This document shows, piece after piece, positions 1 through 64,000 of a DNA stretch of 64,000 bases. Every line of letters begins with the position of its first letter. Within the stretch, counting starts at the first letter, position 1. The notes under the pieces were generated by a model that ran no database searches, had not been told where the DNA came from, and worked only from the letters and a program-made list of their open reading frames with translations. The DNA is from Acidobacteriota bacterium (GTDB lineage: Bacteria; Acidobacteriota; Blastocatellia; Pyrinomonadales; Pyrinomonadaceae). The stretch covers positions 62,001 through 126,000 of the forward strand of contig JAOAPY010000032.1 in NCBI GenBank assembly GCA_025463135.1. The letters run 5' to 3'. Both the position numbers and the translations under genes were made by a program.

Positions 1-288
1 CGTTGCTGTTGCGGTTTGAGGGCCTGTGCGGAAGCACACCCCTGCGCTTCCGAGAGGCCTTCTCCTACAAGGGTCCTGTGACAATTGCGGCGCCTGAATG
101 AGTGAGTGAATTACCAAAGGACTCAGGAGGCTCAACCTCCCGGTTGCGTCGCGGTTTCAACCAGGGATTCGCCCAGTGCTTCTATTTACGGGATTAATGG
201 TGAATTCAGATTGGACTGTGATCCATCGGTGACTTTTCAGCTATAGATCCAACCTTGACTTGCGTACTTGTTGACTTTCCCCGACACG
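1..288. other. window edge, no gene seen
   Basis: No reading frame with a credible start and ribosome binding site is visible before the outer-membrane factor gene ends at 289. I see no T-rich hairpin that would serve as a terminator for the efflux operon, and no tRNA-like fold. The stretch may be the operon's 3' untranslated region plus the flank of a gene outside the window. Confidence 0.4.
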
Positions 289-1830
289 TCAAGGGCGAGA
301 AGTTGGCCCGGGCATTGGTGTTGGCGGCGCGACGGGTCCCCTGGGTACTGGTAGTGGCGTCCTGGCAGTCAACTCCTTAGGTGTCGGCAGCTGAGACGTG
401 TTCCATCCACCACCGAGCGCCTTGATCAACTCGACGCTTGCCGTCATCTGCTGCGCGCGCAGGTTCACGGCTGTCCGCTGATTGGTCAGCAGCGTGGTTT
501 GGGCCGTGATCACGTTAAGGTAACTATCAATTCCGGACTTATAGCGTTCGTTGGCCAGCGAGAGAGTTCGCTCGGACGATTTCACGGCGGCCTCCTGTTG
601 CTCGAGCTCATGCGAAAGAATGCGCAAGGCGGCGAGATTGTCTTCTACTTCTTGAAAGCCGGTCAACACTGTCTGCCGGTAGTTTGCGACTGTACCGTCG
701 TATTGCGCGCGCGCTTGTTCGGTGACGGCCGCGCGCCTTCCTTTATCAAACAGTGTCTGGGCCAGCGACGGACCAACGGAGAAGAATCGCGCAGGCCAGG
801 TAAACCAACTCGCGATCGAAGTGCTTGCCAATCCCGCGGCCGCACTCAACGTGAGTGCCGGGAAAAAAGCTGCTTTCGTTACACCGATTTGCGCGTTGGC
901 TTCGGCAACGCGACGTTCAGACGCGGCGATGTCCGGTCGCCGTTCGAGCAGTTGAGACGGAAGACCGATCGGAATCGGCGGTGGTGCGGCTTTCAAGGGG
1001 GCGATGGAAAGTGAGAACATCGATGCCGGCTGACCCGTCAAGAGAGCAATCGCATGTTCGAGTTGAGCACGTTGGATGCCGAGGTCGGTCGCTTGCGCCT
1101 GGGTGGTTTCCAGTTGGGTTTCGGCCTGCGCCACGTCTTCGTCCGAAGCAATGCCGGTTTGAAATCGAACTTGTGTCAGATTGAGTTCCTGTTGGTAAGC
1201 TTCGACCGTTGAGTCCAACAATTCCTTTTGCGCATCGAGCGAACGAACCTCGTAGTAGTCGAATGCGAGTTCAGCTTCGACACTTAAGCGAACGTTCTCC
1301 AGATCTGCGGCGCTGGCCTGCGCTTCGGAGGCGCTGGCCGAGACTGTGTTTCTAATGCGACCCCAGAGATCCGGCTCCCACGAGGCGTCAAACGGAAGCG
1401 AATAAGTTGTGACCACACGTCCCGCCGAGTTATTGGACTGAGTTGTTCCCGACGATGCGCGAGAGACAACAATGGAAGGATTGGTGGTCACGGTCGGGAA
1501 ATACTGCGACCGAGACTCCTTAACCACGGCGCGCGCGACACGGAAATTCGCATCCGCCTGCGCAATGTTCTGATTGGAAATGTTTACCTGTTCTTCCAGG
1601 GAATTCAATTGCGGATCGTTGAACATCTCCCACCATTTGCCGCGGATCACATCGTCCTTCGGCCGCGCGAATTTCCAGTTGTCGGTCTCCTTGAAATTCT
1701 CAGGCGGAATTTCTTTGTAGCTCGGCGGAGTTTGTACGGGAGGCGTCTTATACTTCGGCGCCTTGTCACATCCTTTGAACAGTATGAGCCCGATGAGTGA
1801 AACGGCAAGAATTTGAAAGTGGTTAGACAT
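289..1830 (-). CDS. RND efflux outer-membrane factor (NodT/OprM family)
   Basis: This is the outer-membrane channel of the tripartite pump encoded just upstream. The 513-residue length is usual for the NodT/OprM/CusC branch of TolC proteins. Two outer-membrane-efflux domains follow each other (about residues 60-260 and 280-480), with the typical turn around LLERRPDIAASERRVAEANA. The N-terminus is a short hydrophobic signal ending in LFKGC; this is only a loose lipobox (Lys before Gly-Cys), so lipidation is likely but not certain. The C-terminal tail is Pro-rich. It is the last gene of the mdtABC-like operon, 147 bp after the permease gene, with a weak ribosome binding site. That gap holds a GC-rich imperfect hairpin but no gene. 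Confidence 0.93.
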   Translation of the reverse strand: MSNHFQILAVSLIGLILFKGCDKAPKYKTPPVQTPPSYKEIPPENFKETDNWKFARPKDDVIRGKWWEMFNDPQLNSLEEQVNISNQNIAQADANFRVARAVVKESRSQYFPTVTTNPSIVVSRASSGTTQSNNSAGRVVTTYSLPFDASWEPDLWGRIRNTVSASASEAQASAADLENVRLSVEAELAFDYYEVRSLDAQKELLDSTVEAYQQELNLTQVRFQTGIASDEDVAQAETQLETTQAQATDLGIQRAQLEHAIALLTGQPASMFSLSIAPLKAAPPPIPIGLPSQLLERRPDIAASERRVAEANAQIGVTKAAFFPALTLSAAAGLASTSIASWFTWPARFFSVGPSLAQTLFDKGRRAAVTEQARAQYDGTVANYRQTVLTGFQEVEDNLAALRILSHELEQQEAAVKSSERTLSLANERYKSGIDSYLNVITAQTTLLTNQRTAVNLRAQQMTASVELIKALGGGWNTSQLPTPKELTARTPLPVPRGPVAPPTPMPGPTSRP

Positions 1831-1977
1831 TTGTTAAGTCAAGTTGGCAACGGAGCTTGTCGAACCCGCGCAGCGGATGGCAAGCATAAAGCCTGGGCTG
1901 GGCAGCGGAACCCCAGGCCTTATGCTGTCGCCCACATCGCGGGCTAAGGCAATCGCAAACCCCTTTCATCAGTTTCA

Positions 1978-4900
1978 TCATCCTAAAGTCTCCTGAGGCA
2001 AAGCCCTTACTTTTCTCTTCCGCAGCCGTTGCCACGCCAGTCCCAGCCGATCGAGATAGAGATACACAACCGGCGTAGTGAAAAGCGTCAGCATCTGGCT
2101 CACGATCAGTCCACCGATGATCGAGATGCCAAGCGGTCGCCTCAGCTCGGAGCCGGTTCCCGTGCCCAGGGCCAGCGGCAATGCTCCCAACAGCGCGGCC
2201 ATGGTGGTCATCAGGATCGGACGAAACCGCAGCATACAAGCCTGAAAGATCGCGTCATGCGAACTCTTGCCTTCGTTCCGCTCGGCCGCAAGCGCAAAGT
2301 CGATCATCATGATCGCGTTCTTTTTCACGATGCCAATCAACAGTATGATTCCAATCAATGCGATGACGCTGAGATCGGTGCGCGTAAGCAGCAAAGCAAG
2401 CACCGCGCCCACGCCCGCTGATGGCAAAGTCGACAGAATGGTGATGGGGTGAATGTAACTTTCATAGAGAATCCCCAGCACAATGTAGACCGCCAGCAGC
2501 GCTGCAATGATCAGAAAGGGTTCGCTCGCCAGCGACGATTGAAACGCCTGTGCAGTTCCGGAAAAGCTGCCATGAATTGTCGTCGGCATGCCGATGTTTT
2601 GTTCCGCCTGAGTGATTGCCTGAACCGCATCGCTGAGGGCTACGCCGGGAGCAAGGTTGAATGAGAGCGTTACCGCGGGGAATTGTCCTTGATGGTTTAC
2701 CGCCAGGGGCGCTGTCGCCGGCTGCTCATGCGCGATCGCGCTTAAGGGCACAATGCCGCCGGCCGTCGGGTGGAGGTAAATGTCTTTCAGGCTTTCCGGA
2801 CTTTGCCAGAACCGCGGCTCGACTTCCATCACGACGTGATACTGATTCAACTGCGTGTACATAGTCGACACCTGCCGTTGCCCGAATGCGTCGTAAAGCG
2901 TCGCATCGATCGCCTGAGGTGTGATTCCCATTCGCGCTGCCGTCGCCCGATCATAGACAAGTGAAGCTTGAAGCCCGCTGTTCTGCTGATCGCTGTTGAC
3001 ATCAGTCAGCGTCGGCTCCTTTCTCATTTGCTGGAGCAAGACAGGTCCCCACTTATCCAGGTCTTCCAGGCTCTCGCTTTGAATTGTGTACTGGTATTGC
3101 GCATTACCTCCCCTGCCACCGACACGCAGATCCTGCGTGGCCTGTAAGTAGAGCGATGCTCCTTCCACCGATGCGAGTTGACGCCGCAAACGGGCGATGA
3201 CCCCATCCGCGCTAATCTTGCGTTCAGCGAGCGGTTTCAATGAGACGAACATTCTGCCGGTGTTGGTCGTGGTGCCGCCGCCGCTGCCGGTGAAAGCTAC
3301 GACGTTGGCAACCGCCGGGTCGGCCTTAACGATATCCGCGAAGCGGGTCATTCTTTGCTTCATCGCGGCAAAGGAAGAGTCCTGCGCTCCCTGAATTCCG
3401 CCGGCCAGACGACCCGTATCCTGCTGCGGGAAAAATCCCTTGGGGACAATTGAGAGCAGATACACATTTACGCCAATCGTGATCAGCAGCACCACCAACG
3501 TCGGGGCCGGATGTCGCAGCACCCACGTCAGGCTGTATTCGTAGCGCCGCAGGATCCAGGCGAAGACCCTTTCGCTCGCGCGATAGAGTCTTCCGTGATC
3601 GTCCGGTTGCCTGGCTTTCAGCAACCGCGAACACATCATCGGTGTAGTGGTCAAAGAAACTACGAGGGAAACGAGAATTGCCACCGAAAGAGTAATGGCG
3701 AACTCTCGGAACAGGCGGCCAACGATGCCACCCATCAGAAGCAATGGAATGAACACGGCAACTAACGAAATACTGATCGAGAGTACGGTAAACCCAATCT
3801 CTTTAGCGCCGAGCAAGGCGGCCTGGAAGGGAGGCAAGCCCTGCTCCAGGTGGCGCATCACGTTTTCAATTACCACGATCGCATCATCGACAACGAAGCC
3901 CGTCGAAATCGTCAAAGCCATCAACGAAAGGTTGTCGAGACTGTAGTGACACAAATACATCACGCCAAAGGTGCCGATTAACGAGACGGGAACCACCACG
4001 CCGGGAATGATTGTGGCGCGCGGATTTCTCAGAAAAACAAAGACAACCAGAATCACAAGGGCGATCGAAATCACCAGCGTGCGTTCGACATCATTCACCG
4101 ACGCGCGGATGGTGGTGGTTTGGTCCATCACTACCGTGAGATCGATGGCTGAAGGAAGCGATGCCTTCAATTGCGGCAGCGCGGCGCGTACGCCGTCGAC
4201 CGTCTCAATGATGTTGGCGCCTGGCTGACGAAAGACTATTACCAAAGCGCAGGGCTTTCCGTTTGCCACGCCGGCTGACCTCAGGTTTTCGACCGAGTCT
4301 TGCACCTCGGCAATGTCTGACAACCTGATCGCCGCGCCGTTGCTGTAACCCACGACCAGGGGACGGTAGTACTCGGCCTTTAGCAGTTGATCATTCGTCG
4401 CCAGATCCGAAGTCGTGGAATTGGTTGCCAGCTGTCCTTTGGCCTGGTTTGCGTTCTGCAGGCTCAGCATGTTGCGGACGTCTTCGAGACCGAGCCCGGT
4501 CGCGTTCAGTTGAGTCGGGTTCACGTCAACGCGTACCGCGGGCAGGGAACTGCCTCCAACCGCCACCTGACCCACCCCACGCACCTGCGAAAGCTTTTGC
4601 TGCAAGACCGTCGAGGCCGCATCATAAATTCGGCCCTGGTCATAGATGTCCGAAGTGAGTGCCACGATCATGATTGGGGCGTCGGCTGGATTCACCTTTC
4701 GATAAGTCGGGTTGTTGGGCAGGTTGGCCGGCAGGTATCCGCGTGCGGCATTGATGGCGGCCTGAACGTCTCGGGCGGCTGCATCGATGTCCCGGTTCAG
4801 ATCGAACTGCAGCGTGATGCTTGTTGAACCGAGATAACTCGCTGAAGTCATTTCTGTAACACCGGCGATGTGACCGAGTTGCCGCTCGAGCGGTGTAGCT

Positions 4901-5088
4901 ACTGACGAAGCCATAATCTCGGGACTCGCTCCGGGCAGATTTGCCTGGACGGAGACTGTAGGAAAGTCGATCTGTGGCAGGGGTGATACTGGCAACAACT
5001 TGAACGCCACCGCACCGGCGAGGACTAGCGCCGCTGTCAGTAGCACAGTGGCTACGGGCCGATAAATGAATGGCGAAGAAAGACTCAT
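1978..5088 (-). CDS. mdtC: RND efflux permease, MdtC type
   Basis: Inner-membrane proton/drug antiporter subunit. The reading frame is open further upstream, but the start is placed at ATG 5088 because the protein then begins [17 protein letters not shown], as RND permeases do, and this ATG overlaps the stop of the preceding permease (ATGA). That gives 1036 residues, the normal length. The first periplasmic segment ([25 protein letters not shown]) and TM4 with the Asp-Asp proton-relay pair ([13 protein letters not shown]) are intact. Sequence features fit MdtC rather than MdtB (FIYRPVAT start; SSLPAVRV). MdtB and MdtC act together as a heteromeric trimer in the known system; the same is inferred here. 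Confidence 0.95.
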
Positions 5089-8000
5089 GCCGGCTCCGCT
5101 GGAATCGTCGCCGCGACCGTGCCTCTGCCGCGAAAAGCTGAGAACCTTCCGGCAACCGAGTCGAAGAAGAGATAGATCACGGGAGTCGTGTAGAGCGTAA
5201 GCAACTGGCTGACCATTAGGCCGCCAACCAGGGTGATGCCGAGCGGCCGGCGCAATTCCGAGCCCGTTCCCGAACCGAGTGCCAGGGGCAAAGCCCCCAG
5301 CAACGCGGCCATGGTGGTCATCATGATGGGCCGAAAGCGTAGTAGACACGCTTGATAGATTGCTTCCTCCGGACTCTTACCGTGACTGCGCTCTGCCTCG
5401 AGCGCGAAGTCGATCATCATGATGGCGTTCTTTTTCACGATGCCGATCAGCAGGATGATTCCGATGATCGCAACCACGGTCAGCTCTGAGCGGAAGATCA
5501 AGAGCGCGAGGATCGCGCCTACACCGGCCGAAGGCAGTGTCGACAAAATAGTGAGCGGATGAATATAGCTTTCGTAAAGAACGCCAAGCACGATGTAGAC
5601 GGTAACTATCGCTGCCAGAATCAGCAGCGGTTCGTTCGTCAGCGAAGCTTTGAAAGCCTGGGCCGTGCCTTGAAATGAAGCCTGAATACTCGGCGGCATA
5701 TTCAGCTCGGTTTGGGCTCGTTCAATCGCGGTGGTGGCTTCGCCGAGCGAGGCGTTAGCCGTCAGGTTGAACGAGATGGTAACCACGGGAAATTGCCCCT
5801 GATGGTTTACAGATAGCGGCGCCGTTCCTGACTCGAAATGTGTGAACGTGCTGAGCGGCACCGGGCCGCCGCTCGTTGAGCGAACGTAAATGTCCTGCAA
5901 CTTCGCCGGGTTCTTTTGAAAGTCCGGCATCGCCTCCAGGACAACGTGATATTGATTGGATTGTGTGAAGAGGGTCGAGATCTGACGTTGACCGAAGGCG
6001 TCATAGAGTGTCTGGTCTATAGCCTGCGGCGTGATCCCCAGCCGCGAAGCCGTGACGCGATCAATGACCAGGGTGCTCTGTGCCCCGCCGGTTTGCTGAT
6101 CGGTCGCGACGTCCTGCAGTTGGGGCAGCGTCTTTAGTTTGTTGACGAATTGGGTAGTCCAGGTGTTCAACTCGTCTGTATTGGGATCCTCCAAAGTGTA
6201 TTGGTACTGCGTGCGGCTCACTCGATCTTCCACGGTCAGGTCCTGCACCGGTTGCATGTAAAGAGTGATCCCGTCGACCTGCGCCAGAGAGGGCTGCAAA
6301 CGGTTCATCACCTCAGTTGCATTGATCCGCCGCACGTCCAGCGGCTTGAGATTGATCAGAATGCGACCGTTGTTCAACGTAGTGTTGGTGCCATCGACGC
6401 CGATAAACGACGAAAGGCTCTCGACTGCCGGATCTTTGAGAATGACTTGTGCGAGAGACTGCTGCTTTTGGGCCATCGCGGGAAATGAAATTCTCTGTGA
6501 GGCTTCGGAGATGCCCTGGATGACTCCGGTGTCCTGCACCGGGAAGAATCCCTTTGGCACGATCACATAGAGCCAAACCGTGAGGACAAGCGTTGCTGCC
6601 GCGATCAGGAGAGTCACCGTGCGATATTCGAGCACCCACCGCAAAGTCTGACCATACAAGTCGACGACCTTTTGAAATACGCGTTCCGATGCGCGATAGA
6701 ACCGTCCCTGCTGAGCCGCGGATTTTTCGCGCAACAGTCTTGAGCACATCATCGGCGTCAGCGTCAGCGATACGACCGCGGAAACCAGGATGGTCACGCT
6801 CAGCGTGATGGCAAACTCGCGAAACAATCGCCCCACAATGTCACCCATGAACAAGAGCGGAATGAGCACCGCGATCAGTGAAATTGTCAGCGAGACAATC
6901 GTAAAGCCGATCTGCTCGGCGCCTTTCAACGCGGCTTTCATGGGTTTGTCGCCTTCCTCGATATAGCGCACGATGTTCTCGATCATCACGATGGCGTCGT
7001 CCACCACAAAGCCCGTTGATATCGTCAAGGCCATCAGCGTCAGGTTGTTCAGGCTGTACCCAAACAGATACATCACCGCTAAGGTGCCCACCAGCGACAG
7101 CGGTACGGCAACGCTGGGAATGATCGTGGCCGCAAGGTTTCGGAGAAAAAGAAAGATCACCAGCACCACGAGCGCCACGGTCAACATCAGAGAAAACTGG
7201 ACGTCTTTGACAGAGGCGCGAATCGTTACGGTGCGATCCGTTAAGATTGAAAGCTGCACGGCCGGAGGCAAAGTGGTTTGTAATTGCGGCAAGAGGGCCT
7301 TTACTCGATCGACCACTTGAATGATATTGGCGCCCGGCTGCCGTTGGATGTTGACGATCACCGCCGGCACGTCGTTCATCCAGGCTGCCTGCTTAACATT
7401 TTCGGCGCCGTCAACAACGGTGGCGACGTCAGACAGCATTACCGGCGCGCCATTGCGATAGGCGACCACAATCCCCCGATAGTCCTTGCTGGATACGATC
7501 TGATCGTTGGCGTCAATCTGGAAGGACTGTTGTGGTCCATCAAAGTTTCCCTTCGCCTGGTTGACGCTGGTTTGTTGCAGCGCGGTCCGCACATCCTCGA
7601 GGTTGATGCCGTATGACGAGAGCGCGGTAGGATTTGCCTGTATGCGGACGGCCGGCTTCTGACCGCCACTGATATTCACGAGACCGACGCCGGGCAGCTG
7701 CGAGATCTTTTGCGCGAGCCGCGTATCGGCCAGGTCTTCAACCTGGGTCAAGGGGATCGATCCGGAGGTCAGTGCCAGGGTCAACACGGGCGTGTCTGCC
7801 GGGTTGGTCTTGCTGTAAATCGGCGGCGTCGGCAGATCATTCGGCAGCACACTTTGAGCCGCATTGATAGCCGCCTGTACTTCTTGTTCCGCGACATCGA
7901 TGTTGAGGTCGAGCGAGAATTGCAGAATGATAATTGAGCTGCCGCCCGAACTTGTCGACGTCATCTGATTCAGACCCGGCACCTCTCCGAACTGTCGTTC

Positions 8001-8201
8001 GAGTGGCGCAGTGATAGCCGAGGCGACTACATCCGGACTCGCTCCCGGATAAAAAGTAACGACCTGAATAGTTGGATAGTCCACCTCAGGCAGCGCTGAG
8101 ACGGCAAGTTGCCGGTAGGCAACCACGCCCGCAAGGAGAATGGCCGCCATCAACAGAGACGTGGCGACGGGCCGCAAAATAAAGGGTCGAGAAGGACTCA
8201 C
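5085..8201 (-). CDS. mdtB: RND efflux permease, MdtB type
   Basis: A 1038-residue RND permease, paralogous to the next gene but closer to MdtB ([51 protein letters not shown]). Twelve transmembrane segments and two large periplasmic loops are present by pattern; TM4 carries [13 protein letters not shown] with the proton-relay Asp pair. The start is GTG at 8201, overlapping the adaptor's stop codon (GTGA), and its own stop overlaps the MdtC start. Translation of the three genes is therefore probably coupled. Substrates cannot be read from the sequence; Mdt/Mux pumps of known species export bile salts, novobiocin and similar amphiphiles. Confidence 0.95.
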
Positions 8202-9448
8202 TGAGTCGCCCTCCCGTTCCTGTTGTCAGTCGCCTTGCGCACGACTACTTTGACCCCGCTTTGCAGTTTGTCGAATCCGTCAACTGCGAGGATATCGCCG
8301 GCTTTCAATCCCTCGACCGCTGTCAGGTTGCCGTCTGTTGTACCTACTGAAACAGGCTGCGATGCGACCGTCTGATCAGGTTTCATGACGTACACGAATG
8401 CGTCCTGTGCATTGCGTTGGATTGCGGCCGTGGGAATCAGAATCACTCCGCGTTGCGTGCTGACCAGCAGCCTTGCATTCACAAACTGATTCGGGAAAAG
8501 TGCGTTGTCTTTATTGGTGAAAGTGGCCTTGAGTTTGATCGTGCCGGTAGTGGTATCAATCTCGTTGTCAAAAGTGATCAAGGTGCCGGAGGAAAGTTTA
8601 TTCTGCTGCGCCCGATCAAAAGCATCCACCGAAAGACGATTGCCCTGGCGCAACTGCCGCTCTATCTGCGGTAAATAATCTTCGGCCACGCTGAAGAGCA
8701 CGCTGATCGGTTGCAGTTGGGTAATGACCAGCAGACCGTTGGTGTCTGCGGCATGAACAATATTTCCCGGATCAACCAGGCGCAAGCCGACCCGTCCTGA
8801 AATTGGTGAGGTGATCCGGCAGTAGCCAAGCTGCACATTTGCGTTGTCGATCTGTCCCTGATCGTTTTTGAGTATGCCTTCGTACTGATGGACCGTCGCC
8901 TGCTGTGTGTCTAGTTGCTGTTTGGGAATTGCATTCTTGCTGAAAGCCATTTGGTAACGATTCAGATCGTTGTTCGCATTTTCAAGGAGGGCTTTGTCTC
9001 GCTCATATTGTCCTTCAACCTGAGTTAGCTGAGCTTGAAAAGGGCGCGGATCGATCTCGGCCAGTACATCGCTCTGATGGACCATCTGACCTTCGCGATA
9101 CTTGACGCTCATCAGTTGTCCGTCGACACGGCTCTTGACCGTTACGGTGTAAAGCGGCACCACAGAACCCAGAGCATTCACGTAGACTCCAATATCGCCT
9201 TTGCTGGCGGCGGCGGTGGTAATTGCTACAGCACTCGCGGCGGGCGCTGGTTTGGTTGCCTTCGCCTTTCCTGAGTTCACTCGTTGGAAAAACAGGAAGG
9301 CGGCGCCCAGCAGAAGCGCAAATACAAGCAACAGGATGAAGCGACGGATTCTGCCGGGTCGCCACCGCGGAATTGAAGCGACCGCACCCTCAGAAATTTC
9401 CTCGTTGGGTAGGTCTTTATCCAGGTTGTCTGGAACCTCTTCGTTCAT
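8198..9448 (-). CDS. mdtA: RND efflux periplasmic adaptor, MdtA type
   Basis: Membrane-fusion protein that joins the MdtB/MdtC permease to the outer-membrane channel. The start at ATG 9448 is chosen over an upstream in-frame codon because AGGAAGAA lies just before it and the protein then begins with a short acidic cytoplasmic tail. An inner-membrane anchor follows (about residues 37-56), then the lipoyl half-motifs ([28 protein letters not shown]), an alpha-helical hairpin and a beta-barrel ([30 protein letters not shown]). The pattern closely follows MdtA, including the [11 protein letters not shown] segment. First gene of the pump operon; about 416 residues. Confidence 0.95.
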
Positions 9449-9568
9449 GATGGATTCTTCCTGAACAACGGGTGGCCAACGACACCAATTAAGGGGACTG
9501 TTGAGTATTGCAAGAGGCGGCAGCAAGTCGGAGGATGATTCTTATTGCTGCCGCCGCTCGCAAAGCGT

Positions 9569-10723
9569 TTATTTGTGTCGACCACCGCCGCCGCCGCGCG
9601 AGCCTCCACCACCGCGCGAGCCTCCACCGCGCGAGCCTCCGCCGAAGCTGCGTCCTGCACCGAGGCTCGGTCGCGCACCCGCGGGTCCGCCGCGAGGGCC
9701 TTGTTCACGGCCTACTCCGCCCGAGCCCGCGCGGAAGGAAGTTCCAGGACCCGTGCCTGTGCTTGCGCGCGGTGCACCGGGACCACGATTGGCCCAACCG
9801 TTCCCTAAACGCGTATTCGGCGCGACCGCGGTACGATTGTTAAAGGTTTGATTTGCTCGAGCCGAAGGCCCATCTCGTCGCGGCCCTCCCCCGCCACGCC
9901 CTCCGGCAAAGGGCTCGCGATGGAAGTATTGACTGCGTGAGACGTAAGTGTTGTGATGGAAGACCACGACTCGCCTCCCCCAGTTGAAACCCCAGGCCGG
10001 CCAGCCCCAACCGTATCCGCCAAAGAAGCTGAGACCAATAGCCGGACCAAACGAAATGAATGATGGTCCATACCACGGATCGTAAAAGTAACCGGGATAG
10101 ACCGCCAGCGGCGCGCCGTACACGATCCACGGATCGTAGCTGGGCAGGTAACAGACATCTGGCTCGACGGGTTGGATCACAATCGTCGCGCCCTGACTAA
10201 CTACTGTTTGCTGCGACGTGCTTTGCAGATTCCCCGCGGCCTCCGCTCGCCGGCGCATAATCTGAACAGCGTCGAGTACGTCTTCCTGCTGATTGAAATA
10301 GGCATTGCCCAGCGCCTCAGTCCACGACAAATTCTTGTCCAAATTTCCCAACACTGAAGGGAACGCAGTTAAAGCTTTCACGCTTGGATCCCAGGATTGC
10401 CTATCCGCCGCGCTTGCTAATTGTTCGCCTTGCAGGGTTGGGTGTTGCTGTAGCCAGCGATCCGCTTGAACGACTTCGGTTGGATAGGTGGCTGCTGCCA
10501 GTATCTGGGCTACGAGTGCATCCGGATATAAGGCAATCGGTGCCACCAGTTGCTGCAATTGTTCCGCACTCTGCGAAGCCGCAGGTGTTGTTTCCTCGGG
10601 TAGTTGTTGAGCGGCGACTGGCAGGCGAGGTGTCAAAGCGAGGACCAGGACACCGGCGAGTACCGACGTGATAACTAGTCTTTGCCATTGCCCGATCATT
10701 TTTCCAAATCTTGTTACTTGCAT
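9569..10723 (-). CDS. DUF3300 secreted protein with Gly/Arg/Ser-rich tail
   Basis: A 384-residue exported protein of unknown function. A signal peptide (about residues 1-38, ending AAQ) is followed by the DUF3300 core (LVAPIALYPDALVAQILAAATYP, ADRWLQQ, then VCYLPSYDPWIVYG). A Trp/Gly/Tyr-rich stretch and a low-complexity Gly-Arg-Ser tail of about 110 residues complete it. The start is supported by AAAGGAGG upstream of ATG 10723. It lies 120 bp upstream of the adaptor gene on the same strand, so it may be co-transcribed with the pump. The repetitive tail produces long open frames on the other strand that are not genes. Confidence 0.88.
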   Translation of the reverse strand: MQVTRFGKMIGQWQRLVITSVLAGVLVLALTPRLPVAAQQLPEETTPAASQSAEQLQQLVAPIALYPDALVAQILAAATYPTEVVQADRWLQQHPTLQGEQLASAADRQSWDPSVKALTAFPSVLGNLDKNLSWTEALGNAYFNQQEDVLDAVQIMRRRAEAAGNLQSTSQQTVVSQGATIVIQPVEPDVCYLPSYDPWIVYGAPLAVYPGYFYDPWYGPSFISFGPAIGLSFFGGYGWGWPAWGFNWGRRVVVFHHNTYVSRSQYFHREPFAGGRGGGGPRRDGPSARANQTFNNRTAVAPNTRLGNGWANRGPGAPRASTGTGPGTSFRAGSGGVGREQGPRGGPAGARPSLGAGRSFGGGSRGGGSRGGGGSRGGGGGRHK

Positions 10724-10787
10724 AACGTGCCTCCTTTAGTCACACAAACGAGGAGAGCCGTTGGATTTCAATAGTTGGCAGGCTGTC

Positions 10788-10821
10788 GGCAACCCGAAAG
10801 CCAACGTTCTTTCGGGTTGCC
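10788..10821 (-). terminator. GC-rich hairpin after the small secreted-protein gene
   Basis: A perfect 13-bp inverted repeat (GGCAACCCGAAAG, 8-base loop, CTTTCGGGTTGCC) lies between the secreted-protein gene and the DUF3300 gene. No U-run follows on the minus strand, so it may be a weak terminator, a processing site or an mRNA-stabilising hairpin. Confidence 0.4.
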
Positions 10822-10860
10822 GCACAGCGTGGAACGACTTGCCTCTGCCAAAGACCGCGC

Positions 10861-11307
10861 TCAATATGCCGCCAGCGCCACCGTTTCCGCCTCGGTCTTA
10901 TTACTGGCCAGTTCACGTCTAAGGCTACGCTCCTCACGGGAAGGGATTAGCTCACGTCCCATTAGATCGCCACCGGCAAAGACTTCTGACAGGAAATACT
11001 TGTCGCCATAGCGATGGAAGACAATTTCAGCATTGCCTGACCCTGTCCCTGCCTCGACGGGTTCCGTCTCGAATGCAGCGTGCTCGTGTCGGCCATTGAC
11101 GCTGGAGATTACGAGACCCTCTGGACCATCTGCGATTCGCTTGACCTGATAAATGCCGGCCGGAAGAATTTTGCCCCTGACGCTGAAGTCAAAAGGAATT
11201 GACGCGCGCACCGCCGTTCCCGGCATTTGCGCGTAAACGTTTGCGGCCGCCATTACTGCCAAAAGCGTGCATGTAAACGCGGCACTGAAGACTTTCTTTT
11301 TCATCAC
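10861..11307 (-). CDS. small secreted protein, function unknown
   Basis: 148 residues with a clear signal peptide (MMKKKVFSAAFTCTLL... cleavage near VYAQ). The mature part begins with a beta-rich segment (VRASIPFDFSVRGKILPAGIYQVKRI) of a kind I associate with acidobacterial periplasmic proteins. The C-terminal quarter is charged and helical (SREERSLRRELASNKTEAE). AGGAGAGG upstream supports the start. It heads the minus-strand run DUF3300-mdtABC-outer-membrane factor, though a strong hairpin separates it from DUF3300. No catalytic motif is visible. Confidence 0.75.
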   Translation of the reverse strand: MMKKKVFSAAFTCTLLAVMAAANVYAQMPGTAVRASIPFDFSVRGKILPAGIYQVKRIADGPEGLVISSVNGRHEHAAFETEPVEAGTGSGNAEIVFHRYGDKYFLSEVFAGGDLMGRELIPSREERSLRRELASNKTEAETVALAAY

Positions 11308-11984
11308 CTCTCCTTTAATGGCTGACGGCTTCGAAGCGATCGTCAGCCCTGTTCTCGAGAGTGGAGCCGGCCGTGTAGACCAACTGCTTCGCCACTGTTT
11401 GGTCGACTTTTCATTTATTGCGATGGAACCTCAAATAGTTTCCAGACGCGACACTTGAAATCGCCGTGCCACAGCACAGACTGTTCACCGATCTCAGAGA
11501 CTCCGGGGCAGTGAGTCGAGTTTGGTTCAGGCTTCTGCCGATAGGAAACTACTGGAAGGGAGACGTCGCCAAAGCGCGTCAAAACCCGCTGGGGATCATT
11601 TGTTCATCTCAGGGTGAGCTTCGCAGATCAACCCTTCCCTGTGGCTTTCTTTCTCACCAAAGTAAAAAGGCCACACGCTCTCCTCTGGGAAATAAAGAAA
11701 ACTTTTGAACACGGCGGAAGATCGCGTTGTGCGTGCTTGCGGGTTGGCATGATGCATGTCCGGTAGGTTCCACTCGAGGCGAGACTCTTGTCGCCTCGCA
11801 TACTAATCATGGGGAACAGTGATTGGGAAATCTAATAAGATCGCAGTGTCCAAATAGAACCACATGTTGTCATGTGGTCAGGTGAGCCTGACCTGCGAAG
11901 CGCGTGGCAGTATGGATTCTCTCTCAGGCCATTGGGCTCGCGTTGTTTGGTTATCTCTCGAAGTTTCTAATCCGGATGAGGCAA
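11308..11984. other. intergenic, no gene seen
   Basis: About 680 bp without a credible gene. Near 11330-11348 an 8-bp inverted repeat (GGCTGACG/CGTCAGCC) lies in the presumed 5' leader of the minus-strand secreted-protein gene. The remainder has short frames in all phases, none with a ribosome binding site or recognisable domain. It borders a regulator remnant on the right. Confidence 0.5.
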
Positions 11985-12110
11985 AGGGTTGCGTGTACCG
12001 GCAGCAATCGAAAGCGCGCTGCAGAGATACTGGGCATCAACAAGACTCTCTACCGCATAGCGGCGCGATTTGAAATCGAACCTGGATTGCAAACCGCAGC
12101 GGGAATTTAG
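11985..12110 (+). pseudogene. remnant of an NtrC-type regulator (Fis HTH end)
   Basis: The frame ending at 12110 encodes GSNRKRAAEILGINKTLYRIAARFEIEP. This aligns with the C-terminal Fis-type helix-turn-helix of the intact NtrC-type regulator at 17422-18804 (GGNRSRAAEVLGINRRTLYR), missing one residue in the turn. Nothing of the receiver or AAA+ domain remains upstream, so this is the 3' end of a lost sigma54-dependent activator gene rather than a functional small protein. Confidence 0.6.
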
Positions 12111-12344
12111 CCACACCGGGAAACAATGCCACACCTGGGTCTGTCGATTCGCCAGGACGCTAAGGGCCTTCTCGTCGGAACGATTGAAGTGTGTTCGTTA
12201 CACCTCACATACATCGAGTTTTCATCATGCAAGCAAGGAAGATCAGCATGGCATATCTGTTGCACTAGACCTCTACGCTGTTTGCAAAAAGAATGAGGGC
12301 ACGACGTGGAAAAAATGTGAGCACGTGGGAATCCGGGGGCCGAT

Positions 12345-12932
12345 ATGGGCAAAGCTACCATAATATTGATCGCGATGATTTCTGTTTTGAGTGCATCGAC
12401 AGGGAACTCGAAACCGTCTCTTGCGGCAAGATCGCAACTGCAGGTAAATGAGACCAATCAGCCGAGCGGGATCGACTTGACTATCGCCACAGTTGGTCCC
12501 ATGTTGGGTCCACCGACAGACCATTACACCGTTGGTGAGCAGGTGCTTATCACTATTTCCATGACCAATAGGTCAAGTCAGTCGACCTATGCTTGTGTCT
12601 CGAGCGACTTCTATCAGGATCTGCCAAAACTCACAAAGAACGGTCAGTTAATACCGTACACGAAATGGGAAACCGATTTGCTGCGCAATACCCGGAACGA
12701 ACAGACTTGTGAACGCGATGATTTACCGGAAAAAATGCTGCTGAAAGCAAACGAGCCAACGGTCGTGGACTTTCTCGTCCTCGTTGATGATCTGCGACTT
12801 CCGACCGGCGCGCAGGCCTGGTACGACCCGCTAAAGCCGGGTGTCTATGAAATGTCGATGCAAAGACGAAACGGCTGTTGCGATGGGCCCATGATTGAGT
12901 CGAATAAGATTAGATTTGAAATTGTGCCCTGA
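12345..12932 (+). CDS. secreted protein, function unknown
   Basis: 195 residues. An N-terminal hydrophobic segment (ATIILIAMISVLSAS) acts as a signal peptide. The rest resembles an immunoglobulin-like beta-sandwich: DHYTVGEQVLITISMTNRSSQ... LKANEPTVVDFLVLVDD ... LKPGVYEMSMQRR. This strand pattern resembles extracellular Ig-fold or BsuPI-like domains, but I cannot assign a family. Four to five cysteines (ACVSSD, QTCERDD, GCCDG) suggest disulfides. No strong ribosome binding site is seen. It may share a transcript with the HtrA protease 93 bp downstream. Confidence 0.6.
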   Translation: MGKATIILIAMISVLSASTGNSKPSLAARSQLQVNETNQPSGIDLTIATVGPMLGPPTDHYTVGEQVLITISMTNRSSQSTYACVSSDFYQDLPKLTKNGQLIPYTKWETDLLRNTRNEQTCERDDLPEKMLLKANEPTVVDFLVLVDDLRLPTGAQAWYDPLKPGVYEMSMQRRNGCCDGPMIESNKIRFEIVP

Positions 12933-13025
12933 GTCCCACGGAAGGGAGACTGGAGGTCCGTCGACTTTCTATCCTTCATTTTCCATTTGACATCGGAATC
13001 AATCGACGAACGAGGCTGGTTAGAA

Positions 13026-14471
13026 ATGATAAAGCTGAAATGGAAAATGAGAATTGGAAGATCCGGCTTTGGACTGTCGGTTTGCCTCGCGTGTCTGCTT
13101 CTCGCTCCCCGAGTCTCAGCCCAGACGGCTTCTGCAAACAAGAATGACGACCCACTGCACCAACTCAACAACTCCGTCCGTGCCCTGGTAAAAAGAGTAA
13201 CGCCGAGCGTGGTCCAGGTGCTGGTGACAGGATATGGTCCCGTGCAAGGAAGCCGAGGCGACACCAACCTCGTGCTCGGCAAGCAGCAAAGCATTGGCTC
13301 AGGCGTGATCGTCGACCCGGACGGCTACATCGTAACAAATGCGCATGTGCTCCGTGGCGCGCATCGTGTGCAAGTGAACATTCCAGCAATGGACAGCGAA
13401 ACTCCAGGCGGGACACCCGGCGGTAGGGGGCGCACCGTGGAAGCGCGCATCGTCGGATCGGACTCGGAAATTGATCTCGCGCTTTTGAAGATCGAAGGTA
13501 AGGGGCTGTCAGCTCTTCCACTTGGAGATTACAACAAGCTGCGTCAGGGCGAGGTAGTCTTTGCCTTTGGGAGTCCCGAGGGCTTGCAGGATTCGGTGAC
13601 GATGGGCGTGGTGAGTGCTGCCGCGCGCCAGCGCGACGCTGACAGCCCCATGGTCTATGTCCAAACCGACGCGCCCATTAATCCCGGCAATAGTGGCGGA
13701 CCACTGGTAAATGTTGACGGCGAGTTGGTTGGCATCAACACGTTCATCCTGACGCAAGGCGGAGGGAACGAGGGTCTTGGGTTTGCGATACCCAGTGCGA
13801 CAGTGGCGTTTGCTTATCCGCAATTGCGGCGCTATGGCCACGTGCATCGTGGCGAGACGGGTCTTGGCGTTCAAGCCATCACTCCCAGCCTGGCGGCCGG
13901 CCTTAAACTCGCTGGTGACTGGGGTGTGATCATTTCTGATGTTGGACCAGGCAGCCCCGCTGCCGCTGCCGGGTTGAAAGTGCAGGATATCATCACCGGC
14001 ATCGACGGTAGGCCGGTAGACAATTTGCCCTCACTGGGAACTCGTCTTTTCATGCGGCGTGGCGGAGAGAAGATCAAGCTGGATGTTCTTCGTGGCGCCG
14101 AAAAATTATCGTTCGATGTTTTAGTAGTTGAGTTGCCTCATGACTTTGACCGTTTGGCCGATCTCGCCGATCCCGATAAGAGTCTGGTTGCAAAGCTGGG
14201 TATTGTCGGCCTTGAAATCGATCCGAAACTGGCTGCAACGTTGCCTGGATTGCGAGTGTCATCAGGCGTGATCGTTGCCGCCAAGGCGGCTGATCCGAGC
14301 GTCGATACTTCGCTCGACACGGGCGATGTGATCCATGCTCTCAATGGTGCGCAAATCGAAAACATGGCCGAACTTCGCTCCGCTCTGGACCATCTGGCGC
14401 CAAACACTCCGGTCGTGCTCCAGATCGAGCGCGACGGCAGATTAATGTTTGTTTCATTTGAAATAGATTGA
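13026..14471 (+). CDS. HtrA/Deg-family serine protease with PDZ domains
   Basis: Periplasmic quality-control protease. The ATG at 13026 is preferred over an upstream in-frame TTG because it begins a standard signal peptide (MIKLKWKMRIG... cleavage near VSAQ). The trypsin-like domain carries the full triad: His107 (TNAHVL), Asp150 (SEIDLALLK) and Ser223 (NPGNSGGPL). One clear PDZ domain (about 285-365, GSPAAAAGLKVQDIITGIDG) and a second, more divergent one (about 395-475, VDTSLDTGDVIHALNG) follow, so the DegP/DegQ arrangement is complete. 481 residues. A single-receiver regulator lies 73 bp downstream. Confidence 0.92.
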   Translation: MIKLKWKMRIGRSGFGLSVCLACLLLAPRVSAQTASANKNDDPLHQLNNSVRALVKRVTPSVVQVLVTGYGPVQGSRGDTNLVLGKQQSIGSGVIVDPDGYIVTNAHVLRGAHRVQVNIPAMDSETPGGTPGGRGRTVEARIVGSDSEIDLALLKIEGKGLSALPLGDYNKLRQGEVVFAFGSPEGLQDSVTMGVVSAAARQRDADSPMVYVQTDAPINPGNSGGPLVNVDGELVGINTFILTQGGGNEGLGFAIPSATVAFAYPQLRRYGHVHRGETGLGVQAITPSLAAGLKLAGDWGVIISDVGPGSPAAAAGLKVQDIITGIDGRPVDNLPSLGTRLFMRRGGEKIKLDVLRGAEKLSFDVLVVELPHDFDRLADLADPDKSLVAKLGIVGLEIDPKLAATLPGLRVSSGVIVAAKAADPSVDTSLDTGDVIHALNGAQIENMAELRSALDHLAPNTPVVLQIERDGRLMFVSFEID

Positions 14472-14544
14472 GTCGCCGCCCTTTTGTAATCCGTTCCACG
14501 GGTAGACACTCAGGACTGGGTCGCGGATGCTAAGGAAAAATACT

Positions 14545-15057
14545 ATGAACTCCCCTGATGCTTGCATCCTGTATGCAGATGACGATGCGGATTCGCGCGA
14601 ACTTGTAACTGTGCTTCTCGAAAGTCATAACTGTCAGGTCATAGCTATCGAGAGTGCCGGTGAAGCGTTGCGTTTGGCGCGCGCAGAACATTTCGATCTC
14701 TACTTAATTGACTACTGGATGCCAGGTACCTCAGGAGTAGTGTTGTGCGAACAGTTGCGGGAGTTTGACCAGCACACGCCCGTTCTGTTCTTTTCCGGCG
14801 CAGCATTTGAAACGGATAAGAAGCGCGCCCTGGAATCCGGAGCGCAGGGATACCTCGTCAAACCGGTGGATGGCGACCAATTAGTAACCGTAGTGTTGCG
14901 ACTAATCGCTGACTCTCGACAATCCAGGCCCCTTAGCGCCACTGGGAAGAATCCTGATCTGGCATCGCCGGCAATTGTTTTTTCTTCCGCTCTGGCGGCC
15001 CGCGATTATACGGCTTCAGTTTCGGTCGGACCCGGCCCGATTCCAAACAAGCGTTGA
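14545..15057 (+). CDS. single-domain response regulator (receiver only)
   Basis: About 170 residues: a CheY-like receiver with the acidic pocket (YADDDAD), phospho-acceptor Asp in LYLIDYWMPG, Ser/Thr in FFSGA and Lys in LVKPVD, followed by a tail of about 45 residues with no output domain. ATG 14545 is chosen because AAGGA precedes it; an ATG six codons upstream is the alternative. With no DNA-binding domain it probably acts by protein-protein contact or phosphotransfer. The nearest kinase downstream has its own regulator, so the partner is unknown. Confidence 0.85.
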   Translation: MNSPDACILYADDDADSRELVTVLLESHNCQVIAIESAGEALRLARAEHFDLYLIDYWMPGTSGVVLCEQLREFDQHTPVLFFSGAAFETDKKRALESGAQGYLVKPVDGDQLVTVVLRLIADSRQSRPLSATGKNPDLASPAIVFSSALAARDYTASVSVGPGPIPNKR

Positions 15058-15196
15058 CCAACGGATTTTCACATCAAGGAAGGCAAGTGTGACGCTTTCG
15101 TCGCCCGTGCGCCCGCGCCACACCTGGGCCGCGACTCTGCTCGTCAAAATCCCGCAATTCAGTGCAGCTTGAGCGATTTCCCACCGTTCGTCCCGC

Positions 15197-15210
15197 GGCA
15201 CGTTCCTTGC
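15197..15210 (+). promoter_or_regulatory. sigma54-type promoter (-24/-12)
   Basis: GGCACGTTCCTTGC has the invariant GG and GC dinucleotides exactly ten bases apart, and matches the sigma54 consensus GGCACG-N4-TTGC completely. Transcription would start near 15222 and read into the small His-rich secreted gene (15320) and possibly the kinase/NtrC-type pair. Placement right before a sigma54 activator operon strengthens the call. Confidence 0.65.
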
Positions 15211-15319
15211 AAATTATGTGGACAGGAAGCTGACACTCGTGCGGGGTCGCTTTGAAAGCGGGGCTCGACGCGAGACAGTCAACGATAACTAATAGGGTCT
15301 AGAGACGAGGAGTAACAGG

Positions 15320-15520
15320 ATGAAAAACAGAATCAAAATTATGAGCGGTGCACTCACGCTCACCTTCATGCTGCTTTTTAGTGCAGCAGCATTCGCAAAT
15401 AGCACGAACAGGAGCATGGCAAAGCCTGCGATGAACTCCGCCGGAATGCCATCAGGGATCGGTGAACGCCATCATCGCCATCATCGCCGCCACTGGCGTA
15501 ACCGTTACCTGCGCCGTTAG
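15320..15520 (+). CDS. small His/Arg-rich secreted peptide
   Basis: 66 residues: a signal peptide (MKNRIKIMSGALTLTFML..., cleavage near AFANS) and a mature part of about 38 residues ending in ERHHRHHRRHWRNRYLRR, a cluster of five histidines among arginines. GAGGAG upstream supports the start. It sits between a sigma54 promoter and a kinase/NtrC-type regulator pair. In enterobacteria ZraP, a periplasmic zinc-binding accessory protein, adjoins ZraSR in a comparable setting. This peptide is far shorter and is not a ZraP homologue by sequence; a metal or polyanion-binding role is inference from the His cluster only. Confidence 0.65.
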   Translation: MKNRIKIMSGALTLTFMLLFSAAAFANSTNRSMAKPAMNSAGMPSGIGERHHRHHRRHWRNRYLRR

Positions 15521-15757
15521 GCCCACAGCAAAAGTCGAGAGTCGCGACGCAAAGTCACCGAGCTTCGTTGAGCATCTCGCCGTAGAACGCGAACGGGCAA
15601 GTAACCAGCTTTCAGGTTGTGTCCTAAGCCAGCCTTGCCCGCTCGTCTTGCTCTTAGGGTGACCCAAGGGTTTGTGTTTTGATTCCTCAAAATGTGGTGC
15701 GCCCTAGCGGCGCTGGCTGCTGAGTCCCAGGTCTGAAGGTGCGATAGAATAATCGCC

Positions 15758-17425
15758 ATGCCCTCGCTTCGCTTGCACACAAAGACAACGCTTCTGGCTT
15801 CAGGGGTCACGGTTGCGATTATCGCCGCACTCTTGTCGCTGGTGAGCATCCGCGTTGCCGCCTTCGTCCGGGAAGAACAACGCCAGCTTGCCGAACTGCA
15901 AGCGACCAACTTCGCAGAACACATTGCCAACTCTCTCGCCGGTGCGGATGCCGAAGCCTTGCAGCGCGCCGCGAACCTTGTGCGCGGTTCGCGCCCGAAC
16001 ATTCTGACGGTGCGCGTCTGGCAACGCACCGGCGGAGTTTTTTCGGAACAGATTGCGGCGACGGGCAGCTTGCCCGCAACCGTGATACCTCAAGACACCC
16101 GCGCCGCGCTCCGCAGCGAGCTCGAATCACGCGAACGTCAGGCGACCGGACGTGAGGCGAATGGTTCGCTGTATCGCGTGTTCGCGCCCATCGTCATCGG
16201 AGATCGCATGAGCGGCGCAGTTGAGATCGTCGAGCGTTTGGACGATGCGCCGGCCATCGCCGTGCAGTTCGAGCGTACCGCGTTCGGTTTCGCGCTCGCG
16301 GCTGTGGCTTTGATTACTATTAGTCTCCTGCTGTTGTTCCGGCGCGTCGTCTATCGCCCATTGAATGCGGTGCTGGGCGCGATGCAACGCGCCGAAGCCG
16401 GAGACCTGAAAGCGCGCGCAGACATCCGCGCCAGCGACGAACTCGGCGCCCTCGCAGAAGGCTTTAACCGAATGATCGAGCGGATAAACGAAATGACAAA
16501 CGAGCGTGACGGGCAAGCGCAGTTGTTGGCGGAGCGCATTAGCGGAGCAACCAGCGAACTCGGCGCGCGCAACGCGGAACTGCAAGCAGCGAACCGTGAA
16601 CTATGGCTGACGACGCAGCGGCTGACGGAACTCGAACGGCTCGCGGCGGCGGGACAGACCGCGGCGCAATTTGCACACGAGGTTGGCACACCTTTGAACT
16701 TGATCGGGGGTCATGTGCAACTGCTCGAAGCCGGCGCGGACGACGCGGCGAAGCGTCAGTCGCGGCTTTCGTTAATCCGAGCGCAGATCGAACGCATCTC
16801 CGAAATCGTCCGCCTGATGCTCAACCGCACACGGCCCCAGGAAGTTGAGATGGAGCCGCTCAACTTGAAAGGTTTTCTCCGGCACATCTTTGAGACGATT
16901 GCGCCGCTGCTCGCCAGCCGCGGCATCAAGTTAAATGACGAAGTGGAGGTGGGCTTGCCTTTGATCAACGCCAGCCCGGACCGTTTGCAGCAGGCATTTA
17001 TCAACTTAATCAACAACGCGCTGGATGCGATGCCGGACGGCGGCGAGTTGACTATTACCGCGCGCGCGCGGGCGACTGCGGAAGCGCGAGCGCAAGTCGT
17101 CGTTGAAGTCAAGGATACCGGCATGGGGATGACCGATGACGTGCGCACGCGGATCTTTGAACTGATGTTCACCACAAAGCGGCGGGGGCAGGGCACGGGT
17201 TTGGGTCTGGTGATCGTGCAACAGGTCATGCGCGAACACAAAGGCGTCATCGAAGTTGCGAGCGTACCAGGAGAAGGAACGCGCTTCCGCTTGATTTTTC
17301 CCGCCCTCGATACGCTGAGGTCTTCCAACGGTATCAAGGCTGCGACGGCCTCTGCCTTTGAGTTCGAGGCGGAAACCGGCGCCGTGGGCGAGCGCGCGGC
17401 GGCCAGAGAGGCGAAAGAGTTATGA
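15758..17425 (+). CDS. membrane sensor histidine kinase (HAMP, NtrB/ZraS-like)
   Basis: 555 residues. TM1 (about 8-32) and TM2 (about 172-193) enclose a periplasmic sensor of about 140 residues. Then come HAMP (VYRPLNAVLGAMQRAEAGDL...), a coiled coil, a HisKA domain with the phospho-acceptor in FAHEVGTPLN, and a HATPase domain with the N box (QAFINLINNALDAMPDGG), G1 (VKDTGMGMTDD) and G2 (GTGLGLVIVQQV). It phosphorylates the NtrC-type regulator whose gene overlaps its stop by four bases (ATGA), so the two are translationally coupled. The signal is unknown; the periplasmic domain has no family I recognise. Confidence 0.92.
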   Translation: MPSLRLHTKTTLLASGVTVAIIAALLSLVSIRVAAFVREEQRQLAELQATNFAEHIANSLAGADAEALQRAANLVRGSRPNILTVRVWQRTGGVFSEQIAATGSLPATVIPQDTRAALRSELESRERQATGREANGSLYRVFAPIVIGDRMSGAVEIVERLDDAPAIAVQFERTAFGFALAAVALITISLLLLFRRVVYRPLNAVLGAMQRAEAGDLKARADIRASDELGALAEGFNRMIERINEMTNERDGQAQLLAERISGATSELGARNAELQAANRELWLTTQRLTELERLAAAGQTAAQFAHEVGTPLNLIGGHVQLLEAGADDAAKRQSRLSLIRAQIERISEIVRLMLNRTRPQEVEMEPLNLKGFLRHIFETIAPLLASRGIKLNDEVEVGLPLINASPDRLQQAFINLINNALDAMPDGGELTITARARATAEARAQVVVEVKDTGMGMTDDVRTRIFELMFTTKRRGQGTGLGLVIVQQVMREHKGVIEVASVPGEGTRFRLIFPALDTLRSSNGIKAATASAFEFEAETGAVGERAAAREAKEL

Positions 17426-18804
17426 AGCAGATTCTTGTGGTTGATGATGACGCCGCATCCGGCGAGCTGCTCGAGGAGATTTTCGCCGCGCAAGGCTGGA
17501 GAACCCTGGCGGCCCAGACTCCCCAACGCGCCCGCGAACTCGCAGACCAGGAGCGGTTTGACTTAGTCGTTAGCGATATCAATCTCGAAGCGGCCGAAAA
17601 CGGTTTGGATCTATTGCGCTCTTTGCGCAATGGGTGCCCGGTAATTCTCGTGACCGCCTTCGGCTCGCTCGAAACGGCGATTGAGGCAACTCACGAAGGA
17701 GCATATGACTTCATCTCAAAACCGTTTAAGGTCGAGGAAGTCGTCGCCGCCGCGCGCCGCGCGATGGGAGGAACTAAACACGCACTTAACCCGGGTTTGG
17801 ATGAAACACACGCCGGCGCTCAAGGCGCTGCTGAAAACGAAATCACCGGACGCTCCCCGGCGATGATCCGGCTTTATCTGGAGATAGCCCGCGTCGCGCC
17901 GTCGCGCGCCACTGCGCTGATTACGGGCGAATCCGGTACGGGCAAGGAACTCGTCGCGCGGTCGATTCATCGGCACAGCCCGCGCGCCGCGAGTGGATTC
18001 GTAGCCGTCAATTGCGGAGCGCTCACCGAAACGCTGTTGGAAGCTGAGTTGTTCGGTGCGCTGAAAGGTTCATACACGGGCGCTAACATAGACCGCAAAG
18101 GCCTGTGGGAAGAGGCTGACGGCGGCACACTTTTTTTGGATGAGATCGGCGAGACCAGTCAGGCGATGCAGGTTAAACTCTTGCGCGCCTTACAGGAAGG
18201 AGAGATCCGTCCGGTTGGCGCAACGCGCAGTCGCCAGGTGGACGCGCGCATTATCGCCGCGACGAACAAAGATTTGGAAGCCGAAGTCAAAGCGGGAAGA
18301 TTTCGCGAAGATTTATTCTATCGCTTGAGCGTCGTTACCCTGCACCTGCCGCCCCTTCGTGAGCGCCGCACGGACATCCCGTTACTCGCGGAGAACTTTC
18401 TGCGCCGCGCGGTGCCGGAAGGGGAACGCTCTTTTCGACTGTCCGACGAGGCGTTGGCGTGTCTCGTCGCTTACGATTGGGCGGGCAATGTCCGCGAGCT
18501 GCAATCTGCCATTGAGCACGCTGTCCTCCACGCGCGCGACGGCGAAGTTACGCCGGATGATCTGCCCCCAAGACTGCAATCAGAAGACGTGCGGCGCGCG
18601 GCTCAACACTCGCCGCTCTCAGCACTTTATGCTGACTTGCCGACGTTTGATGAGATGGAACGCAGGTACTTGCTGCACGTGATGGAGGCGACGGGCGGCA
18701 ACCGCTCCCGTGCGGCAGAGGTCTTAGGCATTAACCGCCGCACGCTCTATCGCATGGCCGAACGCTTCGGAATCAATTTGGAGGGTGAATCAGACTCGAG
18801 TTAA
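17422..18804 (+). CDS. sigma54-dependent response regulator, NtrC family
   Basis: 460 residues with three complete domains. The receiver (1-120) has the Asp pocket DDDAA, phospho-site in VVSDINLEA and KPFK. The AAA+ sigma54-interaction domain (about 140-370) has Walker A GESGTGKE, the sigma54 contact loop GSYTGA (a Ser-Tyr variant of GAFTGA), Walker B GTLFLDEIGE and the R-finger region. The Fis-type helix-turn-helix forms the C-terminus (GGNRSRAAEVLGINRRTLYR). It should activate sigma54 promoters such as the one at 15197. Its end overlaps the convergent lipoprotein gene by about 30 bp. Confidence 0.94.
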   Translation: MKQILVVDDDAASGELLEEIFAAQGWRTLAAQTPQRARELADQERFDLVVSDINLEAAENGLDLLRSLRNGCPVILVTAFGSLETAIEATHEGAYDFISKPFKVEEVVAAARRAMGGTKHALNPGLDETHAGAQGAAENEITGRSPAMIRLYLEIARVAPSRATALITGESGTGKELVARSIHRHSPRAASGFVAVNCGALTETLLEAELFGALKGSYTGANIDRKGLWEEADGGTLFLDEIGETSQAMQVKLLRALQEGEIRPVGATRSRQVDARIIAATNKDLEAEVKAGRFREDLFYRLSVVTLHLPPLRERRTDIPLLAENFLRRAVPEGERSFRLSDEALACLVAYDWAGNVRELQSAIEHAVLHARDGEVTPDDLPPRLQSEDVRRAAQHSPLSALYADLPTFDEMERRYLLHVMEATGGNRSRAAEVLGINRRTLYRMAERFGINLEGESDSS

Positions 18805-19303
18805 GAAGATCGAGTTCGTCGCTGATCGAATGGAGTTGCGCCGCGCTCTGTTGGTAATCATTGTGATGCGCGGACCGTTCAGCGGCGTCAAGCTTGTGCA
18901 AGTCGCCCATGAGGCGTTCGCGAGTCGGGTTTGAATTCACGTTCGCATTGCCGGTAGCGCGGTTGAGGCGGCGCGTGAGTCGCGTGCGTGCCAGGTCCAT
19001 GTAGTACAACGCCTCGTCACGCCGACTGCCCTTCAAAGCGACCATGGCGTGTGCCAGGGCGTCTCCGGCAGCCTCCATCTCAGCATCAACCCCGGAAGGA
19101 GCGGAACGCGCTTTGAGGTCCGGCGTCGCTTGCGCCGGCGTCATGGTGGGTCGCGGCGCGACCGTGACGGTCTCCTGCACCTGCGATTTGAAGCAACCAG
19201 AGGCAAGCAAAGCCACGCACGCGGCGAGTAGTGCGAGGAAGAAGGAAGCTCGCCCAAGGGTGGCTTGCTGTAGCTTTCTCACTTTATCAATGTCTACCTT
19301 CAT
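18773..19303 (-). CDS. putative lipoprotein with helical C-terminus
   Basis: About 176 residues from ATG 19303 (a GTG at 19372 would add 23). A lipoprotein signal ends in LLASGC, a good lipobox. The mature protein has a Pro/Thr-rich linker and then two alpha-helical stretches (MEAAGDALAHAMVALKGSRRDEALYYMDLARTRL; RLMGDLHKLDAAERSAHHNDYQQSAAQLHSISDELD). The helical pattern resembles a TPR-like or four-helix fold, but no family is recognised. It is convergent with the NtrC-type regulator, whose 3' end it overlaps. Confidence 0.65.
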   Translation of the reverse strand: MKVDIDKVRKLQQATLGRASFFLALLAACVALLASGCFKSQVQETVTVAPRPTMTPAQATPDLKARSAPSGVDAEMEAAGDALAHAMVALKGSRRDEALYYMDLARTRLTRRLNRATGNANVNSNPTRERLMGDLHKLDAAERSAHHNDYQQSAAQLHSISDELDLLNSSLIHPPN

Positions 19304-19652
19304 CCTTTGGCTGCCTTGTTTTATCAACGGCGCGCGCCTCAGCCTTGTCTCAGATGCGTTGCTGCTTTTCACCCATACGTTTTGAGTTTACCTTTAGGGT
19401 GTACAACAGGCTGCCAGCCGACTGCTGTTGTTGAAAGCAACTCAAACGTCTGCAGGCTGGCACCTGTAGTACAAGCATTACGGCTGGATGAATGAGAGCA
19501 AGATGGATGCCAGACACTGGCTGAACCATCTGCATGAGATGACAATCATTTCGCCGAAGCACACACTGACCCGCGTGTGGCAAAAGTGCGAACGCGCGCA
19601 TGTGCGCCACAGCTTCAACCTGTTATGCCACGACGGTTTTTCACCTAATCCG

Positions 19653-20113
19653 GCAGGCAATCCAGCGAAAGCCGAAGAATTGTATTTGCAGTCAATCGTT
19701 TTGCGGCGCCTTGTTAAAGACCGTCGCGGCGAAGCCGATGTGCTAAACAATCCCGGACAAGTTTTCGCCCAACGTGACGAGCACGCCAAAGCAATTGAAT
19801 ACCTCGCTCAGGCACTCGTCATTCGACGACAACTCAAGGATAAAACGGGCGAAGCGATTACTCTACGGAACCTGGGAAAAAGCTACGTAGGTTGGCCGAT
19901 AAGGAAAAAGCGGCTGAGTATTACGAAGCAGCGAACCAATTAGCGAAACAACTCGGCGACCGCCGTGTCGAAGCCGAATCAACTTACGGTCTCGCGCTTG
20001 CCGAACGCGAACGGGGAAATTTCCAGAAAGCGATTGAAACCGTGCCCAGCGGTCTCGCTCTCATCGAGCAGATTCGCGGCGAACTAGTCAGTCCCGAACT
20101 CCTTCAGCCGATA
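19653..20113 (+). pseudogene. frameshifted, truncated TPR (CHAT-type) gene
   Basis: Two frames together encode tetratricopeptide repeats. The first, to about 19893, has KAEELYLQSIVLRRLVKDRR, HAKAIEYLAQALVIRRQLKD and TGEAITLRNLGKSY. The second continues as LADKEKAAEYYEAANQLAKQLGD, NFQKAIETVPSGLALIEQ and IRGELVSPELL. The frame changes inside one repeat near 19893. IRGELVSPEL is the usual join between TPR arrays and a CHAT protease domain, but that domain is absent and sequence after 20113 is unrelated. Both ends are missing, so this is a decayed fragment. Confidence 0.6.
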
Positions 20114-20154
20114 GCAGAGCGCCAAAATCGGCATCACCAGGTTCAACAACTCAG

Positions 20155-20847
20155 TCAGGGTTCTCGCAAAACATGCCATGGATTCCTCGCCGGTGCGAGG
20201 CCTAATCTCACGGCCATTTTCACCAAGTCGGCGAGAGAGTCGGCCTTCATCTTTAGCATCATCTTGCCTCGATGGGCCTTCACCGTGATCTCGCTGATGC
20301 CGAGTTTCAAACCGACCTGTTTATTCAACATGCCGGAGACCACGAACTTCATGACCTCACGTTCGCGAGGCGTCAGTGATGCGTAACAGTCGCGGAGTGC
20401 TTCTACTTCTCTTTCATCACCAAGGGCAGCCGAGCTGCGCTCGATAGCGTGGCGAATGGCGCTCAACAGAACGTCGTCGTCGAATGGCTTCGTCAAAAAC
20501 TCGACAGCTCCCGCTTTCATGGCCTGGACCGTCATAGGAACGTCGCCGTGCCCCGTGATGAAAATGATTGGCATGTCGATGCGATCAGGTGCTATCAGTT
20601 TCTGCAGTTCGAGACCGTCGAGATCCGGAAGAGAAACGTCAAGCACCAGGCAGCTCGGAACCAGCGGCCGTGGGCGAGCGAGAAATTCTTCCGCGGACGC
20701 AAACGTCTCTGGTTGCCAGCCGACAAAGCGAATCAGCAATTCCAGCGACTCCCTGACAGAGATGTCGTCGTCAACAACGAAGACGATTGAGGTGGCCTCC
20801 GACTTGGGTGAACCCGATTCGAGGCTCTCTGCGCTCGCTGACTTCAT
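20155..20847 (-). CDS. FixJ-family response regulator (receiver + LuxR HTH)
   Basis: About 230 residues from ATG 20847, chosen because GGGGAA precedes it; ATG 20859 is the alternative. The receiver has [12 protein letters not shown], phospho-acceptor in [40 protein letters not shown]; the C-terminal LuxR-type helix-turn-helix is [36 protein letters not shown]. It is the DNA-binding member of a two-gene set with the receiver-only protein 40 bp upstream. The soluble PAS kinase at 38423-40483 is the best partner candidate. I propose that it binds the palindromes at 21557, 33801 and 40537 (inference). Confidence 0.92.
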
Positions 20848-20887
20848 ATTGTTCCCCATCGTACAAGAGTGTGTCCGACGCTTCGGC

Positions 20888-21256
20888 TCACGCAAGTGCG
20901 GCGTTTACCGCGTCACGCAAAGCCGTATCGCTGAATGGCTTCAACAATAATTCCGCCGCACCTTGTTCGAGCACCCTGGCACGCACCAGCTCGTCTCTTT
21001 GAGCGGTGATGAAGATGATCGGAATCTCCTTGCCGAGAATTTTCAATTCCTGCTGAAGAGCCGGACCCGTCATGCCCGGCATGGCTATATCGAGAATCAG
21101 GCAGCTGGTCTGATCGATGCAATCGGCCGCGAGGAAATCTTCCGCCGATGAGAATGCCCGGACTGCATAGCCGAACTCCCGTAGCAAGTCCGGGAGCGAC
21201 TCGCGCACGGATTCGTCGTCATCGACTACTGAGACAAGTGAACGTGTTATTGACAT
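20888..21256 (-). CDS. receiver-only response regulator, FixJ-like
   Basis: About 122 residues from ATG 21256; an in-frame GTG six codons upstream is possible and neither has a strong ribosome binding site. A complete receiver ([13 protein letters not shown], phospho-acceptor in [23 protein letters not shown]) ends directly after the last helix with no output domain. It is similar to the receiver of the FixJ-type regulator that follows 40 bp on, so the pair may form a phosphate-sharing or competing set under one kinase. Confidence 0.88.
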
Positions 21257-21440
21257 ATTTTTTACGCGCCGCACTTACTGCGACAGGCCTTGGTTGAGGA
21301 AGCCATTGTTACGTCAGGGCGTGTCGTCCATACCAACCGGGGCAGCGCGCATTGATGATGCGGCCCTGCTCGTTCTTCATCGCGGCTTTCATGGCAGCAC
21401 CCCCTCCGGCAGAAGGATGCTTCAATCCAGTTCAGAGCGT

Positions 21441-21620
21441 CTATAGTACTTTGGTATTGGTGTGGGCACCCAACTCTATTAACAAAAACTCTTGTTCTCT
21501 GTGCCCGGGGGTCAGTTCACGGCACCGGCGCGCTTGGTTCTGGGATCAATACCAATACCAAGGTATCGATCGATACTTTGGTGCAATAGATTCGCCTTTT
21601 CACCTGTGTTGTACTCCGCA
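21441..21620 (+). promoter_or_regulatory. palindromic control element, copy A
   Basis: Lies between the divergent response-regulator genes and the epoxide hydrolase gene. A 26-bp near-perfect palindrome (21557-21582, half-site ACCAARGTATCGA mirrored) is followed by GCAATAGATTCGC. A further inverted half-site TACTTTGGTATTGGT lies about 100 bp upstream at 21447. The 33 bases 21563-21595 are identical to copy B (33807-33839). TAGATT after the palindrome could be a -10 box with no consensus -35, as in activator-dependent promoters. The 557-bp gap 21257-21813 contains no other feature that I see. Confidence 0.6.
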
Positions 21621-21813
21621 TTTGTAATGAATCCGAATGAAATCGCAGGCGTTCGTTAGCGAGTCTGTAGTCGAGAACACCATGACTCAACTTGAAAAAG
21701 TATTCAACAGTGAGCAGCCCGAACTTTCGCTGAAGCGCTCGGGGCCGCGTTTCAGACTGACGAGACGATGACCACCCAACCGACAATCCGGAACTACTCG
21801 AAAGGAGCACACA

Positions 21814-23193
21814 ATGAGACAACCAGACGACAGATCGCGCCGTCGCTTTCTCAAGGCGAGTTCGATGTTGGGTCTGGCAGTCGCGTTCAGCCCCGGGACG
21901 ATCGCCGAGGCATTTGCAGGTTCGAAATCCAAAATCAGCCAAGAGGAGGACAGCATGACCCAAACCAGTGCTACACAACCGGCCGGCGAGCAGGCAACTG
22001 ACAAGACCGCTATTCGTCCGTTTCATTTCGAGGCGCCGCAATCGGACCTCACCGACTTGCGCAAACGCATCACGGCGACAAAGTGGCCTGACCGCGAACA
22101 GGTCGCCGATGCAACACAAGGCGTGCAGCTCGCGACGATGCAGAAGCTCGCGCAGTATTGGGCGAACTCACACGATTGGCGCAAGTGCGAGGCAAAGATC
22201 AACGCCGTGCCGAACTTCATCACTGAGATCGATGGCCTCGACATTCATTTCATTCACGTGCGCTCCCAGCATGAAAATGCACTGCCGATGATCGTCACAC
22301 ATGGCTGGCCCGGCTCGATCATCGAGCAGATGAAGATTATCGAGCCTTTGACCAATCCGACCGCCCATGGCGGGACCGCGGCGGACGCCTTTCATCTTGT
22401 GATTCCGTCTCTGCCGGGCTACGGGTTCTCAGGCAAGCCGACGAAGCCGGGATGGAATCCCGTTAGCATTGCGAAGGCGTGGGCGACGCTCATGCAACGC
22501 CTCGGCTACACAAAATATGTCGCGCAGGGTGGCGATTGGGGCAATGCAATTTCGGAGGTGATGGCTTTGCAGCAGCCGCCCGGATTGCTCGGCATTCACA
22601 CCAACATGGCGGCGACAGTTCCACCCGATGTTTCGAAGGCGCTTTCCGCGGGTGGCCCGCCGCCCGCCGGCCTTTCGCCGGAGGAAAAGTACGCGTGGGA
22701 TGGGCTCGATGATTTCTATAAGAATGGGCTGGGCTACGCCCTCGAGATGAACAACCGCCCACAGACGCTTTACGGCATCGTCGATTCGCCGGTTGGCCTG
22801 GCGGGCTGGATCCTCGATCACGACATTCGCAGCTACCAGATGATCGCCCGCGTTTTCGACGGCAAGGCTGAAGGGCTGAGCCGCGATGACGTGCTCGACA
22901 ACATCACGCTCTATTGGTTGACGAATACCGCGATTTCTTCGGCGCGTCTCTACTGGGACACGTCGCATAATCTGCCGGCAGGCGGGTTCTTCGACGCGAG
23001 AGGCGTCAAGCTTCCGGTCGCCGTGAGCGCGTTTGCGGAAGAAATTTATCAAGCGCCGAAGAGCTGGGCAGAGAAAGCGTATGTGAAGCTCATCCACTAC
23101 AACCGGCTCCCCAAAGGCACCCACTTCGCGGCCTGGGAACAACCAGAGCTATTCGTCGGTGAAATGCGCACGGGGTTCAAATCGCTAAGATAA
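21814..23193 (+). CDS. Tat-exported epoxide hydrolase
   Basis: Opens epoxides to diols. 459 residues beginning with a twin-arginine signal (SRRRFLKASSMLGLAVAF), so the folded enzyme probably works in the periplasm. The N-terminal epoxide-hydrolase domain (IRPFHFEAPQSDLTDLRKRI...) precedes the alpha/beta-hydrolase core with HGWPGS (oxyanion region), nucleophile Asp241 in QGGDWGN and the C-terminal His in GTHFAAWEQPELF. AAAGGAG just before ATG 21814 supports the start. It opens a plus-strand run of hydrolases and oxidoreductases, downstream of palindromic element A. Confidence 0.92.
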   Translation: MRQPDDRSRRRFLKASSMLGLAVAFSPGTIAEAFAGSKSKISQEEDSMTQTSATQPAGEQATDKTAIRPFHFEAPQSDLTDLRKRITATKWPDREQVADATQGVQLATMQKLAQYWANSHDWRKCEAKINAVPNFITEIDGLDIHFIHVRSQHENALPMIVTHGWPGSIIEQMKIIEPLTNPTAHGGTAADAFHLVIPSLPGYGFSGKPTKPGWNPVSIAKAWATLMQRLGYTKYVAQGGDWGNAISEVMALQQPPGLLGIHTNMAATVPPDVSKALSAGGPPPAGLSPEEKYAWDGLDDFYKNGLGYALEMNNRPQTLYGIVDSPVGLAGWILDHDIRSYQMIARVFDGKAEGLSRDDVLDNITLYWLTNTAISSARLYWDTSHNLPAGGFFDARGVKLPVAVSAFAEEIYQAPKSWAEKAYVKLIHYNRLPKGTHFAAWEQPELFVGEMRTGFKSLR

Positions 23194-23287
23194 AAAACCG
23201 AATGGGAATATTCCGGACCGATGGATTTGTCGGTTCGTTTAGTCCCTCGAGTTACTCGATAAACTTTTTTGCAAAGGAGAAAAAATC

Positions 23288-24013
23288 ATGGCTCAAATTT
23301 CAGATGGCGCCACCAAAAATATCGTGCTTGTTCATGGAGGGTTTGTGGACGGCTCGGGCTGGGAAGGCGTGTACCAAATACTTAAGCGTGACGGTTACAA
23401 CGTAAGCGTTGTTCAGAATCCAACGATATCGCTAACCGGTGATGTCGCCGCGACAAGAGCAGTGCTCGATTCCCAGGATGGTCCTGCAGTTCTTGTAGGT
23501 CATTCATATGGCGGAGTGGTTATTACCGAAGCCGGCAATCATCCAAACGTTGACACTCTCGTTTACATTACGGCTTTCGCCCCGGGCGCGGGGGAATCGG
23601 TCGGGACACTGATCGCGAATCCGGCGCCCGGCGCGGCCGTGCCGCCGATCCTACCGCCCGTTGACGGCTTTCTCATGCTTGATAAAGCGAAATTTGCGGA
23701 ATCATTCGCCGGGGATGTACCGCCCGAAAAAGCCGAGTTCATGGCGAACTCCCAGGTGCCCTGGGGATTGGACGCTCTCAATGGACCCGTTAGCACCCCA
23801 GCGTGGAAAACCAAGCCGAGTTGGTACCTGGTCGTTACCGAGGACAAGATGATACCGCCGCCGGCACAACAATTTATGTCGCAACGCGCCGGTTCGACGG
23901 TCAGAGAGGTCGGAGGCAGCCATGCCATCTACGTATCTAATCCTCAAGCAGTTGCGGACATTATCAAAGAAGCCGCAACCGGGAGTTCAAAGGCCGAAGC
24001 GCAAACGTCTTAA
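23288..24013 (+). CDS. alpha/beta hydrolase, serine-esterase type
   Basis: 241 residues, no signal peptide, so cytoplasmic. The alpha/beta-hydrolase core shows IVLVHGGFVDGSGW (oxyanion loop), nucleophile Ser73 in VGHSYGG, an acid near TEDKMIPP and the catalytic His in GGSHAIYVS. The pattern is that of small esterases of the EstC/salicylate-esterase-like group often annotated simply as alpha/beta hydrolase. AAAGGAG precedes the ATG. Natural substrate unknown; context points to processing of small organic compounds along with the flanking epoxide hydrolase. Confidence 0.88.
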   Translation: MAQISDGATKNIVLVHGGFVDGSGWEGVYQILKRDGYNVSVVQNPTISLTGDVAATRAVLDSQDGPAVLVGHSYGGVVITEAGNHPNVDTLVYITAFAPGAGESVGTLIANPAPGAAVPPILPPVDGFLMLDKAKFAESFAGDVPPEKAEFMANSQVPWGLDALNGPVSTPAWKTKPSWYLVVTEDKMIPPPAQQFMSQRAGSTVREVGGSHAIYVSNPQAVADIIKEAATGSSKAEAQTS

Positions 24014-24211
24014 GAATTTTAGCTGGGCGTGTCTTGGCGTAAGCCCACTTCGGGGCGTGGTACCTGATCGTGATGATGAGGCCGTCGCAAGTGGTGACGG
24101 TGCTTCATGACCGTGCCAGGGAGCTGGACGAACAAAGCGGCGGGGTTGGCCCAAAATATTGAATCCTGAATAGGTCCGTGCGCCGGCGAGCACCGAGGTG
24201 AAAGAGATTCA

Positions 24212-25273
24212 ATGGAAGCGAAAATAAAAATGTCTGAAGAAATGAAATTCGATCGCCGTCATTTTTTGGGCTCTGTCGCTATGACCATCGCTGCTGCAAA
24301 GCTCACTATGATCTCTTCGGAGGCAAAGTCCAACGATTCGTCACAATCGATCAACGTCAAGCCCGCAACGAACGGATCCTTCGGCCCGCTGAAGCAGATC
24401 GCTGCCGGAGTTCTGAATGTTGGTTACGCTGAAGCCGGCCCGGCAAACGGTCCACCTGTGATCCTTCTGCACGGCTGGCCGTACGACATTCACAGCTTCG
24501 TCGAGGTAGCACCGTTATTAACCGCTAAGGGCTATAGGGTGATAGTCCCATACCTTCGCGGCTATGGCACGACGCGCTTTCTTTCAAGTGAGACATTCCG
24601 AAATGGTCAACCATCGGCGCTCGCTACCGACATCGTCGCTTTCCTGGATGCGCTTAAGATCCGGAAGCCGGTTATCGGCGGTTTTGATTGGGGCGCGCGG
24701 ACGTCCAATATCATCGCGGCGCTTTGGCCGGAGCGCTGCAAGGCGATGGTCTCGGTGAGTGGTTATCTGATCGGCAGCCAGGCAGCCGGACGTGAGCCTC
24801 TGCCGCCAAAGGCCGAGCTCGAATGGTGGTATCAATACTATTTTGCGACGGAACGCGGCCGTGCCGGCTACGACAAATACCGCCGCGACTTTGCGAAGCT
24901 CATTTGGCAGCTCGCTTCGCCGAAGTGGAATTTCGATGATGCCACCTTCGATCGCAGCTCAGCTTCTCTTGAAAATCCTGATCATGTTGCCATCGTGGTC
25001 CACAATTACCGGTGGCGCCTTGGTCTGGCCGAAGGCGAGCGGAAATATGATGATCTGGAAAGGCGGCTTGCCGCAGGTCCGGTAATAACCGTGCCCACGA
25101 TCACGCTTGAAGGTGACGCGAATGGTGCGCCACATCCAGACCCGAGTTCTTATGGGAAGAAATTCTCGGGCAAGTATGACCACCGGACTATCACGGGCGG
25201 CGTCGGACATAACCTGCCGCAAGAAGCACCGCAGGCTTTTGCAAAAGCAATTGTCGATGTCGACCGTTATTGA
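24212..25273 (+). CDS. Tat-exported alpha/beta hydrolase with Asp nucleophile
   Basis: 353 residues. The N-terminus has a Tat-like signal (DRRHFLGSVAMTIAAAKLTM). Alpha/beta-hydrolase motifs: ILLHGWPYD, VPYLRGYGTT, nucleophile Asp159 in GGFDWGAR and His in GGVGHNLPQEAP. An Asp nucleophile after Gly-Gly-Phe is typical of epoxide hydrolases and haloalkane dehalogenases rather than esterases. ATG 24212 is taken as the start; ATGs at 24230 and 24242 would shorten the region before the Arg pair and cannot be excluded. Second exported hydrolase of the cluster. Confidence 0.85.
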   Translation: MEAKIKMSEEMKFDRRHFLGSVAMTIAAAKLTMISSEAKSNDSSQSINVKPATNGSFGPLKQIAAGVLNVGYAEAGPANGPPVILLHGWPYDIHSFVEVAPLLTAKGYRVIVPYLRGYGTTRFLSSETFRNGQPSALATDIVAFLDALKIRKPVIGGFDWGARTSNIIAALWPERCKAMVSVSGYLIGSQAAGREPLPPKAELEWWYQYYFATERGRAGYDKYRRDFAKLIWQLASPKWNFDDATFDRSSASLENPDHVAIVVHNYRWRLGLAEGERKYDDLERRLAAGPVITVPTITLEGDANGAPHPDPSSYGKKFSGKYDHRTITGGVGHNLPQEAPQAFAKAIVDVDRY

Positions 25274-25371
25274 TCGGCGGTAGACAACGCGCGGACCACA
25301 TCCAGGCTCTTAAGCGAACAGGGGCTGCGATCAGGGCGGGCTCGAGGCGCGGCAATTGAGGATACGATCTA

Positions 25372-25944
25372 ATGAACCTACGAAAGAATATGTTGATCGG
25401 AATCGTTGCGGGCTTCGTTATTGTAGCGGCGTTCGTCTACGCTACGGGTTTGACAAAGCTAATTCTAGCCCCCTTTGGCAGCTCCACTGAATATAAGAGT
25501 TCGGAATCTGCCACGGCTCCAGAGCTGGCCACTGGTGACTGGATAAACTCGGAACCGCTCAAGCTCAATGACCTCCGTGGTCGTGTCGTGCTGATCGAGT
25601 TCTGGACTTTCGGCTGCTATAACTGTCGTAACACATTGTCCTTCGTCAAAAGCTGGGATGATAGCTACCGCGAGAAAGGCTTTACCGTTATTGGGGTGCA
25701 CTCACCTGAGTTCGATGAAGAAAGAAAAATCGAAAATCTCCGTCATCAAGTATCTTCACTGGGGATTCGTTACCCGGTAGTTACGGACAACGACTACCAA
25801 ACATGGAAAGCTTATAAGGTCGAAGCCTGGCCAACCGCTTTTCTGTTAGACAAGAAGGGACGAATTCGCTGGATGCACGTGGGTGAAGGGGACTATGACG
25901 AGGCCGAGCGACTGATTCAGAAGCTACTCGCAGAAACAGGGTAA
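25372..25944 (+). CDS. membrane-anchored thioredoxin-like protein
   Basis: 190 residues. One N-terminal transmembrane anchor (about 9-28) places a thioredoxin fold outside the cytoplasmic membrane. The redox motif is CYNC in FWTFGCYNCRNTL, resembling the C-terminal domain of DipZ/TlpA-like proteins, followed by VIGVHSPEFDEE and the cis-Pro in EAWPTAFLLD. Its gene ends only 10 bp before the alcohol dehydrogenase start, so the two are co-transcribed. A likely role is thiol-disulfide reduction in the periplasm for neighbouring exported proteins (inference). Confidence 0.87.
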   Translation: MNLRKNMLIGIVAGFVIVAAFVYATGLTKLILAPFGSSTEYKSSESATAPELATGDWINSEPLKLNDLRGRVVLIEFWTFGCYNCRNTLSFVKSWDDSYREKGFTVIGVHSPEFDEERKIENLRHQVSSLGIRYPVVTDNDYQTWKAYKVEAWPTAFLLDKKGRIRWMHVGEGDYDEAERLIQKLLAETG

Positions 25945-25954
25945 AGGAATATTT

Positions 25955-26986
25955 ATGAGCACGAAAATGAAAGCAGCACAGGTCAGCAAACCAGGCGGAA
26001 ACTGGGAGTTGATAGAGCGCGATATCCCTGAGCCGGACGCTGGGCAAGTGCGCGTGAAAGTTGAGGCATGCGGCATTTGCCACAGCGATGCGTTGGTCAA
26101 AGAAGGTTTCTGGCCCGGGCTTCAATATCCCCGTGTGCCGGGTCATGAAGTAGCGGGACAGATCGATACTGTCGGTGACAACGTCACAGCATGGATCTCA
26201 GGTCAACGCGTCGGGGTCGGCTGGCATGGCGGACATTGTTTTGTGTGCGAACAGTGCCGGCGTGGTGACTTCGCGATGTGCGTTAATCGAAAGGTCACGG
26301 GCATCGACTTCGATGGTGGGTATGCCGAGTACATGATCGCACCGGTCACGGCGCTGGCCGCGATTCCCGACGATTTACCCGCGGAAGAAGCGGGACCCTT
26401 CATGTGTGCGGGCGTTACGGTCTACAACGCTCTGCGCAATTCCGGCGCGCGCGCGGGAGAGGTGGTCGCAGTGCACGGCATCGGGGGGCTGGGCCATCTC
26501 GGAGTGCAGTACGCGCGGCAGATGGGCTTCGAGACAGTCGCGATCAACCGAGGAAATGACAAGGAGGCACTGGCGCGGAAACTCGGAGCACATCATTACA
26601 TTGATTCGATCGCGACAGATGCGGTGACGGAGTTGCAAAAGCTTGGGGGCGCGCGGGTGATTCTGGCGACCGCGCCGAACGCGCAAGCGATTTCCGCGTT
26701 GGTTGACGGATTGTCGCCGAGCGGCAAACTGTTAGTGCCGGCCGCGCCGTTTGAGCCGCTGACGATTAGTATGATGCCTCTCATCAGTGGGAGGCGATCG
26801 GTCGCCGGTTGGTACTCCGGCACCGCGATGGATTCGCAAGACACGATGGAATTCAGTGCCTTGACCGGCGTGCATCCTATGATCGAGAAATACCCGCTCG
26901 AGCGCGTGGCGGAAGCCTACGAGCAAATGCACAGCGGCAAAGTGCGGTTTCGCGCCGTCCTCACCTTCGGTGGTGAGGAATCATGA
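25955..26986 (+). CDS. zinc-dependent alcohol dehydrogenase
   Basis: 343-residue medium-chain dehydrogenase. Catalytic zinc ligands lie in ACGICHSD and PGHEVAG; a Cys-rich lobe (CFVCEQCRRGDFAMC) keeps the structural-zinc cysteines. The Rossmann motif is HGIGGLGHLGVQYAR; no Asp immediately marks NAD preference. AAAGGA precedes the ATG. The sequence resembles the AdhP/AdhA group that oxidises primary alcohols or reduces aldehydes. In this cluster it could convert alcohols, including diols from the epoxide hydrolases, to aldehydes that PaoABC would oxidise to acids (inference). Confidence 0.92.
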   Translation: MSTKMKAAQVSKPGGNWELIERDIPEPDAGQVRVKVEACGICHSDALVKEGFWPGLQYPRVPGHEVAGQIDTVGDNVTAWISGQRVGVGWHGGHCFVCEQCRRGDFAMCVNRKVTGIDFDGGYAEYMIAPVTALAAIPDDLPAEEAGPFMCAGVTVYNALRNSGARAGEVVAVHGIGGLGHLGVQYARQMGFETVAINRGNDKEALARKLGAHHYIDSIATDAVTELQKLGGARVILATAPNAQAISALVDGLSPSGKLLVPAAPFEPLTISMMPLISGRRSVAGWYSGTAMDSQDTMEFSALTGVHPMIEKYPLERVAEAYEQMHSGKVRFRAVLTFGGEES

Positions 26987-27119
26987 CGGAGCTTTCCCGT
27001 CGGGTTGCGGCGCGCTTCAAAGCGTACCGCTCTTCACAAAGTATGAGATGTGTAGCCAATCGCGAAACGAAAGATTAGGGTAACTGGCTCGGCGCCCGCC
27101 GCAACGAAAGGAGAAATCG

Positions 27120-27944
27120 ATGTCAACTATAACGACCAAAGACGGAACGAGTATTTACTACAAGGACTGGGGTGAAGGACAGCCCATAGTGTTCAGTCAC
27201 GGCTGGCCTTTGTCGGCTGACGACTGGGACGCCCAGATGATGTTCTTCTTAAATCATGGCTATCGCGTCGTCGCCCATGACCGGCGAGGTCACGGACGCT
27301 CGAGTCAACCGGGCGACGGACACGATATGGATCACTACGCCGATGACCTCGCCGCGCTCACCGCGCATCTTGATTTAAAGAATGCCATCCATGTCGGTCA
27401 TTCGACCGGTGGCGGTGAGGTCACACGTTACATAGCGCGCCACGGCGAGAGTCGCGTAGCTAAGGCTGTCCTCATTAGCGCAGTACCGCCGCTGATGGTG
27501 AAGACCGCGGCGAACCCCGGCGGTCTGCCTAAAGAAGTATTCGACGACTTTCAAACGCAGGTGGCCACCAACCGGGCGCAGTTCTATCTGGATGTGCCGA
27601 CTGGGCCCTTTTACGGCTACAACCGGCCGGGCGCGAAAGCATCCCAGGGTGTGATCCGGAATTGGTGGCGCCAGGGCATGATGGGCGGCGCTAAGGCGCA
27701 CTATGACGGCATCGTGGCCTTCTCTCAAACGGACTTCACGGAGGACCTGAAGAAGTTCACGGTGCCGACCCTGGTAATGCATGGCGACGATGACCAGATC
27801 GTCCCCTATGCCGACTCGGGCCCGCTTAGTGCCAAGTTGGTGAAGGGCGCGTTATTGAAAACCTACAAAGGTTTCCCGCACGGCATGCCAACCACGAATG
27901 CAGACGAGATCAATGCCGACCTGCTCGAATTCATAAAGTCGTAA
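27120..27944 (+). CDS. alpha/beta hydrolase, non-heme chloroperoxidase-like
   Basis: 274 residues, cytoplasmic. It matches the cofactor-free haloperoxidase/esterase family: [24 protein letters not shown], nucleophile Ser95 in VGHSTGGGE, acid in HGDDDQIVP and His in GFPHGMPTT. Such enzymes hydrolyse esters and, with peroxide and an organic acid, make peracids that halogenate substrates. GAAAGGAG before ATG supports the start. Last enzyme of the first plus-strand run, 133 bp after the alcohol dehydrogenase. Confidence 0.92.
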
Positions 27945-28447
27945 AGTCAAGACTGCGGACAAACTTTTCGCGCGGGTTTGTTCGCTTTCATTGCGGCCAG
28001 CGATCAGCGTCCGCGTAACTTTCACCATCGTGCACTTCGTCATCAGCTTTCAGGCTCCATTTATTGGATCGAACTCCACGAATGCTCGAAAGAATGGAGA
28101 GTCCGAAGTTGCGAATCTTTGAGAGGTTCCTTATGTCGAAAAACGCCGGTGCGGAATCACATCTGTGCCGAACGGTTGTTTTCGTCCGCCATCACATTTC
28201 CTTGCGATCAGAGCCGTGACTGGTGTAATGTTTGGCGCCCGCTTCCTCAGTCGTTTAATAAGCTAAGCATCGAGTTTTCTCGCGTAAATTCTATGCGAGT
28301 CCGAGGTCGGATATTAGTTAGCAATAGTCGAAATCTAATGCAAAGAGGAGTCTCAATATCTCGCCCTAGCGAAATCATCATCGTTTGGGCGAACCAGTCC
28401 TGCCGAACCGGCTGTGATTTTGATCCGCAATTTGTAAAGGAGTGCAA
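27945..28447. other. intergenic, no gene seen
   Basis: About 500 bp between the chloroperoxidase-like gene and a small membrane protein. The one long plus-strand frame has no recognisable domain and implausible composition. No clear hairpin terminator or copy of the cluster's palindrome is visible. Confidence 0.5.
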
Positions 28448-28873
28448 ATGAACTATTCACGTCTCGTGCTGGCGGCGCTTGGCGGCATGGTCGCGTCTTT
28501 TGCCTTTGGTTTCTTAGTGTTGTGGCTGGTGCCGGCTCTTATCAATGAAGGCCACAAGTACCCGGCCGTCTTCCGACCCAAGGAAGAAATGATGGCTGTT
28601 ATGCCAATTGGATTGGTCGCAACTTTCATATCGATCCTGGTTGCCGCCATAATTTTCGCAATGATACATCAGGGCGGATCGGGCATTACGGAAGGTGCGC
28701 GCTTCGGCGTTCTCATTGGCATTTTCGTGGTTTGCGCATTTGTGCTGCACAACTACGTGAACCTGAACATCGGGCTGAAACTCGCTCTGATGCAGGCTGT
28801 GGCTTACTTCGTCCAGTGGACTATCGTCGGCATAGTCATCGGTCTTATTTACAAACCCCTCGCTAAACCATAA
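28448..28873 (+). CDS. small four-helix membrane protein, unknown function
   Basis: 141 residues from ATG 28448, with AAAGGAG seven bases upstream. Four transmembrane helices are evident (about 7-29, 51-72, 83-103, 112-135), with a short extracytoplasmic loop NEGHKYPAVFRPKEE. I recognise no family; there are no cysteine or histidine clusters or transporter motifs. It follows the hydrolase run on the same strand but is 500 bp away, so an own promoter is likely. Confidence 0.75.
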   Translation: MNYSRLVLAALGGMVASFAFGFLVLWLVPALINEGHKYPAVFRPKEEMMAVMPIGLVATFISILVAAIIFAMIHQGGSGITEGARFGVLIGIFVVCAFVLHNYVNLNIGLKLALMQAVAYFVQWTIVGIVIGLIYKPLAKP

Positions 28874-30083
28874 TCGTGAATATATCTGTTGTTGTTTTGC
28901 GTTTGAAGCCTTGATTGTGGTTTTTAGGCATTGAGAAAGAGATAGGCTTTGTTGGCTAATTCATTCCAGTTGAAAGAGCCTCACCCGCTTCGTTTGCGAT
29001 CTTATCTAACTGGATAGCTCTGCGGCATCCCAGTTCTGCGATTTCGTTTAAAACCGTACAAAGCTGTGAGGAGTTCTATTGCGTGATTGGCAAACTTTCG
29101 GGATCTTAACTTCTCCCCAAGTTAGGTAAAATTTCCCACGTCGAGAAAGTCTGCAGTGCGTAGGTGGGCATCGCGCGACAGTTCGCCGGTGCAGAGCTCG
29201 CGCGCAGTCTATGACGACTTCGACGCAAGAGTTGGCCTGGTCTTTCAGATCGAAATCCAGCGCGCCATGCACATCCTTGAAATGTCTACGCACATGAGTG
29301 GACCATGATGTGTCGGCGCAGAATTCGGCGGCCGTATGTCCCGGTTCAAAGGTCCATCTAGACGTAATTAATAACTCCCATTAGTAAACAGCGATTAGTT
29401 CCCGCAGAGACTTCAACGCGCCCGCCCCAGCGAACCTGCTCAAGCATAGTGTTGACCGTCTGAGCAGCCGGCTTGAAGAAACTGAAGTTCTCGAAGTCTA
29501 GATTTCGCCATTGGAAAACCAATTCGGCCGTCGGTGGTCATAACGCTGACTTCTTGGCAATTGAATTTAGATGGGCATGGTGAAGGCGGTCGAGTGCGCA
29601 AGCTGGCAGTGGGTAGCTTTGCACAAAAAAGTCGACCCTGATTGGGGCGGCTGGTACGCGATCCGTCGTTGCACGTCAATTATGTCTTCAAGGTCATCAA
29701 TCGATACTTTCTCGCCATCCGTAACTCGTTTTGAAAAATTGCCAATCACATTCGCTTGGACTTCGTCATTCACTCTGACTTCGTTCGGAGGCGTCATGAT
29801 TCATGATTACTTGCACCGCAGAAAGGACAAAATCAGCAGGGTTGCGATTCGCTTCGCGCCGTTTTTTTGATTTCAGATCTACGTAGAGTTCAGCGATATG
29901 TTTAAAAACTTGTCGTTGAATTACTTAGAGATTCCATTAGTGTTCTCGCAATTAGGAAAGCGATCCAACGCTGACTTTCAGTTGCGGCGCGCGATCAGCA
30001 TTCACGCCGAAGGAATAGGGCTACTTGAGAAGCATGCTATCGCGCCGTCAGGCTTTGTTAGATTGCGTCCCTCGGCCCCGCCC
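28874..30083. other. 1.2-kb intergenic region, no gene seen
   Basis: Short frames exist on both strands, none with a ribosome binding site or a domain that I recognise. The minus-strand frame at 29567-29797 has protein-like composition in part (ANVIGNFSKRVTDGEKVSID) and may be a gene relic. This gap separates the hydrolase run from the AT-rich zinc-ribbon gene and may mark the edge of inserted DNA. Confidence 0.4.
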
Positions 30084-31328
30084 TTAGTTATTTTTTGGCG
30101 ACCCATCAAGAGGCAAGGGGACATAGAGCTTTCCGTCTATCTGTGGTTGGAAAACACCCCGTCGAATTAACTCAGCAATTGCCTTAGTTATCATGTGGTT
30201 TGACACGCCAATTTGTTCTGCGACTTGCTTGCTCGCATCTTTGGGCCACGGTTGAGGGGGCATTCTTTCTTGCACCAGTTTTAGTATTTCCTGCGTGGGC
30301 TTCGTTTCATCCGGCTGAGGCGGAGGAATTGAGGTAACGCGAACATCATCATCAGGGGTCCTAACTACTCGTATGGTCTCGTTGCAGGTATCACACTTTA
30401 TGCGCACGGACGATCCGGGAAATGCGTCTAAGTGCACTCTAAGCTCAACATCACACCAAGGACACTTGATTTCTGCCGGGATAGCACCCCTGATCTCAAG
30501 CTGAAAGCCCGCATCTTTATTGTACCGAGATATTAACTGCGTTTGGCACGAAGCACACTTTACGGCCTTAATACTGCGGGGGTTAGTTCTTTGGCGAAAT
30601 TTCACGCTCTGACTACATGACGGGCACGGTTTCTCAACCTCTTCCTTTCTCGGTTTCTTCGATATCCTCGGCAGTCTTATGGAAGTACCAACGACATCTG
30701 TGACGAGCAATCTTAGCTCCTTTCTAATCGACTCGATGTCAGATTTCAGCGCACCGGTATCATCATGTTTACTCTCTCGTTCGGCTCTGTCTGTTGCCCA
30801 GAGCATCTGTAATCTCTCTATGATATCCCGAAGATCTTCTTCCCTCTCTTCTCGTTCTTCACGCTGTTGGCTCAATTCATCACCGATAACTCCTTCCCAA
30901 TCACTCAAACCTGTATCATTGATTGACTTGAGAGTCTTAATAATGTGTATGGCGCTCTCCATCCTCTCTTCTTTTGCCAAGAGCTTTTCCTCAGTTGTTT
31001 CGTAGTCAGTGCTATCAAGTTCCTGTTGTAGATAAACAGAGAGGAGGTTCAGCTCATTCGAGAGATTGTTGACCTTCTCCGCAGCTTTCAAGGCATACAT
31101 GCGCAGATTGGCTTGGTGGAATTCCTTGACGTCTTGGATGGCTCTTTTACTCGAAGACTCGCCATAAATGTGCGAAACCACCCACGTGCCAAGTATTGAA
31201 CAAATAAACAGAATGATACTTAACAGGCCTGTTTCTTTGGGGGTGAGACTCCCATAGCTCAAAACAAAGATGCTGCCCAATACCCCTACTATCAAAACAA
31301 TCACAATTGCTTTTAGAAATCCCGACAT
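30084..31328 (-). CDS. membrane coiled-coil protein with zinc ribbons and winged-helix end
   Basis: 414 residues, no family recognised. Two N-terminal transmembrane helices (about 5-25, 34-53) are followed by a long charged coiled coil (about 60-215, including QREEREEREEDLRDIIERL). Three cysteine-pair modules come next: CPSCSQSV with KCASCQTQ, then KCPWCDVE with KCDTCNET, consistent with two four-Cys zinc ribbons. The end (about 340-405) resembles a small winged helix (KDASKQVAEQIGVSNHMITKAIAELIRRGVF). GGAGG before ATG 31328 is a strong start. GC is lower than in its neighbours: two 60-base lines that I counted have 48% and 43%, against 67% in one line of the pirin gene. This suggests recent transfer. 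Confidence 0.8.
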   Translation of the reverse strand: MSGFLKAIVIVLIVGVLGSIFVLSYGSLTPKETGLLSIILFICSILGTWVVSHIYGESSSKRAIQDVKEFHQANLRMYALKAAEKVNNLSNELNLLSVYLQQELDSTDYETTEEKLLAKEERMESAIHIIKTLKSINDTGLSDWEGVIGDELSQQREEREEREEDLRDIIERLQMLWATDRAERESKHDDTGALKSDIESIRKELRLLVTDVVGTSIRLPRISKKPRKEEVEKPCPSCSQSVKFRQRTNPRSIKAVKCASCQTQLISRYNKDAGFQLEIRGAIPAEIKCPWCDVELRVHLDAFPGSSVRIKCDTCNETIRVVRTPDDDVRVTSIPPPQPDETKPTQEILKLVQERMPPQPWPKDASKQVAEQIGVSNHMITKAIAELIRRGVFQPQIDGKLYVPLPLDGSPKNN

Positions 31329-31481
31329 GATGAGCCTCCAAAAAAAGTACCAGAAGCAATCTAACCATATGTTCTGCCGCGGATCGGTGACGCAATACCG
31401 GATTTGGTGGTATTTATGCGGCTCCGCTAAGCCCGCTGGTTATTACCTCTAACAATTCGAGTATAGGCTAATCCTCAGGCA

Positions 31482-31535
31482 ATGCCGACTCCAAAGCTGC
31501 TCGATCAGGTAAGAATCGTCGCGCGTCTCAAGCAT
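31482..31535 (+). pseudogene. possible N-terminal relic of a tyrosine recombinase
   Basis: The frame opens with MPTPKLLDQVRIVARLKH, which resembles the first residues of integron-type tyrosine recombinases (PKLLDQVR..RLKH). The resemblance then stops and the frame runs into palindromic repeats, so the 136-codon frame is not a gene. Only about 18 residues support this, so the call is tentative. Confidence 0.35.
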
Positions 31536-31684
31536 GCGGTCGCATTCGACATCCCTATCATTCCAGGAATTCCTGGGTCGACGTTGGATTTGAAAATCAA
31601 ACAACTCAACATCAAGAAACACACCACTCGTGAAACCCTTTATCACAAGAAGTACCGTTTTTCTGACGTTAGCGGACGATTGAA

Positions 31685-31861
31685 AATAGCCCAGCGATTC
31701 ATCGCTGGGGCTGGGCAGGAGTCCGAGACGAAGTCCGTGAACAGATCAGAGGCTCCAGAGGTTATCATTCAGCCGTCCGCTTCACGGACTACAAAGCCTT
31801 CAGCTCTTCATCCCAGCAGTGAACTGCTGGGCTACTATTATTCGTCCGCTGTGCGGAGTGA
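31685..31861. repeat. run of short palindromes
   Basis: Three or four small hairpins follow one another: CCCAGCGATTCATCGCTGGG, GTCCGCTTCACGGAC, and CCCAGCAGTGAACTGCTGGG, then GTCCGCTGTGCGGA. The first and third are variants of one unit and the second and fourth of another, giving an A-B-A-B arrangement. The rest of the 31329-32092 gap holds no gene that I can support. Confidence 0.6.
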
Positions 31862-32092
31862 TAGACCTACTCTTCGTGCAAAGCCCTACTAAGTCCTCGT
31901 TCAACTCCCATAATCCTGGCACTTCCTAACATCCTGTCACTCCAATTTCCTCTTAGGACCTGTTTTCATTGAAATCCGATAAAGTAAATAACTATTGACA
32001 GGTTCCTGTCCATAGTTTCGAGGTCCATTCTAAAACGATAAGGAATACCTGCGGGAGGCGCAGCATCGGTCTGAGTCCAAGGCCTCCCACGG

Positions 32093-32133
32093 TTGACATC
32101 TGCCTTACTCTGAAGTATCTTGATGTCAAGGTA
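32093..32133 (+). promoter_or_regulatory. promoter with overlapping operator upstream of pirin gene
   Basis: TTGACA (32093-32098), a 17-bp spacer and TATCTT (32116-32121) form a near-consensus sigma70 promoter. The -10 box is the left half of the imperfect palindrome TATCTTGATGTCAAGGTA (32116-32133), of a size and shape bound by MarR-type repressors. No MarR gene is in the window. The leader to the pirin ATG would be about 85 nt. Confidence 0.5.
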
Positions 32134-32215
32134 AATCGGCGCCAGGCGGTGGTGCAGAGTGAAGAGGGCGCCGCGTGATCCGAAAATAAGATATACGTTT
32201 GAAGAGGTGAGATTT

Positions 32216-33142
32216 ATGTCGATGGTGAAAGAAGCATTGGGAACTGAAAAGACGCAAACAAATGAAGGACGGACGGTCGCGGGAATCGTCAACAGTATCG
32301 AGACTTTGGAAGGTGGTGGATTTCTGGTGCGCCGCCCGTTTCCCAAGGCATCGTTTTCAGACTTTGATCCGTTTCTGTTGCTTGATGAGATGGGGCCGAT
32401 GGAGGTGGCACCCGGCGAAGCGAAAGGCGCACCCGATCATCCGCATCGCGGATTCGAGACGGTTACATACATGCTGTCGGGTGACATGGAGCACAAGGAT
32501 TCCAGCGGACATGCCGGACGGCTTAGATCAGGTGACGTGCAATGGATGACTGCGGGCGCAGGCGTGGTCCATGCCGAGATGCCTTCCGCTGAATTCATGC
32601 GGACGGGTGGGCGAATGCATGGGTTCCAACTCTGGGTAAACCTGCCGCGGCGGGACAAAATGATCAATCCGCGCTATCAGGAAATTCCCGGCGCCAGGAT
32701 TCCTAAAGCAATCTCAGCCGATGGCTTAGTTTCCGTCACTGTGATCGCCGGCGAAGCGATGGGCGAGAAAGCCGTCATCGACACACGGACGCCGATTATC
32801 TACTTGCATTACCGACTCGAGCCGGGAGGAGTGGCAACGCAACGGGTACCGAAAAACTATAACGCCTTTGCTTATGTCGTTGAAGGAGCAGGATTGTTCG
32901 GAACAGAGGGCGAGCTTGGCGCGGACGGACAGATGGTCATGTTCGCTCCGGATGGCGACGAAGTAAGAATCGAAAATCCAGCAGATGCAAAAGCAACGCT
33001 GGAAGTATTGGTCATCGCTGGTGCGCCGTTGAATGAACCAATCGCGCGTTACGGACCGTTCGTGATGAACACAGAAGCGGAAATCCATCAAGCGTTTGAG
33101 GACTATCGTCAGGGGCGCATGGGCGCGACTACTGTTGAATGA
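32216..33142 (+). CDS. pirin-family protein
   Basis: 308 residues from ATG 32216, chosen because GAGGTGA lies six bases upstream; the frame is open further up. Pirin N-terminal cupin: FDPFLLLDEMGP, metal ligands in DHPHRGFETVTYMLSGDMEHKD, and MTAGAGVVHAEMP. The C-terminal pirin domain (about 175-290) is complete. Bacterial pirins such as YhhW are Fe/Ni-dependent quercetinase-like dioxygenases or redox-sensing regulators. A DoxX gene follows 60 bp later on the same strand; pirin and DoxX proteins both often appear in quinone or oxidative-stress operons. Confidence 0.9.
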   Translation: MSMVKEALGTEKTQTNEGRTVAGIVNSIETLEGGGFLVRRPFPKASFSDFDPFLLLDEMGPMEVAPGEAKGAPDHPHRGFETVTYMLSGDMEHKDSSGHAGRLRSGDVQWMTAGAGVVHAEMPSAEFMRTGGRMHGFQLWVNLPRRDKMINPRYQEIPGARIPKAISADGLVSVTVIAGEAMGEKAVIDTRTPIIYLHYRLEPGGVATQRVPKNYNAFAYVVEGAGLFGTEGELGADGQMVMFAPDGDEVRIENPADAKATLEVLVIAGAPLNEPIARYGPFVMNTEAEIHQAFEDYRQGRMGATTVE

Positions 33143-33202
33143 GAGTTAACAATGCATAAGCAGAAAAAGTCGCAAGTGTAAGAACGTCAGGAGGGATTTG
33201 AG

Positions 33203-33583
33203 ATGAGAATCGTTGTAGTGATTGTACGCCTTTTACTTGGGCTGATTTTTGTGGTGTTTGGGCTCAATGGCTTTTTGAATTTCTTGAGCATGGGGCCTAT
33301 GCCGACGGGACTGGCCGGGCAGTTTGTCGGGGCGCTGGTCCTTTCTCACTATTTTTGGGTTGTGGCGGCGCTCCAAATTGCAGGCGGCGCGCTACTGTTA
33401 GCGAACCGATTCGTACCGCTCGCGCTGGTGCTGCTTGGGCCGGTAATCGCGAATATCATTTGTTATCACGTGTTCCTGAATCCGAGTGGAGCAATACCGG
33501 CGGCGGTGGTAACAGTCCTGTGGTTGATTGTCTTCTACGGTAAGCGACAATATTTTTCCGGGATATTTGCTCAACGTACTTGA
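33203..33583 (+). CDS. DoxX-family membrane protein
   Basis: 126 residues with four transmembrane helices (about 3-22, 45-68, 72-92, 99-115). The N-terminus (IVRLLLGLIFVVFGLNGFLNF) and GGALLLANRFVPLALVLLGPVIANI are DoxX-like. AGGAGGG precedes ATG 33203. DoxX proteins are inner-membrane components linked to thiosulfate, quinone or oxidative-stress metabolism, with no catalytic motif of their own here. Likely co-transcribed with the pirin gene. Confidence 0.85.
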   Translation: MRIVVVIVRLLLGLIFVVFGLNGFLNFLSMGPMPTGLAGQFVGALVLSHYFWVVAALQIAGGALLLANRFVPLALVLLGPVIANIICYHVFLNPSGAIPAAVVTVLWLIVFYGKRQYFSGIFAQRT

Positions 33584-33761
33584 GTTTCAAGGGTGACGTG
33601 GAAGCGATTCTGGAAGACAAGTCATGACCAGGCGTCGGACGCCATACCACCTTGTACTCCGCAAAGGCATCATCAGGATAACAACATAACCATCGCTCTC
33701 CGGGTTCGGCTGAAGCAATCACCGGCGGTAGTTACCGAGAATGCGCCTGTCAGAGCTGGGT

Positions 33762-33859
33762 GTCTATCGTACTTTGGTATTGGTATCCAACCCGATCAAT
33801 ACCAAAGTATCGATCGATACTTTGGTGCAATAGATTCGCATTTGTACTTGTGATTTACT
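33762..33859 (+). promoter_or_regulatory. palindromic control element, copy B
   Basis: A perfect 26-bp palindrome (33801-33826, half-site ACCAAAGTATCGA mirrored) with an additional half-site ACTTTGGTATTGGT at 33771. GCAATAGATTCGC follows as in copy A, and TGAATCCGAATCGGATGA further on also resembles copy A. The cupin gene starts about 135 bp downstream of the palindrome, followed by the pao operon. The remainder of the 33584-33960 gap has no gene that I can support. Confidence 0.65.
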
Positions 33860-33960
33860 CCCTCCCGCTCAGTGAATCCGAATCGGATGAAGGCGACCGA
33901 AGGCTTCCACAAGAAAAGAACCCTCAATAAAGGAGGACACGTTCCGCAAGAGGTGAAGCC

Positions 33961-34371
33961 TTGAACCAACTGAAAACAATTCTGCCGGAAAACATTGACT
34001 GGAAGCCCTTCGCTGCGTTCCCACCTTTAGTGCGTCTTGCGGTCATTGCAGGTCAGCCGTCGGAACCCGGACCGTACGTGATTCGCGTCAAGGTGCCGGG
34101 CGGCGTGAAGCTGATGCCGCACCGGCACTCCGAGGAACGCATTTACACGGTCATTGCCGGGGTCTTCTACATTGGCGTGGGCGAAGAATTCGACAGCGAC
34201 AAACTCGAGGGCTATCCACCCGGTGCGGTGATTGTATTGCCCGGCAACACGTCTCATTTCCATTGGGCAAAGTCCGGCGAATACATCGCACAGGTCACGG
34301 CGCTTGGGCCGCTGGGTTTTGAATACGTGAACTCGAAAGACGATCCCCGGAACGAGAATTCCCAAAGTTGA
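33961..34371 (+). CDS. small cupin-domain protein
   Basis: 136 residues, start TTG 33961 with GAGGTG upstream. A single cupin barrel: motif 1 VKLMPHRHSEERIYTVIAGVFYIGVG with His-His-Glu metal ligands, and motif 2 PPGAVIVLPGNTSHFHWAKSGE with the third His. No signal peptide. Many such monocupins serve as sensors or minor dioxygenases; substrate unknown. First gene after palindromic element B, 19 bp before paoA-like, so it is likely part of the aldehyde oxidoreductase operon. Confidence 0.87.
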   Translation: MNQLKTILPENIDWKPFAAFPPLVRLAVIAGQPSEPGPYVIRVKVPGGVKLMPHRHSEERIYTVIAGVFYIGVGEEFDSDKLEGYPPGAVIVLPGNTSHFHWAKSGEYIAQVTALGPLGFEYVNSKDDPRNENSQS

Positions 34372-34390
34372 CGATACGAACGGAGGTCTT

Positions 34391-35029
34391 ATGTCAGACG
34401 ACGATCCCAAATCTCTTCCGCCAAGTCCCACCCGACGCAAGTTTCTTTTGACCTCTGGAAGTAGTGTGGCAGCAAGCTTGGTTGCAGCGTACGTACCAGC
34501 CCTCGCAAAAGATGTTGGCGGAGAGAGCGGCCCGGCTCCGACCAATGCCGCGCCAATCATCGAGGGGGCTGTCCCGATTACGCTGCGCATTAATGGTATG
34601 GACCACTCACTTCGGATCGACCCGCGGACGACGCTGCTGGATTGCATCCGGGAGACAGTCGCACTAACTGGAACGAAAAAAGGCTGTGACCATGGTCAAT
34701 GCGGCGCATGCACAGTGCATGTGAACGGCAAGCGTGTGCTTTCCTGCCTCAACCTGGCCCTGATGCACGATGGAGAGGAGGTCACGACTGTCGAAGGCCT
34801 GGGTACGCCTGACGCAATGCATCCGATGCAGGCGTCATTCCTTGCCTGCGACGCTTATCAATGCGGCTATTGCACGTCCGGCCAGATCATGTCGGCCGTC
34901 GCGCTACTGAAGGAACCGTGTGGTTCCGATGACGCGTCGGTGAAGGAACTGATGAGCGGCAACATCTGCCGTTGCGGAGCTTATGGCAATATCGTGGCCG
35001 CGATCCAACAAGTTCGGAAAAACGCCTAA
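34391..35029 (+). CDS. paoA: aldehyde oxidoreductase 2Fe-2S subunit, Tat-exported
   Basis: 212 residues, PaoA/YagT type. A twin-arginine signal (TRRKFLLTSGSSVAASLVAA) exports the assembled complex. The plant-type [2Fe-2S] cluster uses Cys99, 104, 107 and 119 (CDHGQCGAC...LSC). The second cluster uses Cys158, 161, 193 and 195 (CGYC...CRC). Electrons pass from the molybdenum centre through both clusters to FAD. Only this subunit has a signal, as in E. coli PaoABC, so the partners would be carried out with it. 16 bp before paoB. Confidence 0.93.
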   Translation: MSDDDPKSLPPSPTRRKFLLTSGSSVAASLVAAYVPALAKDVGGESGPAPTNAAPIIEGAVPITLRINGMDHSLRIDPRTTLLDCIRETVALTGTKKGCDHGQCGACTVHVNGKRVLSCLNLALMHDGEEVTTVEGLGTPDAMHPMQASFLACDAYQCGYCTSGQIMSAVALLKEPCGSDDASVKELMSGNICRCGAYGNIVAAIQQVRKNA

Positions 35030-35045
35030 CGAGGGAGGGATTTCG

Positions 35046-36047
35046 ATGCACATGTTTGAGTTCATCCGACCGACGGATCCCGCAGCTGCCATTGCGGCTG
35101 CGGCGCAATCGAAAACGGCCCAGCAGGGTGCGGACGTGCGGTTCATGGGCGGGGGCACCACACTGATCGATCTGATGAAGCTAAACGTGGAGACGCCCGA
35201 CCGTGTGCTCGACATCAATCGTCTCCCGCTGGACAAGATCGAGGTCACGCCTGATGGCGGCCTGAAGATCGGTGCGACGGTTCGGAATTCCGATCTCGCA
35301 AATCACCCGAAGGTGCAGAAAGATTATTTGGTCTTGTCGCAGGCGATTCTGAACGGCGCGTCGGCACAGATCCGCAATATGGCGACAGTGGGCGGCAACC
35401 TGCTGCAGCGCACACGTTGTGTCTACTTCCGCGACACGGCTATGTCCTGCAACAAGCGTGAACCCGGCACCGGGTGTCCAGCGATCACCGGTCACAATCG
35501 CACGCTCGCGATCCTGGGTGCAAGCGACCATTGCATCGCGACGAATCCCTCGGACATGTGCGTGGCGATGGCGGCGCTGGAGGCGACGATATACGTGCAA
35601 GGACCCAAAGGATCGCGTGCCATTCCATTCGCCGATTTTCATCTCCTGCCGGGCCGCACGCCACATCAAGAGACCGTATTGGAGCCGGGCGACCTGATCA
35701 CCCACGTAACGCTCCCACCACCTGCCGTCGGAAGCAAGCACCTTTATCTGAAGCTGCGCGATCGAGCGTCGTACGAATTTGCGCTGGCATCGGCAGCGGT
35801 GGTGCTCACGATCGCCGGCGGCAGAATCACGCGTGCACGCGTCGCCCTTGGCGGCGTGGGCACAAGACCGTGGCGCTCGCCGGAGGCTGAGGCGGCGCTT
35901 GCCGGCAAGCCGGCGAACGTTGCGACCTTTCGCCTGGCAGCCGAGGCTGCGCTGCGCAATGCAAGGCCGCAGAGCGAGAACGGTTTCAAGATCGAATTGG
36001 CCAAGCGCTGCCTGATCTATGCATTACGAACGGCTGCAACCAGCTGA
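35046..36047 (+). CDS. paoB: aldehyde oxidoreductase FAD subunit
   Basis: 333 residues from ATG 35046 (AGGGAGGG upstream). FAD-binding domain of the xanthine-dehydrogenase family: GGGTTLIDLMK, ATVGGNLLQRT, GASDHCIATNPSD. Four cysteines at about 125, 135, 144 and 163 (RCVYF, SCNKR, GCPAI, HCIA) correspond to those that hold an extra [4Fe-4S] cluster in PaoB/YagS and its relatives. This, with the gene order, separates the enzyme from ordinary xanthine dehydrogenases. No own signal peptide. Confidence 0.93.
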   Translation: MHMFEFIRPTDPAAAIAAAAQSKTAQQGADVRFMGGGTTLIDLMKLNVETPDRVLDINRLPLDKIEVTPDGGLKIGATVRNSDLANHPKVQKDYLVLSQAILNGASAQIRNMATVGGNLLQRTRCVYFRDTAMSCNKREPGTGCPAITGHNRTLAILGASDHCIATNPSDMCVAMAALEATIYVQGPKGSRAIPFADFHLLPGRTPHQETVLEPGDLITHVTLPPPAVGSKHLYLKLRDRASYEFALASAAVVLTIAGGRITRARVALGGVGTRPWRSPEAEAALAGKPANVATFRLAAEAALRNARPQSENGFKIELAKRCLIYALRTAATS

Positions 36048-36063
36048 TTATTGAGGAGCAATT

Positions 36064-38322
36064 ATGGCGACAACAGACTCATCGCTCTCAACTTCTCCGA
36101 TTGGCCGAGATACGCCTCGTATCGATGGCCCGCGCAAAGTCACGGGTTTGGCGCAGTACACCTCCGATTTTAATTTCCCCGGTATGCTCTACGGCGTTCC
36201 CGTTGAGGCGACGATCGCGAATGGCAAATTACTCGCGCTCGATACTGCTGCCGCGGAAAAAATGTCGGGCGTGCGCGCCGTTTTTCATCGCGGGAACATT
36301 GGAAGGATTTTTCGTTCCACTCCGGCGCCCGGCTTCGATCGCGTCTGTGAAGAGCGGCGGCCACCATTCGAAGATGACGTGATCCGTTACTACGGGCAGT
36401 ACATCGCGCTGGCAGTGGCCGATACCTTCGAAGCCGCCAAGGCCGCAGCGGATGCGGTGCGCGCCACCTACGCCAAAGAAAAATCGAATGTAGAAGCTCG
36501 TCTGAAAGCCGGCGACGATCCGGATGTGGTGCTCACAACCTATGGACCAGCGCCAAGGGAGCAAAGCAAGCGCGGAGACCCTGAAGGCGCGTTTGCGAGT
36601 GCGCCGGTGAAACTTGAGGAAACCTACGTCACGCCTGCGGAGACCCATAATCCGCTTGAACTGCATGCAACCACCGCCATCTGGGATGGAACCATGCTGA
36701 CGCTGTATGACTCGACACAAGGCGTCGTCAATGCGCGCAGCGTACTGGCGCAAATGTTCGGCTTGCCAAAAGAGAGTGTGCGGGTTATTTCGAAGTTCCT
36801 GGGATCGGGGTTCGGCGGCAAGTTATATCCCTGGACGCATGTTCCACTCGCCGTCGCGGCAGCACGGCAATTGGGCAAGCCGCTCAAGTTGGTTGTCAGC
36901 CGCAAAATGATGTTTCAGTCGGTCGGGCATCGCGCGCGTACCCAGCAGCGCCTGCGCCTGGGCGCAAGCCGCGATGGCAAGCTGGTTTCTCTCATGCACG
37001 ACTACGTCTATCACATGTCGATGCTGGACGATTACCACGAAGACTGCGGCGAAGCTACGCCCTTCCATTACAGCGTTCCCAACCTGCGCGTGAGTTTCGG
37101 ACGCGCGCGGCGCAACATCGGCGCGACGGCCGACATGCGCGGCCCGGGCGCCGTGCCCGGTCTTTACGCCACTGAATCGGCGATGAATGAGCTGGCCGAG
37201 AAGCTCAAAATGGATCCCGTCCAGCTCCGCATTCTTAATGAGCCGAAGCTCGACGAATCGAATGGTCTCCCTTTTTCTTCCCGTCATTACGTCGAATGCC
37301 TGAATGTGGGCGCCGAGAAGTTCGGCTGGGCTAAGCGCAACCCGGCGATAGGCTCTATGAAACGCGACGGTCTTACGTTGGGCTGGGGAATGGCGGGTGC
37401 GGCATGGATAGCAGGTCGCTTCGAGGCCGCGGCGAACATGCAATTGCGCGACGACGGCACCGTGCGCGTTTCATGCGCCACGCAAGACATTGGCACCGGC
37501 ATGTACACGATCCTGGCACAACTCGCAGCGGAGAAGACCGGCGTCCCGCTCGACAAGATCGAAGTTGAGCTGGGTGACAGCGCTCTTCCGGACGGCCCGA
37601 TCTCTGGCGGTTCCCTGGCCACGAGCTCGGTGATCCCGGCTGTCTTCAAGGCTGCTGATCAGGCGATCGCATCGATGTTGATCATCGCTGTCACGACTCC
37701 CGGTTCGCCATTCCTCGGGCACAAGCCGGACGATCTAGCGCTGGACAGTGGTCGCATCTTCGTGAAGGCCGAGGGATCCGGGAAAGGCGTTCCTTTCGGC
37801 GACTTGCTGCGTCGCGCGAATGCACGTCTGGTCACGGGCAGCGGCAGTGCTGAAATGACGGCCTTTGCTCCAAACCCAAAGTTCTCCAGGCATTCGTTCG
37901 GCTGTCACTTCGTCGAAGTGACATGGCAGGCCGAGATCGCGCGGTTGCGGGTGAGCCGAGTGGTGACGGTGATGGATGCCGGCCGGATTCTGAATCCGCT
38001 TGCCGGCCGGAATCAGATCCAGGGCGCGGTAGTCATGGGCATCGGCATGGCGCTGTTCGAAGAAACCATTTACGATCCGCAGAACGGCGCGCCTATCAAC
38101 AGCAACCTGGCCGACTACATGGTGACGGTGAATGCCGACGCGCCGCCCATCGACGTCACGTTCCTGGACTATCCCGACAAGGAGATTAATGAACTCGGCG
38201 CACGCGGAATCGGTGAGATTGGATTGGCAGGCATTGCCGCCGCCATCACGGACGCGGTCCATCACGCAACCGGAGTTCGGGTTCGCGAACTGCCGGTGAA
38301 GATTGAGGACTTGTTGGTGTGA
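36064..38322 (+). CDS. paoC: aldehyde oxidoreductase molybdopterin subunit
   Basis: 752 residues, PaoC/YagR type, binding the molybdenum cofactor and oxidising aldehydes to carboxylic acids. The N-terminal a/b hammerhead domain (about 20-130) precedes the Moco domains; conserved stretches are FLGSGFGGKLYPW, DMRGPGAVPGLYATE, CATQDIGTGMYTIL and, near the C-terminus, GARGIGEIGLAG with the catalytic Glu. Length equals the family norm. It follows paoB by 16 bp. The XdhC/PaoD-type Moco-inserting chaperone normally needed is not in the window. Confidence 0.93.
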   Translation: MATTDSSLSTSPIGRDTPRIDGPRKVTGLAQYTSDFNFPGMLYGVPVEATIANGKLLALDTAAAEKMSGVRAVFHRGNIGRIFRSTPAPGFDRVCEERRPPFEDDVIRYYGQYIALAVADTFEAAKAAADAVRATYAKEKSNVEARLKAGDDPDVVLTTYGPAPREQSKRGDPEGAFASAPVKLEETYVTPAETHNPLELHATTAIWDGTMLTLYDSTQGVVNARSVLAQMFGLPKESVRVISKFLGSGFGGKLYPWTHVPLAVAAARQLGKPLKLVVSRKMMFQSVGHRARTQQRLRLGASRDGKLVSLMHDYVYHMSMLDDYHEDCGEATPFHYSVPNLRVSFGRARRNIGATADMRGPGAVPGLYATESAMNELAEKLKMDPVQLRILNEPKLDESNGLPFSSRHYVECLNVGAEKFGWAKRNPAIGSMKRDGLTLGWGMAGAAWIAGRFEAAANMQLRDDGTVRVSCATQDIGTGMYTILAQLAAEKTGVPLDKIEVELGDSALPDGPISGGSLATSSVIPAVFKAADQAIASMLIIAVTTPGSPFLGHKPDDLALDSGRIFVKAEGSGKGVPFGDLLRRANARLVTGSGSAEMTAFAPNPKFSRHSFGCHFVEVTWQAEIARLRVSRVVTVMDAGRILNPLAGRNQIQGAVVMGIGMALFEETIYDPQNGAPINSNLADYMVTVNADAPPIDVTFLDYPDKEINELGARGIGEIGLAGIAAAITDAVHHATGVRVRELPVKIEDLLV

Positions 38323-38422
38323 ACCATGGTTAGCGGGCGCACGTCTATACCGGCTCCGAGCCTCAACTGGGAGGAGCTCTGAGGATTCTTCACCGTCTTG
38401 CTTACACTCTTCGAGCGAGGAT

Positions 38423-40483
38423 CTAACCTGGCCGGTCGACAAGGCACGGAATCGAAAAGGAAAACGTTACGCCTGGACCATCATTTGGAGTGGCCCACAT
38501 GCGACCGCGGTGACTCTCAATGATCGAGCGGCTTACAGAGAGGCCGATTCCCATACCGACATCCTTGGTTGTATAGAATGACTGAAAGAGCCGGTCCATT
38601 GCGTGTGGTTCGAAACCCGTCCCAGCGTCGTGCACACTCACACGAACATAGTTACCTTCTTCCACTTCAGTCTTGAACAACAGTTCGCGCGGGCGATCAC
38701 CGACAGTGCTCATTGCATCTGAGCCGTTTCGTAGCAGATTGATAATCACCTGCTGTAGCTGCACCCGGTCACCTCTCACCAGCGGTAATTCCTCAGCAAG
38801 TTCGGTCCGCAGAATAACGCGGTTTCGCTCCAGTTCGCTGCGCGACAACGCCATCACTTCGCGAGTCGCTTCATTGAGGTCCACCAACTCGGTGACCGCC
38901 TCCTTCTTACTAAAGAGGGCCCGCAGCCGTGTGATTACGTCAGCCGCTCGGCGGCCGTCGCGAATCGTGCGTTTTGCCGTTTCCCGCGCGCCGTCAACGT
39001 TGGGCGGATCGCCGTCCAACATTCTCACACAGGTACTCGCATTGGTGATGATGCCCGACAAGGGTTGATTGACTTCATGCGCGATCGAAGCCGTCAAAGC
39101 TCCCAGACTCATGACCCTGGCCACGCGCGCGAGTTCGGATCGTGCCTTGCTGAGCGCCTCTTCCGAGAGGTGACGCTGAGTCACGTCCTGCACTGCACCG
39201 ATGTACTCAGGGCCGCCGTGCTCCTCGCGAGTACGATGAGCGATCAAGTGCAGGTACTTAACCGAGCCGTCAGGCATAAGGATACGGTGCTCGTATTCGA
39301 AATCGCTCACGCCCCGCTCGGCTCGCTCGACCATGTCATGAATCATCGGCATGTCGTCGGGATGAACTCGACTGGCAATGAGCTCGAGCGTCATGGTTAT
39401 GCCCGGATCGAATTCGAAGATGCGATACATCGGCTCTGACCAGGTGATCTGGTTGGTAGCAATGACCCACAAAAAGTTGCCCATTCGGCCGAGGTATTGA
39501 CCCTCAGCAAGAAACGCCTCGCTGCGTCGCAGTTCCTCCTCACTTAACGCTCGCTCGATGGCGATGCTGGCAATGTGTGTGACCTGACTGATGAGATCCT
39601 GCTGAAGCTGAGTCGGGCTTGAGGGATGGTTCTGAAAGATGGCGAACGTTCCCAACACCTCGCCGTTGCGCGAAAAGATCGGCGTCGACCAATGAGAGCG
39701 AAGACCGTGCGCCAGCAGGAGGGGTCTTATCGTGGCCGATTGAAACCGCGGATCTGCTTCGATGTCGGTAGCGATTACCTGCGACTTAGTGAGCGCTGCT
39801 GCGCCGCATGGACCCGCGTCGGGGGTCACCGTCAATCCTTCAACCGGATCGTTGAAGCTCGCCGGCAGGCTGGGCGCCGCGCCCAGGCGGAATGTAGTTG
39901 TCCGCCAGTCGATCAAGTAAATGCCGCACGTGCAGTCGGCGGCCGTGTTTTCAACGAACTTGCATAATTCAGTCAGGACCTCAGTCAGATCTGCGCCCGA
40001 CGCCACCATCTCGAGCAGTCGCTTTTCACCTGCAAGTTGGGCCTCCGCTCGCTTACGGTCGTCAATGTCAGTAAGCAGTACGCACCACCGAAGAATGCGG
40101 CCGTCGATATCCTTCAAGGGAAAGCCCCGCGCGTGAAACCAACGATAGACTCCATCATAGCGACGATGCCGCGCCTCTACTTCGTACGTCTGACCGGTCT
40201 TAAGTGCATGCGTCAGCACTTCAATTACGTGCGGCAGGTCTTCGGGATGGACTGGATCTGAAGAGGCCCAACCCTTCAGCTCACCGAGGGTCTTACCAAA
40301 GTATTCCAGGCATGGTTGGTTTAATGTTTCGACCTCGCCGTTGGGAGCTATGACCGCGACTTGCGCGGGTATGCTGTCGACGATTAATTGAAAGTTGAGT
40401 TCGCGAGCCTGGAGGGCTGTCTCAGCTTGCTCTAGTCGCTGGACGAGATCGTCGCCGGCAGTCGTTTTTCGCCCCGGATTCAT
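38423..40483 (-). CDS. soluble PAS-GAF-PAS sensor histidine kinase
   Basis: 686 residues from ATG 40483; an upstream TTG at 40522 is less likely. No transmembrane segment, so a cytoplasmic sensor. A PAS domain with PAC (about 25-145), a GAF domain (about 160-310, with VIATDIEADPRFQ and STPIFSRNGEVLGTFAIF) and a second PAS (about 330-440) are followed by HisKA with the phospho-acceptor in SIAHEVNQPLSGI and a HATPase domain (NLLRNGSDAM, VHDAGTGFEPH, GMGIGLSVSRSI). This kinase type works with FixJ/TodT-like regulators, and no regulator adjoins it. The FixJ pair at 20.1-21.3 kb is the natural candidate. Element C lies just upstream of its start. Confidence 0.9.
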   Translation of the reverse strand: MNPGRKTTAGDDLVQRLEQAETALQARELNFQLIVDSIPAQVAVIAPNGEVETLNQPCLEYFGKTLGELKGWASSDPVHPEDLPHVIEVLTHALKTGQTYEVEARHRRYDGVYRWFHARGFPLKDIDGRILRWCVLLTDIDDRKRAEAQLAGEKRLLEMVASGADLTEVLTELCKFVENTAADCTCGIYLIDWRTTTFRLGAAPSLPASFNDPVEGLTVTPDAGPCGAAALTKSQVIATDIEADPRFQSATIRPLLLAHGLRSHWSTPIFSRNGEVLGTFAIFQNHPSSPTQLQQDLISQVTHIASIAIERALSEEELRRSEAFLAEGQYLGRMGNFLWVIATNQITWSEPMYRIFEFDPGITMTLELIASRVHPDDMPMIHDMVERAERGVSDFEYEHRILMPDGSVKYLHLIAHRTREEHGGPEYIGAVQDVTQRHLSEEALSKARSELARVARVMSLGALTASIAHEVNQPLSGIITNASTCVRMLDGDPPNVDGARETAKRTIRDGRRAADVITRLRALFSKKEAVTELVDLNEATREVMALSRSELERNRVILRTELAEELPLVRGDRVQLQQVIINLLRNGSDAMSTVGDRPRELLFKTEVEEGNYVRVSVHDAGTGFEPHAMDRLFQSFYTTKDVGMGIGLSVSRSIIESHRGRMWATPNDGPGVTFSFSIPCLVDRPG

Positions 40484-40529
40484 GGCAAGAAGATGCACCT
40501 GGGCCGCCCAAAAGCCAAGCAAATTTGGG

Positions 40530-40597
40530 TACCACTAAGGTGTCGATCAATACCTTCGTCTAATAGATTAATTGCTTCGCCTGTAGTGTACTCCATC
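40530..40597 (+). promoter_or_regulatory. palindromic control element, copy C (divergent)
   Basis: AAGGTGTCGATCAATACCTT (40537-40556) is an 8-of-10-pair palindrome matching the core of copies A and B. It is followed by TAATAGATT and CGCCTGTAGTGTACTCC, which align with the downstream part of copy A (ATAGATT; CACCTGTGTTGTACTCC). It sits about 55 bp upstream of the kinase ATG on the minus strand and abuts a truncated amidohydrolase on the plus strand. Confidence 0.5.
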
Positions 40598-40602
40598 GCA
40601 TT

Positions 40603-41382
40603 GCTTTCGAAAATCTCACTGGCCACCTCTGTTCAATCGGTTATCGTGAAGCCGCGGAGATCGGCATAGATAATCTCGAACATGGCCTGCTGGCAGATTC
40701 TGAATTTGTCTCTGTCAAACAGCCGGACCAATGCCCCGGTCCCATAGTCGACGCGAGCCTGCGCCGGTTGGATATCAACAGCGACGCTGCCAAAGAGACC
40801 ATTCGTACACTGGTTTCGAAGAACGTTGCCTTGACGTCAACGTTGCCGGTTTTTGAAGCTGGTGCTCCGCTGGCCCAAACCGGGATAGGATCAGAGAGCG
40901 CGGTGATGAATCCACGTGTCCTGAACGTGATGAATGCCGATGCGCGCCTGCGTTACCTCACGGAGCGTTCCTTCATCGCGCCGAATTCACCGGCGGCATT
41001 GCTCGTTCGAAAATCGATGGACTTCGAGCGCGCCTTTGTAGCCGCAGGTGGTTTACTGATTGCGGGCTCGGACCCGACGGGCAATGGCGGCATCGTCGCC
41101 GGCTTTGGTGACTTGCGGGAAGTGGAGTTGCTCGTGGAGGCAGGCTTCACTCCGCTCGAAGCGATTAAGATTGCGAGTCTTAATGGGGCAAAGTTTCTGG
41201 GAGAAAACTCGCGAATTGGTTCGATTGCGATTGCCAAACAAGCTGACTTGATGGTGGTGAAAGGAAATCCGGCTGCGAATATTAACGACCTCGAAAAAGT
41301 TGAGATCGTCTTCAAAGATGGCGTCGGCTACGACACGGAGAAGTTGATTCAATCGGTACAGGGCCTGGTGGGAATTCGGTGA
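40603..41382 (+). pseudogene. 5'-truncated imidazolonepropionase-like amidohydrolase
   Basis: The open frame reads from about 40603 with TGHLCSIGYREAAEIGIDNLEHGLL and continues to FVAAGGLLIAGSDPTGNGG, REVELLVEAGFTPLEAIKIASLNGAKFLG and a typical C-terminus (GSIAIAKQADLMVVKGNPA). This is the C-terminal part of an amidohydrolase with metal-site residues GHLC (His), NLEHG (His) and AGSD (Asp). The N-terminal part with the HxH motif and any start codon is missing; an in-frame stop lies at 40564. The break coincides with the end of palindromic element C. Possibly an internal TTG makes a 204-residue product, but it would lack the active site. Confidence 0.75.
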
Positions 41383-41770
41383 AGACGCCATCAAACAAAT
41401 CAGAGTTCTTGCCAATTCAAGATTCAGGCGAAATGTCGTCCTCGTGGTTCAAGCTAATCGTACGCAACGTTGATAGAAACGCCTCGAACTATGATGGTTT
41501 GATGAGGCAGAGTTTCAGGCAACGTCCGAAAGTTTTCACAGTTCCGACTGAGTGGAGGTCACACCCAACGCTTTCCGCGATCGATGGATACCAGGCGAGG
41601 TAGAGGACAAGCGCTACGCTCACTTCAGCCGCGCGGAGAATCTCCAACTCCTTTGTTCGTACTAGTGATATTCCAACGAGAGAATTCAAGTTGAACGCCA
41701 TGAATGATGATGGGCTCCTTCCGATTACGTGTCGGCTCGATTTTGCTTATTGATTAAGCAAAATGAGGTG
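41383..41770. other. intergenic, no gene seen
   Basis: About 390 bp between the amidohydrolase fragment and the tRNA-derived repeat. Short frames only; no domain, promoter or repeat that I can support. Confidence 0.45.
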
Positions 41771-41794
41771 CGCAACGGAGTTAACCCCGTTGCG
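41771..41794 (-). terminator. hairpin left of displaced tRNA end
   Basis: CGCAACGGAGTTAACCCCGTTGCG forms a near-perfect hairpin; on the minus strand it is followed by CACCTCATTTTGC. It lies 47 bp beyond the displaced 3' end of the tRNA-Leu copy, where the tRNA's original terminator would be expected if the island was inserted between them. Confidence 0.45.
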
Positions 41795-41840
41795 TTGGTC
41801 CATCGTCAAAAAGTGATGGGCTGTAAGTTATTGAAATGAT

Positions 41841-41898
41841 TGGTGCCGAGGGCGGGAGTCGAACCCGCACGCCCGTTAAGGACAACGGATTTTAAGTC
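41841..41898 (-). repeat. displaced 3' fragment of tRNA-Leu (att site)
   Basis: These 58 bases are identical to 44558-44615, running from the encoded CCA through the T-arm and variable loop to the anticodon loop. Identity ends exactly at the CCA on one side and just past the anticodon on the other. This extent is normal for attachment sites of tyrosine integrases that target the 3' half of tRNA genes. The fragment lacks the 5' half and cannot be a functional tRNA. Confidence 0.9.
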
Positions 41899-41947
41899 TC
41901 AAATAGCTTCTTTCCGCTCGTATGCCTAAGTTCTGATCCGTGCATGT

Positions 41948-41975
41948 TTGTTAGCGTTCTCGCGTAGTCTATAAT
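41948..41975 (+). promoter_or_regulatory. promoter of the toxin-antitoxin genes
   Basis: TTGTTA (41948), a 16-bp spacer and a consensus TATAAT (41970-41975). Transcription would begin near 41982, about 95 bp before the DUF433 start. Confidence 0.5.
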
Positions 41976-42075
41976 GCCTGCGTGCCGGTGAGTATAGCTT
42001 GATTTGGTTGGGTTGGCACACAAAAATTCCGCTGCTTGGCGAGAGCGGATCTGCGTTTCAATCGAGAACAAAATC

Positions 42076-42291
42076 ATGAACGGCGAGAAGTGGATCGTTT
42101 CAGACAAAGATCATCTCGGTGGTAAACCTCGCGTCCAGGGAACGCGCATCTCAGTGGCCTTTGTGCTTGAATGCCTGGCCAGTGGAATGAGCGTAGCGGA
42201 GATCGTCGATGCCTATCCGACCTTGACCGAGAACGCCGTGCAGGGCGCGCTGGTTGAACTGGCGCACGAGAAGGAAGCGGCAGCGGCGTGA
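42076..42291 (+). CDS. DUF433 antitoxin-like protein
   Basis: 71 residues from ATG 42076. The DUF433 core is complete: WIVSDKDHLGGKPRVQGTRISVAFVLECLASGMSVAEIVDAYPTLTENAVQGALVELA, a small helix-turn-helix-like fold. Members are usually antitoxins paired with a DUF5615 PIN-like toxin; that partner is absent here and the next two genes form a different PIN module. It may be an orphan or may regulate the downstream pair, whose first gene starts 25 bp later. Confidence 0.85.
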   Translation: MNGEKWIVSDKDHLGGKPRVQGTRISVAFVLECLASGMSVAEIVDAYPTLTENAVQGALVELAHEKEAAAA

Positions 42292-42316
42292 GGGATTCTG
42301 CGATAGGAGCAAGTCA

Positions 42317-42583
42317 ATGAGTACCGTTGAAAAAGTTCTGGAAGAAGTAAAGACGCTCACCCCGGGCGAGCAGCGCCAGGTTCATCATTTGCTAAATTCT
42401 CTCCTTGAGAATCAGGCTCATCCTCAAGCGACCGAAGGTGAGTTCCATCAGATGTTATTGAAGAAGGGAATCATCTGCAACATTCCAAATCCTGCGGACG
42501 ACGCGGATGAGGATGACGAATTCGAGCCTGTTGATGTGCAAGGCCGACCGCTCTCTGAAACCGTGATCGAGGAGCGGAGGTAG
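42317..42583 (+). CDS. putative antitoxin of the PIN module
   Basis: 88 residues from ATG 42317 (AGGAG upstream). The N-terminal helical segment (MSTVEKVLEEVKTLTPGEQRQVHHLLNSLLE) resembles the start of many small antitoxin-like proteins; the rest is acidic (NPADDADEDDEFEP) and probably disordered, which suits wrapping around a toxin. Its stop overlaps the start of the PIN gene by one base (TAGTG), the coupling expected of a toxin-antitoxin pair. No DNA-binding motif is obvious. Confidence 0.75.
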   Translation: MSTVEKVLEEVKTLTPGEQRQVHHLLNSLLENQAHPQATEGEFHQMLLKKGIICNIPNPADDADEDDEFEPVDVQGRPLSETVIEERR

Positions 42584-43047
42584 TGGCCGACTTTTTCTTC
42601 GACACCAGCGCACTCGTCAAACGCTTCTCACGAGAAAACGGTACGGCGTGGGTTATCGATCTCGTTAGGCCTGCATCCGGGCATATCATTTACCTGGCAA
42701 ACATCACGAGCGTCGAAGTCGTTTCAGCTGTCACGCGTAGGATGCGGGGCGGTCATCTGACGGTGGCCGCAGCCAAGAAAGCGTTGACCAGATTTCATCG
42801 CAGCTTCCTCCGGCGTTATGTAATCGTGGAAATCAATCCGCCTCTTATTTCACGCGCTACGACTCTGGCAGAGACCTACGCTCTGCGTGGTTACGACGCG
42901 GTGCAGCTGGCAGCGGCTTTCACAATCCACCATGAGCGAGTTACCGCTGGTCTGCCCACCCTGACGCTGATTTCAGCCGACAATGATCTCAACGCTGCGG
43001 CCACGGCTGAGGGCCTCGCTGTGGATAACCCCAACAACCATCCTTAG
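42583..43047 (+). CDS. VapC-like PIN-domain ribonuclease toxin
   Basis: 154 residues, GTG start overlapping the antitoxin stop, GGAGG upstream. The PIN-domain acidic residues are all present: Asp7 (FFFDTSALVKRF), Glu45 (ITSVEVVSA), Asp105 (RGYDAVQLAAA) and Asp133/Asp135 (SADND). Such proteins cleave RNA, often tRNA or rRNA, when not held by the antitoxin. The catalytic site is intact, so the module may still be active and may explain the retention of the island. Confidence 0.9.
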   Translation: MADFFFDTSALVKRFSRENGTAWVIDLVRPASGHIIYLANITSVEVVSAVTRRMRGGHLTVAAAKKALTRFHRSFLRRYVIVEINPPLISRATTLAETYALRGYDAVQLAAAFTIHHERVTAGLPTLTLISADNDLNAAATAEGLAVDNPNNHP

Positions 43048-43126
43048 ACCAAGGGTGCAGATGACAGTATTCGCAAGCGTTCTGAGCGCGCTCGCGAATC
43101 TGAGCGCTGATCCGTGAGTTGATTAT

Positions 43127-43342
43127 CTATGACTGAGAGTTCGCGATCTGCTGCGCTTGTCGTTTGAGAATGGCGGCGAACTTGTTCGCCCGCACATAAT
43201 CCGCGTATTCAGCCCGCTCGTCTTCCGCCAGTTCGCTTTCCGTTGATTTTCGGGCGAGTTCTTCTATCCGAGCTTGTAGTTCAGGATCAGCGCGAAAGCC
43301 GATCACTGCGTCAGCTTTTTCCGGTAAGACAATCTCCAGCAT
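43127..43342 (-). CDS. small antitoxin-like protein, orphan
   Basis: About 71 residues from ATG 43342 (a GTG at 43351 is possible), no clear ribosome binding site. Helical and charged: LPEKADAVIGFRADPELQARIEELARKSTESELAEDERAEYADYVRANKFAAILKRQAQQIA. Proteins of this shape commonly precede an HNH endonuclease or toxin gene. Here the downstream side on this strand runs straight into the 3' end of the PIN gene, so a partner is missing. No name assigned. Confidence 0.55.
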   Translation of the reverse strand: MLEIVLPEKADAVIGFRADPELQARIEELARKSTESELAEDERAEYADYVRANKFAAILKRQAQQIANSQS

Positions 43343-44068
43343 CGATCGCACGCCGCGATCAAATGCCAGACTCTCTGATTTCGTTGCCGTGCGCCGAACT
43401 TACCACACCGATCCGACGCTTGGCAGTGCTGCGCGATCGGCCCGTATGGAAGCGCGCATCGCAGAGCCATCTGGGGCGGCTCACTGCTCGCCGGTCACTA
43501 CTCACTGTTGTGTAGACGAACGGCGGCGAAACGAGCTTCGAAGAGGATTCTGAGAGTGCTCATTTACTTTGCGTCGTCATGAGCAGAGCCGGCTGAGAGT
43601 CCAGCAATAACAGTACCGCCAGCGGTCGACCGTTTCGCGCCAACGGCACTCTGCCATGTGCGCATCACGAACTACCGCACAACTTTACGCTGCGCTCCAA
43701 GTCCTCCATTTCGTTACGGCACTTCGTGTGTGCGGTCGAGCGCCCAGTCGCGGGGAACGTCACTTAGCGGGGAAACATTCTTTTTCTAAGCGCACGAACA
43801 AAATACGAGGCACTTCATCTCTTCAGGCTCGCAATCCAATGGATTCTCTAGCGCCGCACTCATCCGTTACTCAAACTTGAATCAAGCCAAAGTAGGTGCT
43901 GCGCATCTGAGATGTTTTTGACACGTCACCCCCTGAATTTGGGGCTGTGGCGTTTACGTTCGTAAACGTGGCACGCGTTTTGTTAACGCATGCCGTCAGA
44001 GGGACTTAGCGTGGTCGCGTTAACTTTGTTAACAAGCCCGTTAACTCTGTAGACGCGCCGTTAACATT
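43343..44068. other. island region without genes; GTTAAC palindrome cluster
   Basis: No credible gene. From 43946 to 44066 short palindromes follow closely: TTTACGTTCGTAAA, several GTTAAC hexamers and GTTAACTTTGTTAAC. These could be regulator-binding sites, pieces of a lost origin or transfer region, or repeats. The left part is a mixture of short frames in all phases, as in decayed sequence. Confidence 0.45.
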
Positions 44069-44452
44069 GTGAACGACGTAGAAGATGGTTCGCTCGGCGA
44101 ATTGGATCTCACGCGGGAGTTGCAGTCGTTGAATACGCGGCTTTGGGAGTACGTTTACGCTCCTGCCATTCAGGGTGGCCACAATGACCATGACGTTGTT
44201 GGTCGGGTCGCATCAAAGCTGTTCCCCTCAACGATGTATTACTCCACATATACTAGAGACAATTACGATCCGTTCGGACAGCACTCAATTGTTCCAACGC
44301 CGGTAGAGATTGACCTCAAGAACGACGCCCTAGCTTGTTATAAGTCGCAATTGAAGATTGAAGGAGTGCGGCTTAATCATTTCGAAATGGTTCGAGGAAA
44401 GTCAGAATATCTGAATGATACTCCGCACTCGTGGCAAGCGTCAGGCACTTAG
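44069..44452 (+). pseudogene. C-terminal fragment of a PIG-L family deacetylase
   Basis: 127 codons with GTG at 44069 and an in-frame stop just upstream at 44042. YAPAIQGGHNDHDVVGRVA carries the HxDH metal motif of PIG-L/LmbE deacetylases, and ALACYKSQL and HFEMVRGKSEYL are the usual C-terminal signature. The N-terminal half with the AHPDDE zinc motif is absent, so the product would be inactive. Such enzymes deacetylate N-acetylglucosaminyl compounds. Confidence 0.65.
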
Positions 44453-44476
44453 AAAAAAGAGCCTTGCTTCAAGGCT
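44453..44476 (-). terminator. second intrinsic terminator downstream of tRNA-Leu
   Basis: On the minus strand the perfect hairpin AGCCTTGAAGCAAGGCT is followed directly by CTTTTTTC. It lies about 80 bp past the tRNA 3' end and also marks the end of the convergent PIG-L fragment. Confidence 0.6.
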
Positions 44477-44494
44477 GGCACACTATAGGCACAC

Positions 44495-44539
44495 AAAATT
44501 AAAAGACGGGCGGTCAGTCGCATGAGACTGTCTGCCCGT
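44495..44539 (-). terminator. intrinsic terminator of tRNA-Leu
   Basis: On the minus strand a 14-bp stem (ACGGGCAGACAGTC with a two-mismatch partner GACTGACCGCCCGT) is followed by CTTTTAATTTT, 19 bp beyond the tRNA 3' end. Lying on the island side, it would have arrived with the island's copy of the tRNA 3' end. Confidence 0.65.
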
Positions 44540-44557
44540 AAGTATTTGATTCGGAAG

Positions 44558-44644
44558 TGGTGCCGAGGGCGGGAGTCGAACCCGCACGCCCGTTAAGGAC
44601 AACGGATTTTAAGTCCGTAGCGTCTGCCATTCCGCCACCCCGGC
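44558..44644 (-). tRNA. tRNA-Leu (anticodon UAA)
   Basis: 87 nt including encoded CCA. The acceptor strands GCCGGGG and CCTCGGC pair (one G-U), discriminator A. The anticodon stem-loop reads GGACTTAAAATCC with anticodon TAA. The long variable arm TGTCCTTAACGGGC and the T-arm GCGGGTTCGACTCCCGC are class II features typical of leucine. It is the insertion target of the adjoining island. Confidence 0.95.
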
Positions 44645-44669
44645 ACCAGCTGGGAAAGATAACATAAAG

Positions 44670-44790
44670 CGGCAGGCGGAAGGCAGTAGGCGGAAGTCAG
44701 GCGGAAGGCAGGCGGAAGGTAGGCGGAAGGTAGGCGGAAGGCAGGCGGAAGGCAGGCGGAAGGTAGGCGGAAGGCAGGCGAAGGCAGAAG
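44670..44790. repeat. 11-bp tandem repeat (minisatellite)
   Basis: About ten copies of AGGCGGAAGGC or AGGCGGAAGGT in tandem, with small changes at the edges. It begins 26 bp upstream of the tRNA-Leu 5' end, so the tRNA's -35 region lies inside or against it. Not a CRISPR: units are too short and have no spacers. Confidence 0.85.
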
Positions 44791-44940
44791 GAAGGGAGAA
44801 GGGAGTAAGCGGATTAAGAGCCGGTAGTTTGAATAAACGCGCGAATCTGCCGCGATATGATTCGGCCAACCTTCTAGCGGTCACTTCCAGATGATAGAAT
44901 ACCCACGTCTTCTCAGTCGTCCGTTTTGCATCAGACCGCT

Positions 44941-45438
44941 ATGACCGAAGAGCAGGAAGTTTTTCTTAAGCACATCCAGAAGCAGGGGCTGAAGCGAACC
45001 GCACAGCGCGATTTGATTCTGGATGTATTTCTGCGTACGGAGGAACACCTCTCAAGCGAAGACCTCTATCGCCTGGTCCAGAAAGAGGATCCATCGATTG
45101 GCCATACGACCGTTTACCGCACCCTCAAATTGTTGACTGATGCCGGGCTGGCGCGCGAGGTCCGTTTCGGCGACGGGCGCGCGCACTACGAACATAACTA
45201 CAAGCACCAGCACCACGACCACATGATTTGTTCCGAATGCGGCAAGGTGCTTGAGTTCTTTTCCGCCGAACTGGAAGCGATTCAGGATGCTATGGCGGCC
45301 CGGCACCGATTCGAGATTACGCAGCACCTGCTGCGCATCATTGGTATCTGCGCGGAATGTCGTCGCGCAAGAAAAGAGAAAAGCAAACTAGAGCCGCCCG
45401 TCAAACTCACCGTGGCGAGTGGCCGGATGAAAGGCTGA
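44941..45438 (+). CDS. Fur-family transcriptional regulator
   Basis: 165 residues from ATG 44941. Winged helix (about 10-85: [31 protein letters not shown]...[21 protein letters not shown]) followed by the metal-binding dimerisation domain with [21 protein letters not shown] and CAECRR, the two CxxC pairs of the structural zinc site. The His-rich HQHHDHMIC segment is the usual sensory region of Fur, Zur and PerR; which metal it senses cannot be decided. No obvious ribosome binding site. Stands alone between the tRNA repeat region and the ferredoxin gene. Confidence 0.92.
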
Positions 45439-45548
45439 AGGATGAAGCCACTCCGCCCATCACGGTTTGATTTGTAATTGCTCCCTGCAAAAGTTCGCTT
45501 ATAAGGATCACCTCAATTAATTCTCGAGAGTAAGATGACTATCGTGAC

Positions 45549-45565
45549 GCAAACTAACAGTTTGC
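45549..45565 (+). terminator. possible terminator hairpin
   Basis: GCAAACTAACAGTTTGC is a 7-bp perfect stem with a 3-base loop, followed by TTTACGGGGGTTTTT. The U-run is interrupted, so this is a weak call for the end of the Fur-family transcript. Confidence 0.35.
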
Positions 45566-45623
45566 TTTACGGGGGTTTTTGCGTTTTGACTTGGTTAGGG
45601 TGTACTTTGCACGTTATTAAGAA

Positions 45624-46133
45624 ATGAGTGTTGAAGTCACATTTGAACAGGATGGCGGCGACGGGTTGGTTGCTGCCGGAACGTCTGTGTGGGAAGCCGC
45701 AAAACGCCTGGGAGTAAAGCTGCGCGCTGACTGCAGAGGGCGAGGTGAATGCGAGACTTGCGCGGTAAAGATTATCAATGGCTCGGAAATACTTTCGCCA
45801 CCCAAAGAATGCGAATACAAAATACTGGGCGGCGATCGTGTCGCCGCGGGGGAACGTCTTGCTTGCCAGACAACTCTCGTCAAGCCGGGCTCGGTAATTG
45901 CGCGCGCAGTCTCCTTGAAAGTAAGCGACTCACAAAAACAGCCTGGCGCTGAGTTACCGCTGAAGCAGCAGTTGGGCGCCTTCATCGAAACTGAAGCGGT
46001 TAAGATTTCGGAAGCAGTGAATTACCTGAGAGGGAAATCGAATGCGCTGGTAGAGAAGTTTCTGAATCTCCAGCCCAAATCTACCGACGCGTCATCGCAA
46101 TCCGACAGCGGAAACCCACCGCCCGGTGATTGA
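45624..46133 (+). CDS. 2Fe-2S ferredoxin-domain protein
   Basis: 169 residues. The first 95 form a ferredoxin fold with ligand cysteines in ADCRGRGECETC and, further on, LACQTTL, the pattern of adrenodoxin/plant-type ferredoxins. The C-terminal 75 residues are helical then Ser/Pro-rich (QLGAFIETEAVKISEAVNYL) and unlike standard ferredoxins, perhaps a docking segment. No signal peptide. It probably transfers electrons to an unidentified partner; no reductase adjoins it. Confidence 0.87.
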   Translation: MSVEVTFEQDGGDGLVAAGTSVWEAAKRLGVKLRADCRGRGECETCAVKIINGSEILSPPKECEYKILGGDRVAAGERLACQTTLVKPGSVIARAVSLKVSDSQKQPGAELPLKQQLGAFIETEAVKISEAVNYLRGKSNALVEKFLNLQPKSTDASSQSDSGNPPPGD

Positions 46134-46203
46134 GAGAACAAACAGATAACATGGAGATCAAAGACAGCAAATGCATAAGATTTCAGAAGTGGATAGGAAG
46201 GTT

Positions 46204-47229
46204 ATGATCGAGAGTGAGAAACCGCGCGGCAGTGTGATGTTATCGCTCGCCATAATCGCACCGCTGCTATTCATTGCCTGTCCGAAGAGCGCTGGTCCAG
46301 AGGGTCCGCGCGGAGGGCTGAACACAGGCCCGCAGCCCGCGGCGACCCTTGCTCCCATTCCGGGCGCGGTGGCCTTTAACGGCGAACGCGCGATGGAGCA
46401 TGTAAAGAAGCAAGTGGAGTTTGGACCACGCCCTCCAGGCTCGCCGGAACTCGCCAAAACGCGCGCTTACATCATCGAACAACTGAGGTCGTACGGATTG
46501 AAAGTGGTGACCGACGAGTTTCGCGCTTCGACGCCAATGGGCGAGAAGGCCATGGTTAACATAACTGCGGAGCTTCCCGGCGAATCGAAAGACGTAGTCA
46601 TGCTTACGAGCCACTATGATTCGAAATACTTCAAGAACATGCGTTTCGTCGGGGCCAACGATCCCGGATCATCCGTCGGTACGCTACTTGAGTTGGCCCG
46701 CGTGTTGGCGGCGACCAATCCCAAACCCAAAGTAACTTACTGGTTTGCCTTTTTTGATGGTGAAGAAGCGTTTTGTAATGGCTGGGAAGAATGCGGCAAA
46801 GCCGGTGCTCCGGATAATACCTATGGCAGCCGGCACTATGTGGCGCAGTTGCAGGCGACGAAAGAGTTAAGTCGCGTTCGAGCGCTGATTCTGCTCGACC
46901 TTATGGGCTATAAAAATCTGGAACTCGGTCGCGACACGATGAGCACCAAACCTTTGCAGAATATTGTTTGGCAGACAGGCCAGGAGTTGGGGTACGCCAA
47001 GGTTTTTGTTAACCGCGACGAAGGGGTGGGGGGTGATGATCACGAACCATTCCTCCAGGCGGGGATCGATTCTCTGGATTTGATTCAGTTGAGCAACTAT
47101 GAGTACTGGCATACCGCCCAAGACACGATTGATAAGATTTCCGCGAGCAGCATGAAAATTGTTGGCGATGTCGTGCTGGCCAGTTTGCCAAAGATTGAAG
47201 AGTACCTCGCCAGCCATCCGAGGTCGTAG
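46204..47229 (+). CDS. M28-family zinc peptidase or glutaminyl-cyclase-like lipoprotein
   Basis: About 341 residues from ATG 46204 (AGGA five bases upstream); ATG 46171 would add 11. The lipoprotein-type signal ends in LLFIAC. Metal-site motifs of the M28/glutaminyl-cyclase fold: TSHYDSKYF (His, Asp), GANDPGSSVGTLLELAR (Asp), FFDGEEAF (Glu-Glu), DLMGYKNL and the late His in YEYWHTAQDTIDKIS. The SRHYVAQL region and overall length resemble bacterial glutaminyl cyclases as much as aminopeptidases. Acts outside the cytoplasm. Confidence 0.88.
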   Translation: MIESEKPRGSVMLSLAIIAPLLFIACPKSAGPEGPRGGLNTGPQPAATLAPIPGAVAFNGERAMEHVKKQVEFGPRPPGSPELAKTRAYIIEQLRSYGLKVVTDEFRASTPMGEKAMVNITAELPGESKDVVMLTSHYDSKYFKNMRFVGANDPGSSVGTLLELARVLAATNPKPKVTYWFAFFDGEEAFCNGWEECGKAGAPDNTYGSRHYVAQLQATKELSRVRALILLDLMGYKNLELGRDTMSTKPLQNIVWQTGQELGYAKVFVNRDEGVGGDDHEPFLQAGIDSLDLIQLSNYEYWHTAQDTIDKISASSMKIVGDVVLASLPKIEEYLASHPRS

Positions 47230-47249
47230 CTCATACGGGTAGTTCAGGA

Positions 47250-47353
47250 AGCACACTTGTGTGCCGGTTTGGATGGAACACCCAGCGGCGGACAAGTCCC
47301 CCTTCTAAACGTGGAACACTTTTGGACCGCAGGGCGCACAAGTGCCCTTTCTA
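47250..47353. repeat. cluster of ACTTGT-type palindromes
   Basis: Three small hairpins: GCACACTTGTGTGC, GCGGACAAGTCCCCC and GGGCGCACAAGTGCCC, the last two each followed by TTCTAA. Related units occur at 62902-62970, so this is a dispersed repeat family. The gap 47230-47390 contains nothing else that I recognise. Confidence 0.6.
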
Positions 47354-47390
47354 AGCGAAAAGGCCTGGGCTCTGTTCTCCAGCTGAGACG

Positions 47391-48440
47391 ATGAAACGAG
47401 TAGCAGTTATTCCTGGTGATGGCATTGGTCCGGAAGTGATTCGGGAAGCCATAGCTGTGCTTGAACGCGTGCGAACGACGCATGACGTTAAGCTGCAATT
47501 GACGGAATTTGATTGGGGCGCTGATAAGTATTTACGCGAAGGGGTGTCACTGCCAGAGGGTGCGCTGGAAATGCTTTCCCAGAATTTCGACGCGATTCTG
47601 GCGGGCGCATTTGGCGATCCACGCATTCCTTCGAACAAGGTGGCCGAAGACGTACTGCTGGGAATGCGGCGGGGACTCGACTTGTATATCAATCTGCGTC
47701 CGGTGCGCTTGCTCGACGCGCGTCTTTCGCCTTTGCGCGATCGCATGGTTGACGAAATCGATTTTGTTGTCTTTCGCGAAAATACGGAAGGCGCGTACTG
47801 TGGCGCCGGTGGTTTTTTGAAGAAAGGATCCAGCGACGAAATTGCCATACAGGAAGAACTGAATACGCGACCAGGCGTGGAGCGGATCATCGTCGCTGCT
47901 TTCGAGTACGCCAGGGCCAACGGTCGCAAACGTGTGACGATGGCCGACAAATCAAATGTGCAGCGGTTTGGAGGAGACTTGTGGCAGCGTGTGTTCAAGG
48001 AAGTCGGCGCGCGCTATGCAGAAGTGGAGACCAATCACCAGTATGTCGACGCGATGACGATGTTTATGGTGCTGGACCCGGGCCAGTATGACGTTATCGT
48101 CACTAACAATCTGTTCGGCGATATTCTTACGGATCTGGGCGCGGCCATCGTTGGCGGCCTGGGATTGGCGGCCTCAGGCAACATTCATCCCGGGCGCGTG
48201 TCGTTGTTCGAACCCGTTCACGGCAGTGCGCCTCCGCTGGCGGGGAAGGGAATCGCGAATCCAATCGGCGCCATCTTGACCGTCTCGATGATGCTTGAGT
48301 ATTTGGGCTACAGGGAAGCAGGCGTAACAGTCGAAAGCGCCGTTCGTCAGAGCGTGTTGCACCAGGAAACGACGCACGATTTGGGCGGCACGCTGTCGAC
48401 GAGCGAGGCCGGTAAGGCGATCTGTAATCGCATCGGCTAA
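47391..48440 (+). CDS. isocitrate/isopropylmalate dehydrogenase family protein
   Basis: 349 residues, beta-decarboxylating dehydrogenase fold. N-terminal VIPGDGIGPEVIREA, substrate-binding segment LYINLRPVRLL, VVFRENTEGAYCG, metal aspartates in TNNLFGDILTDLGAAIVGGLG and cofactor loop FEPVHGSAPPLAGKGIANP. The FRENTEG form and a short chain point to isopropylmalate, tartrate or homoisocitrate-type enzymes rather than bacterial NADP isocitrate dehydrogenase. No leuACD neighbours are present, so a role in leucine synthesis is not established. Confidence 0.88.
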   Translation: MKRVAVIPGDGIGPEVIREAIAVLERVRTTHDVKLQLTEFDWGADKYLREGVSLPEGALEMLSQNFDAILAGAFGDPRIPSNKVAEDVLLGMRRGLDLYINLRPVRLLDARLSPLRDRMVDEIDFVVFRENTEGAYCGAGGFLKKGSSDEIAIQEELNTRPGVERIIVAAFEYARANGRKRVTMADKSNVQRFGGDLWQRVFKEVGARYAEVETNHQYVDAMTMFMVLDPGQYDVIVTNNLFGDILTDLGAAIVGGLGLAASGNIHPGRVSLFEPVHGSAPPLAGKGIANPIGAILTVSMMLEYLGYREAGVTVESAVRQSVLHQETTHDLGGTLSTSEAGKAICNRIG

Positions 48441-48449
48441 GCCTTGCGC

Positions 48450-48554
48450 CCTGGGACCGCACGCTTCCAGCGTGCCGTTACTTAGGATGTAACCGGTATT
48501 TAATAAGATCGTTTTAGCTAAACGCCGGGCACGCTGGAAGCGTGCGGTCCCAGG
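48450..48554. repeat. 27-bp perfect inverted repeat
   Basis: CCTGGGACCGCACGCTTCCA (first 20 bases of the 27-bp arm 48450-48476) is mirrored without mismatch at 48528-48554, with a 51-bp AT-richer centre. Each arm also contains the smaller palindrome GCACGCTTCCAGCGTGC. It fills the gap before cinA and could act as a strong hairpin or be a small mobile repeat. Confidence 0.85.
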
Positions 48555-48563
48555 ACATCAGAC

Positions 48564-49823
48564 ATGCCTCCAACTTTCCCCCAACAGCCTTTGACCGCCG
48601 AAATAATTGCCATCGGCTCAGAATTGCTGGCGCCGGATCGCTCGGACACCAACAGCCTCTGGCTTACCGAAAAACTCAACGGCATCGGGATCGAGGTTAA
48701 GTTAAAAACAATTGTTGGCGACGACGACGCGCGCCTGGAGGAGGCAATCAGGGATGCCGTGCGTCGTTCTCGTGTGGTGATTACGACGGGAGGCCTTGGT
48801 CCTACTGAAGACGACATCACACGCAAAGTTGCCGCTCGCGCGTTAGGTCGCAGATTGTTGCTGGATGAAAAGGTGCTTGATTGGATCAAGGCCAGGTTTG
48901 AAAGCTTTGGCCGCAAGATGCCGGAAAGAAATTCGCGGCAGGCGATGGTCATCGACGGTTCCGAAGTTCTGGATAATCCGAACGGCACTGCGCCGGGTCT
49001 TTTTATCGAGCATGAAAACACCGCGATTGCGCTACTGCCTGGACCACCGCGTGAAATGCGTCCTATGTTCGAGAGTTTTGTGCAGCCGCGGCTGGCAGAA
49101 AAATCCGGTAGCCTGCGCGTAGTACGACGCGTGTTGCGAGTGGCGGGAATGGGAGAGTCGGCCCTGGACGAGTTGATCGCACCCGTCTATCTACAGTACG
49201 AAAACCCGCAGACCAGCATCCTTTTCAATCAGACAGAGGTCGAGATTCAGTTGACTGCGAACAGCAGAACTGACGCCGAAGCTGAAGCGCTGCTCGATCG
49301 TGTTTCTGAACAGCTCGAAGAACGGCTGGGGAAAGCTATCTTCTCGTTCGCCGGCGAGACGATGGAAGAAGTCGTGGGATTGAAACTGGCAGTGGGACGC
49401 TACTCATTGGCGGTCGCCGAAAGTTGCACCGGTGGGTTGATTGCTCAGCGATTGACAGCCTTGCCAGGTGCTTCGAAATATTTCATCGAAGGCGTCGTGT
49501 CTTATTCGAACGAGTCGAAGACCAGAACGCTGGGCGTAGAGCCGATTCTCCTGCTTGAGCATGGCGCCGTCAGCGCACCCGTCGCGGAAGCAATGGCCGA
49601 AGGCGTGCGCACGCGTGCGGGCACTGACTTTGGTCTTTCGATCACGGGGATCGCGGGTCCGGATGGCGGCAGTGAAGAGAAGCCGGTGGGACTTGTCTAC
49701 ATAGCATTGGCCGACGATGCGCATACGGAACATCGCAAATTGAACCTTCCTGGTGATCGGAACTTGATTCGTTGGCGGGCATCGCAAGCGGCGCTCGACC
49801 TGCTGCGACATCGGTTGATCTAG
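48564..49823 (+). CDS. cinA: CinA-family protein
   Basis: 419 residues, the full-length two-domain form. The N-terminal MoCF-like domain (AEIIAIGSELLAPDRSDTNSLWL, VITTGGLGPTEDDITRK, LPGPPREM) has been tied to ADP-ribose/NMN salvage; the C-terminal domain (AESCTGGLIAQRLTALPGASKYFIEGVVSYSNESK, ITGIAGPDGG) is the nicotinamide-nucleotide amidase of PncC type. Together they recycle pyridine nucleotides; the competence role is species-specific. First of a plus-strand housekeeping set. Confidence 0.95.
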   Translation: MPPTFPQQPLTAEIIAIGSELLAPDRSDTNSLWLTEKLNGIGIEVKLKTIVGDDDARLEEAIRDAVRRSRVVITTGGLGPTEDDITRKVAARALGRRLLLDEKVLDWIKARFESFGRKMPERNSRQAMVIDGSEVLDNPNGTAPGLFIEHENTAIALLPGPPREMRPMFESFVQPRLAEKSGSLRVVRRVLRVAGMGESALDELIAPVYLQYENPQTSILFNQTEVEIQLTANSRTDAEAEALLDRVSEQLEERLGKAIFSFAGETMEEVVGLKLAVGRYSLAVAESCTGGLIAQRLTALPGASKYFIEGVVSYSNESKTRTLGVEPILLLEHGAVSAPVAEAMAEGVRTRAGTDFGLSITGIAGPDGGSEEKPVGLVYIALADDAHTEHRKLNLPGDRNLIRWRASQAALDLLRHRLI

Positions 49824-49911
49824 GTATCAGCCTTCGCGATGAGAGGCAAAAGTTCTGGATGCTCAATCGATTCGACGGCGAGGTCCACGTCAAGGTCAGG
49901 CCAATAGTCAA

Positions 49912-50523
49912 ATGGGAATCGTCGTCATAGTCGCGGCCTATCTCCTCGGGTCGATCCCGTTCGGCTATCTGATCGTTCGTCTGACCGCCGGCGCTGATGT
50001 GCGCGATACTGGTTCGGGCGGCACAGGTGCTACCAACGTTTCAAGACGTGCAGGAAGAGTCGCTGGAATTCTGACTCTGTTACTGGATGCTGCAAAGGGA
50101 GCCGCGGCGGTAGTGTTGGCGAGTTGGCTCTTGCATACGGATTATGCGATCAGTGGTCCATTGGCCTGTGCTTCGGTTGCGGTGATCGCAGGGCATTGCT
50201 TTCCAATCTGGCTGGGGTTTCGCGGAGGCAAAGGAGTCGCAACCGGTGTCGGAGTATTCTTGATGCTGGCGCCGTGGGCGCTGTTGGGAGCGGGAATTAT
50301 TTTTCTTCTGGTGGTTTGGTCGACCCGGTACGTCTCGCTCGGATCGATCATAGCCACGGCTGCATTTCCGTTGCTGGTGGCGTTGCTGCACTTTTTTGTA
50401 AAGCCGGTGCCGGGTTTCCGATATACGCTGTTGGCTTCGTTAGCCGGTGGCACGCTCATCATATTTATGCATCGCGGGAATATTGAGCGGCTGCTAAACG
50501 GAACCGAAAATAAGCTCAAGTAA
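49912..50523 (+). CDS. plsY: glycerol-3-phosphate acyltransferase PlsY
   Basis: 203 residues, five transmembrane segments. The three PlsY loop motifs are present: GSIPFGYLIVR, the phosphate loop GSGGTGATNVSRRAGR, and GHCFPIWLGFRGGKGVATGVG. The enzyme moves acyl groups from acyl-phosphate to glycerol-3-phosphate, the first step of phospholipid synthesis. It precedes gpsA, which makes its glycerol-3-phosphate substrate, a common pairing. Confidence 0.96.
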   Translation: MGIVVIVAAYLLGSIPFGYLIVRLTAGADVRDTGSGGTGATNVSRRAGRVAGILTLLLDAAKGAAAVVLASWLLHTDYAISGPLACASVAVIAGHCFPIWLGFRGGKGVATGVGVFLMLAPWALLGAGIIFLLVVWSTRYVSLGSIIATAAFPLLVALLHFFVKPVPGFRYTLLASLAGGTLIIFMHRGNIERLLNGTENKLK

Positions 50524-50575
50524 GTATGAGTGCAATTAATATCGTCAGGCACATTTCCCACGGAGGGCCATCGTT

Positions 50576-50688
50576 ACAGAACCGGGAGCGATAAGCGACC
50601 GGATCCTTCAATCACCCTGATTTCTACGGTTCTTCACAACACGCATGCTTGAGTGAAGGATCCCGTCGCTTACCGCTCCGGGTTCTGT
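50576..50688. repeat. long imperfect inverted repeat between plsY and gpsA
   Basis: The left arm (50576-50612, ACAGAACCGGGAGCGATAAG...) and right arm (about 50652-50688, ...CTTACCGCTCCGGGTTCTGT) pair over about 37 bases with a few mismatches, around a 39-bp centre. The arms contain GGATCC. It probably forms a strong RNA hairpin between two co-oriented genes. Confidence 0.8.
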
Positions 50689-50713
50689 ATTTTGTCCATC
50701 GCGAATTGCCGAA

Positions 50714-51733
50714 ATGAAACGAATCGCAGTTATAGGTGCGGGGAACTGGGGCACGGCTCTGGCGGTGATCGCTGGGCGCAAAGGTCACAAGGTGCTCTTG
50801 TGGTCACGTAACGAAGGCATAGTGACCTCGATTAATGCCTCGCGTTCAAATGCGATCTATCTTCCCAACTGCGTGATACCCGACAGCGTGGTCGCGACAA
50901 CTGAGTTCGAATCAGCACTCGACGGCGCCGAACTGGTCATTCTTGCAGCTCCTTCACATGTGACGCGCAAATTGTTAAGTGACATGCTGCCGAATCTTAG
51001 CAGTCAGATGATCTTTGTCAGCGCCACCAAAGGAATTGAGATAGAAACGGGAAAGCGCATTTCGGAAATCGTCAACGACGTGATCGGATCTGAATTTCCA
51101 CCGCGATTTGTTTCACTGTCTGGCCCTTCCTTCGCCAATGAAGTAGTCGCTGGTCACCCGACCGCTATCGTGGCTGCGAGTGAGGGCACGGTGGAGAGGC
51201 AGTTGGTGCAAGCAGAGCTCAGTTTCGAGAACCTGCGCGTTTATGCGAACGATGACGTGGTGGGGACCGAACTGGGAGGCTCTGTCAAGAATGTGATGGC
51301 GATTGCGGCGGGTATGGTCGCGGGCCTCGGCTTTGGAACCAACAGCGTTGCCGCGCTGATCACTCGGGGCCTGGCGGAAATGTCTCGGCTCGCTTTGCGC
51401 GAAGGAGGCAAAATCCAGACGATGATGGGTCTTGCCGGTCTTGGCGATTTGGTGCTGACCTGTACTGGCCGCCTTTCCCGCAACCGTCATGTCGGTTACG
51501 AGTTGGGCCGCGGTCACATACTCGCGGAGATTACCAAAGACATGAAAGGCATCGCTGAGGGAGTGAAGACGACGACGGCCGTCAATCGCCTGGCCGCCAA
51601 ATTGGGAGTGGAGATGCCTATTACCACCCAGGTCGAGGCGGTGCTTTCCGAGAAAAAGAGCGCTGCCGAGGCCACCGCGCAGTTGATGTCGCGGCCATTA
51701 CGCGACGAGTTCGCCGGCACTCCTCCGAATTGA
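50714..51733 (+). CDS. gpsA: NAD(P)-dependent glycerol-3-phosphate dehydrogenase
   Basis: 339 residues. N-terminal Rossmann domain with GAGNWGTALA; VSATKGIE and SLSGPSFANEVVAGHPTAIVAAS; C-terminal helical domain with GGSVKNVMAIAAGMVAGLGFGTNSVAALITRGLAEMSRL (catalytic Lys) and GLAGLGDLVLTCTGRLSRNR. Reduces dihydroxyacetone phosphate to sn-glycerol-3-phosphate for phospholipid synthesis, feeding PlsY. Length and motifs are standard. Confidence 0.97.
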   Translation: MKRIAVIGAGNWGTALAVIAGRKGHKVLLWSRNEGIVTSINASRSNAIYLPNCVIPDSVVATTEFESALDGAELVILAAPSHVTRKLLSDMLPNLSSQMIFVSATKGIEIETGKRISEIVNDVIGSEFPPRFVSLSGPSFANEVVAGHPTAIVAASEGTVERQLVQAELSFENLRVYANDDVVGTELGGSVKNVMAIAAGMVAGLGFGTNSVAALITRGLAEMSRLALREGGKIQTMMGLAGLGDLVLTCTGRLSRNRHVGYELGRGHILAEITKDMKGIAEGVKTTTAVNRLAAKLGVEMPITTQVEAVLSEKKSAAEATAQLMSRPLRDEFAGTPPN

Positions 51734-51804
51734 ATTTGCCTGGACTGACTTGACACGTCCTCGCGCTTCGGGCTCACTAAGCATTCAGAATTTCGGACTC
51801 AATC

Positions 51805-52281
51805 ATGAATGCTGCAAACGATGAGAAAGTGCTCGCCTCTAATCGGGCTGCCTTTCACGAATACCATATCGCCGACAAGTACGAAGCCGGAATTGCCTTG
51901 ACGGGGACGGAGGTTAAAAGCGTGATGGCCGGACGAATTCAACTAAAGGAATCGTATGTGGCCGTGCGCGACGGCGAGGCGTGGTTGTTTAATGCTCATA
52001 TTTCGCCGTATTCTCATGGTAATCGTGAAAACCCGGAGCCTATCAGAACTCGCAAGCTGTTGCTGCACCGTCGCGAGATAGACAAGTTGGAAGAGGCTGC
52101 GGCCAGGGACGGGATGACACTGGTGGCCACGCGCGTGTATATGAAGAACCGTCATATTAAGCTCGAGGTTGGGGTTGCAAAAGGTAAGAAGTTGTATGAC
52201 AAACGGGAAACCGAAATGCGACGTACTGTAGATCGCGAAGCAAGGGCGCTTCTTAAAGAGCGAACACGGGAGAGATCATAA
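51805..52281 (+). CDS. smpB: SsrA-binding protein SmpB
   Basis: 158 residues. SmpB OB-fold with NRAAFHEYHIADKYEAGIALTGTEVKSVMAGRIQLKESYV, HISPYSHGNRENPEP and the basic tail KGKKLYDKRETEMRRTVDREARALLKE that reaches the decoding centre. Works with tmRNA to rescue stalled ribosomes. The ssrA RNA gene is not in the flanking sequence that I can read. 26 bp upstream of pepA. Confidence 0.97.
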   Translation: MNAANDEKVLASNRAAFHEYHIADKYEAGIALTGTEVKSVMAGRIQLKESYVAVRDGEAWLFNAHISPYSHGNRENPEPIRTRKLLLHRREIDKLEEAAARDGMTLVATRVYMKNRHIKLEVGVAKGKKLYDKRETEMRRTVDREARALLKERTRERS

Positions 52282-52307
52282 TCGGAAGGACAGGAGCTGA
52301 ATATCCA

Positions 52308-53822
52308 ATGCAGATTGAAGGAAGTACCGGACACTATCGCGACCTTGAGGTTCAGGCCCTGGCCATAGCCATTTTTAAGGACGAAAAGGCTGACGAAGGC
52401 TTTCTCAAGGAGTTGGATGAATTAACCGGCGGCGTCGTCAAATCAGTACTTGACGCCGAAGAATTGAGCGGTAAGGAAGGCGAGACCGCTTACTTCCATC
52501 TGCTTGGAGAAAATGGACCCAAAGCGACTCGGTTGTTGTTGATTGGCGTCGGGAACAGGGAAGAATATCGGCCCGCGCAGATCACGCAGATGGCGGGGAC
52601 CGCAGTCAGATCCTTGCGCGCCAAAGGAATCAAGTCGGTAGCGATCGTACCTCGCGCGGATGGTGATACTGAAAGTATCGCGTCGATGGCTGTTGAGGGC
52701 GCCATAATGGGCCTGTTTGATCTCGACAAATACCGCACTGTTGACAAGGAAAAGCGGAAAATTGAAAAACTTGTCATAGCCCTGGCGGGTGCGGACGAGG
52801 CAGCCATCAGTCGCGGGACCGAACGTGGTCGAGTGATTGGTGAGGCGGTCAACTTTACTCGAGATCTGGCCAATGAACCCGGTGCCTGGCTGACCCCTAC
52901 CGACATGGCCGAACGAGCGCGCGATATCGCCAACAAATTTGGTCTGAATATTGACGTGCTTGACGAGGCTCGTATGGAGCAGGAAGGGATGGGGTCCCTG
53001 CTAAGCGTCAGCCACGGTTCCGACCAACCCGCAAAGTTGATCATTCTGAAATACACGCCGGCGGAAGCCACCGGAGCTGTTGATGGAGAATTGCTCGCCT
53101 TTGTGGGCAAGGGCATCACCTTCGACACCGGAGGCATTTCACTCAAGCCCGGTGAGAACATGGAATTGATGAAGTACGACATGACCGGCGGCGCCACTGT
53201 GTTGGGAGTTATGCAAGCCATTGCGCAGATTAAGCCGGCTATTTCGGTTTTGGGCGTGGCTGCGTGTGCCGAAAACATGCCGTCCGGCAAAGCGACAAAA
53301 CCTGGCGACGTTGTCCGCGCGATGACCGGCAAGACAATCGAGGTCATCAACACCGATGCGGAAGGCAGACTTATACTGGCGGACGCAATCGCCTATGCAA
53401 AGAAGTTGGGAGCGACGCGAGTCGTTGATCTGGCGACTTTGACCGGAGCGGTGAGCATCGCACTGGGCGACGTGCATGCCGCAATTCTCGGCAACGATCA
53501 GGCCATGGTCGACGAAGTCGTAGCGGCCGGAAAGGAAGTGGGCGAAAAGTTTTGGCAATTGCCGTTGGATGCTGAGTATTCAAAACAAATCAAATCCGAC
53601 ATCGCCGATATCAAAAATGTTGGAGGTCGGAAGGCCGGTACGATAACAGCTGCGGCCTTCTTGAAAGAATTTGCGGAAGGGTTAGCCTGGGCACACCTGG
53701 ACATAGCCGGTACAGCGTGGGCCGATGATGTGAAACCTCATCGTTCCAAAGGACCCACTGGCATCGCGGTCCGCACGCTTATCAACCTGGTCGAGCGCGC
53801 ATCTCGAGCACGCTTGGAATGA
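52308..53822 (+). CDS. pepA: leucyl aminopeptidase (M17)
   Basis: 504 residues. N-terminal macro-like domain, then the M17 catalytic domain with GKGITFDTGGISLKPGENME (Lys and Asp metal ligands), MKYDMTGGA, and the family signature NTDAEGRLILADAIAYA (Asp, Glu). Removes N-terminal residues from peptides in the cytoplasm; some homologues also bind DNA, which cannot be judged here. AGGAG lies 12 bases before the ATG. A terminator hairpin follows at 53869. Confidence 0.96.
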   Translation: MQIEGSTGHYRDLEVQALAIAIFKDEKADEGFLKELDELTGGVVKSVLDAEELSGKEGETAYFHLLGENGPKATRLLLIGVGNREEYRPAQITQMAGTAVRSLRAKGIKSVAIVPRADGDTESIASMAVEGAIMGLFDLDKYRTVDKEKRKIEKLVIALAGADEAAISRGTERGRVIGEAVNFTRDLANEPGAWLTPTDMAERARDIANKFGLNIDVLDEARMEQEGMGSLLSVSHGSDQPAKLIILKYTPAEATGAVDGELLAFVGKGITFDTGGISLKPGENMELMKYDMTGGATVLGVMQAIAQIKPAISVLGVAACAENMPSGKATKPGDVVRAMTGKTIEVINTDAEGRLILADAIAYAKKLGATRVVDLATLTGAVSIALGDVHAAILGNDQAMVDEVVAAGKEVGEKFWQLPLDAEYSKQIKSDIADIKNVGGRKAGTITAAAFLKEFAEGLAWAHLDIAGTAWADDVKPHRSKGPTGIAVRTLINLVERASRARLE

Positions 53823-53868
53823 CACTCAGAATCGCCGTCGCAAAGGTGATGACCAGCCAGGATTTCTG

Positions 53869-53897
53869 AAAAGGGCGGCCAGTGGGTCCGCCCTTTT
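53869..53897 (+). terminator. intrinsic terminator after pepA
   Basis: AAAAGGGCGG (53869) and CCGCCCTTTT (53888-53897) form a perfect 10-bp stem with the U-run built into its 3' side, 46 bp past the pepA stop. Confidence 0.8.
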
Positions 53898-54322
53898 GAC
53901 TTCGTCCATTGGTTCGTTAAGTGTGAATTATTGTTGACAGTAAGTGTGTGCCTTTGTGAACACACGGCGTGCGCCTCGCAAGGACCATTGATTAGTTTGT
54001 TGGGATTATTTCGTTTGACTCTTCGGCACAAGAATTGATAGATGACGACTTAACCAACCAGAGGGCTACGACCGCCAAACGGAATATGTCCTCGCCCCCC
54101 TCGATGGCCGCTCGAGGAGTTAAAGGGTCGACCCTCTGGTCCCTCATCTTAATCCGGCAATAAACTCATTTATCCATTCTCAGTCCCTGCCGACCTGCTG
54201 AGCCACTAACAGTCCCAACTAACCGATAGCACCGAAAGTTCAAATCGTCTATAATTTGCGCACCTGTTTCCCCGGGCGGGGTTGGGTGGTTGTCTTCCGC
54301 ACCCCATGGAGACGCAACACCG
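53898..54322 (+). promoter_or_regulatory. intergenic with likely promoter of the DnaJ-domain gene
   Basis: No gene is visible. A consensus TATAAT lies at 54250-54255, about 70 bp before the DnaJ-domain start, without a recognisable -35 box. A TTGACA at about 53933 has no -10 at normal spacing. The middle (54061-54160) has GC-rich hairpin-forming sequence (CCTCGATGGCCGCTCGAGG). Confidence 0.4.
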
Positions 54323-55165
54323 GTGATCGATTATTACAAACTACTGGGAGTGAAACGCTCGTCGTCAAGCGCCGAGATTAAGTCTGCTTATCGCAAGCTC
54401 GCCAGATTGCGTCACCCTGACGTCAACGAAGGATCGGCCAAAGCCGCTCGAGAGTTCGCCCAGCTGTCGAAGGCCTATCACGTTCTCATCGACCCACAAG
54501 AGCGTGCCTTTTACGACCAACGCCTCACGGCGCAGACGAACCGTAGCTACTCGATCCTCAGTTCCGATAATCCACATGCTCAGCGCGCGCGGAATCTGGC
54601 GGTTCAGGCGCGGTGGGACCGAGTGGTGGACGAGGTCCTGGAAAGAGATCGGCGCGAAAATACCGAACGTCAGCGCGCCGTATTCACAACGGTTTCGCTT
54701 TTTCTTTCCACCTTTTTTGTGGCGATGATTAAACCGCATCTATGGGAATTCTTTGATTATGCGGGACGGGCCATCGTGATCACGCTTTTCGTTATCGGCA
54801 TGTGGCATTTAGCTATTCGGCTGCGCGAGTACTTTGAACACTACACGTATGCGCCAAAGCCGATTCAGGCGTCAATCATGCGCGACGATGAAAAGCCGGA
54901 ACAGCCTTTCACTCGTTCATTCGCTTACATGTTCCTGATACTCGGTTACGCGGTGAGCATCGGACTGGGATTGTTCATTGGTTGGCATACTCAGGATTAT
55001 TTTTCTCCGGTGAATATGCTGGTTCGTTATCAGGTCGCCGCAGTTCCCTCGCATGTATTGATGTACTCGCCGATGGTCCTGCTGATACCGGATCTAATCC
55101 TGTACCCACCGATAGCGGTCCTGATAGTCGATTCAATGCATGCCCTGGCGTCGCGAATGGATTAG
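54323..55165 (+). CDS. DnaJ-domain integral membrane protein
   Basis: About 280 residues from GTG 54323; a TTG at 54290 would add 11 residues. The J domain (1-70: DYYKLLGVKRSSSSAEIKSAYRKLARLRHPDVNEGS) keeps the HPD motif that stimulates Hsp70 ATPase. After a basic linker, about four hydrophobic segments (VFTTVSLFLSTFFVAMI, AIVITLFVIGMWHLAI, YMFLILGYAVSIGLGLFIG, and the C-terminal PMVLLIPDLILYPPIAVLI) anchor it. It would recruit DnaK to the membrane face; clients unknown. Confidence 0.82.
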   Translation: MIDYYKLLGVKRSSSSAEIKSAYRKLARLRHPDVNEGSAKAAREFAQLSKAYHVLIDPQERAFYDQRLTAQTNRSYSILSSDNPHAQRARNLAVQARWDRVVDEVLERDRRENTERQRAVFTTVSLFLSTFFVAMIKPHLWEFFDYAGRAIVITLFVIGMWHLAIRLREYFEHYTYAPKPIQASIMRDDEKPEQPFTRSFAYMFLILGYAVSIGLGLFIGWHTQDYFSPVNMLVRYQVAAVPSHVLMYSPMVLLIPDLILYPPIAVLIVDSMHALASRMD

Positions 55166-55202
55166 GTCACTCAATCAAAGCATCTCTGCAGCCTATCAAC
55201 CT

Positions 55203-56069
55203 ATGAAACGAAGCGAGTTCAACTTCGGCGTCTGTCACAAAGCCATTTACATCCTGGTGCTTGTGGCGCTCATCCTGATGAGTTTCGTATCGAGCCCTGG
55301 CGCCACCGGGGCACAGGATCAGTCGCTACGCTCACTCACACCGCTGGAACTTGCGATCGAGAAGCAAAAGCGAAGGCTTGGTTCGACAGAAGTCGAAGAG
55401 CGCCGCGACGCCTTGATGCGATTGGGTGGGCTGCATCGCGCGGAAGCTTCGCGCGTGGCGTTACCGGCCCTCGCCGATCCTTCCCCAATGGTTCGCGCTA
55501 CTGCAGCGTATGCCCTTTCAGCTTTGCCCGCCGAGGAAAGCGTGCCGGCACTCGTGCCTCTCCTGAACGATAAGGATGAGTTTCTCAGGCAGCAAGTGTG
55601 TTACGCCCTCGGCGCTGCGCGCAGCCGAGCAGGCGTTGCGCCGTTGATCGAACGGTTGACTATGGATCAGTTTGATTCTGTGCGGGCCGCTGCCGTGGTG
55701 GCGCTGGGCCAGATCGGTGACGAGTCGGCCGTGGTGGCCCTGGCGGAAGTTTTGTCACTTCGGAGTTCAGCTCCAGCCGCGGGAAAGAAGCGCAAGTCGG
55801 AAAAAAATGAATTCATTCTCCGCGCCGCAGCCAAATCCCTGGGTGAGATTCGTAGTCGCGCGGGTGTGCCGGTCCTGATTGAAGCATTGTCGAACGAAGC
55901 CACAGCCGGCGATGTAAGACGCGAAGCGGCTCGGGCCCTGGGATTGATCGGCGATCCGGCTGCGCTTCCGGCGTTGCGCGCTGCCGCAGCCGAAGGCGAC
56001 GCGCATCTTTCCCAAACTGCTTCAGAGGCTCTGCGCCGGATTGCGGCCAACTCCCTGAAGAGTTCATAA
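55203..56069 (+). CDS. secreted HEAT-repeat protein
   Basis: About 288 residues from ATG 55203, taken because a signal peptide then follows (MKRSEFNF...IYILVLVALILMSF, cleavage near GAQ); the frame is open 21 codons upstream. Five or six HEAT/PBS-lyase-type repeats cover residues 75-280 (ADPSPMVRATAAYALSALP, DEFLRQQVCYALGAARS, FDSVRAAAVVALGQIGD, GDVRREAARALGLIGD). A basic insert interrupts the array (GKKRKSEKNE). Such arrays bind protein partners; function unknown. Follows the DnaJ gene closely. Confidence 0.82.
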   Translation: MKRSEFNFGVCHKAIYILVLVALILMSFVSSPGATGAQDQSLRSLTPLELAIEKQKRRLGSTEVEERRDALMRLGGLHRAEASRVALPALADPSPMVRATAAYALSALPAEESVPALVPLLNDKDEFLRQQVCYALGAARSRAGVAPLIERLTMDQFDSVRAAAVVALGQIGDESAVVALAEVLSLRSSAPAAGKKRKSEKNEFILRAAAKSLGEIRSRAGVPVLIEALSNEATAGDVRREAARALGLIGDPAALPALRAAAAEGDAHLSQTASEALRRIAANSLKSS

Positions 56070-56095
56070 AACGCAACAGCGCCAAATGAAAAGAG

Positions 56096-56130
56096 AAGCG
56101 CCGGACATGCGATTGACATGTCCGGCGCTT
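56096..56130. terminator. bidirectional terminator hairpin
   Basis: AAGCGCCGGACATG and CATGTCCGGCGCTT form a perfect 14-bp stem with a 7-base loop between the convergent HEAT-repeat and AAA genes. U-runs are short on both sides. Confidence 0.75.
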
Positions 56131-56153
56131 GCCATTGGCTACTGATGAATGGT

Positions 56154-57368
56154 CTAGCTTTCGCTCTTTTCGCCTCGGCTCTGGCTCTTGCGAGCAGCCT
56201 TAGTGGCCGGCGGTATTGGCAACCCGACGCCTCCTGACAAGGTTTCCTCGGACAACGGTTCGTCCCTGTCTTCCGGCATATCATGGACCAATGCCCCACC
56301 TGATCGCTTTGAGAAAATCAGCTTGTGCGTGAACTCGTCGAGGTCGACGTGCACCAGGTCTCCCAGACCAACCTGACTGGTAGCCACGAGGTTGGAAAGC
56401 GGATAGACGAGAAAGCGTTCAACCGATCTCTTCAAATGCCGTGCTCCATATTTGAAGTCCAGACCCTCCTGCAACAGCATGTCCTTGGCCATGTCGGAAC
56501 ACTGAAACACGAACTTGGTCCCGGCTGAGGCCATGATGCGATCCTGAACGGCCTGCAGTTCGAGATCCAGAATCTGTCGGAGATGATGTTCTTTCAACGA
56601 GCGGAACACTACAACTTTGTCGATGCGGTTCATGAACTCAGGCGAGAACTTGCGCCGCGCCGATTCGACTGCTGTGCGATAGATTTTTTGATCTACTTCA
56701 GTGTCGCTGTTGGGCCGCGCACCCTTACCGGGAGCGAAACCAATGCCGCCGGAAATTAACTCTGACATTTCGCGCGCGCCAAGATTCGAAGTCATGATGA
56801 TCATCGAGTGTGAAAAGTCGACCCGGCGATTGTCTCCGAGTGTCAGCGTCGCCTTGTCCAGGATTCCCAGCAAGAGCTGCCACAGGCTGTCGGATGCTTT
56901 TTCGATTTCATCAAACAGGATTAGTGAAAGCTTGAGCTCATCCGTGTGCATGCGATCGAGGTTTTCCTGGGTCAGCATCGGCGCGGTCTCGCGATGTCCC
57001 AGATATCCCGGAGGGGAACCGATCAGCTTGGCGATCTCGTGCGAATGCTGAAACTCGGCGCAGTCAATCTTGACCACCGCATTCGGATCTCCGAACAGCA
57101 CTTCCGCTGCCGCCTCAATGACGCGGGTTTTTCCGGAACCGGTTGGTCCCAGGAACAGCATCGTGCCGATAGGTCGATTGAGTGGGTTCATTCCGGCAAG
57201 AAAGATCTGATACAAACCACTCATGCGTCGCACGGCGCGTTCCTGGCCGACGATGCGTGCTGTCAGTCTCTCTTCAAAATCCTGAGCGCGTGGACTTTTC
57301 TGGTCAGGATCAAGGAATACTGTTCCCATAGTTTCGTTGAGTTTTTCGATTTCCATTTCGCTTATCAT
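56154..57368 (-). CDS. solitary ClpB/ClpA D2-like AAA+ ATPase
   Basis: 404 residues from ATG 57368 (AAGGA six bases upstream; the frame is open 140 codons further). One AAA+ module of Clp/HSP100 class II type: Walker A GPTGSGKT (about 74-81), pore loop PPGYLGH (about 119-125), Walker B LILFDEIEKA (about 149-158), sensor 1 IIMTSNLGA, arginine finger in FMNRIDKVVVF, sensor 2 GARHLKRSVER in the small domain. No N domain, D1 ring, ClpX zinc finger or ClpP-binding IGF loop is evident. It is a minimal unfoldase with partner unknown. Confidence 0.88.
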   Translation of the reverse strand: MISEMEIEKLNETMGTVFLDPDQKSPRAQDFEERLTARIVGQERAVRRMSGLYQIFLAGMNPLNRPIGTMLFLGPTGSGKTRVIEAAAEVLFGDPNAVVKIDCAEFQHSHEIAKLIGSPPGYLGHRETAPMLTQENLDRMHTDELKLSLILFDEIEKASDSLWQLLLGILDKATLTLGDNRRVDFSHSMIIMTSNLGAREMSELISGGIGFAPGKGARPNSDTEVDQKIYRTAVESARRKFSPEFMNRIDKVVVFRSLKEHHLRQILDLELQAVQDRIMASAGTKFVFQCSDMAKDMLLQEGLDFKYGARHLKRSVERFLVYPLSNLVATSQVGLGDLVHVDLDEFTHKLIFSKRSGGALVHDMPEDRDEPLSEETLSGGVGLPIPPATKAARKSQSRGEKSES

Positions 57369-57772
57369 GATCGTCCTTCCCGCTGGGGCAACTTTTCGTA
57401 ATGGACGCTCTTTTGCGATCTCACCGGCTCCCGGTTTCTTCTCGCCGCCTTTATCGGCCGCGTCCACAATGCCCCTCATACGCAAAGGGCGATCCGCTGC
57501 TTGAGTCGATGCGATCGCCTTGGAATAAGTTGGTTTGCGCTTGCCTTGTCCTGGCCGGTTCGTCTTTGACACGAAAGCTATATACACAACTGCGCGGCGG
57601 TTGTCATCACAAAAGATTGAGGAAATCGTTATCGCTGCCGGAGATCGGGAAGCAGCGGCGGACAGTGCTGACAATTCACGGCAGGCATTGAGTGACAATA
57701 AATGTTTGAGTAGTCTCGCAGGCAGGATTTGTCTGGAAGATAGCCCTACACCTTTTGCCGCGCGTACAGACG
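57369..57772. other. intergenic, no gene seen
   Basis: About 400 bp upstream of the AAA ATPase. Frames on both strands lack ribosome binding sites and domains; the upstream extension of the ATPase frame is not protein-like. The ATPase promoter must lie here but no clear -10/-35 pair stands out. Confidence 0.4.
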
Positions 57773-57824
57773 AAAACCCGCGGAGCATTCGCCGCTGGAA
57801 AAGACGGCGCCTCCGCGGGTTTTT
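57773..57824 (-). terminator. intrinsic terminator after the inositol-phosphate synthase gene
   Basis: AAAACCCGCGGAG (57773-57785) pairs with CTCCGCGGGTTTT (57811 on), with U-runs in both directions, 33 bp past the stop of the minus-strand inositol-phosphate synthase gene. Confidence 0.75.
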
Positions 57825-57856
57825 GTAACAGCCAAATAGAATGGAAAGGGTGCCGC

Positions 57857-59176
57857 TCAGTCGTAATATTCGAGCCCTAAATGTGTAATCAAATCCTCGC
57901 CCCTGAGGTGGCGCAAAGTGTTCTTTAACTTCATCAATTGAATGAATACATCATGCTCCGGATATAGCCCGGGCGCGGTCTGCGGCGATTTGAAGTAGAA
58001 GGATAGCCACTCCTGAATCCCTCTCATGCCGGTACGTTGGGCCAGGTCCATAAAGAGGGCGAGGTCCAGAACGATGGGCGCCGCCAGGATAGAATCGCGG
58101 CAGAGAAAATCGATCTTGATCTGCATCGGATAACCGAGCCAGCCGAAAATGTCGATATTGTCCCAGCCTTCTTTGTTGTCTCCGCGCGGCGGGTAATAGT
58201 TGATCCGCACGACGTGCGAGAAGTCCTTGTAGAGTTTTGGATATACTTCCGGCTGCAGAATATATTCCAACACCGATAGCTTGGACTCTTCCTTGGTCTT
58301 GAATGAATCAGGATCATCCAGCACCTCGCCGTCGCGATTTCCGAGAATATTGGTTGAATACCAGCCGTGCAGACCCAGCATGCGTGACTTCAAGCCCGGC
58401 GCGATGATGGTCTTCATCAGCGTTTGGCCCGTTTTGAAATCCTTGCCGCAGATTGGCAGACGATTCGTCTCTGCCAGCACGCGTAACGCCGGCACGTCGA
58501 CCGTGAGATTCGGCGCCCCGTTTGCAAAAGGGATGCCGGATTTCAGGGCGGCATAGGCGTAGATCATTGAAGGCGCGATCGCCTTGTGATTTTCACGCAT
58601 CGCCTTTTCAAAAGTGTCCAGGTTTTTGTAGACCGCGTGTTGCTTAAGAAAGATTTCAGTCGAAGCTGCCCAAATCATCACTACGCGAGAGCATTTGTTC
58701 TTCTTGCGCCAAACAGCGATTTCATCGATCAACTGCTGGGCCAACTCCAGTTTGTTGGCGCCCTCTTTGACATTCGTGCCCTGCAGCCGTTTGACATAAG
58801 TCTGGTCAAAGACGGCCTTCATTGGTTTGATCTTCTGGAGAGGAATTCGTACTTGCGCGAGTAAATCTTTTTCGAGCACACCAGCGTGCGTAGCCGCCTC
58901 GAACGCGGAGTCGGGGAATATGTCCCAGGCGCCGAAGACCAGATCCTCCAGTTTTGCCAGCGGCACAAAATCCTTGATCAGCGGCACGCGATTGTCGGTG
59001 CGCTTGCCGAGTCGGATGGTGCCCATCTGTGTGAGACTCCCGACCGGATCGGCGATACCTTTCTTAATTGCTTCGACCCCGGCGATAAAGGTCGTGCTGA
59101 CGGCGCCGAGGCCGACAAGTAACACGCCCAGTTTGCCTTTGGCTGGAGCAATCTCTACTGGTGTCTGAACTGGCAT
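57857..59176 (-). CDS. ino1: myo-inositol-1-phosphate synthase
   Basis: 439 residues. Converts glucose-6-phosphate to inositol-3-phosphate using NAD. Rossmann motif GVLLVGLGAVSTTFIAGVE, then KFDxxP-type region replaced by VPLIKDFVPLAKL; GKDFKTGQTLMKTIIAPGLKSRMLGLHGWYSTNILGNRDG is the catalytic signature, and KIDFLCRDSILAAPIVLDLA follows. The product feeds inositol lipids or compatible solutes. ATG 59176 is the start; neighbours are unrelated. A terminator follows at 57773. Confidence 0.93.
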   Translation of the reverse strand: MPVQTPVEIAPAKGKLGVLLVGLGAVSTTFIAGVEAIKKGIADPVGSLTQMGTIRLGKRTDNRVPLIKDFVPLAKLEDLVFGAWDIFPDSAFEAATHAGVLEKDLLAQVRIPLQKIKPMKAVFDQTYVKRLQGTNVKEGANKLELAQQLIDEIAVWRKKNKCSRVVMIWAASTEIFLKQHAVYKNLDTFEKAMRENHKAIAPSMIYAYAALKSGIPFANGAPNLTVDVPALRVLAETNRLPICGKDFKTGQTLMKTIIAPGLKSRMLGLHGWYSTNILGNRDGEVLDDPDSFKTKEESKLSVLEYILQPEVYPKLYKDFSHVVRINYYPPRGDNKEGWDNIDIFGWLGYPMQIKIDFLCRDSILAAPIVLDLALFMDLAQRTGMRGIQEWLSFYFKSPQTAPGLYPEHDVFIQLMKLKNTLRHLRGEDLITHLGLEYYD

Positions 59177-59559
59177 TATTTATTCCCCTTCAAATTGACC
59201 TTTGAACGCCGACGATGATACTGCGGGCGCACGGCCAGATTGGGGCAAATATTGCTCAATAGTGTCGCTCGCTTGCGCTTCTTGGAGGAACACAAATGGA
59301 GAGACTGTGGGAAGGCAAGATAGGTTGAGGGAATCTCACTAGAATCCTTGTACGCCAGACCTGATGCAAGTGAGTCAAGTTTTGAATCGAACTTTCTTTG
59401 CGTGCTTTGCGCCCTTGCGGGAAATTCTTTGTCGCCATTGAAGAGCCCCCCGCAAAGACGCAAAGCACGCAAAGGAATCCTGTCGGTCTGAGGCGGAGCT
59501 TCGCTGGGTTTCAAGCGGGCGATAGCTCATGTCCGCGGAGAATCACAGGAGTAGTTGAG
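59177..59559. repeat. intergenic with TTTGCGTGCTTTGCG inverted repeat
   Basis: TTTGCGTGCTTTGCG (59397-59411) and its exact complement (59459-59473) are separated by 47 bp containing CGCCCTTGCGGG and CCCCGCAAAGACG, extending the similarity. Units of this kind recur between genes in many unrelated bacteria. A 112-codon minus-strand frame runs through it but shows no domain and is not called. Confidence 0.65.
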
Positions 59560-60405
59560 TTATCTTGAGACTAAGGCTGCGCGAAACGCCCGCGGTGTTA
59601 GACCAGTAGCCTGGTTAAAAGCTTTTGAAAAGTGGCTGGCGCTGGCATAGCCAACACGGGAACTGATCTCGTTAACCGAGAGATCGGTTTCAGCCAGCAG
59701 CGCCCTGGCCCTGGCCGCGCGCAGGCTGGCGAGGTAGGCATGCGGCGATGTGCCCGTTAGTTTTTTAAACAGGCGTGCAAAGTGATAAGGAGACAGGTAA
59801 GAAGCCGCGGCAATGTCTTTTAGCGGCAGATCCTGTTCCAGATGAGTTTGCATGAATTCGACAGCGCGTCGAATGCGACGGTCGATTAACCCCACGCGCG
59901 ACAGCTCGAGCTCATCAGACCGGCGCATCTTTGAATGACGCCGCAGCAGATGGACCGCCACCTGTTCGGTCAACGCCGCGACAATAATTTCTTTGCCCGC
60001 CTCTTCATTGGCCAACTCGTCTGCCAGATCCATTAATAACTGTGAGAGGCGCCGATCGGGACCGATTGCGGTGTTGGTAAAAGTCGGTGCGGATCCTCCG
60101 CTTACCAAACGCGCCCGCGAGGCGTAATCAATGATCAGAGCAGGTGAGAAGGTGATCAGCAGCGATTCCACGTTCGAGCCGCCGGCTGAGATTCCTTTCC
60201 CGGGTTCAAATAACAGAGATTCGTGCACTGGCAGTTGTCCAGCATGCTCTTCGGTCTCGTAGTGCAACTCGCCGGCCAGCAGGAACAACACACCGTAGTC
60301 GGGAACGCCCGTGGTGGTCCACGTGAACCGTCGCAGCCGCCGGTAATAGATAGCAAATTGCGGACGAAGAAAAATTCGATGAAGTGGCGGAAGGCTTTGG
60401 CTCAT
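59560..60405 (-). CDS. AraC-family transcriptional regulator
   Basis: 281 residues. The N-terminal half is a cupin-like AraC ligand-binding domain (YGVLFLLAGELHYETEE, VHESLLFEPGKG). The C-terminal 100 residues hold two helix-turn-helix units (LPLKDIAAASYLSPYHFARLFKKLTGTSPHAYLASLR; LSVNEISSRVGYASASHFSKAFNQATGLTPRAFR). Effector unknown. It lies 33 bp downstream of the glycerophosphodiesterase gene on the same strand and may be co-transcribed with it. Confidence 0.92.
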   Translation of the reverse strand: MSQSLPPLHRIFLRPQFAIYYRRLRRFTWTTTGVPDYGVLFLLAGELHYETEEHAGQLPVHESLLFEPGKGISAGGSNVESLLITFSPALIIDYASRARLVSGGSAPTFTNTAIGPDRRLSQLLMDLADELANEEAGKEIIVAALTEQVAVHLLRRHSKMRRSDELELSRVGLIDRRIRRAVEFMQTHLEQDLPLKDIAAASYLSPYHFARLFKKLTGTSPHAYLASLRAARARALLAETDLSVNEISSRVGYASASHFSKAFNQATGLTPRAFRAALVSR

Positions 60406-60438
60406 CCGGTGAAACTGTACGCCATGAGCCGCGAGGCA

Positions 60439-61245
60439 TCAAACCGCAAGCAAGCGCGAGCGTTCCCGTATCATCGTTCCCGGATCATTCGTGATTAACG
60501 CCGTCACACCCATCGAAAGCGCTCGCGCAATCCAGATGGGGTTATCAACGGTCCAGACTACGACAGGCAGATGTGCCAGTCGCGCTTTGTCGACGACACG
60601 CCGCGGGGCCAGCGTTCGATGTAATGCAATCTGATTTGCGCCGGCTGCCAGTGCGAGATCAACCGTCCTCATCTTTCTGAAGAGGGAAGCGGGGTGTCCT
60701 GGTCGCGGCTCAAACAAAGCGGCCGTACGAATTCCAGGTGCGAGGCGCTTGACCTCTGAAATCGCCCCCAGGTCAAAGCTCTCAACGATAATTCGATCGA
60801 CGTTCCCGTAATCCTGAATCAACTCCACCACGGCTGCGGCCAGCGGGTGTGCTTGAGCTTCATCGCCTTTCATTTCGAGGTAGAGGATCTGCGCGCTGCC
60901 GTGCACGAGGTCAAACACGTCGCGCAGAGTCGGGACAGTCTCTTTCGCAAATTCGGGTTTGGCAAGAGTGGGAAACCGTTGATTGAACGACGAGCCAACC
61001 TCGATCGTGTGTAGTTCCGCCGACGCGAGTTCCGCGACCGCACCCGATCTTAGCCCCGTCCTATTTAGCGTCGCGTCATGAATCACGACGGGCACGCCAT
61101 CGCGCGCCAAGCGGACGTCAAACTCGAAGCCGTCGGCGCCATCGATTATCGAGCGAGAAAAAGCGGCAAGGGTGTTCTCTGGAGCTACTGCTGACGATCC
61201 ACGGTGACCGATGATAAGAGGCAGGGCAGGCGATGTTCCGGTCAT
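60439..61245 (-). CDS. glycerophosphodiester phosphodiesterase
   Basis: 268 residues, GDPD TIM barrel. GHRGSSAVAPENTLAAFSRSIIDGADGFEFDVRLARDGVPVVIHDATLNRTG contains the catalytic His pair and metal-binding Glu/Asp; YLEMKG and VWTVDNPIWIARALSMGVTALITNDP are later signatures. No signal peptide, so a cytoplasmic UgpQ-like enzyme that frees glycerol-3-phosphate from lipid-derived diesters. Confidence 0.93.
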   Translation of the reverse strand: MTGTSPALPLIIGHRGSSAVAPENTLAAFSRSIIDGADGFEFDVRLARDGVPVVIHDATLNRTGLRSGAVAELASAELHTIEVGSSFNQRFPTLAKPEFAKETVPTLRDVFDLVHGSAQILYLEMKGDEAQAHPLAAAVVELIQDYGNVDRIIVESFDLGAISEVKRLAPGIRTAALFEPRPGHPASLFRKMRTVDLALAAGANQIALHRTLAPRRVVDKARLAHLPVVVWTVDNPIWIARALSMGVTALITNDPGTMIRERSRLLAV

Positions 61246-61252
61246 GTGAAGT

Positions 61253-61456
61253 GGTCCGACAAACTTCAGTTTGTCGCTGCTTTGATGAGATTCAAGTTCG
61301 AAGTAATGGAACTATCGACAAACTGAATTTGGTCGTTGCTTTGATGAGATTCAAGTTCGAAGTAATAAAACTATCGACAAACCTTCAGTTTGTCGTTGCT
61401 TTGATGAGATTCAAGTTCGAAGTAATGGAACTATCGACAAACTGAAGTTGGTCGGA
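61253..61456. repeat. three 59-60 bp tandem repeats bounded by an inverted repeat
   Basis: Units share GCTTTGATGAGATTCAAGTT and CGAAGTAATGGAACTATCGA, repeating at 59 and 60 bp (anchor bases at 61281, 61340 and 61400). Junctions carry GACAAAC/GTTTGTC hairpins. The array begins with GTCCGACAAACTTCAG and ends with CTGAAGTTGGTCGGAC, inverted copies of each other. There are no variable spacers, so it is not a CRISPR. It fills the gap between convergent-side genes on the minus strand. Confidence 0.85.
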
Positions 61457-61459
61457 CAC

Positions 61460-62299
61460 TTACGGAGACACTTTTTTCAACGTGATATCGAACGTTCCAA
61501 ACTCGCCTTTTAGTTGCGCGCTGACCGGTAGATGTCGTTGATCCTCCGTTAGCCAGATGGAAAACCTTCCCTTCGTCTTCACCATACTGCCTTCACCGAA
61601 CAGTTCCGGTTCAACTCGCACGGCCGTAACCCTTCCCACGACTGTCTTCATCTGCTTCTTTTCCACGACGCGCACCGGGACTTTATAGACTCGACCAGAA
61701 TCGCTGATCAGCACTTCGAAACTCTGGCCGAGTTCCAGCTTCTGTGTTCTCAGGTAGTAGATCGCAGAGACGACGTCCTGCACTGTGCCGTTGAAATCGG
61801 AACTGATGGTTCGCTCAGGGCGCGCGGGATTATTTGGATCGCGCTCAGTCCACACCACCTTGCCTTTTGTTTGGTCGAAGGTTGCTTCGCTGGTGCGCAC
61901 GCGTTTGCCCTGTTCATCGAGCTTCACCGTCTTTACAACCGCCAGCGAGTCCGGGTCCACTGTAGATTCCACGTGCTGATGGAATCGCAAATTAAAGAGG
62001 CTGGTGAAAAAGCCTTCGCTGGCAACGTCACCGGTGAATTTCAAGACGTAAGGAGCCGAGGAGATCCCTGGAGAGCTATGTGCGTTGGATTGAGTCGGCG
62101 CTTGCTCAACCCGGAACTTAAAGGTCGCCACATCGATTTTTTTTAACAGCGCTCGCGAGACTTCGGCTTTGAAGATCAGTTCTTCACCGGCTGCGAATGG
62201 TCTGGGCTCAACTTTCTGCGCTGTTGCGGGTTCGCAGCGCGCGGCCGCCAGCGAAACCAGAAACGTCAGCAGGGCGATGTTTATTCTTCGTGAAATCAT
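61460..62299 (-). CDS. DUF3108 periplasmic protein
   Basis: 279 residues with a signal peptide (cleavage near ATAQ). The DUF3108 beta-rich core is recognisable: FAAGEELIFKAEVSRALLKKIDVATFKF, VLKFTGDVASEGFFTSLFNLRFHQHVESTVDPDSL, VQDVVSAIYYLRTQKLELGQSFEVLI and SIWLTEDQRHLPVSAQLKGEFG. The fold suggests a lipid-related or envelope binding protein, but no function is proven. Its ATG overlaps the stop of the methyltransferase-like gene (ATGA). Confidence 0.87.
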   Translation of the reverse strand: MISRRINIALLTFLVSLAAARCEPATAQKVEPRPFAAGEELIFKAEVSRALLKKIDVATFKFRVEQAPTQSNAHSSPGISSAPYVLKFTGDVASEGFFTSLFNLRFHQHVESTVDPDSLAVVKTVKLDEQGKRVRTSEATFDQTKGKVVWTERDPNNPARPERTISSDFNGTVQDVVSAIYYLRTQKLELGQSFEVLISDSGRVYKVPVRVVEKKQMKTVVGRVTAVRVEPELFGEGSMVKTKGRFSIWLTEDQRHLPVSAQLKGEFGTFDITLKKVSP

Positions 62300-62862
62300 T
62301 GGAAGTAATATGCCTTAAAGACCAACAGTCCCCAGGCGACTAGAAACCCCAATCCAGCCTGATATTCCCGGTAACGCAGGTAAAGAGTGGTATCAAATCG
62401 ATTCCCCACATCGCGACTCGCATATGGTGTAAGGCGCGGCAGGAACAATGGGACTTCACTGGCAAAGCGTTCATAATTTCCGCCAAAGAGCCCCGCCAGA
62501 GTCTTGGCTTCGACGCGCATCACCGGGAAATAGATGCCAAGAAACAAGGCGATGAACAGTAGCGCGAGGGACCAGCGAGCAGAAGCTATGGTGAAACCCA
62601 GGCCCAGAACAAAACTCCCGAGGTAAAGTGGATTTCGTGTGTGAGCGTAGGGACCCGAAGTGGCAAGAGCGTCGTTCTTTCTTATGTGGCCCGCTGACCA
62701 CGCCCTTAACGCCAGGCCAAAAAAGGAAATGATCGCACCCACGATGAGGGTCAGCCTGGTGGGCCGGGCCAACAAAATGAAGAGCGCCGCACAAACAAAG
62801 CCGAGCGGTACCCGCCATCGTTGGATCCATGTACCGCCCCGACGAACTTTTGTTGACTCCAT
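62296..62862 (-). CDS. isoprenylcysteine carboxyl methyltransferase-like membrane protein
   Basis: 188 residues with four or five transmembrane helices. The C-terminal ICMT/PEMT region is present: SGPYAHTRNPLYLGSFVLGLGFTI (the RNPLY motif that binds S-adenosylmethionine) and AKTLAGLFGGNYERFASEVPLFLP. Bacterial members methylate lipids or unknown small substrates in the inner membrane. Translationally coupled to the DUF3108 gene, suggesting a shared envelope role (inference). Confidence 0.87.
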   Translation of the reverse strand: MESTKVRRGGTWIQRWRVPLGFVCAALFILLARPTRLTLIVGAIISFFGLALRAWSAGHIRKNDALATSGPYAHTRNPLYLGSFVLGLGFTIASARWSLALLFIALFLGIYFPVMRVEAKTLAGLFGGNYERFASEVPLFLPRLTPYASRDVGNRFDTTLYLRYREYQAGLGFLVAWGLLVFKAYYFQ

Positions 62863-62901
62863 GCTAATGCTTTATTCGGCCCCATCGAACAACTTGTTGG
62901 T

Positions 62902-62970
62902 TTAGACAGCGGACTTGTCCGCCGATTCGAATCCGGATTCAACGTAGCGGCGCACAAGTGCGCTATCTAA
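62902..62970. repeat. inverted repeat of ACTTGT-type palindromes
   Basis: TTAGACAGCGGACTTGTCCG (start of the left arm, 62902-62924) is mirrored by CGGCGCACAAGTGCGCTATC (start of the right arm, 62948-62970). Each arm contains its own hairpin (GCGGACTTGTCCGC; GCGCACAAGTGCGC). Same family as 47250-47353. Confidence 0.65.
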
Positions 62971-64000
62971 ACGGCGGGGACGAGAACCGTTTGTGCGCGC
63001 TCGAGCCTTTCCCCAACTGCCTCCAAAACCCTTGCCACTTCAATGTTCATGCAAATCCATTTCGAACAGGCGCGCCGGTGGCAGTCCTCCCGGCAGTCGA
63101 TATCATTTCTTTCAACGCAAATGTCCTCAACGTAGGGGCTGCCGTTCCGCCACCACTCAGTAGGGCCAAACAAACCGACGACTGGAGTACCGGCCGCAAC
63201 GGCCAGGTGCGTAGGACCCGTGTCACCACCGATGTAAACGCGCGCGTTCCTCGCCAACGCATAGAAACCCTTCAGCGACAGGCTCACTGCTCTCGCCTTC
63301 CCGGACTTGCTGCCGTTCAATACCAGTTGGGCCAGGTCTGCTTCGCCCGGGCCGTAAGTCACCAGCGAGTGTAGGCGATGATGCAACCACAATTCGTCGG
63401 CGAGCGCGCTAAACCGTTCGGCGCTCCAAAGCTTGGTTGGCCAACCACCGCCGGGGTTTAGAATGGCGTAATTTCCGCCTGTCTCGGCTACCACCGCCTG
63501 GGCTTCGCGCTCATGGACCGGATTCACTGTAATGGGAAACTCCAGCTCGCTGGCACTTTGGGGCACAGGTAAACCCAGCGCGCCATGCACCAGTTCCAGA
63601 CCTTTTCTTATAACGTGGGTTTGTTTGGGGACCCGAATGGTCCGGGAAAGCAGGAAACGACTGGGTGGCTCGCGCAGTCCCTCACGCGAAAAGCCGAAAA
63701 TTCGACGCGCGCCTGAGAGCCGGGCAATCGCTGCTGATTTTAATAAGCCTTGAAAGTCGAGTGCTAGATCGAAGGCCGAGGCGCGTAACCGACGTAACTG
63801 CTGGCGCGGTGCCCGCAGCGTCTCCCCAGACATCAGCCCGCGCCTCAGCGCCTTCGTGTCGACTTCGATGAGGCGATCCAGAATCGGGTTGTCTCTTAAA
63901 ATTTCTGCTGATCGGCGTTCGACTACCCAGGAAATTTCGGCGTTGGGTCGGGCCCGTCTAATTGCTGCCAGCGACGGCAGAGTATGCACGATATCGCCGA
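62967..64000 (-). CDS. glycosyltransferase family 9 (heptosyltransferase I-like), 5' cut
   Basis: The frame is open to the window end, so the N-terminus lies outside: the last bases encode GDIVHTLPSL, normally residues 12-21 of LPS heptosyltransferases. Later motifs are HYAIL-type NYAILNPGGGWPTKLWSAERFSALADEL and YIGGDTGPTHLAVAAGTPVVGLFGPT (ADP-heptose-binding region). About 344 residues are visible. It likely adds heptose to lipid A core, implying a diderm envelope. The apparent start at 63989 is internal. Confidence 0.9.
   Translation of the reverse strand, partial: GDIVHTLPSLAAIRRARPNAEISWVVERRSAEILRDNPILDRLIEVDTKALRRGLMSGETLRAPRQQLRRLRASAFDLALDFQGLLKSAAIARLSGARRIFGFSREGLREPPSRFLLSRTIRVPKQTHVIRKGLELVHGALGLPVPQSASELEFPITVNPVHEREAQAVVAETGGNYAILNPGGGWPTKLWSAERFSALADELWLHHRLHSLVTYGPGEADLAQLVLNGSKSGKARAVSLSLKGFYALARNARVYIGGDTGPTHLAVAAGTPVVGLFGPTEWWRNGSPYVEDICVERNDIDCREDCHRRACSKWICMNIEVARVLEAVGERLERAQTVLVPAV

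Follow-up and report, generated by a model that had tools for sequence, protein, structure and literature searches.

TodS and StyS are hybrid kinases with two kinase modules. Phosphorylated StyR (StyR-P) is reported to activate from a high-affinity site at about -40, plus a further upstream site (PMC2442086). In the window, by which we mean the whole 64,000-nucleotide stretch of DNA analysed, we found a PAS kinase and a receiver-GerE regulator that resemble FixL and FixJ, their best NCBIfam matches. However, the kinase scores 231.4 bits against the NCBIfam FixL equivalog cut-off of 850 and the regulator 208.4 bits against the FixJ equivalog cut-off of 255, so both fall short; in addition, the window system has GAF and PAS domains beyond those of FixL, together with a separate receiver, and its sites lead hydrolase and oxidoreductase genes. 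Unlike StyS/StyR and TodS/TodT, the system has a kinase with one HisKA and one HATPase match rather than two modules, and none of the window genes scanned was recognisable as part of a styrene or toluene pathway. On the other hand, the two putative boxes of the element described below would lie near -44 and -62, close to the StyR site at about -40 (PMC2442086). The features that make up the window system are the following.

40530..40594, plus strand: copy C of the element, promoter-like, recognised by repeat comparison, copy model and the match to relative G116, with a putative promoter role; sub-parts are box I at 40532-40543 (degraded), box II at 40550-40564 and the -10-like TGTACT at 40587-40592
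38423..40522, minus strand: PAS-GAF-PAS-HisKA-HATPase sensor kinase, given here as its longest frame, with the first ATG at 40483, and oriented away from copy C
20155..20895, minus strand: FixJ-like response regulator (receiver plus GerE/LuxR HTH), the presumed binder of the element
20888..21274, minus strand: single-domain receiver
21553..21617, plus strand: copy A, which precedes the gene for the epoxide hydrolase
21814..23193, plus strand: epoxide hydrolase (EHN domain), the first gene after copy A
33797..33861, plus strand: copy B, which stands ahead of a cupin gene and molybdenum oxidoreductase genes
33961..38322, plus strand: genes behind copy B, for cupin-like, 2Fe-2S, FAD and molybdenum-binding subunits

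Copies A, B and C align without gaps over 65-71 bp, and the pairwise likeness among element copies is 71-89%. Each presents, in order, two boxes (core ACC-NN-GGT or variants), AAT, AGATT and a tail ending in TACTCC. The preliminary description of this DNA had proposed copy C, and its existence is borne out, with core and tail as described there: over 65 bp it shares 71% identity with copy A, and a three-copy model that contains copy C by construction gives it 66.8 bits (E 7.4e-18 against the 6.48 Mb genome), while the kinase-side element of G116, which provides independent support, aligns with 40534-40594 at 84% identity, an alignment that ends at 40594. Across the whole 6.48 Mb genome, the only full-length matches at E 1 are A, B and C, all in the window; the model gives six matches, three of which are the same sites on the other strand. 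The kinase adjoins copy C as had been claimed; the distance, given there as about 55 bp, measures 8 bp if taken from the low end of the element at 40530 to where the longest kinase frame starts (TTG, 40522), or 47 bp to the first kinase ATG (40483). Box II of copy C fits the consensus; since its box I is unlike that of G116 at 5 of 12 bases, copy C may be decaying. A 34-bp repeat with a TACTTTGGTATTGGT box occurs upstream of copies A and B (21428-21461 and 33751-33784), and is possibly the site of another regulator.

The distance from AAT to TACT is 24 bp in 24 of 26 copies, including the three in the window, and 25 bp in the other two, the 26 copies having been picked by the model, so that the fixed spacing is partly by construction. 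If TNTACT serves as the -10 sequence, arithmetic on this spacing centres the boxes near -44 and -62. The element thus has the set distance from a predicted -10 sequence that belongs to FixJ/NarL-type regulated promoters. The reading that suits it best is a promoter dependent on an activator and belonging to a FixLJ-like two-component system, not the edge of a cassette; the regulator would bind DNA and activate transcription at the element. A search of Rfam at gathering thresholds returned tRNA only. We found no description of the element or the regulon, and the motif strings of the element led to no related paper, in open-access papers, a scope outside which most subscription journals lie.

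The element accompanies the kinase throughout the family. Of 119 genomes in the family, seven have the kinase at an E-value cutoff of 1e-100 and 12 have the element at E 0.01; the element is present in all seven kinase genomes as opposed to 5 of the 112 without a kinase match (Fisher p 1.4e-8), and in these five it is weaker. Similarly, the regulator was found at E 1e-75 in eight of 119 genomes, with the element in 8/8 of these against 4/111 of the others. Absences hold at these settings, with the best 9 kinase and the best 25 regulator candidates scored per genome and, for the element, with the stricter filters of Infernal. No relative has more than 8 element matches. The regulator and the PAS kinase hence occur together with the site in the family, an association that becomes weaker at distant kinase loci. 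In G116, G095, G099 and G106 the element stands in the place of copy C, divergent from the kinase, and is followed by other genes. One kinase relative, at L075 13787-16842 (G107), extends over two overlapping open frames, and may be frameshifted or misassembled.

To look beyond the family, we scanned named genomes with the kinase alignment and took the best 80 loci. The window-built model matches 26 of these at E 0.1, with 49 matches, some of them both-strand duplicates; the matched loci belong to Acidobacteriota, Pseudomonadota, the verrucomicrobial L161, Kribbella L189 (Actinomycetota) and, weakly, the gemmatimonadal L155, and two of the 26, L137 and L158, are family genomes again (G116 and G107). 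The element thus lies within 10 kb of kinase homologues in Pseudomonadota, Verrucomicrobiota and Actinomycetota, and on rhizobial plasmids. When the 80 loci are scored with a matrix of copies A, B and C, the best control from reversed sequences is surpassed by 11 of the 17 loci with a kinase identity of at least 60%, by 8 of 25 at 50-60%, by none of 13 at 45-50% and by one of 25 below that. Because these pass counts fall with kinase identity, the element signal is limited to the closer kinase relatives, and 6 of the 17 closest named loci fail the control. An element divergent from the kinase occurs in named loci as well, such as L140, L154, L159 and L162. On plasmids, the kinase is present in 40 records at E 1e-80. 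In all three of the 40 that were examined (Sinorhizobium fredii, S. meliloti and Mesorhizobium ciceri), the element is found immediately upstream of the kinase, on the strand opposite to it, with one or two receivers behind the kinase; epoxide hydrolases are annotated on two of the three, and an alpha/beta fold hydrolase on the S. meliloti plasmid.

We considered as first gene behind a copy the longest open frame of at least 80 residues starting no more than 450 bp away, which is not an annotated gene. The analysis covered 56 copies, namely 26 of the 37 family rows, the same 26 that were used for the spacing count, and 30 of the 49 named-locus matches. Left out were 7 opposite-strand duplicates and G034, G055, G096 and G097 among the family rows, and, among the named-locus matches, 4 in L137/L158 (G116 and G107 again), 7 opposite-strand duplicates and 8 weak matches in L145, L149, L155, L156, L159 and L166. 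A homologue of the copy-A epoxide hydrolase is the first frame behind 18 of the 56 copies in two phyla (Acidobacteriota and Pseudomonadota), a 198-residue protein behind five and a 160-residue protein behind three; one copy (L213) has no 80-residue frame starting within 450 bp. On the kinase side, G116 carries genes for a 160-residue protein, MsrA, a glyoxalase, a disulfide reductase, a NIPSNAP protein, an F420-type oxidoreductase and a redoxin; G095 a catalase-like protein, whose 23.2 bits fall short of the Pfam cut-off of 25, as well as a lipoxygenase; G099 an epoxide hydrolase that runs off the end of its contig; and G106 a 188-residue frame. In the pseudomonadotal L154, L159 and L162 the kinase-side gene is an epoxide hydrolase. 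These genes suggest that the regulon would serve the detoxification of epoxides, peroxides or aldehydes. An insertion sequence, a MITE or an attachment site, for which many copies without a fixed relation to genes are expected, is an unlikely identity for the element, given three full copies in 6.48 Mb, at most 8 matches in a relative and an epoxide hydrolase homologue behind 18 of 56 copies.

This variety behind kinase-side copies bears on whether recombination between promoter copies swaps the genes behind them, copy C being a docking site left after an imperfect exchange. The kinase-side copies of our genome, G116, G095, G099 and G106 do lead five different first frames, and a G116 copy resembling A and B leads the gene of the 198-residue protein, unlike A and B themselves. 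However, since epoxide hydrolase recurs behind the kinase-side copies of L154, L159 and L162, as in G099, the kinase-side gene is not freely exchanged. Moreover, independent acquisition or loss explains these cases too, and the junction at copy C falls past the shared sequence and within a gene, an outcome that recombination inside the element does not produce. We therefore regard such shuffling as distinctly unlikely. A combined reading, in which a regulon with a strict promoter layout crosses phyla and plasmids, its promoter copies serve as docking points for gene exchange, and copy C was caught after an exchange that left a fragment, seems to us rather doubtful.

What lies behind copy C is a broken gene.

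40595..40615, no strand: junction interval, lying between 40594, where the match to the G116 kinase-side promoter ends, and 40616-40618, where the DNA begins to match intact amidohydrolases
40616..41382, plus strand: 3' portion of a gene for an amidohydrolase, amounting to 255 codons out of about 480; the first in-frame ATG, GTG or TTG is the TTG at 40768

The frame has no internal stop from 40594 to its stop at 41382, and an in-frame ATG, GTG or TTG was sought before the TTG at 40768 and not found. Homology at the protein level starts at query residue 7-8, corresponding to 40612-40615, and, judged from translated relatives, about 220 of about 480 residues are missing at the N-terminus. Amidohydrolase homologues of at least 74% identity occur in 19 family genomes besides our own. 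In 18 of these they match from query residue 7 or 8, with frames of 478 to 555 residues, one of them (G099) having one internal stop and lying at a contig end; in the nineteenth, G098, the match runs from residue 76 in a 189-residue frame. Among DNA matches beginning at 40600-40640, those starting at 40616 or 40618 come from 25 loci in 17 genomes. That the coding sequence begins in mid-protein, as first reported, is thus confirmed. A search of the genome for the lost 5' half, in which the first 225 residues of the G112 protein served as the query, did not recover it: the six matches, the best at 32% identity, are all distant paralogues. The break, which had been placed within about 15 bases of the element's end, falls within about 21 bp after copy C; the junction lies outside the conserved element. 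The fragment differs from its nearest homologue at 39, 14 and 142 first, second and third codon positions (G000-G112; dN 0.096), with corresponding counts of 37, 16 and 143 for G000-G113 and 48, 20 and 132 for G000-G118. Because the differences from the nearest homologue are mainly at third positions, the gene was probably under selection until recently. Behind the kinase-side elements of G116 and G095 the sequences are alike for some 20 bp, which are not seen behind copy C. Since the G116 match ends at 40594 and these 20 bp are absent, the promoter stayed with the kinase and the sequence behind it differs. Among the relatives compared, none showed the same truncation without the element, and none had an intact amidohydrolase behind the element; the element was, however, found in front of other intact genes.

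The junction could have been made by the assembly, as a chimera at 40595-40615 that joins two unrelated stretches. This is a single assembly in 56 contigs, and the surroundings of the amidohydrolase genes in relatives showed no synteny with our contig near the gene. The contig is nevertheless 233 kb long, no repeat of at least 24 bp apart from the element occurs at the junction, and one element copy resembles another at only 71-89%, so we give an artefact very little credence.

The preliminary description had further taken the element as the mark of a recombination or insertion boundary, which would fit a transferable cassette bounded by copy C. Such a recombination or insertion site, be it a mobile-element end, an attachment site or a MITE-like repeat, could account for the truncated gene adjoining copy C, for the three copies in the window and for the movement of the neighbouring gene set between lineages. 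Indeed, the molybdenum-subunit gene is 92% identical to that of G116 at the DNA level, compared with 81% for rpoB and 74% for the kinase, indicating that part of the set, but not all of it, moved recently; in protein identity, the molybdenum subunit stands at 95% and rpoB at 88%. Hence the transfer of some nearby genes stands. However, copy C is not supported as a cassette edge, since other genes lie behind the kinase-side copies in four relatives. Furthermore, the near-fixed spacing to the -10-like sequence is promoter-like, the element precedes various genes in many genomes, with epoxide hydrolase behind copies in both Acidobacteriota and Pseudomonadota, and the break falls outside the conserved element. 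That the element makes or marks a recombination edge is accordingly highly improbable.

Farther to the right lies a tRNA-Leu gene. A tRNA-Leu(TAA) gene is present in 9 of the 15 relatives' stretches fetched around the M28 peptidase gene, next to Fur or M28 genes in seven of the nine and some kilobases off in two; beyond it, the relatives' genes mostly have no match on our contig, except for G116 and part of G100. In G116, genes matching our contig to the left of the window (about -6134) adjoin tRNA-Leu. The stretch from about -6134 to 44558, about 50 kb, thus seems to be extra here or lost in G116. An exact 58-bp copy of the 3' end of tRNA-Leu(TAA) is also present (sites 41841-41898 and 44558-44644, 2.7 kb apart), and the gene and its partial copy enclose a PIN-domain protein gene, which looks like a small integrated element at the tRNA. 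To the left of the far tRNA copy, the sequence from 41665 on matches the G116 tRNA flank at 73%, and the 289 bp at 43125-43413 are 79% identical to a G116 inter-frame stretch about 6 kb from its intact amidohydrolase. A tandem 11-bp repeat lies to the right of the tRNA gene (44675-44795), and a 75-bp direct repeat in three copies with partly inverted ends at 61261-61454.

Our main reading, to which we assign a probability of roughly 85%, is that copy C is a divergent activator-dependent promoter next to the kinase in a portable FixLJ-like regulon and was brought up against the remnant of a gene by chance. The phosphorylated FixJ-like regulator (20155-20895) would bind the two boxes, near -62 and -44, and bring RNA polymerase to the -10-like TNTACT. 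Intact stress or detoxification genes follow the kinase-side promoter in relatives, whereas in this lineage the genes once behind it were presumably lost. An unrelated 3' piece of an amidohydrolase gene would have been joined 1-21 bp past the promoter, most likely via a chance (illegitimate) deletion or rearrangement, and the outcome would be a promoter facing a remnant that lacks a start.

There is nothing out of the ordinary in the pseudogene junction itself. The association of the element with a regulon is well supported, and the element is the signature of a wide one, comprising the PAS kinase, the FixJ-like regulator, epoxide hydrolases and oxidative-damage enzymes, and seen in Acidobacteriota, Pseudomonadota, a verrucomicrobial locus, Kribbella and rhizobial plasmids. 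The motif allows this regulon to be found by sequence and its signal to be sought.
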